Virus record (IMG/VR): IMGVR_UViG_3300031784_000103
Span: 1 to 35,762 of that record
DNA from: a virus
Length of the DNA stretch: 35,762 bases
Direction: 5' to 3' (one strand)
Part shown: positions 1 through 35,762 of the stretch, one piece after another
How the letters are laid out: each line of letters opens with the position of its first letter
How positions within the stretch are numbered: the first letter of the stretch is position 1
Notes under the pieces: model-generated
Database searches by the model: none
Seen by the model: the letters and a program-made list of their open reading frames with translations, nothing else
What the model was told of the DNA's origin: nothing
Program-made: the position numbers and the translations under genes

Positions 1-83
1 TACTTAGAGACAAACTCGTTGACTTTGCCATCTAGTAAATCATATGACCATTCAAGAACTTTAGATGTATGGTTACATTCCAC
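1..83 (-). CDS. 5' part of a small virion protein gene cut by the window edge
   Basis: The frame begins at a GTG at 83-81 that overlaps the TAG stop of the gene before it (TAGTG) and stays open to base 1, giving 27 full codons. If base 1 is joined to base 35762, the frame continues without a stop to the TAA at 35566-35564, for 93 residues in total. The product is soluble-looking and has no motif I recognise. Its position, between the capsid-proximal gene and the tail-fibre gene, suits a head-tail adaptor or neck role; that is inference. The ribosome binding site is weak, so translation probably depends on coupling. Confidence 0.6.
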   Translation of the reverse strand, partial: MECNHTSKVLEWSYDLLDGKVNEFVSK

Positions 84-403
84 TATGGCACCAACGTTAG
101 GTAATCGCTGTAGCCAGCGTCAATAAGGATCTGCGCTTCTGCGTTGGTAAGTGTATATGCGTGACCACCAAGGTAGTAGGCATCAGCATCTGCCAAGTCA
201 TCTTGACTAGGTGTTCTATTCTCTGTCACAGTTGTACCGTTAACGATAAGTGATACTCCACGTGGTACGTCTGTAAGCGATACTGGGATCGTTCCATCTA
301 CGCTACCGCCTGTGATACGTCGTCCTGCTAGGCGAGCATAGGGTTCAAAGTTGTTATCAACCCAAGTCTCGTTCTGCCAAGGTGTTACTAGCGTATATGC
401 CAT
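83..403 (-). CDS. Small virion protein following the major capsid gene (106 aa)
   Basis: The start is the ATG at 403, because a GGGAGGA ribosome binding site lies 6 bases upstream; a longer frame reaches 457 but would run through the capsid-gene hairpin. The product is rich in beta-forming residues, has no transmembrane segment and ends in an alanine-rich helix before a short hydrophobic tail. I recognise no family. It is next after the major capsid gene and overlaps the following gene by one base. Candidates are a capsid decoration protein or a head-completion/adaptor protein. Confidence 0.75.
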   Translation of the reverse strand: MAYTLVTPWQNETWVDNNFEPYARLAGRRITGGSVDGTIPVSLTDVPRGVSLIVNGTTVTENRTPSQDDLADADAYYLGGHAYTLTNAEAQILIDAGYSDYLTLVP

Positions 404-421
404 TTGATCCTCCCAAGTGAT

Positions 422-445
422 GGAGGCAGGTTTGACCCTGCCCCC
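422..445 (-). promoter_or_regulatory. Strand-specific hairpin after the major capsid gene
   Basis: Bases 422-430 pair with 437-445 around a 6-base loop. The third pair is A-C in plus-strand RNA but G-U in minus-strand RNA, so the full 9-bp stem forms only in the leftward transcript. There is no U-tract, so it is not a classical terminator. It lies between the capsid stop and the ribosome binding site of the next gene. It may protect the capsid message from 3' decay or lower transcription of the genes beyond. Confidence 0.6.
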
Positions 446-457
446 ACCGTTGCACAA

Positions 458-1387
458 TTAGTTGATTGAAGAAGCTGTCTCGATACGATACAGTGCTGCT
501 TCACGGAGGCGTGCAAAGCCACCCATATAGTACCAACCGATGGTACGGAAGCGACGAAGCGCATCAATCTCTGGTCCGATAACGGTAGAGATATCTTGTG
601 CCTGTGCTTCTGCAAGTGCTTCACGACCAGCAATAACAGCCTTGTAGACGTTAACTGATCCTGAGTTTGCAGCGAAAGGCACACGTGGTGTCTCTACTAC
701 AAATGCACCTTCGATTACGCCGACTGCACCAGCCACGAATGGTGTGCGATCTACGTACTGTGTCAATGCCTGGAATCCGCCGGTGCCTGATTCAGCACGG
801 AGGTCAGCTGCCTGACGTGGGTGTAGGTATGCTGCGTACAAATCATTGATACGTGGCACGGCCTTGTTTGTGCGGAGCTGTGTGACAGCCTCGCGGATAT
901 CTGCAACAGCCATAACCATTGAAGATGTGACTGTGTTTGTTGTTGTTGCTGTTCCTGCGTAGATGACGTTTGATCCACCTGTGAGGGTTGTAGCAACTAC
1001 AGAGTCAATAGAATCTGCTGCGTTGTAAGCGATGATGTCAGCAAGAGCTGAGTCAACATCGTTGAAAGAAGTAAGGTTCAACTTCTTTGTTGTTGTTACG
1101 GCTGAACCGTACTCGTTAAGAGTTACAGTAACCTGGTTAGGGTTGCCGAGAGCGATTGATGAAACATCTGACTCTTCTGTGAGAGTTGATGTTGCTTGTG
1201 CTAGGTCAGAGTAGATTGAGAATACTACTGATGCACCTGGCATTGCTTGCTGTACTGGCTTAACATCTGCGAGACCGCGCATAACAGGGATGCTACGAAG
1301 AGCCATACGAACGTATTGATCGTATGCTGTCTGTACGAGTGCAGTAATGTCAGCTGTACCAGTGATTGTACCGCCTGGTAGTGCCAT
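458..1387 (-). CDS. Major capsid protein, N4-gp56-like
   Basis: This 309-residue protein should form the capsid shell with an HK97-like fold. Features typical of the N4-gp56 major capsid group are visible: a Gly/Thr-rich start, a threonine-rich beta segment (about residues 85-105), a central alanine-rich helix, a segment near 185-195 with a histidine-proline-arginine and an aspartate-leucine-arginine, and a C-terminal part in which an arginine-rich helix leads to a tryptophan-tyrosine-tyrosine. It follows the scaffold gene, the usual order. The ATG has an AAAGG about 9 bases upstream. The neighbouring hairpin and strong codon use suit high expression. Confidence 0.88.
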   Translation of the reverse strand: MALPGGTITGTADITALVQTAYDQYVRMALRSIPVMRGLADVKPVQQAMPGASVVFSIYSDLAQATSTLTEESDVSSIALGNPNQVTVTLNEYGSAVTTTKKLNLTSFNDVDSALADIIAYNAADSIDSVVATTLTGGSNVIYAGTATTTNTVTSSMVMAVADIREAVTQLRTNKAVPRINDLYAAYLHPRQAADLRAESGTGGFQALTQYVDRTPFVAGAVGVIEGAFVVETPRVPFAANSGSVNVYKAVIAGREALAEAQAQDISTVIGPEIDALRRFRTIGWYYMGGFARLREAALYRIETASSIN

Positions 1388-1414
1388 TAGTGTTGCCTTT
1401 CGTTAGTGGTTAAA

Positions 1415-1885
1415 TTACATTCCCGACTCGGCAATAATAGAATCCAGTTCTTCTTTGCTGTTGGCGTTCATCAAGCGGCTCATAATGTCTTGTCCACGTT
1501 CAGGTGAAATACCTGCATTGGACGCAGCACTAAGTCGCTTGTATGCCGCAGCATCGGCTGGGTCTACATTTGCTGTTGCCTGGTTTTGCTCAAGATCAAT
1601 ACCGAAAACATCGGCATTTTCTGTGAGCCATTTAGACACAGACTCCTCTGAAGGGTCTATATCCTGTGGGATAAATGAAGCTATCTTCTGATTTACCCCG
1701 CGAGCTGCGAGGGTGTCCTTGATTGCTCGTTCACGCTGGCCCTTGGTCAAGGTTTCAAACTGGGAACGTAGTTCCTGTAGTTCTTTATCCTTTTGCTTTG
1801 CGGCTTTGCGTAGTTGTTTTACAAGGTCATTCGACGTATCGTTTGTGTAATCGTCGTCGTCATCCTCGTACTCGTAATTGGACAT
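1415..1885 (-). CDS. Capsid scaffolding protein
   Basis: The 156-residue product begins with a very acidic stretch (about residues 4-12), then has a Lys/Glu/Gln-rich coiled-coil region (about 22-58) and a helical C-terminus. This layout and the place directly before the major capsid gene are typical of phage scaffolds, which guide procapsid assembly and are then lost. GGGAGTGG precedes the ATG. No protease gene is recognisable nearby, so the scaffold may leave intact or be cut by a host protease. Confidence 0.8.
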   Translation of the reverse strand: MSNYEYEDDDDDYTNDTSNDLVKQLRKAAKQKDKELQELRSQFETLTKGQRERAIKDTLAARGVNQKIASFIPQDIDPSEESVSKWLTENADVFGIDLEQNQATANVDPADAAAYKRLSAASNAGISPERGQDIMSRLMNANSKEELDSIIAESGM

Positions 1886-1910
1886 AGTCCACTCCCTATC
1901 GTTAGTTGAT

Positions 1911-1973
1911 TTACGCGGGCCTCATATCCGTCTGGGGAAACGGTATGGCTCCCACTACTGGTATTGTTATCAC
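1911..1973 (-). CDS. Possible 20-residue microprotein
   Basis: In the 120-base gap between the internal-protein block and the scaffold gene a GTG-started frame of 20 codons ends at a TAA. The peptide is hydrophobic and proline-rich at first and ends in Asp-Met-Arg-Pro-Ala. The ribosome binding site is poor (GTGGA abutting the start). Coding potential is unproven; the gap may simply be a leader for the scaffold. Confidence 0.2.
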   Translation of the reverse strand: MITIPVVGAIPFPQTDMRPA

Positions 1974-2007
1974 TCCACTAGGCCAGTCGTTCTAGTGGCA
2001 GGCTTAT

Positions 2008-3294
2008 TTAGATTGAGCCAGCGCGTTCTCTGGCTAGTACTCCGCGACCAGATCTGCCACTAAATTCGGCTTTTTCTAGTTCGGTAAGTTGTTTAGTTTG
2101 TCTGATTGCTTCTGCTGAACCAAGCGTATTAAGTACTGCCTGTTCTGCTGTCTGTTGTGTGTAAGGATCTTGGTTATAGATTGAGGCAAGTTGTCCACCA
2201 CGAATAGAGGCTTCAGCAATAGTAGGCGCTGCCGCTTGATAGCGTGCTCCTGTGATGTTTTCACCAACAAGTGCTTCAGCACCCATCTTAGTTGCTTGCA
2301 AACCAGCAGCCCTCTGTGCCGCACCAATCTCAGAAGCACTTACCTTACGCTTAATATCAGATATAGCGTTACTTGGGTTAAGAACAAAATCAAGGAAATC
2401 GCCGTCATTAAGATCTGGGTAAAACTTCTTAGCAGTATCTAGGACCAACTTGTTTGCGTTAAGGACCTTCTGGCCTTCCATAATTCTTTCTTCAAAAGTA
2501 ATTGGATTTATGTTTTTGGCAATGGCATCTTCAAAGTATTGCTGAACCCCTAGTTCACCACGTGTGTAGTACTTCGCTGGTAATCCATAGTTCTGTGCAA
2601 TTTGCTGGTACTTATCTTCAAGACCTAAATAAGTTGCTTCGTCAATAGCTGCAAATCCATTAGCTACACGCTTAGCGTTAGCAGCAAAGCGCTTCTGGTA
2701 TGCCTTTGAATTACGCAGTGCTATGGTACGTTCAGACGCTGATTGGCTATTGATAATGCTCTGCTTAACATCTGATACTAGACTTCCTAAACCAAGTTTA
2801 TCAAACTCTGCATATAGAATATCGTAGGCTGATACACGTCCTGCTAAATTCTTTGCAGCAGCATCGGCAGTAGCAGCGGCAGCAGTGGCTTGAAGCGTAC
2901 CTTTTCTACGGATCTTTTCTGTTTTGTCATCATATACATCAATGATATCGCCAGTTGTTGGATCGGTGTAGGTAGAGATAATCTTTGGTTCTACGACTAC
3001 TTTTTTCTCTGGTATGAACTCTTCAGAAGCAGCGATTGGAACTGTTCCATCTTGTGCGACTCCATTGGCATCTACATCTACTGGTCCATTTACAGTCTGG
3101 ACTATACCTGCCGGAACCCAAGAATTTTCCATTTCAACTTGAACTGGGTTAACAGTTTCATTTACTTTAACTCCAGCAACAACTCCAGCACCTAGACCAC
3201 CAAGTGGTCCAACTTGTTTAATAGCATTTGCATTGGTTGCAGCCTTTGCTTTTGCTGCCATTTTTGCATCGTACATAGCGTCTTTTGATGCCAT
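2008..3294 (-). CDS. Probable internal virion (ejection-type) protein, 428 aa
   Basis: The N-terminus is rich in Ala/Lys and followed by a glycine-rich stretch (about 30-40), a beta-rich segment (50-125), then long alanine-rich helices to the end. About residues 215-300 resemble part of the 553-residue neighbour: both have a Tyr-Gly-Leu followed by a phenylalanine-glutamate helix and an Ile/Phe-Glu/Arg-rich helix. It lies in a four-gene block between portal and scaffold, with stops and starts almost touching. Short-tailed phages package such helix-rich proteins and eject them with the DNA; that role is inferred from position and composition. Confidence 0.6.
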   Translation of the reverse strand: MASKDAMYDAKMAAKAKAATNANAIKQVGPLGGLGAGVVAGVKVNETVNPVQVEMENSWVPAGIVQTVNGPVDVDANGVAQDGTVPIAASEEFIPEKKVVVEPKIISTYTDPTTGDIIDVYDDKTEKIRRKGTLQATAAAATADAAAKNLAGRVSAYDILYAEFDKLGLGSLVSDVKQSIINSQSASERTIALRNSKAYQKRFAANAKRVANGFAAIDEATYLGLEDKYQQIAQNYGLPAKYYTRGELGVQQYFEDAIAKNINPITFEERIMEGQKVLNANKLVLDTAKKFYPDLNDGDFLDFVLNPSNAISDIKRKVSASEIGAAQRAAGLQATKMGAEALVGENITGARYQAAAPTIAEASIRGGQLASIYNQDPYTQQTAEQAVLNTLGSAEAIRQTKQLTELEKAEFSGRSGRGVLARERAGSI

Positions 3295-3298
3295 TTAT

Positions 3299-4960
3299 TT
3301 ACCCCTGGAATCCAAAGTCACGTAGCACTTGAAGTGCTACATCTGATACTTCTTGCTTAGCATTTTCTGTATATTGCCAACGATTGTCTGCTTTAAGTTG
3401 CTTCTTAAAGTCATACAAATTCATATCGCCTTTATCGGTGATGGCACTACGAAGTAGTGGGTCATTAAGATCAATCTGGTCTGGATCACCAATCTCAAGT
3501 ACGTTAGCCATAGCTGTTCGGTAAGGCTTAAATACCTGATCCAAGTTATATCCCTGAGCCAGTAGGTCACGGACATACTGTGGCTGTCCTTGTGCTGCCA
3601 TCTTTCGTGCATCTGAGATGACTCGATTAACGTCAATCTTTCCTGTTGCGATTCCTTGTAGGACTTGGTCTACGCTAGATCCACCAGGGACAATATCTGC
3701 CAACTGGAACCCATTATTACGGGCAGCCTTTACCAATTCATTGTAGTTCTGAAGTGCTTGTCCTGAATAACCTTCGGTAGTTTTACCACCGATTGTTCCA
3801 GCTACTGCACGGATAGATGACGCTAGGAAGTCATCAATAAATGTTTCATCTTCTTCTTTGTTTGTAAGGTATATGTTTTCAGCAGCCTTACGAAGCGCAA
3901 CTGGATCTGATGCAGCAGCTGAACCAATTTTAACTGCACGATTTTCAAGCTGACGAACGATGGCTTCAATGTCCTGCTCGTATTGGGTGGTACCTTGTGC
4001 TCGACCACTCTCTTGCAGATCACGATAGTTGTAGTACTGAACAAAGCGATCTTTGATTCCTTTTGAGTTCTGCTTGTACCAAACATCGTTACGAATACGA
4101 CGAACAAATTCGTCATCCGTCATCTTGCTCTTTGGGTTTACATATTCTTCAAAGATTGTTCGTAGGCTATCAATGTTCTTAAATAGAGATTCAGATAGTC
4201 CGTACTTTTCTGCAATGTCCCTGACACCGGCTACCTTATCTACAGGAGGAAGTGCGTTAGGTCCGACCTCTACCTTTTCTGGTGCTTCTCCAGTAGCAGG
4301 TTTAATATCTGCAACTTTAATTACTTCTCCAGTAACTGGATTACGGGTAGTTGCTTCTGCCTTAACCTTTGGCTTTGCAGGAGTTTCTTTTGCAGGGCCT
4401 TGAATTGGAACTTCAGATGGTGTCTCTGCCATTACCTTTGGCGTAGATGGTGGAGTAACTCCAGTTTCAGGCTCATTAAATGTAGCAACCTTTTTGCCTA
4501 GGAGCTTTGCACGGGCAGAGACAAGAGACGCTGGACGCTTATTGATTGCTGTAAGTGCGCTTTGGTAGTCATCTACCAGTGCATCTATATCATCTCTAAT
4601 CTTTTGAGCATCATCACTTTCTGGATCAAGTTGAAGAGCAAGGGCTTCTTCTAATCTTGCATACTCACGTTCAATATCTTTGGCTTTTTCTTTACCTTTT
4701 TCTGAACGTTGTTCAGCAACAAAATCGCTTAATACTTTTTTTGCTTCTTTGAGTTCCTTTTGAAGATCCTCAATGATGGCTTCATCAACTTTAAGTTTTG
4801 CTAAAGACTTAGCGCGTAACTCTTCTGAATAATCAACACCTTGTGCAAACTTCTTGCTGGTTTTAATTCCGCGATTGACATATGCAATCCTATTTTCAAG
4901 ACGATTTACTTTGTCTTTAAGACGTTGTTCTTCATTTCTTTGGGTTGGCTGTAGTGGCAT
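3299..4960 (-). CDS. Probable internal virion protein with coiled-coil start, 553 aa
   Basis: Residues 8-150 are charged heptad-like helices (Lys/Glu/Arg-rich), residues 165-235 form a Pro/Thr/Val/Lys-rich linker, and the rest is helical and Asp/Asn/Gln-rich. No catalytic motif is visible. The ATG overlaps the stop of the upstream gene by one base. The coiled coil, flexible linker and helical body suit a virion-internal or portal-associated assembly protein. A tape-measure role is less likely because the gene lies before the capsid gene and tail-tube genes are absent. Confidence 0.6.
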   Translation of the reverse strand: MPLQPTQRNEEQRLKDKVNRLENRIAYVNRGIKTSKKFAQGVDYSEELRAKSLAKLKVDEAIIEDLQKELKEAKKVLSDFVAEQRSEKGKEKAKDIEREYARLEEALALQLDPESDDAQKIRDDIDALVDDYQSALTAINKRPASLVSARAKLLGKKVATFNEPETGVTPPSTPKVMAETPSEVPIQGPAKETPAKPKVKAEATTRNPVTGEVIKVADIKPATGEAPEKVEVGPNALPPVDKVAGVRDIAEKYGLSESLFKNIDSLRTIFEEYVNPKSKMTDDEFVRRIRNDVWYKQNSKGIKDRFVQYYNYRDLQESGRAQGTTQYEQDIEAIVRQLENRAVKIGSAAASDPVALRKAAENIYLTNKEEDETFIDDFLASSIRAVAGTIGGKTTEGYSGQALQNYNELVKAARNNGFQLADIVPGGSSVDQVLQGIATGKIDVNRVISDARKMAAQGQPQYVRDLLAQGYNLDQVFKPYRTAMANVLEIGDPDQIDLNDPLLRSAITDKGDMNLYDFKKQLKADNRWQYTENAKQEVSDVALQVLRDFGFQG

Positions 4961-5610
4961 TACTGTAGCCCTCCAAGTTCTCTTAGCAGTAACTCATTAG
5001 CGCTTTCAGCACGAGTCTTTTCTGCTGCTCCTGTTTGTGAAATCTTCTCTGTAATAAACTGCTCTTCGTTAATGCCACCTGTTTGTACTAGGTTTCCAGA
5101 TGCGTCATAGCGCTGAACGGTAGGGTTCTGCTTTTCAGCACGACGAATATCTTTTCTGGCTGCTTCTAATTCTTTGGCAGTTGGTCCGTATCCCGTAAGT
5201 TTCTGATATAACTTTGTTACAAGAGAATCAATGTCTGTGTCATTGGCAATATAAGTCTGGCTTATGGTTCTTGCTTTTCCGTCACCACCAGTTTCGCCAA
5301 AACTGATTTGTTCGTTTAAGAACTCATCGCGTCCTACTGGACGGATAGCAGCGATAGATAGACGATCTTCTTCTGCTCTATCCAAAGCCTTTTGGAAAGC
5401 AGGTGTATACTTAGTAGTTACAGGACCTTTATAGTATCCGGCAGACTTTAGGAGCTTAGAATATCCGCTGATAAGAGCAGGGCTTTTAGCAAGAGCCTTC
5501 TTAAAAGCACTATATTCGGTAAGTGATGTAGCAGTTGGGCTACCATCTTGCTGAACTTCTACCTCAGATTGTATCTTGGCTATGCCTTTACTTGTTCCTA
5601 CGCCAGCCAT
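4960..5610 (-). CDS. Small companion of the giant virion protein, 216 aa
   Basis: The product is helical and charged. A tyrosine/glycine-containing segment near residues 45-75 resembles a short peptidoglycan-binding-like turn-helix, but not strongly enough to call. Residues 135-165 are Lys/Arg/Glu-rich and the C-terminus is leucine-rich. Its ATG directly follows the stop of the 1559-residue gene and its stop overlaps the next start, so these genes are translated as a set. Function unknown; probably part of the same virion complex. Confidence 0.6.
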   Translation of the reverse strand: MAGVGTSKGIAKIQSEVEVQQDGSPTATSLTEYSAFKKALAKSPALISGYSKLLKSAGYYKGPVTTKYTPAFQKALDRAEEDRLSIAAIRPVGRDEFLNEQISFGETGGDGKARTISQTYIANDTDIDSLVTKLYQKLTGYGPTAKELEAARKDIRRAEKQNPTVQRYDASGNLVQTGGINEEQFITEKISQTGAAEKTRAESANELLLRELGGLQ

Positions 5611-8600
5611 TTAGTCTCCTAACAATCTACCAAAGAGCACGTTGTAGGCACTCTGTGTATTTTCGTTGTACGTTGCAAGTTCTCTCATTTTAAGAATAGT
5701 CTCTTCCTTATTCATAGTTGCAAGGAATTGGCTACCACCAAAGGTATCTAGTTCATCCTTTGTTGTCTTGTAATCGTTGTAAAGTTTAAGCATCTCACGA
5801 AGTTTATTTGCAACATCAGGTGAAGCTGCGAACGCTGACTTATTAGAAAGCATTTCCTGAAGGTCATTAAGAGCCTTCATACGCTCAATAGCCTTCTTGC
5901 CTCCTTGGGCAAGTTCTTCTTGAACTAATGGTCTACCTGCCTTGAAGGTTGTAGCCCAACCTTGGAACTCCTGACGAAGTTGTGAACGCTCGAAGTCTGT
6001 GCTTACTGCTTCAAGATTTGTTTCGTACTCGTTCTTCTTTTCGTAGTAAGTCTGCATATCTGCTGCTGTCTGTACTTCACGCAAGAAATCATCTACGCGC
6101 TTGTTCTGACGTAGACCCATATCGGTCATAGTCTTGTAAGCATCCCAAGAGTATCCGCCCTTGTGAGGGATAAGGAAGGCTGCTGCCTGTGGATAATCCT
6201 TGAACAACTTCTCGTTAGACTCTACAAAGTCGCCAGACTCCTGTGCATAACGGAAGTATGCAACAGTCGAACGGTCTGATTCAGAGATAGTAAATGGCAT
6301 TTGGTCTGGATAACGCTTGACCCATTCAGCCATAGCAGTATCGTAATCACCATACTTATCTAAAATTCCATACCAAGTCTGCTTGAATGATGCTTCACCA
6401 TTGTCGCGTACCCAGTCAGCCATATCAGACTTGAGCATTACCTGTGCTGTAGCAGGTGCTGTGAATCCGTAGATAACACGCATACCAAGGATACTCATTG
6501 TAGTATTCTTCAGTTGCAAACGGTACTTTTCCAAATCAGCTGCGCTGAATGGGACAGGCACCTTTTCTCCGTTAACAATCTTGTATTCCTGTTGTAGTCC
6601 GTGACCTGATGCCTCAAGATAAGTCATAGCCTTACGCATTGCTGATGCGTACTGACCATCACGCTCATCTTTGTTCATAGCAGAGTAGATACGGTTTACG
6701 TGTGCTGGCAAGAAAGCAGAAACCATTGGTTGATCTTCTGCATACTTACCTAAAAGTGTAGTTGTAATGCGGTCTGCTGCACCTGGGTTGAATATATTCA
6801 CTAGGTTTGCTGCAACTTTGATCGAGAATCCAGATAAAGGACCGGCAAGAGTAGGGATAGCAGACTCTGGATTAAGCGAAGGTGTAATCATCTTCAACTT
6901 AGCGCCAAACTCTACAGGGAAAGGTACCTTAAACTCTGCTGGTACACCTAACGCTGCCATTGTAGTCTGAACTGCCTTGTAAACATACTGAGTTCCTGGG
7001 TATAGGAAGTATGGCTCACCTTGATCGTCGTACTGAACCCAACCTGAGTGTGTTACGCCCTCATAAGTAAGGCTTGCTCTAACGATTGCCTCTGGGTTGT
7101 AGCGTACAACGCGATAAACACGACGATAGAAGTCCTCAGTAGCACGATAGAAGCGTGCAAAGTTACGAATACCAAAGGCTAACTGTGTCTGAACCGCAGG
7201 ATTATCTACATAAGCAAGGGTTTGTAGACGTGCTCGATCTTCTGCGATCTCTGCAAGTTTATATTTAGCGTTTTCTGTAGCACGTTCTAGTGCTTTAGGA
7301 GCTGTAATACCTTTAGTATGTGAAGCAATGAAGGCATCTTCAAAACCAGTGCTCTTGAAGTCTTTACGAATCTTAATCATCTCAGAAAGAACCATAGGTT
7401 CACGTGAGAAACGGGCATTAGCGTTACCTAACCAGTCCCAACCCCACTCCATAAAGGATGTGGCATAGTTACCTGTATCGGTAATAGGTACTAACTGTGG
7501 TCCAACGATGTAGGTTGGTACATCTGCCTCTGCTTTAGGTAAATCATCTAGTCCAAGTTTACCAGTGACACGGTATTCCCCAAGTTCATCATCAAATGAA
7601 CGCACCTTTGAGAGAAGATTTTGGTTGATCTTGCCATCTTTCTTAACAAAGAGTTGTTTTGCTGCATCATAGATGCGCTTTGCGTGCTCTTCTCTGGAAA
7701 TTCCACGCTCTTCCATACGGAAGGCTGATACCAACTTAGAGTTTTTAGGATCATTAAGCCAGTTAGCAATCTTTGCAACTGCTGCTGCTTCTCCTGCTGC
7801 ATCATCTGCTAGGTTAGCAACTGCAATACGACCTAACTTGTCGTTTGAGTAGTAACCAATGCGATAAATCCAAGATACTTGGTTTGCTTCGTTAGCCAAT
7901 GGAGCCATCTGGGTATATCCAGCCTTGCCTCTGGCAAGAGCAGTATTACCCTTTGGTAGATCATAAGATAGTTCTGCTGTGCGAACCTTGTTTTTACGAG
8001 TAAAGTTAACGGTACGTGTGTAAGCATCCATTCCGGTAAAGGCATTTTTGCTACCTTCGACAACATCCATAAGAGCATTGTCTAGGTCGCCGTACTTGAT
8101 CTGATCGGCTAGTGCCAAACGATCTTCTTTAGTAAATCTTCCAAGCCCTGTGCTTTCATAGAAACGGGCCATCTTGCCTTCATTAAGAGCGTTAGCTGTA
8201 ATCTCACGGATCTTCTTAATATCTCCGTCTGCTGCTTTAATCAAAGCTCCGTAGTTCTTTGCTTCTCTTTTATTGATAAAGCGCATAACTGAACCAAGTG
8301 AGTTTGCGCTTGCCTTGTCAAATTTACTTAAACCTTCTTCAACTTGACGTGCTGTGCGTAGACGGGTTGATAAACCACGTGCTTTAGCCAAACCATATGG
8401 TGACTCACCAATAGCAAGGTGTACAAGTAGATCTTCTGTTGCGTTACGGATAGCATAACGTGGACCGGCAAGGGTTGCAAATGACCATAGGCTTGTCATC
8501 TTCTCTACCCATTCAGAGTGTGCCAAACCGAACAAACGCTGGACAAGCCCTGAACGAGCTGCTCCTCTATCAATATCTCGGACACTAAGTGTGGTCACGT

Positions 8601-10290
8601 AATCTGACACATCAGACAAGATAAGAGCAACTTGCTCACCATCTGGAAGCGCTGCTGGGTTATAGCCAGTCACAGGATCTGTAGAAGCAAACACCTTATT
8701 AGGACCTAGACGCAAAGGATCGGCAATAATCTTGCCTTCTTTGGTTACGTTAAGTCCACGAATATCTGCGATAGTAGATTGCAGGCCGTAGAAGATTTCC
8801 TTCTTGCGTCCTACTTCAGCATTATCAAATGCCTGAGCAATGAGTTTAGAATCGTTCTTAGGCAATACCAAGCGTGCGTAACGGTATACCTTTTGAGCAC
8901 CATCGGCTGATGTTACATCAAATAGGCTATCTTCAAAAAAAGGTATGATGCTGAACTTAGCCTTAAAGCGATCAATTCGATACTGGACCTGTGCCATTGA
9001 AAAACGTGCTGTTCTTCTAGCATCTGCTTGTGCCTTGACGTTTGTAACTATAGTTTCTTTGCCATCAATAATTGCTTTGGCAATACCATCATCTGTAGCA
9101 GCGCCTGCAAAGTAATTATCGTCAATAAAGCGTGGACCAATTTTGTCCATATTAAAAACTTTATTTGCTGTAGTTACTGTATTGACACGAGCCTGACGTA
9201 AAGGGTCCATACGTGGGATCATCACGCGCTTGCGCCCGATCTGGCCCTTCATCATCTCTTCTACTTGCTTTGCATTTTGAAAAAATGCTTTAGCAGTATC
9301 AGCGTTTGTGATAGGTACATCAATATCAATAAATGACTTGATTACCGGATCACCAAACTCTGGGGCTAATATCCCTAGACGCTTCTTGATATCTACAGCT
9401 TCTTTTGTAGCACCTTCAGTAATAGCCTTTTTGTAGTTAGAAAGTTCTGCGCCGTACTGATTCCAGAAGTTTTGGACCTGTGGTTTAGCAAATACTTCGG
9501 CAACTTTATTACCACCGACAACTACATCTAGTGAGTAGCGTGATATGTCAACTGCACGCTTTATCTTTCCACCAATAATAAGTGGATCTGCAAGAACACG
9601 GAAGGCTGCATCAAATGCGCCGGATACTGAACGATAGAAGAATCCTGAACCTTCAACCTCTTCAGGTGTAATAAGGTTAGCAATTTGGCGACCAGGTGAG
9701 TACTTAGCTGCCTGTGTTGCATCTAGCGCATCTTGGAAAAAATCATCTTTGTTCTGTGCAGCAAGGGCTGCAATTCCACGTTCGGCTTCAGTTCCGCTAC
9801 TTGCGATATCGCTTAGTTTCTCACCAGAGGCTACACGCATTGCTACATTAACGCGATCTGTACCAAACTTAGACTTAGCCTTTTCAATACGACCAGTGTT
9901 AAATACCTTGTCGCCTTTATCGTTGGCTTCTGTCCAAGCAAATCCTAGTTCACCGCGTTCTGCAATAGGAATAACTGCTGCGCGGTATGCACGTGTTGTA
10001 AGATCTGACACTTCTTGTAGACCAGAAAGAAGCGCACCGCCGGTGTAGTGCCAAGCACTTCCCCACCAGCCACGCTGTTCTTTTTCCGCAGGGTTTTGTT
10101 CTCCTGCTACACGCTTGAGAGCTGCCTGTTGTTCAGGTGTCTTAGAACTATATGCTTGCTTGGCTACATTAGATGGAAGGTTAGATAGTTCTCTATGAAC
10201 TGATAGCGTCTTTTGCAACGCTTCCATTGCTTTTTTTTCTTCTGGAGTCAAACCCGCAGCAGCTGAAGCTGCTTTTAGATTATCAGCCAT
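5611..10290 (-). CDS. Giant virion protein, probable DNA-ejection protein (1559 aa)
   Basis: At 4.7 kb this is the largest gene. Residues 1-70 are charged and helical. A Trp-Trp-Gly near residue 75 leads into a long alternation of amphipathic helices and aromatic stretches. Near 600 there is a tryptophan-rich segment followed by an Arg-Asn-Ala-Thr-Glu-Asp helix, a type of motif I associate with large phage virion proteins; near 1020 there is an Arg-Asn-Phe-Ala-Arg-Phe stretch rich in Arg/Tyr. I see no lysozyme, protease or polymerase motif (the one DGD lies in an ordinary helix). Size, amphipathic helices and position after the portal suit an ejectosome-like protein. An unrecognised enzymatic domain remains possible. 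Confidence 0.65.
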   Translation of the reverse strand: MADNLKAASAAAGLTPEEKKAMEALQKTLSVHRELSNLPSNVAKQAYSSKTPEQQAALKRVAGEQNPAEKEQRGWWGSAWHYTGGALLSGLQEVSDLTTRAYRAAVIPIAERGELGFAWTEANDKGDKVFNTGRIEKAKSKFGTDRVNVAMRVASGEKLSDIASSGTEAERGIAALAAQNKDDFFQDALDATQAAKYSPGRQIANLITPEEVEGSGFFYRSVSGAFDAAFRVLADPLIIGGKIKRAVDISRYSLDVVVGGNKVAEVFAKPQVQNFWNQYGAELSNYKKAITEGATKEAVDIKKRLGILAPEFGDPVIKSFIDIDVPITNADTAKAFFQNAKQVEEMMKGQIGRKRVMIPRMDPLRQARVNTVTTANKVFNMDKIGPRFIDDNYFAGAATDDGIAKAIIDGKETIVTNVKAQADARRTARFSMAQVQYRIDRFKAKFSIIPFFEDSLFDVTSADGAQKVYRYARLVLPKNDSKLIAQAFDNAEVGRKKEIFYGLQSTIADIRGLNVTKEGKIIADPLRLGPNKVFASTDPVTGYNPAALPDGEQVALILSDVSDYVTTLSVRDIDRGAARSGLVQRLFGLAHSEWVEKMTSLWSFATLAGPRYAIRNATEDLLVHLAIGESPYGLAKARGLSTRLRTARQVEEGLSKFDKASANSLGSVMRFINKREAKNYGALIKAADGDIKKIREITANALNEGKMARFYESTGLGRFTKEDRLALADQIKYGDLDNALMDVVEGSKNAFTGMDAYTRTVNFTRKNKVRTAELSYDLPKGNTALARGKAGYTQMAPLANEANQVSWIYRIGYYSNDKLGRIAVANLADDAAGEAAAVAKIANWLNDPKNSKLVSAFRMEERGISREEHAKRIYDAAKQLFVKKDGKINQNLLSKVRSFDDELGEYRVTGKLGLDDLPKAEADVPTYIVGPQLVPITDTGNYATSFMEWGWDWLGNANARFSREPMVLSEMIKIRKDFKSTGFEDAFIASHTKGITAPKALERATENAKYKLAEIAEDRARLQTLAYVDNPAVQTQLAFGIRNFARFYRATEDFYRRVYRVVRYNPEAIVRASLTYEGVTHSGWVQYDDQGEPYFLYPGTQYVYKAVQTTMAALGVPAEFKVPFPVEFGAKLKMITPSLNPESAIPTLAGPLSGFSIKVAANLVNIFNPGAADRITTTLLGKYAEDQPMVSAFLPAHVNRIYSAMNKDERDGQYASAMRKAMTYLEASGHGLQQEYKIVNGEKVPVPFSAADLEKYRLQLKNTTMSILGMRVIYGFTAPATAQVMLKSDMADWVRDNGEASFKQTWYGILDKYGDYDTAMAEWVKRYPDQMPFTISESDRSTVAYFRYAQESGDFVESNEKLFKDYPQAAAFLIPHKGGYSWDAYKTMTDMGLRQNKRVDDFLREVQTAADMQTYYEKKNEYETNLEAVSTDFERSQLRQEFQGWATTFKAGRPLVQEELAQGGKKAIERMKALNDLQEMLSNKSAFAASPDVANKLREMLKLYNDYKTTKDELDTFGGSQFLATMNKEETILKMRELATYNENTQSAYNVLFGRLLGD

Positions 10291-10694
10291 TAGTCACCTC
10301 GCGCAACTGCTTCTGAATACAAGATAGCAATAGAACCATCTGTGTCAAAAGGTAAAAGTTTTGCTAAAGTGTCGGAAGTCTTAACTGCTGATTTTGTCAT
10401 CATTAGTGCTTCTGATCCTGGGCCTGGGCCTCGATCTAAGCCAGCAGTAATAGGACGTACATCATTAGACATTGCAAATAATTCTGTAGGTTGTGCAGGT
10501 GCAGGACGTAATCTATCTTGTGGTTCTGCTACTGCATCTGGAGTTGTACCTAGTGGAGCACCTGACTTAATAGCCTGCGTCTCAACACCTTCTCCGTATG
10601 CAATGGAACCCATCTTCATTTCTGGCGTGCCAATGTCTGTACGCTTGGCATAAACACTTGGGCCAGAAACGCCAGCTATAGGATTTTCAGCCAT
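10290..10694 (-). CDS. Portal-proximal virion protein, 134 aa
   Basis: The protein is low in aromatic residues and rich in Gly, Pro, Ala and Met, so it looks largely extended, with a short helical C-terminus. GGAGGGAACAG precedes the ATG. It overlaps the upstream gene by 8 bases and the giant virion gene by one base (TAATG). The extended composition suggests a linker or plug peptide bound to other virion proteins. No known family recognised. Confidence 0.65.
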   Translation of the reverse strand: MAENPIAGVSGPSVYAKRTDIGTPEMKMGSIAYGEGVETQAIKSGAPLGTTPDAVAEPQDRLRPAPAQPTELFAMSNDVRPITAGLDRGPGPGSEALMMTKSAVKTSDTLAKLLPFDTDGSIAILYSEAVARGD

Positions 10695-10917
10695 CTGTTC
10701 CCTCCTGTAACTGTTCTAGGTCTGTGGTCATTTCTTCCCACGCTTGCATTGTTTTTGTCTTTTGGTTTGAATGATAAATACTAAGTTCAAATAATTCTGA
10801 AAAGAATGTTTCTAATACTTGCGATAAATTGTAAAGAGCACCTGTAAATATAACAAGTAAATCTGTTGGGCGTACAGGGCGTGGAACCCTATCGTTGTGA
10901 TTCAGCACCCTGTACAC
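10687..10917 (-). CDS. Small hypothetical protein, 76 aa
   Basis: The reading frame starts at a GTG at 10917 that almost touches its GAAGG; a second GTG at 10908 has better spacing (9 bases) and may be the true start. Residues 18-48 are hydrophobic and aromatic (Leu, Phe, Ile) and could be a membrane-associated or packing helix; the C-terminus is acidic. It lies between the small basic gene and the 134-residue gene in the portal region. Function unknown. Confidence 0.55.
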   Translation of the reverse strand: MYRVLNHNDRVPRPVRPTDLLVIFTGALYNLSQVLETFFSELFELSIYHSNQKTKTMQAWEEMTTDLEQLQEGTDG

Positions 10918-10928
10918 CCTTCAGTAAA

Positions 10929-11057
10929 TTAAGCCTTCTTGCCTTTGCGAGCAGCTGGAGCGTAGCCAAACTTGACTTCTCCACCCTTAACTGAACCAGC
11001 CTTTGTATCAACCTTAACTGGCTGTACTGGAGCCTTTGCGTGTGTTCCCTTGTTCAT
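10929..11057 (-). CDS. Small basic protein, 42 aa
   Basis: The ATG at 11057 has one of the best ribosome binding sites in the window (AAAGGAGG). The product has about nine lysines, a Lys-Gly-Lys-Lys end and no acidic cluster, so it may bind nucleic acid or a capsid surface. It starts 17 bases after the portal stop in the same operon. It is too short for a family call but is clearly built to be translated. Confidence 0.65.
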   Translation of the reverse strand: MNKGTHAKAPVQPVKVDTKAGSVKGGEVKFGYAPAARKGKKA

Positions 11058-11074
11058 AGTGCGCCTCCTTTCCT

Positions 11075-12838
11075 TTATGCTGCGCCAGTTATACCGGCTA
11101 GTAGTTGTGCTATATCGGGACGTTGACCAGCAGCAGGGGCCATACCACCTTGTTCTTGTGGAGGTTGCGCTGAGGCTGGGGCGGGGGCCGCACCTGCTGC
11201 TGGAACTTGAGGAGGCATACCTGCCATTGCCATCTCAGGCATAGCAGGAGCTGGAGGTGGAGGTTCTGGCGCAAACGCCTTTTCCACGATTGACTCTAAC
11301 GACAAACCTTTTTGACGACCCGCGATGACTTCAGCAATGCGAGTAACAGCCTGGGAAGGATCTTGACCTTGCGATGCCATCGCAGGGATGGTTTGAGCGT
11401 ACTGAGCAACAGCGATACGTAAAGAGTCGCGTAACTCTTCGATATCAACTCGCTGTTCTTCTTGTGTAACATTGATCTCCACTGGTAGTTCACGGCGTAC
11501 ATAGTCGCGGGAAACAAGTTTATCTGAACGCATTTGTAGTAATGCGATAACTGCACGGTTAGGGTCCATACCGGACATAATTCCGTAGCGTACATCTACT
11601 CCGTACTCACCCTTGATGTCACGGGAAGGGATGTACTTGAGTGTGTAAGGTGTACCGTCATCGGTTCCCTTAATTGTTTTCTGGATAGATCCGAAGATCT
11701 TCTCATCTACCTCAAAGCAAAGACCAATAAGATCTTCAAAGAGGCGTGCAAACTGTGCTTGTGCTGCCTTGATCTGTGTATCAAAGCCTGCCTGTAGTGC
11801 TTGTACACCACGTCCTGTAACAACGGAAGCGTTGATCTCACCAGAGCGTGATTCTGGATAACGAGCACCAAGACGTAGTTCACGCTCAAGGACACCGGAC
11901 TCAGTAAAGACTCCAGGTGGTAGATCTAGTCCTACACGACGGATGTTCTGCGGATTAGCAGAACGCATAATCGCATCAGGTCCGAGAGCAAGTTCTTGCA
12001 CATCCTGTGGGATAGCAATAGGTGCTTGGATAGACTTTTCTGCTGCTTGGATCTGCAAGATAGCAAAGCGAGCACGAGCAAGTTGTACTGCTAGTACATC
12101 ATCAAACTGACCACGTGCCTGCTCATCAAGAGACGGACGGATATAGACACGTGCTAAACACTTACCAACTGGGTTAGGTACACGTGAGAGTACCAAGTTG
12201 TTGCGCTGTGGCAGATAGATGAGATCTTGGTCTGCATCGTGATAGCGCACGATAGTCATATATGGAGATCCTGGTTGGAAGTTATTCTTCTTCAGGATCG
12301 CTTCTGCAAACTCTGGGTACTGTGCTGCGATTGTATCAGCATCAGATACGATCAACTGGCTAAGTGAGATCGTGCGACCAAAGCGGTCCATCTCTGGGTA
12401 GCAACCTGTTGGATCAAGTAGGCGCATACGAGGGTTGTTATCCTCATAGTCCATCTCTACCATACCGATAGTCATACCGTAGGTGTTATACCAGTCAGCG
12501 TTCTTGTAGTTCTGTAGTGAAAGGTTGGAATAAGATACGTAGTAGTTAGCGATACGAGTGCGGGTATCTGCTGCCTTACGCTGTGCATCAGAAACCATAT
12601 TGTTTGCAGAGCAGTTAAAGGAAGGTAGAGGAGCACCGGCTTCAGCCAAGTCACGTGCTGCAACGTCAATGAAGTTAGCAACGAGTGGCTTTGGGTAATC
12701 CTCGGAGAACATTGATGGGAATACTTTAGACAAGTCTCCCTGACGTACAGAAAGAACGTCGCGCATACGCTGATCGCGTGGAGCGTACTTGGTACGCAAA
12801 CGCGCTAGCTTCGCGTCAATCTCTTTAACTGATAACAA
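11075..12838 (-). CDS. Portal protein
   Basis: The 587-residue product should form the dodecameric ring at the capsid vertex through which DNA enters and leaves. The start is a TTG at 12838, supported by AAGGAG 5 bases upstream; no better ATG is nearby. Visible portal features are an N-terminal helical region, a clip/stem-like middle with a Gly-Tyr-Asp beta part, a long Ala/Gln helix after a Thr-Gly-Arg-Gly (about 340-375), and a Pro/Ala/Met-rich flexible tail from about 520. It directly follows the terminase gene and is about the usual length. Confidence 0.87.
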   Translation of the reverse strand: MLSVKEIDAKLARLRTKYAPRDQRMRDVLSVRQGDLSKVFPSMFSEDYPKPLVANFIDVAARDLAEAGAPLPSFNCSANNMVSDAQRKAADTRTRIANYYVSYSNLSLQNYKNADWYNTYGMTIGMVEMDYEDNNPRMRLLDPTGCYPEMDRFGRTISLSQLIVSDADTIAAQYPEFAEAILKKNNFQPGSPYMTIVRYHDADQDLIYLPQRNNLVLSRVPNPVGKCLARVYIRPSLDEQARGQFDDVLAVQLARARFAILQIQAAEKSIQAPIAIPQDVQELALGPDAIMRSANPQNIRRVGLDLPPGVFTESGVLERELRLGARYPESRSGEINASVVTGRGVQALQAGFDTQIKAAQAQFARLFEDLIGLCFEVDEKIFGSIQKTIKGTDDGTPYTLKYIPSRDIKGEYGVDVRYGIMSGMDPNRAVIALLQMRSDKLVSRDYVRRELPVEINVTQEEQRVDIEELRDSLRIAVAQYAQTIPAMASQGQDPSQAVTRIAEVIAGRQKGLSLESIVEKAFAPEPPPPAPAMPEMAMAGMPPQVPAAGAAPAPASAQPPQEQGGMAPAAGQRPDIAQLLAGITGAA

Positions 12839-12847
12839 TGGAACTCC

Positions 12848-14707
12848 TTAGATGAATGTCTTGTTTTGCTCTGCGATAAGTTCATCTATGTTGACGACTA
12901 CTCGCTTGCCTAGTTCTCTCCTAGACAAAAATGGATTCTTCAAGTGATGGCTTGCATACTGACCATAGTTGAGCATCTCGCGTGCTCGGATCTCACAGAA
13001 CCACAGGGCCATTACTAAGTCGGTCTTACCCTTAGTAGTGGGAGTCCACGTAATTAACTGCTCAATCAGTGCCTTGACGTTTTCAGTCTGGTCACTAGGT
13101 AGGTGGATCAAGTTATCTCGGTGATGCTTACCATCGGACTGCTTAGTTCCAAAGAGTGTAGCCATTGATGCAACACCGAAGCCTGCATCCCACTTGTTCT
13201 GACCTGTGTGGTGTTCTTTAAGTAGTACACCTCTAGTAGCAAGGTGCTGCCTAATTCCTTCATCTTGGGTAAGGAAGGCTTGGAAAGCGTTCTTCTCTAC
13301 TACCCATTCAGAAGGACTGTATAGCGAAGTCCAACTAAAGATCAGTTCGCGGATCTGTGCCGGAGACGGACCAGTGATCTTGATAGCATCAACAATGTAA
13401 CGTTTATTGGAACTTCGATCAATAGCATAGCAGATCGCAGCAGTATCACCGACCATAGCAGGATCAAGACCACAGATAATACTAAAGCCAGAAAGATCTT
13501 TCGGATGACCTGGATAACCTGGTTCAAGACGACCTGACTTTCTCATCCCGTCAATAGAACCTTTAACACAGACGGGATCAAAAGCTGCGTTCTCAGATAT
13601 ATCTTGTTGCTGGTAGACCAACGCCCAGGTAGATGTATCCATCGCTTGGCGTTCGTTGTATAGGTTACGACCAGACCAACGTGGGTATAAACCTTCTTCG
13701 TTCTTATCGGCTTCTTCTTGCCCATCAAAGGGCATATCCGAATAAGGCCAAAGCGTAACCCACTTGTCAGGGTCCTCATCTGCTTCCAAAAGCGCCGGCA
13801 TAGCCAAGTACTTCCAAGGAACTAGCCCACCAGGGTAGCGGTCCTCAGAGCGTAGCTCGCGGTAGAGATCTACCGAGGCCACACGGGTACCAATAACAAT
13901 CAATTTACCTGTAGGGTTCAAACGAGATCGCACGTCTTGGGTCAACCAGCGGATCTGCTTCTCAAACTCATTAGCGTTCTTTAATGTCACAGCGTCGTCT
14001 ACGATAATCATATCTGCACGCTTACCGTAGATCTGACCACCGATACCGACGGCCTCGATGTTCGGGTCCTTTTCAGATGACTCACGGAGTTCATCACCGA
14101 AGGTAACACGGGTTGCCTGCCACGAAGCAGACTTAGAGTTAAACCCTACGCCAGCAGCATACGCAGTCTGTAACTCTTGGTACATTGGGTGCGTCAGACG
14201 TTGCTTGATGGCGTAGAGAAAGTCGGCAGCTAACTGCTGCGTTTGGGAAACTATCAGTACTCGAAAGTTAGGATTCCTACATACCTGCCACGTCACGTAA
14301 TCCACCGTAATTGTGATGGACTTGGCGTGGTTTGGCGGGATGTTGATAAGCACACGGTTTGAGGCCAACCCTGGTTCAAACTTCATAGAGGGGTGTAACC
14401 ACCCTGGTTCACGACCTTCAATCACATCTACGATGTTCTGCTGATGTGGGAAGGTACGGCTATGGAGGAACTGCTGGCGGAACTCTGGAAAGGTCATATC
14501 GTGGACATCGGATGAGGCAAAGGACTTATCCTTCAAACCTAGCCGTGTCCGGTCAATCTTGTCTGCAAAGATCTTATCAGTGCGACGGTAATACTCGTAG
14601 GTCTTAATAGACTTACCTGCGCTGCCACAGGCAGCTTCAATGGTCATACCTTCTGAGACACAGCCTAGGATGATTCGCTTGGCGATGTCGGCGGAATTAT
14701 CTGCCAC
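12848..14707 (-). CDS. Terminase large subunit with N-terminal helix-turn-helix
   Basis: The protein drives DNA into the procapsid and cuts it. The GTG at 14707 has AAGGAG 7 bases upstream. Residues 8-60 form a helix-turn-helix-like unit of the kind usually found in small terminase subunits. The ATPase follows: a variant Walker A (Asn-His-Ala-Lys-Ser, 126-130), a Walker B (Met-Ile-Ile-Val-Asp-Asp, 233-238) and an Ile-Gly-Thr coupling motif near 273. The RNase H-like nuclease begins with Gly-Leu-Asp-Pro at 413-416. No separate small terminase gene is visible, so the N-terminal unit may supply DNA recognition. Confidence 0.92.
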   Translation of the reverse strand: MADNSADIAKRIILGCVSEGMTIEAACGSAGKSIKTYEYYRRTDKIFADKIDRTRLGLKDKSFASSDVHDMTFPEFRQQFLHSRTFPHQQNIVDVIEGREPGWLHPSMKFEPGLASNRVLINIPPNHAKSITITVDYVTWQVCRNPNFRVLIVSQTQQLAADFLYAIKQRLTHPMYQELQTAYAAGVGFNSKSASWQATRVTFGDELRESSEKDPNIEAVGIGGQIYGKRADMIIVDDAVTLKNANEFEKQIRWLTQDVRSRLNPTGKLIVIGTRVASVDLYRELRSEDRYPGGLVPWKYLAMPALLEADEDPDKWVTLWPYSDMPFDGQEEADKNEEGLYPRWSGRNLYNERQAMDTSTWALVYQQQDISENAAFDPVCVKGSIDGMRKSGRLEPGYPGHPKDLSGFSIICGLDPAMVGDTAAICYAIDRSSNKRYIVDAIKITGPSPAQIRELIFSWTSLYSPSEWVVEKNAFQAFLTQDEGIRQHLATRGVLLKEHHTGQNKWDAGFGVASMATLFGTKQSDGKHHRDNLIHLPSDQTENVKALIEQLITWTPTTKGKTDLVMALWFCEIRAREMLNYGQYASHHLKNPFLSRRELGKRVVVNIDELIAEQNKTFI

Positions 14708-14763
14708 GTAGTGTCTCCTTAAAGATTGTGGGAAACGGCACGGGCCGGAATCAGATTCTCTTA

Positions 14764-14799
14764 TGGTGGGTTAAAGCGATTCGATTTAGTGGTGGGCTA
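14764..14799 (-). promoter_or_regulatory. Tandem TGGTGGGYTA motif upstream of the late operon
   Basis: TGGTGGGTTA lies at 14764-14773 and TGGTGGGCTA at 14790-14799, 26 bases apart. A third exact copy is at 27405-27414, upstream of the other leftward operon. Two copies are followed by GCGA and A/T-rich sequence. Read on the minus strand, the element sits 57 bases before the terminase start and 38 bases before the peptidase start. It is a candidate site for a phage regulator or the phage sigma factor. Confidence 0.45.
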
Positions 14800-14829
14800 A
14801 ATATAACTATCCCCACTAAAAGGTGCCGA

Positions 14830-14982
14830 CAGCAACGGGCTTAACGCCCGAGCGAAGCCACAGCGAGTGAGGGGTAAGTTGGAACTCGGCCTAGGGGCCT
14901 CGCCAGAGGACCGCGTAGGGGCTATCCACACTGCCGCCCCTACTATATATAAGGCAGGAAAAAAAGGCCATTTCCTGTTTTT
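14830..14982 (+). ncRNA. Candidate structured small RNA ending in a terminator
   Basis: Three stems line up on the plus strand: 14836-14840 with 14846-14850 (5 bp, loop TTAAC), 14915-14922 with 14936-14943 (8 bp, perfect), and the terminator stem 14955-14961 with 14971-14977 followed by TTTTT. No reading frame of note covers them. The first stem is followed at once by AGCGAAGCC, and the same arrangement recurs at 27455-27482. No clear promoter is visible, so the 5' end is a guess. Confidence 0.35.
14955..14982 (+). terminator. Rho-independent terminator candidate (rightward)
   Basis: CAGGAAA at 14955-14961 pairs perfectly with TTTCCTG at 14971-14977 around a 9-base loop, followed by five T. 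The stem is short and A/T-rich, so termination may be partial. No annotated gene reads into it from the left, which is the main reason to suspect a small RNA here. Confidence 0.45.
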
Positions 14983-14986
14983 ACGG

Positions 14987-15002
14987 TGTGACGTTGCTCA
15001 CA
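14987..15002. promoter_or_regulatory. CRP/GlxR-type operator
   Basis: TGTGA-N6-TCACA is a perfect match to the consensus of the CRP family, including actinobacterial GlxR/Crp. It is followed 3 bases later by TATAAA (15006-15011), a -10-like hexamer. In that arrangement the site would lie between the -35 and -10 positions and repress. For a leftward promoter at the TATATA near 14944-14951 it would lie about 55-60 bases upstream and could activate. Confidence 0.55.
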
Positions 15003-15202
15003 TACTATAAAAGTCCTGTTCAGACGGGGTTTCACTTTAGCAAATATATTTTTCTGGGGAGTACAGGGACCGCCCGTGCTGGGATTCAATATGAGGGGTC
15101 TCGTTCTGCGCGGTCTGCGGTCTGCCCTGCATACTCTCGGTCTAGCCCTGCGGTCTAGCGTTGATGTCTAGTATTTTTTGAGGGGCTGACTACCGCTACG
15201 GC

Positions 15203-15227
15203 TAACCCTTAACCCTTAACCCTTACC
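15203..15227. repeat. Tandem TAACCCT heptamer repeat
   Basis: Three perfect TAACCCT units (15203-15223) are followed by a partial fourth unit. The period is 7. Related units (GCTAACCCTTGCA) occur twice shortly after, at 15247-15259 and 15263-15275. In a phage control region such iterons may bind an initiator or regulator. Confidence 0.7.
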
Positions 15228-15285
15228 TAATTAAGTAACCGATACAGCTAACCCTTGCACCTGCTAACCCTTGCAAGGTCTAGCC

Positions 15286-15333
15286 CTACCCGCTAACAGC
15301 TAACAGCTACCCGCTAACAGCTACCCGCTAGCC
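15286..15333. repeat. Direct repeats CTACCCGCTA(ACAG), iteron-like
   Basis: CTACCCGCTA occurs at 15286, 15307 and 15321; the first two copies continue as ACAG. Spacings are 21 and 14 bases. A 16-base perfect copy of the block (GCTAACAGCTACCCGC) lies inside a gene at 16360-16375. The array is a candidate origin or regulator-binding array. Confidence 0.6.
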
Positions 15334-15411
15334 TATTGCCTAGCCCTATAGCTGGCCTCTCTCCTATCCTTGCCAGCTTGCGACACGATAGAAAATAATC
15401 TTGCTTAGGTC

Positions 15412-15439
15412 TTGTCTATGGGGTATAGGTAGGTATACA
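15412..15439 (+). promoter_or_regulatory. Promoter candidate for the rightward early operon
   Basis: TTGTCT (15412-15417) and TATACA (15434-15439) are separated by 16 bases; each matches the sigma-70 consensus at four of six positions. Transcription would start near 15446, about 40 bases before the first gene. It is the best-placed -35/-10 pair before the operon. Confidence 0.45.
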
Positions 15440-15487
15440 CTCACACTAGCGAGATCAAGCTCGCTACCTAATGAGAGGCAAGAAAAA

Positions 15488-15994
15488 ATGACTACAGCTA
15501 CAGCACTAGATCTAGACTCAATGACTACAGGCGAGGCTAAGCTCGTACTAGATAAGGTTATTAAGCAGATAGCAGAACAGACAGGCGAGATTCTAATTGC
15601 TAGTGATGATGTAAAAATTATCGCTTACGCAATAGAAAATAATTTACAGCTACGCGATTACCTTATGGGCTTAACTAGCGACGGGCTAAGCGTTGAGAGT
15701 GTGGCTAACATTTTGCGCGTAATGGTAGTTCTACTTAACAGCGCAGAATTGCCAGCCTATCCGGTCGAAACTGTTCTCGCTAGTTATAAGTACCGACTAG
15801 GAGACAGCGAGGCTGTTCTAATGCTCGCTAATGGTCTAGCCCGTAACTACTCACTAGCGCAATTATTGCAACGCGTTTTCAATGCTGGCTGGCCTGTTGA
15901 GTCATTTGAGAAAATGTCTAACGAGCTACACGCTAAAGTATTAGCAGAATTGACGCGTACTCAAGAACTAGCTGTAAATGAGGCTAACCGCTAA
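15488..15994 (+). CDS. First early gene, DUF4192-like C-terminus (168 aa)
   Basis: The start is the ATG at 15488 after GAGAGGCAAG; a longer frame from 15401 would overlap the promoter. The N-terminus is Thr/Ala/Asp-rich and the body is helical. Around residues 110-145 a Tyr-arginine-leucine-glycine-aspartate followed by Ser-Leu-Ala-Gln-Leu-Leu and a small-residue/Gly-Trp-Pro recalls the end of DUF4192 proteins of actinobacteria. The resemblance is from memory and moderate. Function unknown. Its stop overlaps the next start (TAATG). Confidence 0.75.
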   Translation: MTTATALDLDSMTTGEAKLVLDKVIKQIAEQTGEILIASDDVKIIAYAIENNLQLRDYLMGLTSDGLSVESVANILRVMVVLLNSAELPAYPVETVLASYKYRLGDSEAVLMLANGLARNYSLAQLLQRVFNAGWPVESFEKMSNELHAKVLAELTRTQELAVNEANR

Positions 15995-16125
15995 TGAGTG
16001 AGCTGTTCTACGCGCTTAGCGTATGGCTCGCGCTGGCTGGCTGTGTTCTTGCTGGCTGTGTTCTATGGGCTGTAATTGAGGCTGGCTACTTTATCTATTG
16101 CAAGGTGCGCGGGATAGATTACTAG
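15994..16125 (+). CDS. Small single-pass membrane protein (43 aa)
   Basis: The ATG overlaps the upstream stop. Residues 5-36 are almost wholly hydrophobic (Leu, Ala, Val, Trp, Cys) with a repeated Ala-Gly-Cys-Val-Leu unit, followed by a short Cys-Lys-Val-Arg end. It is probably a single transmembrane helix with a short basic tail. Early-expressed phage membrane peptides often alter host envelope functions or block superinfection, but nothing here shows which. Confidence 0.6.
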   Translation: MSELFYALSVWLALAGCVLAGCVLWAVIEAGYFIYCKVRGIDY

Positions 16126-16130
16126 CTAGG

Positions 16131-16184
16131 GGCGTACTGTAGGGCTAGGGGAGAGATCTCCTAGCCTTACGGTCTGCAACTAGG
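16131..16184 (+). ncRNA. Structured RNA element, copy 1
   Basis: Six bases after a stop codon, GGCGTACTGTAG leads into a 10-bp stem (16143-16152 with 16157-16166, one G-U pair) closed by a GAGA (GNRA) tetraloop, then CTTACGGTCTG. A second copy at 17161-17218 has the same flanks and a stem with compensatory changes. It has no T-tract, so it is more likely an RNA-level control or processing element than a terminator. Confidence 0.6.
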
Positions 16185-16208
16185 CAGAATTGAGAGAGAG
16201 GTAAGGCT

Positions 16209-16343
16209 ATGGCTACGACGCTACACCTAGGCGATTGCCTAAATAATTGCATAATCTGTGAGCACAGATATCACGACGGGCAAGAGGTCTGCGATACCTG
16301 CGGGAGAGATTTTAGATCTAAAACAGAATGGAGAATAGGCTAA
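16209..16343 (+). CDS. Zinc-ribbon microprotein (44 aa)
   Basis: The ATG at 16209 follows GAGAGAGAGGTAAGG. Cys14-x2-Cys17 and Cys28-x2-Cys31 are spaced like a zinc ribbon, with an extra Cys10. The C-terminus is basic. Such peptides often bind host proteins or nucleic acid; the target is unknown. The stop overlaps the next ATG (TAATG). Confidence 0.6.
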   Translation: MATTLHLGDCLNNCIICEHRYHDGQEVCDTCGRDFRSKTEWRIG

Positions 16344-16531
16344 TGAGCGAGAGAGTACAGCTAACAGCTACCCGCGACGGTAACGCCTACCTAGGCAATT
16401 TCTACCGCGTTAGCGCGTGGAGAGGTAACAGCTACCTAGGGGAGAGGATCTACGCGGGCTATAGTAAGCGAGACAGCCTACGCCTAGCGCGGGAGATCAT
16501 AAGAGAGAGAGGCGAGCTATACGCTAGCTAA
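16343..16531 (+). CDS. Small basic protein, 62 aa
   Basis: The ATG at 16343 overlaps the previous stop; an in-frame ATG at 16328 is possible but lacks that coupling. The product is Arg/Tyr/Gly-rich with two similar halves, each containing a Tyr-Leu-Gly (about residues 16-18 and 33-35), and ends in an arginine-rich helix. The fold may be a small beta-sheet with one helix, like many phage inhibitor peptides. A 16-base copy of the control-region repeat lies in its coding sequence (16360-16375). Confidence 0.6.
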   Translation: MSERVQLTATRDGNAYLGNFYRVSAWRGNSYLGERIYAGYSKRDSLRLAREIIRERGELYAS

Positions 16532-16573
16532 GGTCTGGCGTATAGGGTAGGCTAACCTAGATCTGTTTATTAT

Positions 16574-16612
16574 CTCTCACTCTCTCCTAGCTGTAGCGGG
16601 AGAGGGTGAGAG
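16574..16612 (+). promoter_or_regulatory. Long hairpin before the 16660 gene
   Basis: CTCTCACTCTCTCC at 16574-16587 pairs with 16599-16612 over 14 bp with one wobble pair and an 11-base loop. It lies in the 128-base gap between two genes, is followed by a purine-only stretch and has no T-tract. The 3' arm is made of GGGAGAGGG-type ribosome-binding-like sequence, so the stem could hide a decoy or control site. Confidence 0.55.
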
Positions 16613-16659
16613 AGGGTAAATAGCCCTAATTTGAGAAGAGGAAGAGGAAGAGGGCGAAA

Positions 16660-17154
16660 ATGTCTGCATTTATGGTGAACGAGGACACGCTAGATCTATT
16701 GGCTAGCGTTGCGGTCTGGTCTAATCACGGGCTGTTTATCTATGCGAAAGAGGGAACACTACCGCCACGCGGTGAGCTTGAATATGCGGGAGAGGGCGAG
16801 AGTATCTACTACCGCGCTAGCCACTTAAAGAACATCAAGGAAGAACTACGGCTAGAAAATATAGCGAGTTTATGGGCGCGCTACCCTAACGACGGGGGAA
16901 CTATGGCGGGAGAGGGCGCACCCTTTAAGGCTATTTACCGAGATCAGGCTACATTTAGCGAGGTGCTAGGCGCGCTAGCTTGCTACGAGTATCAGGCTTG
17001 CGAGAGTGAGAACTGGCCAAATAGTTATGCTCACCTATTATGCGTAGGGATTCGTAAAGCTATCTGTGGGCTTATATCTGACGGCCAATGGGAATACGAA
17101 AGACCGGCAGGGCAAGCACAGCGCGTTGATCTTATGGATATTTTAAGCGATTAA
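16660..17154 (+). CDS. Conserved actinophage protein of unknown function (164 aa)
   Basis: The ATG follows a long purine tract (GAGGAAGAGGAAGAGGGCG). The opening (Met-Ser-Ala-Phe-Met-Val) and a later stretch with Cys-Tyr-Glu-Tyr-Gln-x-Cys-Glu and a Trp seven residues on (about 110-121) match a protein family I know from mycobacteriophages and other actinophages, always of unknown role. No catalytic motif is evident. The RNA element copy 2 starts directly behind its stop. Confidence 0.7.
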   Translation: MSAFMVNEDTLDLLASVAVWSNHGLFIYAKEGTLPPRGELEYAGEGESIYYRASHLKNIKEELRLENIASLWARYPNDGGTMAGEGAPFKAIYRDQATFSEVLGALACYEYQACESENWPNSYAHLLCVGIRKAICGLISDGQWEYERPAGQAQRVDLMDILSD

Positions 17155-17160
17155 GTAGGC

Positions 17161-17218
17161 GCGTACTGTAGGGCTTAGGGTTATCTCTAAGCCTTGCGGT
17201 CTGTACCTAACAGCTAGG
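17161..17218 (+). ncRNA. Structured RNA element, copy 2
   Basis: GCGTACTGTAG, a 9-bp stem (17172-17180 with 17185-17193, one G-U pair, loop TTAT), then CTTGCGGTCTG. Compared with copy 1, two adjacent pairs change on both sides (A-T to T-A and G-C to A-T), while the flanks are kept. That is the covariation expected of a conserved RNA structure. It starts 6 bases after a stop codon, like copy 1. Confidence 0.6.
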
Positions 17219-17266
17219 GCAGACCTCACCCGTAAACGCGGGAGAGGGAGAGAGAGAGGGCAAGTA

Positions 17267-17422
17267 ATGACTAAAATTAAAATAGAATTTGAGTGCAACG
17301 GTGACGCTAAAGAATTTTTTAACGGAATCATTCAAGATTACTATTACTCAGTAAAGAATAGTGAAGATAAAGAATTAGCAACGCAATATGAAACACTTAA
17401 ATACAAGATAGAGGGAGAGTAA
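17267..17422 (+). CDS. Small acidic protein, 51 aa
   Basis: The ATG follows the seam sequence GAGGGCAAGTA although no reading frame ends there. The product starts with a beta strand (Thr-Lys-Ile-Lys-Ile-Glu-Phe-Glu), then has an aromatic helix (Phe-Phe, Tyr-Tyr-Tyr) and a charged end. Unknown function. The stop overlaps the next ATG. Confidence 0.6.
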   Translation: MTKIKIEFECNGDAKEFFNGIIQDYYYSVKNSEDKELATQYETLKYKIEGE

Positions 17423-17631
17423 TGACTAAGGCAATAGACGCATCTAATGCGTACATAGATTTTGAAGAGGCGATAGGGCTAGAGGAATTGTATGCCCGTA
17501 CCCTAGATCTCATCATTGAAATAGCCACCGAGGAAGAGGGCGAGTACGACGACAAGGAAGCCGTCATATACATTGAAAGACTTATTGGGTACGCTAACCG
17601 ATACGCTAAGGAAGAGGGAGAGGTTAAGTAA
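17422..17631 (+). CDS. Small acidic helical protein, 69 aa
   Basis: The ATG overlaps the stop of the gene before, behind GAGGGAGAG. The product is strongly acidic (Glu/Asp-rich at about 35-50) and predicted helical throughout. It ends Glu-Gly-Glu-Val-Lys, the codons of which make the ribosome binding site of the next gene. Unknown function. Confidence 0.6.
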   Translation: MTKAIDASNAYIDFEEAIGLEELYARTLDLIIEIATEEEGEYDDKEAVIYIERLIGYANRYAKEEGEVK

Positions 17632-17789
17632 TGACTGATGTAATGGAAGATGATTCAATTTCGTGGGGTGAGCTGGCAGAATTGACTCACGCCACGCAAG
17701 TAGAACGATTCGGGTGGTGCATATGCGAGGATACCGAAGATCAAGGGCAACTAGCTGATGATTGTCCAGTAGAGAAAGAGGGCAAGTAA
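17631..17789 (+). CDS. Small acidic cysteine-containing protein, 52 aa
   Basis: Starts in a TAATG overlap. It has a Trp-Cys-x-Cys pair (about residues 29-32) and a third Cys near 46, perhaps a metal site, and is acidic. It ends Lys-Glu-Gly-Lys, which encodes GAGGGCAAG, the ribosome binding site for the next gene. I recognise no family. Confidence 0.55.
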   Translation: MTDVMEDDSISWGELAELTHATQVERFGWCICEDTEDQGQLADDCPVEKEGK

Positions 17790-17953
17790 TGAAAAGATAT
17801 ACATATAGCGTAGAGCAGATCATAAGAGTATCGGCTAACTCTGAGGAGGAGGCGAGAGAACTCTTGCCTATGTACCCTAGTGGCTTTGAGGGTCAAGCAT
17901 ATTATGTAAAAGAGGAGATCATTGAATTGGTAAATGAATTGGAGATTAAGTAA
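17789..17953 (+). CDS. Small protein, 54 aa
   Basis: The ATG at 17789 in a TAATG overlap is preferred over an upstream in-frame start at 17762. The product begins with a basic beta strand (Lys-Arg-Tyr-Thr-Tyr) and then shows the pattern of a small sensor-like alpha/beta fold (a strand, an acidic helix with Ser-Glu-Glu-Glu-Ala, then two strands). Phages and actinobacteria carry many such short proteins of unknown role. Confidence 0.6.
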   Translation: MKRYTYSVEQIIRVSANSEEEARELLPMYPSGFEGQAYYVKEEIIELVNELEIK

Positions 17954-18126
17954 TGAGAGTAGGAGAACTATCAGGAGAATTGCAAGCACCTAATAAGTGT
18001 TGCAACGACTATGATCTATGGGCAGATTGCGATAAAGAGGGTCATAGTGAGGGTTGCTTTGCAACCTATTGCGATAAGTGCGGAACTATTAACTATCGAG
18101 ATTGCGAGGGAGAGAGTAATGAATAA
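17953..18126 (+). CDS. Cysteine-rich zinc-binding microprotein, 57 aa
   Basis: Starts in a TAATG overlap. Seven cysteines (Cys16, 17, 26, 35, 40, 43, 51), including Cys40-x2-Cys43, and a His suggest one or two zinc sites. The end, Glu-Gly-Glu-Ser-Asn-Glu, again encodes a GAGGGAGAG seam, and the last 8 bases overlap the next gene. No family recognised. Confidence 0.55.
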   Translation: MRVGELSGELQAPNKCCNDYDLWADCDKEGHSEGCFATYCDKCGTINYRDCEGESNE

Positions 18127-18289
18127 AGAATACCTACAAGCTAAGGCAAATCTATGCTCAGAATTAGCGCAGGAGCAACTGACCAATGGAGACAATGAGA
18201 ACGGGGTCAAGAACCTCAAGCGTATGATCCGTGCGCTGGAGGAGATCAACCTTATCAACTACCTAGAAGAGAGAAGAGGGCGAGAGTGA
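18119..18289 (+). CDS. Small helical protein, 56 aa
   Basis: The ATG at 18119 follows GAGGGAGAGAGTA. A frame open from 18011 exists, but that part is out-of-frame sequence of the previous gene. The product is all helix with Leu/Ile heptads (about residues 2-20 and 30-50) and an arginine-rich end. It may form a coiled coil. It overlaps both neighbours by a few bases. Confidence 0.6.
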   Translation: MNKEYLQAKANLCSELAQEQLTNGDNENGVKNLKRMIRALEEINLINYLEERRGRE

Positions 18290-18375
18290 GTAAAGTATGT
18301 AAAGATTGTGGATACCCTGGTTGGTGGGTAGATAATGGTTGCAATAAGTGTGGATTTGAGGGCGAGAATGGGTAA
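18286..18375 (+). CDS. 29-residue zinc-ribbon peptide
   Basis: A GTG at 18286 overlaps the previous stop (GTGA) behind GAGAAGAGGGCGAGA. The peptide has Cys5-x2-Cys8 and Cys19-x2-Cys22 around two tryptophans, a minimal zinc ribbon. It overlaps the next start by 8 bases. Very small, but the spacing of the four cysteines and the seam pattern argue for a real gene. Confidence 0.55.
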   Translation: MSKVCKDCGYPGWWVDNGCNKCGFEGENG

Positions 18376-18610
18376 CTTCTATTCAACTAATGAGAAGCTG
18401 ATCTACCTTTATGAAGTCACCGACCCGCAGGGCGTAGCCCTATGGGGAGGGGAGAAGATTGAGGATATGTTCGACTGGTTCCGGCGATCACCGCAGGGGG
18501 CGAGGGTATTTATCTCCACTTGGGAGAGTGATGAGGAGGACGCTCACCTAATGGGTACGCCTATCGAGATCACCTCTATCGTGGCAAGCAAAGCGGGTGA
18601 GGGCAAGTGA
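18368..18610 (+). CDS. Small alpha/beta protein, 80 aa
   Basis: The ATG at 18368 follows GAGGGCGAGA; the longer frame from 18335 would begin inside the previous gene. The product has a beta strand with Tyr-Leu-Tyr-Glu-Val-Thr, a Trp-Gly-Gly turn, a Trp-Phe-containing helix and a further strand. It ends Gly-Glu-Gly-Lys, encoding GAGGGCAAG for the next gene. Unknown function. Confidence 0.6.
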   Translation: MGNFYSTNEKLIYLYEVTDPQGVALWGGEKIEDMFDWFRRSPQGARVFISTWESDEEDAHLMGTPIEITSIVASKAGEGK

Positions 18611-18696
18611 GCTATACCTTGGGGATACTGGCAATTTTACTGATAACATATGCACTTATAGTAACGGAGGATAAGTTTAACAATGGAGATAAATAG
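18607..18696 (+). CDS. 29-residue single-pass membrane peptide
   Basis: A GTG at 18607 overlaps the previous stop (GTGA) behind GAGGGCAA. Residues 3-19 are hydrophobic (Leu, Ile, Ala, Tyr), followed by an acidic/basic tail. It is a likely inner-membrane peptide, similar in plan to the peptides at 15994 and 26718. Its end overlaps the next gene by 14 bases. Confidence 0.5.
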   Translation: MSYTLGILAILLITYALIVTEDKFNNGDK

Positions 18697-18979
18697 AAGG
18701 ATCGAGTCTGCTAAGCGTAGCGCAGTAGGCTATCGCAACTATCGGAGGGCGAGGGATAGGGCGATGACGCGTCTATCCAATGCTTACCCTGAGACATACA
18801 AAGAACTGCTTGAACAGGAGAAAATTGTAGATGAACAGATGGGTAAGAAGTGGCTTGATATTGACGGCAGTACTGACCAGTATATGGATACTAACACCAG
18901 CTCATCACCTTCGGGTGGAGGAGAGGGCGACAAAGCCAGCTCCAGTGCAGACCAAAGCAACAATGGAGGAGAAGCGTGA
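18683..18979 (+). CDS. Small actinophage-type protein with Ser/Gly-rich tail, 98 aa
   Basis: Residues 1-60 are basic and helical with an Arg-Ala-Met-Thr-Arg-Leu and Pro-Glu-x-Tyr-x-x-Leu pattern seen in many actinophage proteins. Residues 65-98 are low-complexity Ser/Gly/Asp. The 5' GGAGG is 12 bases away. The tail overlaps the start of the transglycosylase frame, which may explain the low complexity. The TGA overlaps the next GTG (GTGA). Confidence 0.6.
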   Translation: MEINRRIESAKRSAVGYRNYRRARDRAMTRLSNAYPETYKELLEQEKIVDEQMGKKWLDIDGSTDQYMDTNTSSSPSGGGEGDKASSSADQSNNGGEA

Positions 18980-19250
18980 AAACAAAGCACTTGCGATTAG
19001 TTACTTACGAGCACTCGGTTACGATGGGCAACAGAGAAAGTGTGCCATCACCCTTTGGACCCGTGAGAGCAGGCTTGACCACCTCGCAGATAACCCAAGA
19101 TCAACGGCTTTCGGAATTGCTCAGATCCTTAGAGAGCGTAGTAGAAAACCTGAACTACAAATCCTTCACGCTATACGATATGTTGAACACCGCTATCGAG
19201 GAAATTTCTGCAGTGCTCTCAGGCACAGTGATCGAAGAGGATGGTACTGA
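18831..19250 (+). CDS. Lytic transglycosylase-like protein nested in other genes (139 aa)
   Basis: Residues 50-139 show the three marks of the SLT/goose-lysozyme-like fold: Glu79-Ser80 (catalytic Glu), Gly95-Ile-Ala-Gln98 and an Ala-x-x-Tyr region at 114-122, ending in His/Arg-rich sequence and Gly-Trp-Tyr. The ATG at 18831 has AGGAG 10 bases upstream and gives a hydrophobic anchor or signal at 7-22; an internal ATG at 18963 would give the bare domain but lacks a good ribosome binding site. The frame overlaps the 98-residue gene by 149 bases and the 92-residue gene by 275. It should cut peptidoglycan. Confidence 0.75.
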   Translation: MNRWVRSGLILTAVLTSIWILTPAHHLRVEERATKPAPVQTKATMEEKRENKALAISYLRALGYDGQQRKCAITLWTRESRLDHLADNPRSTAFGIAQILRERSRKPELQILHAIRYVEHRYRGNFCSALRHSDRRGWY

Positions 19251-19254
19251 ATGA
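18976..19254 (+). CDS. 92-residue gene lying over the transglycosylase frame
   Basis: A GTG at 18976 sits in a GTGA overlap behind GGAGGAG and the TGA overlaps the next ATG, exactly the seam design of this operon, so this frame is likely translated. Residues 1-40 are basic and beta-like; 45-85 form an acidic, leucine-rich helix. No family is recognised. It shares nearly all its DNA with the transglycosylase domain, which is an ancient fold, so this gene would be the newer, overprinted one. Confidence 0.5.
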   Translation: MKTKHLRLVTYEHSVTMGNRESVPSPFGPVRAGLTTSQITQDQRLSELLRSLESVVENLNYKSFTLYDMLNTAIEEISAVLSGTVIEEDGTE

Positions 19255-19739
19255 AGCTTATATTAGATCCAGCCTCATCTACGAGATCCTTTTACTTTAA
19301 TAAGAAGGATGATCGTGTTCTCTTTGGTGATATACGGGTAAAAGAATCTTACTTGCTAACCAATGGGCAGACTATCCATATAGAACCTGATGAGGTTATG
19401 GACTTTCGGGCTATACCTTACCCCGATGAAACGTTTAAGGCGGTAGTCTTTGACCCACCACATAGGATCAAGCTAACAACCGAGTCTGATTTTATTAAGA
19501 AGTATGGGGAATTAAATAAAGATACTTGGCGAGAAGATTTAGCTCAAGGGTTTGCTGAATGTTTTAGGGTTCTTAAGACTAATGGCACTCTCATATTTAA
19601 GTGGAGTGAAGTATCTATCAAGCTAAATGAAATATTAAAACTTACAGATCAGAAGCCAGTTCTTGGACATCCTTCGGGTAAGCGTATGGGAACACACTGG
19701 GTACTCTTTATTAAAACTGAAGAAGATATGCTACAATAA
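19251..19739 (+). CDS. Phage class I SAM methyltransferase with DPPH motif
   Basis: The 162-residue protein has Asp-Pro-Pro-His at 68-71 in the place of the DPPY/NPPY of amino-methyltransferases, then a Trp-x-Glu-Asp-Leu-x-x-Gly-Phe helix, a Leu-Lys-x-x-Gly-Thr-Leu-Ile-Phe-Lys-Trp strand and a Gly-His-x-Ser-Gly-Lys end. I know this compact family from phages of Gram-positive bacteria; its substrate is not settled, with DNA most likely. It starts at the stop of the gene before and is the last gene of the rightward operon. Confidence 0.8.
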   Translation: MKLILDPASSTRSFYFNKKDDRVLFGDIRVKESYLLTNGQTIHIEPDEVMDFRAIPYPDETFKAVVFDPPHRIKLTTESDFIKKYGELNKDTWREDLAQGFAECFRVLKTNGTLIFKWSEVSIKLNEILKLTDQKPVLGHPSGKRMGTHWVLFIKTEEDMLQ

Positions 19740-19761
19740 TAGCGTTGCCTTCCAGCACAAC

Positions 19762-19798
19762 CTAGCCCTCGCCGTTACCTCTTTCCGGCGGGGGTTAG
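19762..19798. terminator. Shared terminator between convergent operons
   Basis: A 13-bp stem (19762-19774 with 19786-19798, two wobble pairs) with an 11-base loop lies between the two convergent methyltransferase genes. The rightward side is followed by TGCTTTCT, only a modest T-tract. The leftward gene ends inside the 3' arm: its TAA is at 19797-19795. Confidence 0.75.
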
Positions 19799-20370
19799 TG
19801 CTTTCTAATCCAGACTTGTTGGTTCTTTACAAGCAACTTATATTCTCCCTCGTGACGATCTAAGAACATATGAATACCCAGCTTAGGTGCGTGTATATCA
19901 ACGCCGTCAGGGTGAGTCCACTCATAGTCATCAATAGCCATCAACCCACCGGACTTGAGCAGCGGCCAAGATAATTCGCAGTCTAGTAGTGCAGAAGCTG
20001 AGGTGTGGTGTGCATCCACATAGATAAAGTCATAGAAGTCTTTCCATAGATCCTCATTAAGTAAGAAGTCTTGTGTTGTGCTGCGCTTGCGGTTGATCCG
20101 CATACCTTCAGTCTTAGCAAGGTAAGTATTGTAGACATCATCGAAGTCCATATCAGTCTGGACTGGTTCATTAGGCGCACCTTCCCACGTATCCACATCG
20201 GTAAGGTTGGATGATTGTGCAGTAAGAACACTATTGCACATCCATACACTGGCATCACCAGTAAATGCACCTAGTTGCAGGAAGTGTAGACGATCCTCAC
20301 CTTGCAGTGGCAGTAAAAACTGCTCAAAGTTATGCTGAGCTATCTGCTTAAACCAATTAGGATATTCCAT
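19795..20370 (-). CDS. Class I SAM methyltransferase (Methyltransf_24-like)
   Basis: The ATG at 20370 has GGAGGG close upstream and is preferred over the frame from 20433, which would overlap the FmdB-like gene. Residues 29-40 hold the SAM-binding loop (Leu-Gly-Ala-Phe-Thr-Gly-Asp-Ala), an Asp-Val-Asp-Thr-Trp acidic strand end follows near 60, and Ile-Tyr-Val-Asp-Ala-His-His is near 117. This matches the small methyltransferase group often found beside sugar- or capsule-modifying genes, although no such genes lie here. Substrate unknown. It ends the leftward operon in the shared terminator. Confidence 0.75.
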   Translation of the reverse strand: MEYPNWFKQIAQHNFEQFLLPLQGEDRLHFLQLGAFTGDASVWMCNSVLTAQSSNLTDVDTWEGAPNEPVQTDMDFDDVYNTYLAKTEGMRINRKRSTTQDFLLNEDLWKDFYDFIYVDAHHTSASALLDCELSWPLLKSGGLMAIDDYEWTHPDGVDIHAPKLGIHMFLDRHEGEYKLLVKNQQVWIRKH

Positions 20371-20371
20371 A

Positions 20372-20545
20372 TTACCCTCCAGTAGAGTAGAACCCGCCAC
20401 CTTTGAAGGTGACACCAGGTGATGACCAGACACGACTCATAGACTGATGGCAACCAACGCAGACTGGTGCTACCTCATCCTCATAGATAGATCTCTCAAT
20501 AGTGTAGGTGTTGCCACACTTCTCACACTTGTAATCGTATGTCAT
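20372..20545 (-). CDS. FmdB-like zinc-ribbon protein (57 aa)
   Basis: Cys7-x2-Cys10 and Cys29-x2-Cys32 form a zinc ribbon, and the end (Phe-Lys-Gly-Gly-Gly-Phe-Tyr-Ser-Thr) is the signature of the FmdB/CxxC_CxxC_SSSS family. The role of this family is poorly known; FmdB was named as a putative regulator. The ATG at 20545 overlaps the upstream stop (ATGA), and the stop falls just before the ATG of the methyltransferase. Phages of actinobacteria carry few described members. Confidence 0.75.
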   Translation of the reverse strand: MTYDYKCEKCGNTYTIERSIYEDEVAPVCVGCHQSMSRVWSSPGVTFKGGGFYSTGG

Positions 20546-20760
20546 CCCAGCTCCTTCTCAATAGCTTGAAGAGTAAGGCAGGGATAACCTACCAATACGC
20601 TTACCTCAGCACTATATTTGCAGCAAGAAAAGCAGTGGCTTGGGTTAACCTCAGAAGGTCTGTGTAAGTTTGCTACTGCAAACAACGCCCTGTGTGGCAA
20701 CCTGTAATTGTAATCGTTGAACGAATCTTTAATCTTAGCCAACAGTTCATCGTGCGTCAT
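20542..20760 (-). CDS. Small actinophage protein with Cys-rich end (72 aa)
   Basis: An N-terminal helix (residues 1-30) is followed by a His-Cys-x2-Cys-Cys and a second Tyr-Pro-Cys, then an end with Ala-Ile-Glu-Lys-Glu-Leu. I recall this Cys-x-Cys ... Tyr-Pro-Cys-x-x-x-x-Ala-Ile-Glu end from many small actinophage proteins of unknown role. The cysteines probably bind zinc. ATGA overlaps join it to both neighbours. Confidence 0.65.
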   Translation of the reverse strand: MTHDELLAKIKDSFNDYNYRLPHRALFAVANLHRPSEVNPSHCFSCCKYSAEVSVLVGYPCLTLQAIEKELG

Positions 20761-21140
20761 AACTTAACTGCTTCCTCGATTGCTAAGAACCCTACCAACT
20801 TATCTACCTTACGCTTGTTAGCAAACTCTGATGTGGCTGGCATACGCTGCATCCCCCACTCTGGTTCTGGTAGATCAAGAAGGTCAAAAGAATAGACCCC
20901 TTGCGGGGTCGAGTTAATATAGTAAGGGATCAGATCCCTCTCAGCCGACTGAGTGATGAGCTTGCGATACTTCATCTCCTCAATTAACAGTGTAGGGTAA
21001 TGAGTATGGCGACACTTGAGTTCAATGTAGTGACCGGCCTTCTTGCTGATGCAGTCAAAGGAGTCATAGATTCCAGGGCTACGTTCAAGGTCTGGGTATA
21101 GACCCATCTTGAGAAAGTCAAAGAGTATTAGTTCATTCAT
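20757..21140 (-). CDS. PD-(D/E)XK-like protein, 127 aa
   Basis: Residues 20-50 hold a Tyr-Asp-Ser-Phe-Asp stretch followed after a loop by Tyr-Ile-Glu-Leu-Lys, the order of a PD-(D/E)XK nuclease core; a conserved-looking Tyr/Lys helix follows. No other domain is visible. If active it would cut or nick DNA; a degraded core is also possible. It is coupled by ATGA overlaps to the sigma factor and the next gene. Confidence 0.5.
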   Translation of the reverse strand: MNELILFDFLKMGLYPDLERSPGIYDSFDCISKKAGHYIELKCRHTHYPTLLIEEMKYRKLITQSAERDLIPYYINSTPQGVYSFDLLDLPEPEWGMQRMPATSEFANKRKVDKLVGFLAIEEAVKL

Positions 21141-21769
21141 CGGAAGGGTGTATCTCCGCCCAGTTTATTCTGCAACCTACGCAGTGAGGTCATACATCTA
21201 CGTTCTGCGGTGGATACTGCACACTGATAGATCTCTGCGATCTGTGCAAGGGTAAGTGATTCGTGGTAGCGATAGATCAGTACTTGCTTATCGTAATCTT
21301 CTAACTTAGTAAAACAATTCTTAATGTCAATCAGTGCAGCAAGGAGGTTGCCACCTTCTGCCGGACTAGACGATCCTTTAGGTTGACCATCGCGTAGCAT
21401 CTCTTGTGCCTGCTCAAGGACTGTGCCATCTATTACTGATGCAATAACAAAAGGTAACAGCTGAGCCAAGGTAGCAGTCTCATAGTAGGCTTCATCTACT
21501 AGACTGTAACCAGAACGAGTAGCCTTTTCTTTTCGAGCATAACGTTCAGCGTGACGTAGCATCTGCCACGCAACCTTAGACTCATTATGCTGACGCTTCT
21601 TAGGTTCTTCCTCACTCAACTCCTGAACAAGCCACGCCTTGCGTGTGATAGCCCACGAGTAACACTCTTGTAGCACATCTTCACGCTCAACATAAGCCTT
21701 ATACCTACGCCATATGGTATATGCAACCGAAGGTGCAATCTCATAGACGGATGGGTGAAGATCAGTCAT
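21137..21769 (-). CDS. Phage sigma-70-like factor (210 aa)
   Basis: The start is the ATG at 21769 after AGAGG; a longer frame begins at 21787. Residues 20-50 look like sigma region 2 (a Tyr/Arg helix, then Asp-Val-Leu-Gln-Glu). Residues 155-205 form region 4: a Leu-Glu-x-Tyr-Asp-Lys-Gln-Val-Leu helix, then a helix-turn-helix with Leu-Thr-Leu-Ala-Gln-Ile-Ala-Glu. Between them is an unusually long acidic, Gly/Ser-rich linker. It could direct host RNA polymerase to late promoters; the duplicated TGGTGGGTTA element is a possible target. Confidence 0.7.
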   Translation of the reverse strand: MTDLHPSVYEIAPSVAYTIWRRYKAYVEREDVLQECYSWAITRKAWLVQELSEEEPKKRQHNESKVAWQMLRHAERYARKEKATRSGYSLVDEAYYETATLAQLLPFVIASVIDGTVLEQAQEMLRDGQPKGSSSPAEGGNLLAALIDIKNCFTKLEDYDKQVLIYRYHESLTLAQIAEIYQCAVSTAERRCMTSLRRLQNKLGGDTPFR

Positions 21770-21920
21770 TAGGCACGCCTCTAACAATTTGAGCAGCGTG
21801 ATGATAAGTCTTAGCTCTTACAGCAGTATCATTAAAATTGTAATCGTTACTTATCATTGCGTAAGTCGCTTGTCTTTCCAGCTCTAATGCAAGTTGCTCA
21901 CGTATCTCTTGCTCAGTCAT
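21762..21920 (-). CDS. Small helical protein, 52 aa
   Basis: The ATG at 21920 lies in an 8-base overlap with the upstream gene and the stop overlaps the sigma start by 8 bases. The seam on both sides reads CCTAATGACTGA, so this gene and the one upstream end in the same three residues (Pro-Asn-Asp). The product is helical and charged with a Tyr-His-His. Function unknown. Confidence 0.65.
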   Translation of the reverse strand: MTEQEIREQLALELERQATYAMISNDYNFNDTAVRAKTYHHAAQIVRGVPND

Positions 21921-22296
21921 TAGGCCACTTGTCATCAAGTACCATCATCGCAATAGCACTGTAGTTAAGTAGATCTAAGAATGAATCACGCAAGGACTCA
22001 TTGGAAGGGTTGACTTCAGAGTCAACAAGATTGTTAATGCGAGCTATCTTGTCCCACATACGTACACGCAGACCATTAAGTGCTCCACCTGGAGACTGAG
22101 CAATGTTCTTTGGACCGTAATCGTGGTGCTTACGAATGAGTAAGTTACCTGCTGTATCCATAATACGCCAGACATCTGAAATAAACTCAGGGTCTATCTT
22201 GTCGGTATAGGTCGTATCAAGAGAGTCTCGGTTGCCATATCCACTTCGAGGATCTGGAAGCCCATATGCTGCAAAGTCTGTAGAGTCATCTGCCAT
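21913..22296 (-). CDS. Nmad1/DUF1599-like (MazG-like) protein, 127 aa
   Basis: Residues 35-125 hold the helical pattern of the Nmad1/DUF1599 group: Arg-Lys-His-x-Asp-Tyr-Gly-Pro, an Arg-Met-Trp-Asp-Lys-Ile-Ala-Arg helix and an Asp-Leu-Leu-Asn-Tyr-Ser. This resembles the all-alpha NTP pyrophosphatase fold, in which acidic residues bind Mg2+, and suggests a role in nucleotide pools or modified nucleotides. No thymidylate-modifying enzyme is nearby. Starts 6 bases after the primase stop. Confidence 0.65.
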   Translation of the reverse strand: MADDSTDFAAYGLPDPRSGYGNRDSLDTTYTDKIDPEFISDVWRIMDTAGNLLIRKHHDYGPKNIAQSPGGALNGLRVRMWDKIARINNLVDSEVNPSNESLRDSFLDLLNYSAIAMMVLDDKWPND

Positions 22297-22302
22297 TCGT
22301 CT

Positions 22303-22956
22303 TTACTCACCCTTCGGTTCACCTACCAGCAAAGCTCGCGTAGCATCAGCCCCGTGTGCTAGGTAGTAGTCGTTGATATCCATACCTGGGGGCAATGTTA
22401 CTATCTGTGAGTTAAGAATCTCAGAGGCGACACGCTTGCTGAACTCAGCTCCAGGGTTAGTGCCATCTTCCTTAATGTCATTGTCTCCCACTATAAATAC
22501 TGTGTCATAACCGGTAAATAACTTAGCAAAGTGTGGCTTCCAAGCCTGCACTCCTGGTATTCCAACGGCTGGTATACCCAGCACCCCGCTAGTAATGACT
22601 GTATCTAACTCACCTTCGCAGACCACAATGTGCGGTGACATAATCAAAGTATCTTTAACGTTATAGAGGTGAGCCTTCTGCCCTGTAGGGCTACTGTACT
22701 TAGGCTTACCATCATCTAACCTACGGAACTTAAAGCCAACGCACATATCGAGAGCAGTCATATAGGGAATGGAGATCCATCCCTCGTACATCTCGTGTCC
22801 GTTAATAGGATCAGTGATAGTTCCCAGTTCAAAGCGTGAGGCTACCTCTTCAGATATCCCACGTTCTGCTAGGACGACGAGAGCCTCTGGACTTATCTCC
22901 TGTGCGTATCGCAGTGCCGCTTCCTTCAGCAATTTCGATTGCACGTTTGAGGCCAT
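22303..22956 (-). CDS. Primase TOPRIM subunit (217 aa)
   Basis: Glu114-Gly-Glu and the Gly-Asp158-Asn-Asp160 form the TOPRIM acidic core, and a Pro-x-x-x-Asp-Ile-Asn-Asp segment follows, as in phage DnaG-like primases. The preceding Ile-Pro-Tyr-x-Thr and Phe-Arg-Arg-Leu are typical of the region before TOPRIM. The ATG at 22956 has GGAG 7 bases upstream. The zinc finger needed for template recognition is encoded by the upstream gene in another frame, with a 107-base overlap. Confidence 0.82.
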   Translation of the reverse strand: MASNVQSKLLKEAALRYAQEISPEALVVLAERGISEEVASRFELGTITDPINGHEMYEGWISIPYMTALDMCVGFKFRRLDDGKPKYSSPTGQKAHLYNVKDTLIMSPHIVVCEGELDTVITSGVLGIPAVGIPGVQAWKPHFAKLFTGYDTVFIVGDNDIKEDGTNPGAEFSKRVASEILNSQIVTLPPGMDINDYYLAHGADATRALLVGEPKGE

Positions 22957-23227
22957 CCTTAAACTCCAAGTTCTCTAGTATGCAGACTATGTTGACTGCG
23001 TTGCCACCCTTACCGCAGGTATGGCAGAAATATAAGTTATCTATTGTGTTGATAACGGCAGATCTACGTGAGTCAGTATGTAAGGCGCATCGAACTGATA
23101 CTGCCCTACCTTCACGTACTTCCCCGCCATAGTGGGCAATGATTGCTGATATGGGTACTGCTTTTGCTAAGGCTGAACCTTTTGGACTACCTGCTTTACG
23201 AATCCTGGACCAGTCTTGTGCTGACAT
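22850..23227 (-). CDS. Primase zinc-finger (CHC2) subunit, 125 aa
   Basis: Cys47-x2-His50 ... Cys68-x2-Cys71 is the CHC2 zinc finger of DnaG-type primases, with the usual Tyr-x-Cys-His-x-Cys. It binds template DNA. The ATG at 23227 has GAAGG 6 bases upstream, better than the ATG at 23233. The C-terminus (about 95-125) is Arg/Ser-rich and overlaps the start of the TOPRIM gene. The two should work together, either as two proteins or as a +1 frameshift fusion. Confidence 0.82.
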   Translation of the reverse strand: MSAQDWSRIRKAGSPKGSALAKAVPISAIIAHYGGEVREGRAVSVRCALHTDSRRSAVINTIDNLYFCHTCGKGGNAVNIVCILENLEFKDGLKRAIEIAEGSGTAIRTGDKSRGSRRPSRTWDI

Positions 23228-23322
23228 ACGCATCCTTCACACTTCTCGTGCCAGTGCGCTGCACGCTTGATATGGTTCAGTGAGTTCTCCTCACCTGCCT
23301 TCAGACAGTTCTCGCAGATCAT
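23167..23322 (-). CDS. Small zinc-binding protein, 51 aa
   Basis: Cys3-x2-Cys6, several His, then Cys28-x2-Cys31-x-Cys33-x-His35: a pattern known from many small actinophage proteins that begin with Met-Ile-Cys-x-x-Cys and end with Cys-x-Cys-Gln-His. It overlaps the primase zinc-finger gene by 61 bases in another frame and starts in an ATGA overlap. Role unknown; perhaps nucleic-acid binding. Confidence 0.65.
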   Translation of the reverse strand: MICENCLKAGEENSLNHIKRAAHWHEKCEGCVCQHKTGPGFVKQVVQKVQP

Positions 23323-23459
23323 TTTTCTACTTCTTCATCTGGTAGGTACTCCTCTGTTGCAACCTCAGCATCAGCTTCCTTGATTGCTTCTTCTAACTTA
23401 GATTCATTTGGATCTACTGGACCCGTTGTTGTACTGATAATTCCTTGTGGTACTGGCAT
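23319..23459 (-). CDS. Small acidic protein, 46 aa
   Basis: AAGGAG is 6 bases before the ATG. The first half is neutral and Pro/Thr-rich, the second acidic (about ten Glu and Asp) and helical. The stop overlaps the next start. Function unknown. Such acidic peptides can mimic DNA or bind basic host proteins, but no motif shows that here. Confidence 0.6.
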   Translation of the reverse strand: MPVPQGIISTTTGPVDPNESKLEEAIKEADAEVATEEYLPDEEVEK

Positions 23460-23624
23460 TTACTTCTCCTTATATTCTTGGTGAAAGATTCCTTTTTCTT
23501 TATGTCTTTTTAGCAGGCTGTGCAAACCCTTTTCAGATGTCCCACCAATAATTATCCCACATTCACATTGAATTGAATATGCTGGAGGTGTATTGACAAA
23601 GCCTGGTGGTTCCATAAAACTCAT
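23460..23624 (-). CDS. Single C2H2-like zinc-finger protein, 54 aa
   Basis: The ATG at 23624 has AAAGGAG 5 bases upstream and overlaps the resolvase stop (ATGA); the longer frame from 23666 is less likely. Cys20-x-Cys22 and two His 5 apart (about 34 and 39) form a possible zinc finger with a Leu-Leu-Lys-Arg helix between, and the end is Lys-rich. Possible DNA-binding factor; no family recognised. Confidence 0.6.
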   Translation of the reverse strand: MSFMEPPGFVNTPPAYSIQCECGIIIGGTSEKGLHSLLKRHKEKGIFHQEYKEK

Positions 23625-23974
23625 TGCCTCTCCTTTAACCATTGCGTAAGGTCCTGAATGACCCACGACTTTTCTATACCGGAGTTGCGACGCTTAACTA
23701 TGACATAATGCAGTGGCACTTCCCCAATACCACGAGCCTTAGCATAATTAAGCGCCTCAACTTCGGCTTCGGCCCAGAACTCTGGTAAGGACAGGGCCTT
23801 TCTATTCTTGAGTTCTAGTATGTAAGTCTTTCCCGCGACCACGCACACTAGATCTCCTTCATCCTTACTGCCAGCCTTGGTTAATCTTTCTGCAAGAACA
23901 CCAGGGATTGACCGTAAGAATTTCATTACATCAGTCTCGAACTGAGCACCTTTGCGCCCGTTAGGGTTTGCCAT
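23621..23974 (-). CDS. Hjc-like resolvase / PD-(D/E)XK nuclease (117 aa)
   Basis: Start chosen at the ATG at 23974, in a 14-base overlap with the upstream gene. The order Lys8-Gly ... Glu13, Asp41, Glu54-Leu-Lys56 is the catalytic core of archaeal-type Hjc and related VRR/PD-(D/E)XK enzymes. Length is normal for Hjc. It would resolve branched DNA made in replication or recombination before packaging. Confidence 0.75.
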   Translation of the reverse strand: MANPNGRKGAQFETDVMKFLRSIPGVLAERLTKAGSKDEGDLVCVVAGKTYILELKNRKALSLPEFWAEAEVEALNYAKARGIGEVPLHYVIVKRRNSGIEKSWVIQDLTQWLKERQ

Positions 23975-24128
23975 CAGAACCCGTATCGTAGACTGCTTTA
24001 CCGTTCTCATCGGTAGTTACTTTCAAAATCTTTAGATCTATCAGGACCAAGATAAGGTTACGCATATCGTTACGCAACTGGTTGATCTCATTCTTTAGGT
24101 ACTGAATCTCAGTTTGCTGCTTCGACAT
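23961..24128 (-). CDS. Small coiled-coil protein, 55 aa
   Basis: The ATG at 24128 has GGAG 8 bases upstream; the longer frame overlaps the ATPase gene. Residues 3-35 are a leucine/isoleucine heptad helix (Gln, Asn, Glu-rich), so dimerisation is likely, followed by a short strand and a Gly/Asp-rich end. It is placed between the ATPase and the resolvase and overlaps both. Possibly an accessory or loader for either. Confidence 0.6.
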   Translation of the reverse strand: MSKQQTEIQYLKNEINQLRNDMRNLILVLIDLKILKVTTDENGKAVYDTGSDGKP

Positions 24129-24969
24129 TGTAAGCTCCTCCATAACCATAACGTTGATCCTTGGCGAACATACTACCCCAGACTGGATCATCTGTGATCT
24201 GACAAGCTGCATAGTTTACGTAAAGGTTTGCATACCGTGAAGCGTCTGCTGTGTGTGGCCCAAAGCGGTTCTTCACGGCAGCAACCTTTAAGATCGCTTG
24301 GTTCGGATCATATCCAAGCGTGAGTATGAGGCTGGGCAACTGGCTAACCTTACCGTGAATGGCACGTCTTGCTGGTGGGTTAGTGGGATTACCGTACTCC
24401 GATTGTTCTGACACGTGGTGTAGTACTAAGACACAAGCCTCAGTCTTACGAGCCATATCGTGTAGTTCCATCATAATTGCACGCAGACCTGCCCATTCAT
24501 TATCAGTTTCTGCTGCAACGTTCATTAAATTATCTATGACAATTAACTCTGGAGCTATGCCATAGAGTTCCACATAAGCCTTGATCTCTAGTTCAATATC
24601 ATCTAGTGATGGGCTTGAATCGAATACCCACTTTATGTGACCTAAGTTCACAAAGTGGCTATCGTAATGGTGTGTGTTTTGTGCAAGGTTAGACTCAACA
24701 GATAACTGTTGGTGTCCTGATAGGTGAGAGGCAGCTCTCATCATCACAGTAGTAGTGTCTGTATCTGCTGAAAAGAATAAAGTAGGAACCTTCGACTTGA
24801 TCGCATAGACCAAAGCGAACATAGATTTACCGGCGTTAGGTGCTGCTGCAACCATACAGACTTGCCCACGTCGGAACTTGATCTGCTCACTGGCTAGTGG
24901 CTTCCACACGTCTGGTAGTGGTGTTGCTTTGGTAAGCACCCCACCCCAAGCACGTGATAGATCAAGCAC
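24109..24969 (-). CDS. RecA/DnaB-like ATPase (replicative helicase candidate)
   Basis: Walker A (Ala-Pro-Asn-Ala-Gly-Lys-Ser, 43-49) and Walker B (Leu-Ile-Val-Ile-Asp, 142-146) with a downstream Leu-His-His motif (about 180-182) place it in the RecA/RepA/DnaB superfamily. At 286 residues it lacks the N-terminal primase-binding domain of DnaB and is close to phage RepA-like helicases. A GTG start has GGAGG 6 bases upstream. Next to the primase genes it should unwind DNA at the fork, with the host polymerase doing synthesis. Confidence 0.78.
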   Translation of the reverse strand: MLDLSRAWGGVLTKATPLPDVWKPLASEQIKFRRGQVCMVAAAPNAGKSMFALVYAIKSKVPTLFFSADTDTTTVMMRAASHLSGHQQLSVESNLAQNTHHYDSHFVNLGHIKWVFDSSPSLDDIELEIKAYVELYGIAPELIVIDNLMNVAAETDNEWAGLRAIMMELHDMARKTEACVLVLHHVSEQSEYGNPTNPPARRAIHGKVSQLPSLILTLGYDPNQAILKVAAVKNRFGPHTADASRYANLYVNYAACQITDDPVWGSMFAKDQRYGYGGAYNVEAAN

Positions 24970-25228
24970 TCTTCTCCTCCTTCAATGTAATTCTTCTCTG
25001 CCTACGAATAACCCTTCGATTACTCTCAGTCAATCCACCCCAGATACCGAAGCCTTCGTTCTGTATTCCCCACTCAGCACATTCTGCTTGGTGAGTACAC
25101 TGCCTACAGATTGATTGAGCCATAAGCATTTCGGTACTGTTGCTAATCCCGCCTTCCCTTTCAGGAAACCAGAAGTCGCCCCCCACACTTGCACACAATG
25201 GAGCCTCGTACTTAGCAGGCTCTCTCAT
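24962..25228 (-). CDS. WhiB-family Fe-S transcription factor (88 aa)
   Basis: Four cysteines at 12, 41, 44 and 50 (C-x28-C-x2-C-x5-C) and the Gly-Phe-Gly-Ile-Trp-Gly-Gly turn at 59-65 are diagnostic for WhiB-like proteins, which carry a 4Fe-4S cluster and bind the main sigma factor of actinobacteria. The C-terminal Arg-rich helix would contact DNA. Phage WhiB proteins (for example WhiBTM4) can down-regulate host WhiB genes; whether this one does is unknown. WhiB proteins occur only in actinobacteria and their phages, so this is the best host marker in the window. Confidence 0.92.
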   Translation of the reverse strand: MREPAKYEAPLCASVGGDFWFPEREGGISNSTEMLMAQSICRQCTHQAECAEWGIQNEGFGIWGGLTESNRRVIRRQRRITLKEEKSA

Positions 25229-25603
25229 TTAGCGCATAAAGATAGGGTCGCACTTGTCTGCTGCACCCTTTGGTGCAGAACACATATGCGCTCTCCAAGG
25301 TCCTCGCTGTGATACGCCTTCACGATAAGCCATCGGTCCGTGCTTACATACTGGCGCGTCCCCTGATACTTGTGTAGCTCCTGGAAATGCTTGAGTAACG
25401 GCGGCTAGACCATTAGAGGTGGGAGCCGATTGGCTTTGCCCGCCGCCAAACTCTTTTCCCGTTGACTTGATGAGACTTGCAACCATACCTAGATCTGCAA
25501 GACCTGTCTCAAGATCTTTCACATCTGTTGCATAAAGATTGATAAGTGTTCCATCTGCCAACTTGTAGTTAACCTGGAACTTTGTTGATTCTGGTGCTGC
25601 CAT
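25229..25603 (-). CDS. Conserved phage protein with zinc-binding end (124 aa)
   Basis: The N-terminal half is beta-rich (a Tyr-Lys-Leu-Ala-Asp-Gly-Thr-Leu strand, residues 12-27) and the C-terminus has a Cys-x-His-Gly ... Gly-Pro-Trp-Arg-x-His-x-Cys ... Cys pattern that should bind zinc. I recall similar C-terminal motifs in actinophage genes near a Cas4/RecB-like nuclease, but no assigned function. It may be a single-strand-binding or recombination partner of the nuclease. It lies between the nuclease and WhiB. Confidence 0.65.
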   Translation of the reverse strand: MAAPESTKFQVNYKLADGTLINLYATDVKDLETGLADLGMVASLIKSTGKEFGGGQSQSAPTSNGLAAVTQAFPGATQVSGDAPVCKHGPMAYREGVSQRGPWRAHMCSAPKGAADKCDPIFMR

Positions 25604-26560
25604 TTACTTGCCTCCACTTGGTTTGATATTGAGTCTTGCTGTTTCCTGTCCAACACTTACCGGAACATAACCGATAAGTTCTATTACTTTATCTTTGTCA
25701 ACTGTCTCACGACCTTTAACCTTTGTCCAGCTGATTTCTATACCACTAGGTGTTACGCCAATGGTTCCCTCGAAAGAAGTCTTAAGTGAATCTCTTTCAA
25801 ATTCCAGCTCTTTAATCTTTGCATCTAACTGTAGATAGTGCAGTGCGTTCTTGTCAACTTCTTCGTCCTCAATAACTACTTCACTAAGGACGATACGTTC
25901 TTTTTTTAGTCCAGTACAACCCATCATCCCTGACTCATCGTAGTACTGGCAGTAGTTCTTGCAGAAGTTAGAATCCTTTTCTGGTTCTGGTAGTTCTGTC
26001 ATTGCCTTGACTTCTTCTAGCCAAGCCATAGCAGTCAGTGCGATCTCCTCAGAGTAATCCTCTGTGTGGACCTTGACGTTCTTCTCATCACCATCACGAG
26101 CGATAGCGACAAGGTTAACTGTCTTTACATCGTAGCCATTCTTAGATAGTAGATAGCCATAGAGCTGAACCTGCCAACGCTGTTGTGTTGATGGAAAGTA
26201 TGAAAGGTTCTTAACCTTAGAAGTTTTCCAGTCAATGACTGCGCCGGTGCTAGGTATAAATAGATCCACGTGTGCTTTCATATCACCGTGTGCAACTTCA
26301 GACTCTACAAGGTAGTCCTTGCCTTCTGGATCTAAATGCTGGATAGCATCTTCGATTGCTGCGTGGATAGCAGTACCCATAATCGCTGCTAACTTAGACT
26401 GGTTATCGTTGGTATGTGGTTGAGAGTTCAACCGGTACCACACCTTACGACGGCATCCACCTATCTCTGATGGACCTACCTGTGTCTGCGTACTGCGATC
26501 ACGACTTGCATCTTTAGCGTGCAGTACTGATAGCAGTAATTCTTTTGGGTCTGTAATCAT
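25604..26560 (-). CDS. Cas4/RecB-like Fe-S nuclease (318 aa)
   Basis: Cys36 with an Arg-Arg-Lys, then Cys200, Cys204 and Cys215 fit a 4Fe-4S cluster as in Cas4 and AddB nucleases. The nuclease core has Gly62-Thr-x-Ile-His, Asp99 and Asp110-Trp-Lys112, then a Gln-x-Gln-Leu-Tyr-Gly-Tyr helix (129-136). A C-terminal extension of about 90 residues adds a heptad helix. Likely 5'-3' or single-strand exonuclease for recombination or host DNA breakdown. No CRISPR array or cas gene is present. Confidence 0.82.
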   Translation of the reverse strand: MITDPKELLLSVLHAKDASRDRSTQTQVGPSEIGGCRRKVWYRLNSQPHTNDNQSKLAAIMGTAIHAAIEDAIQHLDPEGKDYLVESEVAHGDMKAHVDLFIPSTGAVIDWKTSKVKNLSYFPSTQQRWQVQLYGYLLSKNGYDVKTVNLVAIARDGDEKNVKVHTEDYSEEIALTAMAWLEEVKAMTELPEPEKDSNFCKNYCQYYDESGMMGCTGLKKERIVLSEVVIEDEEVDKNALHYLQLDAKIKELEFERDSLKTSFEGTIGVTPSGIEISWTKVKGRETVDKDKVIELIGYVPVSVGQETARLNIKPSGGK

Positions 26561-26718
26561 TGCGGATTCCTCACGATAAATGCAGCCTCTGGATAGTTAG
26601 CTGCTTCCAACTGTTGTGCTATCTGCTCACGCAGTTCTATCTCCATAAAGACTGGAGCAGCAGATCTACGACCCGACTGGATCGCTTCCTCTATTGCATA
26701 CTGGATAGTCTTTTCCAT
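26557..26718 (-). CDS. Small helical protein, 53 aa
   Basis: The product is an amphipathic helix rich in Ala, Glu, Gln and Ile, with a Gly-Arg-Arg-Ser in the middle. Its start overlaps the stop of the membrane peptide (TGATG) and its stop overlaps the nuclease start (ATGA). No family. It may be a partner of the nuclease. Confidence 0.6.
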   Translation of the reverse strand: MEKTIQYAIEEAIQSGRRSAAPVFMEIELREQIAQQLEAANYPEAAFIVRNPQ

Positions 26719-26813
26719 CAGTGTTCATCTCTACGTGTTAGCCAGTAGTCGAAAGCATAAGCTGCGACAAAGCCAATAAGCAAACCGAATGTAAACTTCA
26801 ACATCTTTTTCAT
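26718..26813 (-). CDS. 31-residue membrane peptide
   Basis: Starts in an ATGA overlap with the peptidase stop; an ATG at 26804 would leave a better distance to the AGAGG. Residues 6-22 are hydrophobic and flanked by Lys on the N side and Arg on the C side, so a single membrane helix is likely. Function unknown. Confidence 0.5.
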   Translation of the reverse strand: MKKMLKFTFGLLIGFVAAYAFDYWLTRRDEH

Positions 26814-27367
26814 CCTCTCATCTGTGTTTCTAATTGAATCGGTGGGCAGGTATTGATGTCAAGAACCGACGCGATCTTTACAGCCTTTTCTGCAACCACC
26901 TTTGCCGTGAGTAACTTATTGTAGGACTTAGCCTCTAAGGAATACAAGTACCCAAGAGCATAATTTCCACCAGAGCCAGCAGCGAATAGTCCCATCTCGC
27001 TGGCGTTAAAGGATAGATCTCCGCCGATAGAAAACAAGTAGGCGTTAAACGATAGTAGGTAGCTGAAGTTAGTCTCCTTCGGATCTACCTCGTACCCATT
27101 CTCCTTAAAGGCCGAGTAGATACTTGGGATGATTCTCTTACCCATAAACTCGACTGGATGGTAGGTGGGTTTATAGGTAGGTGGAGTCCAGTTGTAGGCA
27201 AGGATATCCCCAGGTCTTGAGTCACCAGTAATACCTAGTAGGTACTTACCTACGCTGACGATCTTTGGTGTCTGTACTGAGATGATACGTTGGTCGTTAT
27301 CTGTGATCTGACTATCAGCTGCAAAGACTGTGAAGTCTTTACCTTGGATTCCTACGAGGGTTGTCAT
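26810..27367 (-). CDS. Proteasome beta / HslV-like Ntn peptidase (185 aa)
   Basis: Removing the first Met exposes Thr2, the N-terminal nucleophile of this fold. Asp18 in Ala-Ala-Asp-Ser-Gln, Lys35, a Gly131-Ser-Gly-Gly loop and Asp170 stand where proteasome/HslV peptidases keep Asp17, Lys33, Ser129 and Asp166. Length is close to HslV. No ATPase partner (HslU, ClpX, Mpa) is encoded, so it may use a host unfoldase or work alone on small substrates. It has its own promoter, seems leaderless, and heads the leftward replication operon. A cleaving peptidase is the best reading; a dead relative is less likely as all key residues remain. Confidence 0.8.
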   Translation of the reverse strand: MTTLVGIQGKDFTVFAADSQITDNDQRIISVQTPKIVSVGKYLLGITGDSRPGDILAYNWTPPTYKPTYHPVEFMGKRIIPSIYSAFKENGYEVDPKETNFSYLLSFNAYLFSIGGDLSFNASEMGLFAAGSGGNYALGYLYSLEAKSYNKLLTAKVVAEKAVKIASVLDINTCPPIQLETQMRG

Positions 27368-27380
27368 AAGGTGGAGTATA
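27368..27380 (-). promoter_or_regulatory. Promoter of the peptidase operon, leaderless start
   Basis: TATACT (27375-27380 on the minus strand), a good -10 box, lies 7 bases before the ATG at 27367, so transcription should begin at or next to the start codon. No ribosome binding site is present. Upstream lie the palindrome ACACG-G-CGTGT (27383-27393) and the TGGTGGGTTA motif (27405-27414), both placed where a regulator could act. No good -35 is seen, which suggests activation or a special sigma. Confidence 0.5.
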
Positions 27381-27401
27381 TCACACGGCGTGTCTTACTC
27401 T

Positions 27402-27510
27402 TCGTGGTGGGTTAGCGAATGTACAATATGAGCCGTAAGGCGAATAACGGTAAGCGGCCCTTATCAGGGCCGAGGCGAAGCCGAGAGGCGACTGACCATA
27501 GGAAGGAGCC
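27402..27510. promoter_or_regulatory. Second control region, similar to the main one
   Basis: The stretch between the leftward peptidase gene and the rightward gene at 27521 holds TGGTGGGTTAGCGA (27405-27418), a 7-bp perfect stem (27455-27461 with 27466-27472, loop TATC) and, directly after it, AGGCGAAGCC. Copies of all three parts lie at 14764-14859. TACAAT at 27422-27427 could be a rightward -10. It may act as promoter and leader RNA for the rightward gene. Confidence 0.45.
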
Positions 27511-27520
27511 GTGCCAGACA

Positions 27521-27772
27521 ATGCTGCTCCGTCTACTCTCCCTGCAAAAATACTTAGCCAAGCATAGACCCTACAATAGCCTTCCTGAGCCTTACGGGGC
27601 CGATCTGAGGGCTTTAGGCCCTGTCCACGCCTGTACTTGTGGCTGTACTATGTTCAACATTATGGCAGCCTTTGAGGATTATGACATAGCTTGGTGGCAC
27701 CTTGACGGTACCTGTGCCAACTGCGGTAACTTGGTCACAATTCCTTGCCCAGTGGACAACCCAGAGAATTGA
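27521..27772 (+). CDS. Zinc-ribbon actinophage protein (83 aa from 27521)
   Basis: The frame opens at 27419, but the first 30 codons overlap the structured control element, so the ATG at 27521 (GGAAGGAG about 12 bases upstream) is preferred. A His-x-Cys-x-Cys-Gly-Cys with a Phe-Glu-Asp-Tyr-Asp-Ile-Ala-Trp-Trp and a later Cys-x-x-Cys-Gly form a zinc ribbon. The Phe-Glu/Asp-Asp-Tyr region is typical of small conserved actinophage proteins of unknown role. It is the only rightward gene right of 19739 and runs toward the late-operon terminator. Confidence 0.65.
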   Translation: MLLRLLSLQKYLAKHRPYNSLPEPYGADLRALGPVHACTCGCTMFNIMAAFEDYDIAWWHLDGTCANCGNLVTIPCPVDNPEN

Positions 27773-27809
27773 GCTACATTTTTTTAATTGTGCTACAAAT
27801 GCAAAAAGA

Positions 27810-27845
27810 AGCCCCCCACCCAGGATTTCTCCTGAGCAGGGGGCT
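27810..27845 (-). terminator. Late-operon rho-independent terminator
   Basis: An outer stem AGCCCCC (27810-27816) with GGGGGCT (27839-27845) encloses an inner CAGGA/TCCTG stem (27821-27825 with 27830-27834). On the minus strand it is followed by TCTTTTTGC. It lies 24 bases after the small membrane protein gene and ends the late operon; it also faces the rightward gene that stops at 27772. Confidence 0.82.
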
Positions 27846-27868
27846 GTTGCCTCGCGCTTATGGGTTAA

Positions 27869-28063
27869 TTACTTAGACCCACGACCAAACTCTGTTGCCT
27901 TTGGGTCTAGTGCTTTGAGCAATGGACCTGCAATAGCAGCGATACCTGCTGTTGCTAGGGCTTTTGGATCTGTCACTCCGGCAAGGTATAGCGCAATTAC
28001 TGACGCTACTCCAGCACGGAGATATGTTGCGAGCATTGATTTCATCTTTGCATTGATTTTCAT
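27869..28063 (-). CDS. Small membrane protein, holin candidate (64 aa)
   Basis: Residues 10-52 are hydrophobic and Ala/Leu-rich with a short break around residues 29-33, so one or two membrane helices are likely, with a basic N-terminus and a charged tail. Its ATG overlaps the endolysin stop. Size and place suit a holin, which opens the membrane at lysis. It is the last gene before the terminator. Confidence 0.6.
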   Translation of the reverse strand: MKINAKMKSMLATYLRAGVASVIALYLAGVTDPKALATAGIAAIAGPLLKALDPKATEFGRGSK

Positions 28064-28515
28064 TTATTCTCTTTCTTCTTAGGTAAAGGTTTAGGGATGT
28101 TAGCCTTTACTTTGTTGATAGCCTTTGGCTGGGGTAGCCAAGGGAACCAAGGCGAGGTGTCGTTTCCGCACTCTTCCTTGATCGAAATATGTAGGTGCTT
28201 ATTGTGTGGGTTGCTACCGGTGTAGATATGCTCACCCTTAGTCTTAGACCAGATCTTGCCTTTGAAGATCAGATACTTCACACGTGGGTCCTTCTGCAAC
28301 TCTGTATAAATTACTTGGCAGTAGACACCCTTCTCTGGATCGTGGGTGAGATCTACTGCGAACCCGCTATTGTGATCTGAGTTAGGGTTCTGATGTACGT
28401 GGGCTGCCGATGGCAGTAACCCATCACTAGCCTTGGCTCTCTTAGGCCAGTGTGCTGTCGCCTGACGTAGTACTGCAATCGCAGCAGGTGTTGCCTTCTT
28501 TGCTAATGGGATCAT
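28060..28515 (-). CDS. M15-type D-Ala peptidase, probable endolysin (151 aa)
   Basis: Ser46-Asp-His48 with Gly51-x-x-x-Asp55 and a His104/His107-Leu-His109 give the zinc site of VanY/D-Ala-D-Ala peptidases of the M15 family. It would cut peptidoglycan peptides. No signal peptide is seen; a Lys/Pro-rich end of about 30 residues may bind the wall. It is coupled by ATGA overlaps to the two small membrane proteins, forming a lysis cassette. Confidence 0.8.
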   Translation of the reverse strand: MIPLAKKATPAAIAVLRQATAHWPKRAKASDGLLPSAAHVHQNPNSDHNSGFAVDLTHDPEKGVYCQVIYTELQKDPRVKYLIFKGKIWSKTKGEHIYTGSNPHNKHLHISIKEECGNDTSPWFPWLPQPKAINKVKANIPKPLPKKKENK

Positions 28516-28706
28516 TTGTCACACAACATTCTGTAGATTTCATCTACTCTCGATTCTAAACGGTTGACTTGGTCCTTGATTGAACTGCCTGAGTTGGGAC
28601 GTAGTTCATTCAAGAAGTGCTTAACTAGCCAGCGTACTGCTGTAGCAAATCCACCAATAATTGTGCATACGGCAACAGCAACTGTTGCATAATCTTGTGC
28701 TGTCAA
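28512..28706 (-). CDS. Membrane protein with coiled-coil tail, holin/Xhl-like (64 aa)
   Basis: Residues 8-28 form one membrane helix (Val, Ala, Ile, Gly-rich), followed by a basic turn and a heptad helix (about 43-60). This is the plan of XhlA-like or class III holin accessory proteins. It overlaps the stop of the tail gene and the start of the endolysin. With the protein at 27869 it gives two membrane partners for one lysin. Confidence 0.6.
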   Translation of the reverse strand: MTAQDYATVAVAVCTIIGGFATAVRWLVKHFLNELRPNSGSSIKDQVNRLESRVDEIYRMLCDK

Positions 28707-30934
28707 GACACACTCCTGATTGTTACGAGGAGGACACCACCAAAACCATTGAACCTGGTTGATGGAGGTGTGCGGTTGATAAAGTCCATCTCCTCGATAA
28801 GTCCAATATAAGACTCACCTGTACGGAAATCTTCAATCTTGATGGTATCTCCTACATTTTCTACCGACTCTAGGGTAGACATACGATCATACGCAGATCC
28901 TTCATAACCTACTTCGTTATTGAATCTATCCATCTCGTGGTCATAGCACATCACCGGATACTGGATCAGACGCTGACGTGGGATAGCAGGTAGTGACTTG
29001 ACTTGGTAGCCAGTAAACAATGGCCCCTTAGTGCTATCTGTAGATGAACGAGCAAGAGTAAACTTAAAGCCAAGGTATTCTTGGGACCCTGTTGGGTATG
29101 AGATATTTACTTCAGGAACGTTATCACCCTGAGCAAAGGTACCGATGTTGTACTCATCTCCTGTTGAGGTGATTGAGTAGATGTTAAGAGCACCGTTGGT
29201 CGTATCAATACGAGCCTGCATCTGCTTGAAGATCTTCTTCTCAAGGGTGTTGTAACGGATGTAGCCAGTCTGTAGATAGCCTGATGGGATCAGTTCTGTA
29301 GCTGACTCAATATATACAAAGCCATTGGTTCCATCTCCAGCATTACAAAATGCTAGACGGTTGGTATCTCCAAGGAAAGCACACGATGTTGTGTAGTGTC
29401 CAAGTGCATCATTCTGGTCATATAGATCCCAGGCATAAGGAAAGACCAAGGTAGATATCTCTTGACCTAGATCTATGCGAGTAAGCCCTACTTGTCCTTC
29501 GACTCCTGTTGCTGCCCAGATATACTTGTCTCTGAAAGCAAAGTCATAGACTGGTTGGGTTGACTCAAAGAGTAGTGGGCCGTAGTTGATAGATCCATCA
29601 GTGTCAGATACCTGTGCCACACGGACACCTTGGTTTGTACCAATAATCATATAGCCCAAGTAGTAGGAGATCTTAAATGCAATCTCGCCCACTGGTAACT
29701 CTGCTGCTGTGATGGCAGAGGTCAGCGTAGGCATAGTTCCGTTTGTACTTAGAGTAAACTTTTGAATGGTGGCTTGAATGTTTGTATAGCCAGTAAGGTA
29801 GATTGCTGAACCACTAGAGGTAATGCTTGTATAGACAAAGTTATCTGTAGGGTGTGTGTAGACAGCAGTAGGCAAGGTAGTTGCGCTTGTAGCAAACTCA
29901 TAAACCTTGTTATTTGCAGCCAAAACTAGACGTTCTTTGGTGAACTCCATTACAGCATTGGTTATCACAATACCTGTAGCGTTAAACATAAGCGTTGGAG
30001 ATACAGTCGAATCATCTGAAAGTAACTTCTTGTAGACGTGCATCTTATTTGCACCGCCTGATGTCTGGTTAGTTACCCAGTAGGCATAGACTCCATCATC
30101 ACAGATAGCAAAGACTGGATCATCTGTTCCTGCATTGTAGTCAATGAAGTGAGTGACATCTGAGATACAAGTACCGGCTGGAGATACCGCTGTTGAGGCT
30201 ACGTTAGTTGCTGTCTTAGCATAGGTAAAGGTAGTAGCAGTAGGTACTGTGGTGATTGTGTACTCACCATTGAAGGTAGCATCTACACCAGAGACAGTAA
30301 TTTCCATACCTACTGCAAAGCCGTGTGCTGCACTAGAGGTCAGGGTTGCTACGTTAGAAGTCAAAGCCTTGTTAGTAATAGAGGCTGTGATGCGTGGGTA
30401 GATCTTATCTACATCGTACTCATCTAACATCAATACACCGTTGTAGGTATTAGATGTGGTAGCACCAGTATAGGAAGTCTCTGTCCACTTGATAGATCGC
30501 ATAATCTGATCTGGACGACCATTGGCATTGATAGCACCAGTAGTGGTATGGATACCACCATCTACATCTTTGAGTAGGGTAGCTTGACCCTTTTCCCAGA
30601 TGTTTAAGCCCTTTGACTCTGTGTATTGAAAGCGCAAAGACTCATCTTGGATAGGCTCAAAGAACTTGATACCTTGTCCATAGTGGAATGAAGATTGAGA
30701 ACGTAGCCACCAACCGGTAAGCGTCTGCTCACCTGGTTCACGTGACTGGTCAATCTGTTGCTTACGATACTGCGCTGTTACACGGCGATATGGTTGATCG
30801 TCAAGTGGGCTGACGAAGAACGGTAGCCCTGCAATAGCAACGTCATAGGCATAACCACTAGGAGTGTATGTAGCACCTGCTGGATTGGAAAGGGTTAATG
30901 GTAAGCCCTCACTGATATCGTCGCCGTATGGCAC
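28703..30934 (-). CDS. Large tail protein, beta-propeller-like (743 aa)
   Basis: A GTG start with AAGGAG 5 bases upstream. Residues 1-170 are mixed; about 180-250 form an Ig-like module with a Gly-Met-x-Ile-Thr-Val-Ser-Gly stretch; residues 250-520 consist of repeated beta strands, probably a propeller; the end (about 690-743) contains Ile-Gly-Leu-Ile-Glu and a Gly-Phe-Gly-Gly-Val turn. Such proteins form the tail nozzle or hub of short-tailed phages. No enzyme motif seen. It is the last tail gene before lysis. Confidence 0.65.
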   Translation of the reverse strand: MPYGDDISEGLPLTLSNPAGATYTPSGYAYDVAIAGLPFFVSPLDDQPYRRVTAQYRKQQIDQSREPGEQTLTGWWLRSQSSFHYGQGIKFFEPIQDESLRFQYTESKGLNIWEKGQATLLKDVDGGIHTTTGAINANGRPDQIMRSIKWTETSYTGATTSNTYNGVLMLDEYDVDKIYPRITASITNKALTSNVATLTSSAAHGFAVGMEITVSGVDATFNGEYTITTVPTATTFTYAKTATNVASTAVSPAGTCISDVTHFIDYNAGTDDPVFAICDDGVYAYWVTNQTSGGANKMHVYKKLLSDDSTVSPTLMFNATGIVITNAVMEFTKERLVLAANNKVYEFATSATTLPTAVYTHPTDNFVYTSITSSGSAIYLTGYTNIQATIQKFTLSTNGTMPTLTSAITAAELPVGEIAFKISYYLGYMIIGTNQGVRVAQVSDTDGSINYGPLLFESTQPVYDFAFRDKYIWAATGVEGQVGLTRIDLGQEISTLVFPYAWDLYDQNDALGHYTTSCAFLGDTNRLAFCNAGDGTNGFVYIESATELIPSGYLQTGYIRYNTLEKKIFKQMQARIDTTNGALNIYSITSTGDEYNIGTFAQGDNVPEVNISYPTGSQEYLGFKFTLARSSTDSTKGPLFTGYQVKSLPAIPRQRLIQYPVMCYDHEMDRFNNEVGYEGSAYDRMSTLESVENVGDTIKIEDFRTGESYIGLIEEMDFINRTPPSTRFNGFGGVLLVTIRSVS

Positions 30935-30943
30935 TGTGACTCC

Positions 30944-31174
30944 TTAGTTGTTTGTTATTGCTGAGATCTCTTCACCTGATAGTCCAAGTGCTGCTAACTT
31001 TGCCTGAGCACTGAGCTTGGCATCAGCCTTTGCTTCTTCGGCCGCATCACGCTCTGCCTTTTCAATGGCAGCAGCTTGAGCATCTATTGCACGCTGTTCG
31101 ATCTCTTCAGGGGTAAGGTCAATATATGCTGACGTTCCCTTTGATACATCTACTACAAGTTTCTTATCAGCCAT
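30944..31174 (-). CDS. Small Ala/Glu-rich helical protein (76 aa)
   Basis: The start at 31174 has GAAGG upstream; a longer frame at 31207 is less likely. A short beta strand is followed by an Ala/Glu/Lys-rich single helix (about 20-65). It overlaps the gene before by 8 bases. It may be a tail-fibre chaperone or adaptor, but there is no family match. Confidence 0.55.
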   Translation of the reverse strand: MADKKLVVDVSKGTSAYIDLTPEEIEQRAIDAQAAAIEKAERDAAEEAKADAKLSAQAKLAALGLSGEEISAITNN

Positions 31175-31499
31175 TTGTGATTGCCTTCCAGTCGGTTGTC
31201 TCTTCATCCCATTGATACATCAAGCCATCTGTTGGGTAGGCAAAAGGTGCCTGCCACTGTGCGTTCTCATCCAAGGTCCACGATGGGAATGGCTGAGGTG
31301 CGTGGAACCAATCATTTGCTGGGTCATAGTGGAACCCAATGCCTGCGAAGTTGGCCCTAATATTCCCATTGTAACTGGTCTTAACCCAGGTACCGCCGAG
31401 GCTATTCATAAAGGCTTCGCCTTCATCTGGCTCGCTGTTGTTACCAACGAGTACACGCAGAACAATGTTGTTCTCGTCAATCTCTGCCCAATGTGACAT
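31167..31499 (-). CDS. Conserved small tail-associated protein (110 aa)
   Basis: The Met-Ser-His-Trp-Ala-Glu start, a Thr-Ser-Tyr-Asn segment, an Ala-Gly-Ile-Gly-Phe-x-Tyr-Asp stretch, the Pro-x-Pro-Ser-Trp-Thr-Leu-Asp end of a strand and a Tyr-x-Trp-Asp-Glu near the C-terminus match a small protein common in cyanophages and other aquatic phages, usually beside tail-fibre genes. AAGGAG is 7 bases upstream. Its role in those phages is unknown; structural or fibre-tip attachment is likely. Confidence 0.75.
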   Translation of the reverse strand: MSHWAEIDENNIVLRVLVGNNSEPDEGEAFMNSLGGTWVKTSYNGNIRANFAGIGFHYDPANDWFHAPQPFPSWTLDENAQWQAPFAYPTDGLMYQWDEETTDWKAITNG

Positions 31500-31510
31500 T
31501 CTATTTCTCC

Positions 31511-32878
31511 TTATGCTATTGGATATCTAATAATAATAATACCTGAACCGCCTGCGCCACCATCTGCTTTAGGATTTGCAGATGTACCACTTGCTCCACC
31601 ACCACCAGAACCTGTATTTGCTACACCAGCAGCACCGACGTTGTTGCCACCAATCGCTCCAGCAGTGCCGCCACCACCTGAACCGCCTGCTCCACCTGCT
31701 CCAGCAATTTGATTGTAAACACCGCCTCCACCTCCACCGCCGTAAAAACCACTTACGCCAGTGTTAGTAGCGGTAGCCCAAGCAGACTCACTGTTTTTTC
31801 CTGCGCCACCTGCGCCACCTGTAGTATCTGAAACTCCTGTTTGTCCAGCAGCACCAGAACCGCCACCACCGCCACCTGGGTAGTTATTAGAAACGCCACC
31901 ACCATTACCGCCATTGAAACCTTGAGTCCCAGTACCACCAGCAGTAAAACCAGAAGCAGTACCTCCACCGCCTGATGCACCATTGCTACCTGCGTTTCCG
32001 TAAGTACCACCTCCACCGCCACCGATAGAAGCAGTTAGCGCACCAAATTGTGATGATATGCCGTTGCTTCCTGTAGAAGTAGAGGTACCACCAGCACCAC
32101 CTGCACCAATAGTGCAAGCGTAATTAGTAGCACTTGCAAGTGACTGTGATGTAAATACTTGATAACCACCAGCACCGCCACCGCCACCAACGTAGTGACC
32201 GCCACCACCACCGCCACCGATAACCAATACGTTAGCAGTTAAGCCTGTCTGTGGCACAAAGTTGCCTGATGAGGTAAATGCGTGGTACCAATAGGTGCCG
32301 TCATTAGCAACGATGTTTCCACCTGTAGCCTTGGGTGCAAGGACAGGGGTTGTGCCAAGGGCAGCTATGCCGTACAAGGAGAAGGTAGATCCTGCTGCAA
32401 AAGAACCTGATCCAGCAGTAAAAGTAATTGAAGTAATTGCAGCAGTGTTTGACCACAGACCAGCGTTTAATGCTGCAATAGCACTACCACTTGCATTGTT
32501 TTCTTGAACACCGTCAACTGACACAGACTTAAAATTAGATGACCTATAGTTTGGAATGTAGGTTTCAGAGTTTCCAAATGTGTTAGCAGTTGTGCTTGTA
32601 TCGTTTGCCCAGTTACCCCATTTAATACCAGTAGATGACTGACTTAAAGAACCAGCACTACCGCCAAGTCCATAAATCATACGCTCCGAGTAACCAGTTG
32701 TTGTGCCGTTGAAAGTCAAAATACCGTCAACGTAACCGCTTCCTAGATTGACAGTTCCTCTTGCTGAGGTAACAATCTTCAAATCGGTGTAACCGCTAGT
32801 TGGCAAGTTGTCGAAAGTTACCGAGGCTGCGCTTTGGGTAAGGGCGATTGTTTCCAAAAGAATCATATTGTTTGGCAT
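31511..32878 (-). CDS. Receptor-binding tail fibre with glycine-rich tip (455 aa)
   Basis: Residues 1-170 form a beta domain that ends in Gly-Ser-Thr-Phe-Ser-Leu-Tyr-Gly-Ile, shared with the next two genes. A linker with Tyr-Trp-Tyr-His follows near 195, then residues 215-440 consist of glycine-rich blocks (runs of up to eight Gly between Ala, Asn, Ser, Thr) and a final Ile-Ile-Ile-Ile-Arg-Tyr strand. Such polyglycine segments form the tip of T-even gp38-like adhesins and PF21722-like fibres. This gene should carry host specificity. GGGAG is 7 bases upstream. Confidence 0.75.
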   Translation of the reverse strand: MPNNMILLETIALTQSAASVTFDNLPTSGYTDLKIVTSARGTVNLGSGYVDGILTFNGTTTGYSERMIYGLGGSAGSLSQSSTGIKWGNWANDTSTTANTFGNSETYIPNYRSSNFKSVSVDGVQENNASGSAIAALNAGLWSNTAAITSITFTAGSGSFAAGSTFSLYGIAALGTTPVLAPKATGGNIVANDGTYWYHAFTSSGNFVPQTGLTANVLVIGGGGGGGHYVGGGGGAGGYQVFTSQSLASATNYACTIGAGGAGGTSTSTGSNGISSQFGALTASIGGGGGGTYGNAGSNGASGGGGTASGFTAGGTGTQGFNGGNGGGVSNNYPGGGGGGSGAAGQTGVSDTTGGAGGAGKNSESAWATATNTGVSGFYGGGGGGGVYNQIAGAGGAGGSGGGGTAGAIGGNNVGAAGVANTGSGGGGASGTSANPKADGGAGGSGIIIIRYPIA

Positions 32879-32890
32879 TATCTATCTCCC

Positions 32891-34180
32891 TTATTTCGCA
32901 TATCGAATTACTACAACGCCTGAGCCGCCTGCATTACCGCCACCAAAACCGTTGCCACCATTGCCTGTACTAGCGGTTCCAGGTCCTGTGTTAGATTGTC
33001 CATCTCCACCTTTTGCATAAGTTAATCCATTGGAATAAGTAATACCAGGTCCACCAGTGTTTCCAGTAGTGCCACCAACACCAACTCCACCAGCGCCACC
33101 ACCACCACCAACGTAATAGATGGGAGCGGAACCACCGTTACCACCAGCATAACCTTCTACTGGGGAATAAGAACCCGTATTGCCTGCTGCACCTGCTGCT
33201 GCATTATTTCCAGAACCATCAAATGCAGAACCACCACCAGAGCCACCAGTTCCACCTTGTTGAATAGATAGATTAACTCCGTTTAAGTTAGTTTGCGCTC
33301 CGCCACCGCCACCGCCAGATGCGTTAATAGTAGTAAAACCAGAACCAGAAAATGACGAGGTGTTTCCAGAACCACCACGAGCGCCAAGTGCTGTTGCGCC
33401 ATTTGCAGCACCACCAGAACCTATGGTGCAGGTGTAACTCACTCCACTAGAAAGTGACTGAGATGTAATGTTACGAAGTCCGCCAGCACCACCACCAGCA
33501 CAGTTTCCTTCTCCAACCTGTCTTGAACCTGATGCACCGCCGCCTGCTACTACTAAAATATCAGCAGTAAGCGCTTGCTTAGGAATAAAGGCACCTGATG
33601 CACCGAAGGTGTGGTACCAGTATGTTGAATCCTCTGTGATGATACCGCCAGTTGCTTTGGCAGCTCCTTGGTCGGCATTTGCTATGCCGTAGAGTGAGAA
33701 GGTTGAGCCTACGCCTATATTTGCCCCTGGTTGTGCTTGTATGTCCCAGCGATTGACAGCCGCTGTGCTTCTCCATAATCCAACTACTGCATCAACTTGA
33801 CGGCTTGCTGTGTTGCTTCTGCACAATGAAGTTTTATAGGTAGTTGCGTTTGAATAATTCATTAGTTGCACAATTATTGTAGTTGGCTCTGTTGTGGACA
33901 TACCTGCCGTCCAAGTACCTAAATAGGCTTGAGTATTGGTTACGTTTGAATATCTGACACTTTGTGCCGCAGAACCATTACCATCTAAAAGCGTTAAAGA
34001 ATAATTTGAACCAGTATCGTTATTCAAAGAATAAGTATAAGAATATCCTGTGACTGTTGTAGTGGCGTTACTTATTACTAAAACTAAATCGGTATATCCT
34101 GACGGAATAGAACTAAAGGTAACTGATGATGTTGCCGTAGCAACTGTCTGAGTGGCGAGTGCGACGTATGTGTTTGGCAT
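32891..34180 (-). CDS. Receptor-binding tail fibre paralogue, glycine-rich tip (429 aa)
   Basis: It has the same plan as the 455-residue gene: a shared N-terminal beta domain (1-165, ending in Gly-Ser-Thr-Phe-Ser-Leu-Tyr-Gly-Ile), a Tyr-Trp-Tyr-His-containing linker near 188 and a glycine-rich end (about 210-420) closing in Val-Val-Val-Ile-Arg-Tyr. The tips differ in sequence. Two tips next to each other suggest duplication followed by diversification or selection for different receptors. Confidence 0.75.
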   Translation of the reverse strand: MPNTYVALATQTVATATSSVTFSSIPSGYTDLVLVISNATTTVTGYSYTYSLNNDTGSNYSLTLLDGNGSAAQSVRYSNVTNTQAYLGTWTAGMSTTEPTTIIVQLMNYSNATTYKTSLCRSNTASRQVDAVVGLWRSTAAVNRWDIQAQPGANIGVGSTFSLYGIANADQGAAKATGGIITEDSTYWYHTFGASGAFIPKQALTADILVVAGGGASGSRQVGEGNCAGGGAGGLRNITSQSLSSGVSYTCTIGSGGAANGATALGARGGSGNTSSFSGSGFTTINASGGGGGGAQTNLNGVNLSIQQGGTGGSGGGSAFDGSGNNAAAGAAGNTGSYSPVEGYAGGNGGSAPIYYVGGGGGAGGVGVGGTTGNTGGPGITYSNGLTYAKGGDGQSNTGPGTASTGNGGNGFGGGNAGGSGVVVIRYAK

Positions 34181-34181
34181 C

Positions 34182-34748
34182 TTATTTCACCCCGTATAGT
34201 GTGAATTGGCTAGCCGAAGTCCAGTTTCCAGCGCCAGCAATTAAAGTAATTGAATTTATAGCAACACTTGAACGCCAAGCACCTGACGATAAAAGAACCT
34301 GACCTGAACCATTAGCATCAAATCCAGATAGGCTTCTTGATGTTTTGAATTTATTGGTATCTTGATAATCTAAAACATCAATAATTGTCACTCCGTAAAT
34401 TGAGGCCGAAAGAGTTGCGCCAGCCATTTGACCACCTTCAACGTAAGTTGTGTTTGCAGTACCTGTTGCAGTACCCGACCCACTACCAACGCCAATAAGA
34501 TTATGGGTTGAGTAGTTAGCGGCAGTATCGCTATTAAATCGCATTGCTAATTGAACGTTAGAACCTGCATAGTCTGAACGGCCAATGGCACGAATTTGCA
34601 AATGTTTATAGGTGCTAGGAATACCAGCAAAAGTAATAGTTCCTGTCGAGCCACTTGGTGTGACAGTTGCCAAGGCATCATAGGCACCTTGCGGTTCCCA
34701 TAGACGACCTGAGATCTGGGAAGCCCAGATACCTAGAATTGGACTCAT
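34182..34748 (-). CDS. Tail fibre paralogue without glycine-rich tip (188 aa)
   Basis: This is about the shared beta domain alone: it ends in Ser-Gln-Phe-Thr-Leu-Tyr-Gly-Val and has the same Trp-Arg-Ser-x-x-Ala-Ile-Asn-Ser-Ile motif near residue 160. A short extension at the start has a Trp and a Tyr-rich part. It could be the base of the fibre on which the two tipped proteins assemble. The start overlaps the upstream stop (TAATG). Confidence 0.7.
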   Translation of the reverse strand: MSPILGIWASQISGRLWEPQGAYDALATVTPSGSTGTITFAGIPSTYKHLQIRAIGRSDYAGSNVQLAMRFNSDTAANYSTHNLIGVGSGSGTATGTANTTYVEGGQMAGATLSASIYGVTIIDVLDYQDTNKFKTSRSLSGFDANGSGQVLLSSGAWRSSVAINSITLIAGAGNWTSASQFTLYGVK

Positions 34749-35554
34749 TACTGTAGGTCCCCAATCACGGTGAAGTTATTGCTTGAGGTACAGATAATTG
34801 TTGCAGCTGAGTACTGTGCTCTCAACTTAGGAGCAGTAGGGGTTGCACCAGTTGATGTAAGAACTGTAGTTCCATCGCTGATGACAGTAACCTGACCTAG
34901 ACCAAGTTGCTGAATGTTGATCTGCTGACCTGTGGTAAAGACTCCGTTAGGTACAGTCAGGTTGATAGAACTTCCGTTAGATAGTGTGACCAACTTGTTC
35001 AAGTCACTAGCAACTAGCGAGTAGGTAGTACCAGTCTGAGCATTGAATGTTAGATCAGTAGTAGCAGGTGTAGCCCACTTGAGTCCTGTTGCTGTAGTTG
35101 AATCAACTGTAAGGACTTGTGAGTTAGTACCAGCGCCTAATCGAGCAGGTGTGGCACTTGCTGTTGCAGTAATAATGTCACCCTTTGTAGTGACCAAAGA
35201 CTTTGGAATTGCGCCATCTGCTGTAGCAACTCCTGCTGTAAAGAAGGTTGCATCATCACCGGTGAAGACGTGCTTTACTGTGGCTCCTGCCGTATGTGAG
35301 ATACCGCTAGATCCTGCACGAGCACGAACTACTGTGAGTGTATCGCCAGAGATACCAGTAACGGCGACAATCTCTTCGTTGTTAGTATCTACATCGAGTG
35401 CGACGAGGAACTGATCTACGTTACCTGCTGCAAGTGTGACTCCACCCATTAAGGCAGAACCAGTACCTGTAGATACGGTGATCGTAGTAGCTGAGTTTGA
35501 GATAGTAGCGGCAAGTTGTGTCGCAACCGAGGTGGTGGAGTATTTGCGGGTCAT
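34748..35554 (-). CDS. Tail fibre / virion structural protein (268 aa)
   Basis: The start (Met-Thr-Arg-Lys-Tyr, then a Thr-Ser-Val-Ala-Thr) and residues 20-100 with an Asp-x-Glu-Glu-Ile-Val and a Val-Arg-Ala-Arg segment match a protein often found at the base of tail fibres in aquatic phages and actinophages. The middle is Thr/Ala-rich and the end is beta-rich. Function: probable fibre shaft or attachment domain. The start follows the upstream stop by 9 bases. Confidence 0.75.
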   Translation of the reverse strand: MTRKYSTTSVATQLAATISNSATTITVSTGTGSALMGGVTLAAGNVDQFLVALDVDTNNEEIVAVTGISGDTLTVVRARAGSSGISHTAGATVKHVFTGDDATFFTAGVATADGAIPKSLVTTKGDIITATASATPARLGAGTNSQVLTVDSTTATGLKWATPATTDLTFNAQTGTTYSLVASDLNKLVTLSNGSSINLTVPNGVFTTGQQINIQQLGLGQVTVISDGTTVLTSTGATPTAPKLRAQYSAATIICTSSNNFTVIGDLQ

Positions 35555-35563
35555 TATCCTGCC

Positions 35564-35762
35564 TTACTTTGAGTAGTGGAGACGTATAGGGAATTTGTCT
35601 GAAAGTTTGAGTGACTCATCGCTAAGGCGTTGCTGATATAGAGCAAAGATGTAACGTGATGAGTTGGTACCAGCTGCTCCTGGAACCTTGCTATCTGCAA
35701 GGTCAGCCTCAGCAGAGGTAAGGTTGATACGACCTGGATCAATGTAGGAAAGTAGTCGGTAG
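35564..35762 (-). CDS. 3' part of the split small virion gene
   Basis: From base 35761 the frame is open for 65 codons to the TAA at 35566-35564. It continues the 27 codons at 83-1: joined, the gene has 93 residues. The C-terminal part is Asp/Ser/Ala-rich with a Tyr-Ile-Phe-Ala-Leu-Tyr-Gln-Gln-Arg helix. A frame on the same strand that stops at 35554 is a shadow: it runs on through this gene's stop and overlaps the next gene's start. Confidence 0.65.
   Translation of the reverse strand, partial: YRLLSYIDPGRINLTSAEADLADSKVPGAAGTNSSRYIFALYQQRLSDESLKLSDKFPIRLHYSK

Follow-up and report, generated by a model that had tools for sequence, protein, structure and literature searches.

The plus-strand locus described here raises the question of whether the same bases of a phage genome are translated into more than one protein and, if so, which of the overlapping frames is the older. 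It lies in the window, i.e. the whole 35,762-nucleotide stretch of viral DNA that was analysed, where a frame for a transglycosylase-type protein (SLT) shares its DNA with other open frames. Based on the gene layout and on comparisons to related phages, we consider it highly probable that one of these frames, gene C, has been overprinted on SLT, and that a single mRNA would carry three nested forward-frame genes, A, SLT and C (Table 1).

Table 1 Features of the overlapping locus, in window coordinates.
Feature	Positions	Strand	Description
GGAGG, likely ribosome-binding site of A	18666-18670	+	sequence
Gene A	18683-18979	+	98 aa, +2 frame of SLT; charged N-terminal half conserved and free of overlap, low-complexity tail over SLT
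AGGAG, likely ribosome-binding site of SLT, within A frame	18816-18820	+	sequence
SLT	18831-19250	+	139 aa, ATG start; putative signal-anchored transglycosylase-type protein
GGAGGAG, likely ribosome-binding site of C, 4 nt before GTG	18965-18971	+	sequence
GTGA seam (A stop, C start), shared by all three frames	18976-18979	+	
Gene C	18976-19254	+	92 aa, GTG start, +1 frame of SLT
ATGA seam, C stop and methyltransferase start	19251-19254	+	abuts SLT stop TGA 19248-19250
Methyltransferase-like gene	19251-19739	+	phrog_954 match; neighbour, not constant part of module

The original prediction, made from the sequence of the window, had described the 92-residue gene C over SLT, with stop-start seams at both of its ends and a GGAGGAG ahead of its start. 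Seams and motif are found as listed, and the overlap with C stands, but the description was incomplete, as A covers the remainder of SLT. The first 149 nt of SLT lie under gene A and the last 275 nt under gene C, in two other frames, and because A and C abut at the GTGA seam the enzyme frame is overlapped throughout. Ribosome-binding-like sites are located at plausible distances ahead of A, SLT and C, those of SLT and C inside the overlapping gene; the GGAGGAG of C is part of the Met-Glu-Glu-Lys codons in the SLT motif TKATMEEKREN. In SLT itself, a hydrophobic N-terminus at approximately residues 6-22 is followed by the catalytic Glu79, Gly95-Ile96-Ala97-Gln98 and a GWY end; all elements that the frame had been said to keep, including the Ala-x-x-Tyr part, are present.

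Together with the methyltransferase-like gene, A, SLT and C form the end of the plus-strand cluster of the window. Between 17400 and 18980 on this strand, short genes, several with stop-start seams, are placed between two long minus-strand blocks, similar to the arrangement in Planktophila phage LanE43AprF5 (F5). The methyltransferase-like gene is absent beside SLT in most relatives and aligns to phrog_954 only from profile position 52 on, so that some 50 N-terminal residues may be missing from it. A WhiB-like protein is encoded away from SLT, at 24962-25228 on the minus strand, with about 40% identity to the SLT-adjacent WhiB of a relative.

Five IMG/VR scans with SLT- and C-based queries, combined with a phage collection, yielded 261 distinct SLT genes. 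As judged by profile, C is kept in the same frame in 190 of them, answering a check named in the original prediction, and 180 of the 190 also have A; L191 and L194 are doubtful among the C scorers, as they sit in the clade without A. The C holders extend to L112, with an SLT 52% identical to that of the window, and lower. Within the final 270 nt of SLT, no C-frame stop occurs in 187/190, while in the other three (L263, L314 and L338) C ends 17 nt ahead of the SLT end, leaving the last SLT codons free of overlap. Among the 261 homologues, no relative has C intact and SLT broken, one of the two cases named beforehand as counterevidence. The remaining 71 have neither A nor C and, apart from the distant outgroups L126, L127 and L208, form one clade, in which SLT is intact and usually preceded by a WhiB-like gene, A is missing, and the C frame has 3.75 stops on average and is open in 1/68. 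The second such case, SLT intact with stops in the C frame, thus does occur, yet in a separate clade that also lacks A, i.e. the outgroup or loss state that is expected under overprinting.

The clade without C includes Planktophila phage LanE43AprF5 (L125, OX376641), which has been cultivated (PMC10202952). Its terminase, portal, capsid, sigma factor, primase and helicase genes are syntenic with those of the window, which therefore probably derives from a phage of freshwater Nanopelagicales-type Actinobacteria. One scan of cellular genomes returned no closely related prophage copy; its only SLT was a distant one, from a MAG. Three relatives (L209, L210 and L211) combine a WhiB-like gene, SLT and C without A, intermediate between the F5-type and the window-type gene order, and C is hence independent of A.

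Concerning the direction of overprinting, homologues of SLT are distributed across actinophages, including Streptomyces phages, far outside the group. Relatives of C were detected neither in 50,697 phage records nor, convincingly, among PHROGs (best E 0.012, single members), its profile matched PDB sequences in chance-level segments only, and every C recovered by the two C-based scans sits on an SLT gene, none being free-standing. This distribution supports SLT as the older frame and C as the overprint, in agreement with the earlier proposal that an old lysozyme-type gene had been overprinted.

The timing is less firmly placed. C may already have been present in the ancestor of the group and have been lost in the WhiB-type clade, a scenario under which overprinting holds equally. 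It would fit a quick tree with distant outgroups, in which the clade without C is nested, weakly (support about 80), among the C holders, as well as a WhiB-type subclade without A (L186, L190, L191, L194 and L197) that has 0-1 C-frame stops, as compared to about ten in the other forward frame, and in which L191 and L194 (the latter with E 3e-6) score with the C profile. The nearly or fully open frame of this subclade could be a relic, an early stage or chance. On the other hand, a tree grouping all C holders improves on the free quick tree by 18.8 log-units, and removal of the longest outgroup places the C holders on one side of a branch, with a support of only 42. On balance we regard an ancestral C with later loss as a possible, somewhat doubtful timing for the overprinting of SLT by C.

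Is the C frame open merely because the SLT protein happens to permit it? Codon shuffling that preserves the SLT protein gives a probability of an open C frame of 0.007-0.06 for the window alone and 0.057 on average in the relatives. In 15/15 C-bearing lineages below 70% identity, a range in which synonymous sites are close to saturated, the frame is open, corresponding to approximately 10^-18.7 if the lineages are independent. A count of 58 C-frame stops on reconstructed ancestors was left unused: none of the tips in that set carries a stop at those places, and the count was judged an artefact of reconstructing each site by parsimony over long branches.

Selection on the C protein can be read from the SLT codons, as the third bases of SLT are the second bases of C. 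At conserved residues of the SLT catalytic region and at matched SLT identity, the fourfold-site mismatch in C bearers compared with the clade without C is 0.35 vs 0.65 at 50-60% identity, 0.28 vs 0.54 at 70-80% and 0.12 vs 0.31 at 90-98%. When each lineage contributes one row and the columns are resampled, the SLT core has 0.35 (0.24-0.49) against 0.63 (0.58-0.67) without C. Outside the overlap, A is near saturation (0.70, 0.59-0.78, per lineage; 0.71 in the lowest identity bin), while lower values, with wide intervals, are also obtained for the SLT N-terminus (0.48) and for the tail of A within the overlap (0.47). At SLT-silent sites, the ratio of C-changing to C-silent rate is 0.31-0.36 in C bearers and 0.83 in the clade without C; it is 1.7-1.9 for the other forward frame and 0.39-0.46 for reverse-strand frame 0, so that this ratio alone is not frame-specific, because the antisense frame shares the position structure of C.

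A more specific signature emerges from the predicted coiled coil of C, the register of which was taken from the C sequence of the window before the relatives were tested. A T at the third base of an SLT codon places a hydrophobic residue in C, and at the heptad a/d positions of C this base is T in 105/165 cells from 15 lineages, compared to 13/88 without C (p 3e-14), with no difference at the other helix positions (p 0.57); the p-values assume independent lineages and are indicative only. The a/d register is the best of the seven, and at C residues 45, 48, 49, 52, 56 and 59 T is found in 14-15/15 lineages vs 0-3/8. The comparison of synonymous and nonsynonymous change, proposed at the outset as a check, thereby supports selection on the C protein, through both the approximate halving of fourfold mismatch and the coiled-coil-specific third bases.

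Synonymous constraint by itself is, however, no proof of a protein, and with SLT clearly selected, it is conceivable that only SLT and A are translated and that the C frame is kept open and frozen by local codon bias in the SLT gene or by an element in the RNA. In the window sequence, the RNA of the overlap is no more stably folded than its shuffles (z +1.14), for which reason RNA structure was rejected as the source of the codon constraint there. Furthermore, the frozen third bases are T at the C heptad a/d positions and not elsewhere in the helix, and the SLT codons over the variable head of C are freer than elsewhere; codon constraint that tracks the coiled coil of C in this manner argues for a translated C. 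The four-nucleotide stop-start seam at the C start is, in addition, kept in 133/181 relatives, mostly with an SD-like site. An untranslated C is consequently very unlikely in our assessment. Instead, the halved fourfold mismatch and the heptad-core T, for which RNA folding offers no explanation, support protein-level selection in both frames; constraint is seen in SLT and C alike, and the C holders keep both open, as anticipated for two real genes.

The reverse arrangement, with C as the real modern gene and SLT as a decaying remnant that C holds open, would be in line with the gene-like seams at both ends of C, but it is contradicted by the state of the enzyme frame. In 34 diverse members Glu79, Gly95, Ile96 and Gln98 are invariant, and Ser80 is nearly so; the hydrophobic N-terminal stretch is kept in 93% of SLT relatives; the ratio of SLT-changing to SLT-silent rate in the overlap is 0.14-0.50; and C has not been found without SLT. 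We consider a decaying SLT improbable in the extreme. The low rates and the persistence of motif and hydrophobic N-terminus rather support that SLT, too, is under selection. A frameshift fusion of A and SLT is not favoured either, since SLT has its own ATG in 178/181 relatives and an SD-like site ahead of it in 160/178.

The identity of SLT is indicated by PHROG transglycosylase families matching its frame (E 1e-11 and 2e-8), next to an unnamed family (2e-13). Pfam SLT matches 16/34 relatives (E up to 0.1, best 2e-4) and gave no match for the SLT of the window. A structural model of SLT was predicted with a pLDDT of 87; Foldseek returned no match to it in the PDB and VIA-align weak hits only, with unlisted families possible, and because no solved match emerged the fold was left out as evidence. 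Motif and N-terminus are compatible with a putative signal-anchor transglycosylase that would be exported and cut peptidoglycan. Among the proteins scanned in the window and in F5, PHROG and Pfam recognised no other endolysin or holin, which lends weak support to SLT as a candidate lysis enzyme. The SLT relatives of Streptomyces phages are located near thyX or methylase genes and not beside annotated lysis genes.

For C, residues 1-40 are predicted to be disordered and residues 41-83 to form one long heptad helix, modelled with a pLDDT of 92-98 at residues 41-80. The disordered part is weakly conserved and sits over the least constrained codons of SLT. C lacks a hydrophobic segment (best 19-mer median 0.77) and is probably a soluble oligomer. 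Both C and A have charged residues at their start. Gene A is present in the same frame in 180 relatives, and the best 80 A matches listed all adjoin and overlap an SLT gene.

Taken together, we propose that the locus operates as follows. A would be translated first from the single mRNA in which A, SLT and C are nested in three forward frames, with SLT initiating inside A from its own ribosome-binding site. C would then start on the A stop at the GTGA, through coupled re-initiation assisted by the strong GGAGGAG. Such A-C coupling appears common but not essential, as 48/181 relatives lack the four-nucleotide seam; where examples of these were inspected, A in most cases terminates sooner, and C begins at an ATG of its own preceded by purine-rich sequence. 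At the C end, a four-nucleotide stop-start seam is found in 55/181 relatives. The product of SLT, the old gene, would use the signal anchor at its N-terminus for export and would cut peptidoglycan. C, the new gene and a +1-frame overprint above the SLT catalytic domain, would encode a soluble protein whose head is disordered and whose coiled coil self-associates, and protein-level selection would maintain it. The sequences directly show the frames, their seams, their conservation and the constraint on both SLT and C, including the third-base pattern of the coiled coil; that C is translated and oligomerises, that SLT is exported and active, and that the three functions are linked in any way is presumptive.

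Overprinted same-strand overlapping genes are known from viruses (reviewed in PMC8227390), as are the embedded lysis genes of RNA phages (PMC7693330). As in those viral overprints, an old gene is here combined with a younger, restricted +1 orphan, with disorder in the new protein and mutual constraint on codons. In contrast to them, the present case concerns a tailed phage with a dsDNA genome of ordinary size, two tandem genes in two frames extend over the whole of the enzyme gene, C has a predicted ordered coiled coil, and hundreds of wild relatives as well as an overlap-free clade can be compared. The nested spanin genes Rz/Rz1 (PMC6139136) likewise place a small gene out of frame within a lysis-related gene of a tailed phage; however, neither a signal sequence nor a membrane segment is present in C, both A and C begin with charged residues, a combination that departs from the membrane anchor and lipoprotein signal of the Rz/Rz1 type, and the overlapped partner is a muralytic-type enzyme and not a spanin.

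The actinophage transglycosylases of PHROG 35836 / 12661 (Streptomyces phages Endor1/2 and Muntaha) are SLT homologues with roughly 30-40% identity, and that of Muntaha is also near a DNA methylase, but the annotated genes there stand alone, neither A nor C being annotated across them. LanE43AprF5 (OX376641; PMC10202952), in turn, has a full-length, about 43% identical SLT with a hydrophobic N-terminus in a syntenic phage; unlike the window, it has an upstream WhiB-like gene, joined only through a short stop-start overlap; A is missing, and the C frame contains four stops. No earlier report of the SLT/A/C overlap was found in the open-access literature, which is not proof of absence. As far as sequences can tell, the locus is confirmed and well supported as an overprinted enzyme gene that is overlapped along its whole length. 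Overprinting is known in kind; the case is unusual in its extent, with two genes in tandem spanning the enzyme frame, and in the depth of comparison that it allows.

In-depth documentation of overprints in tailed phages is rare, and here about 180 distinct relatives with the overlap can be set beside about 70 without it, one of them cultivated. This makes testable which codons are forced to change, what the overlap costs the enzyme in evolvability, and how a coiled coil can be born across the other frame of an alpha-helical domain. If annotation retains a single frame where two overlap, either the enzyme is overlooked or both C and the end of A are. More tentatively, C (with A) might serve the transglycosylase as its dedicated partner or as a timer, a role that we think unlikely; if true, the overlap hard-wires an enzyme and its control protein, such that neither could be lost or changed without the other.
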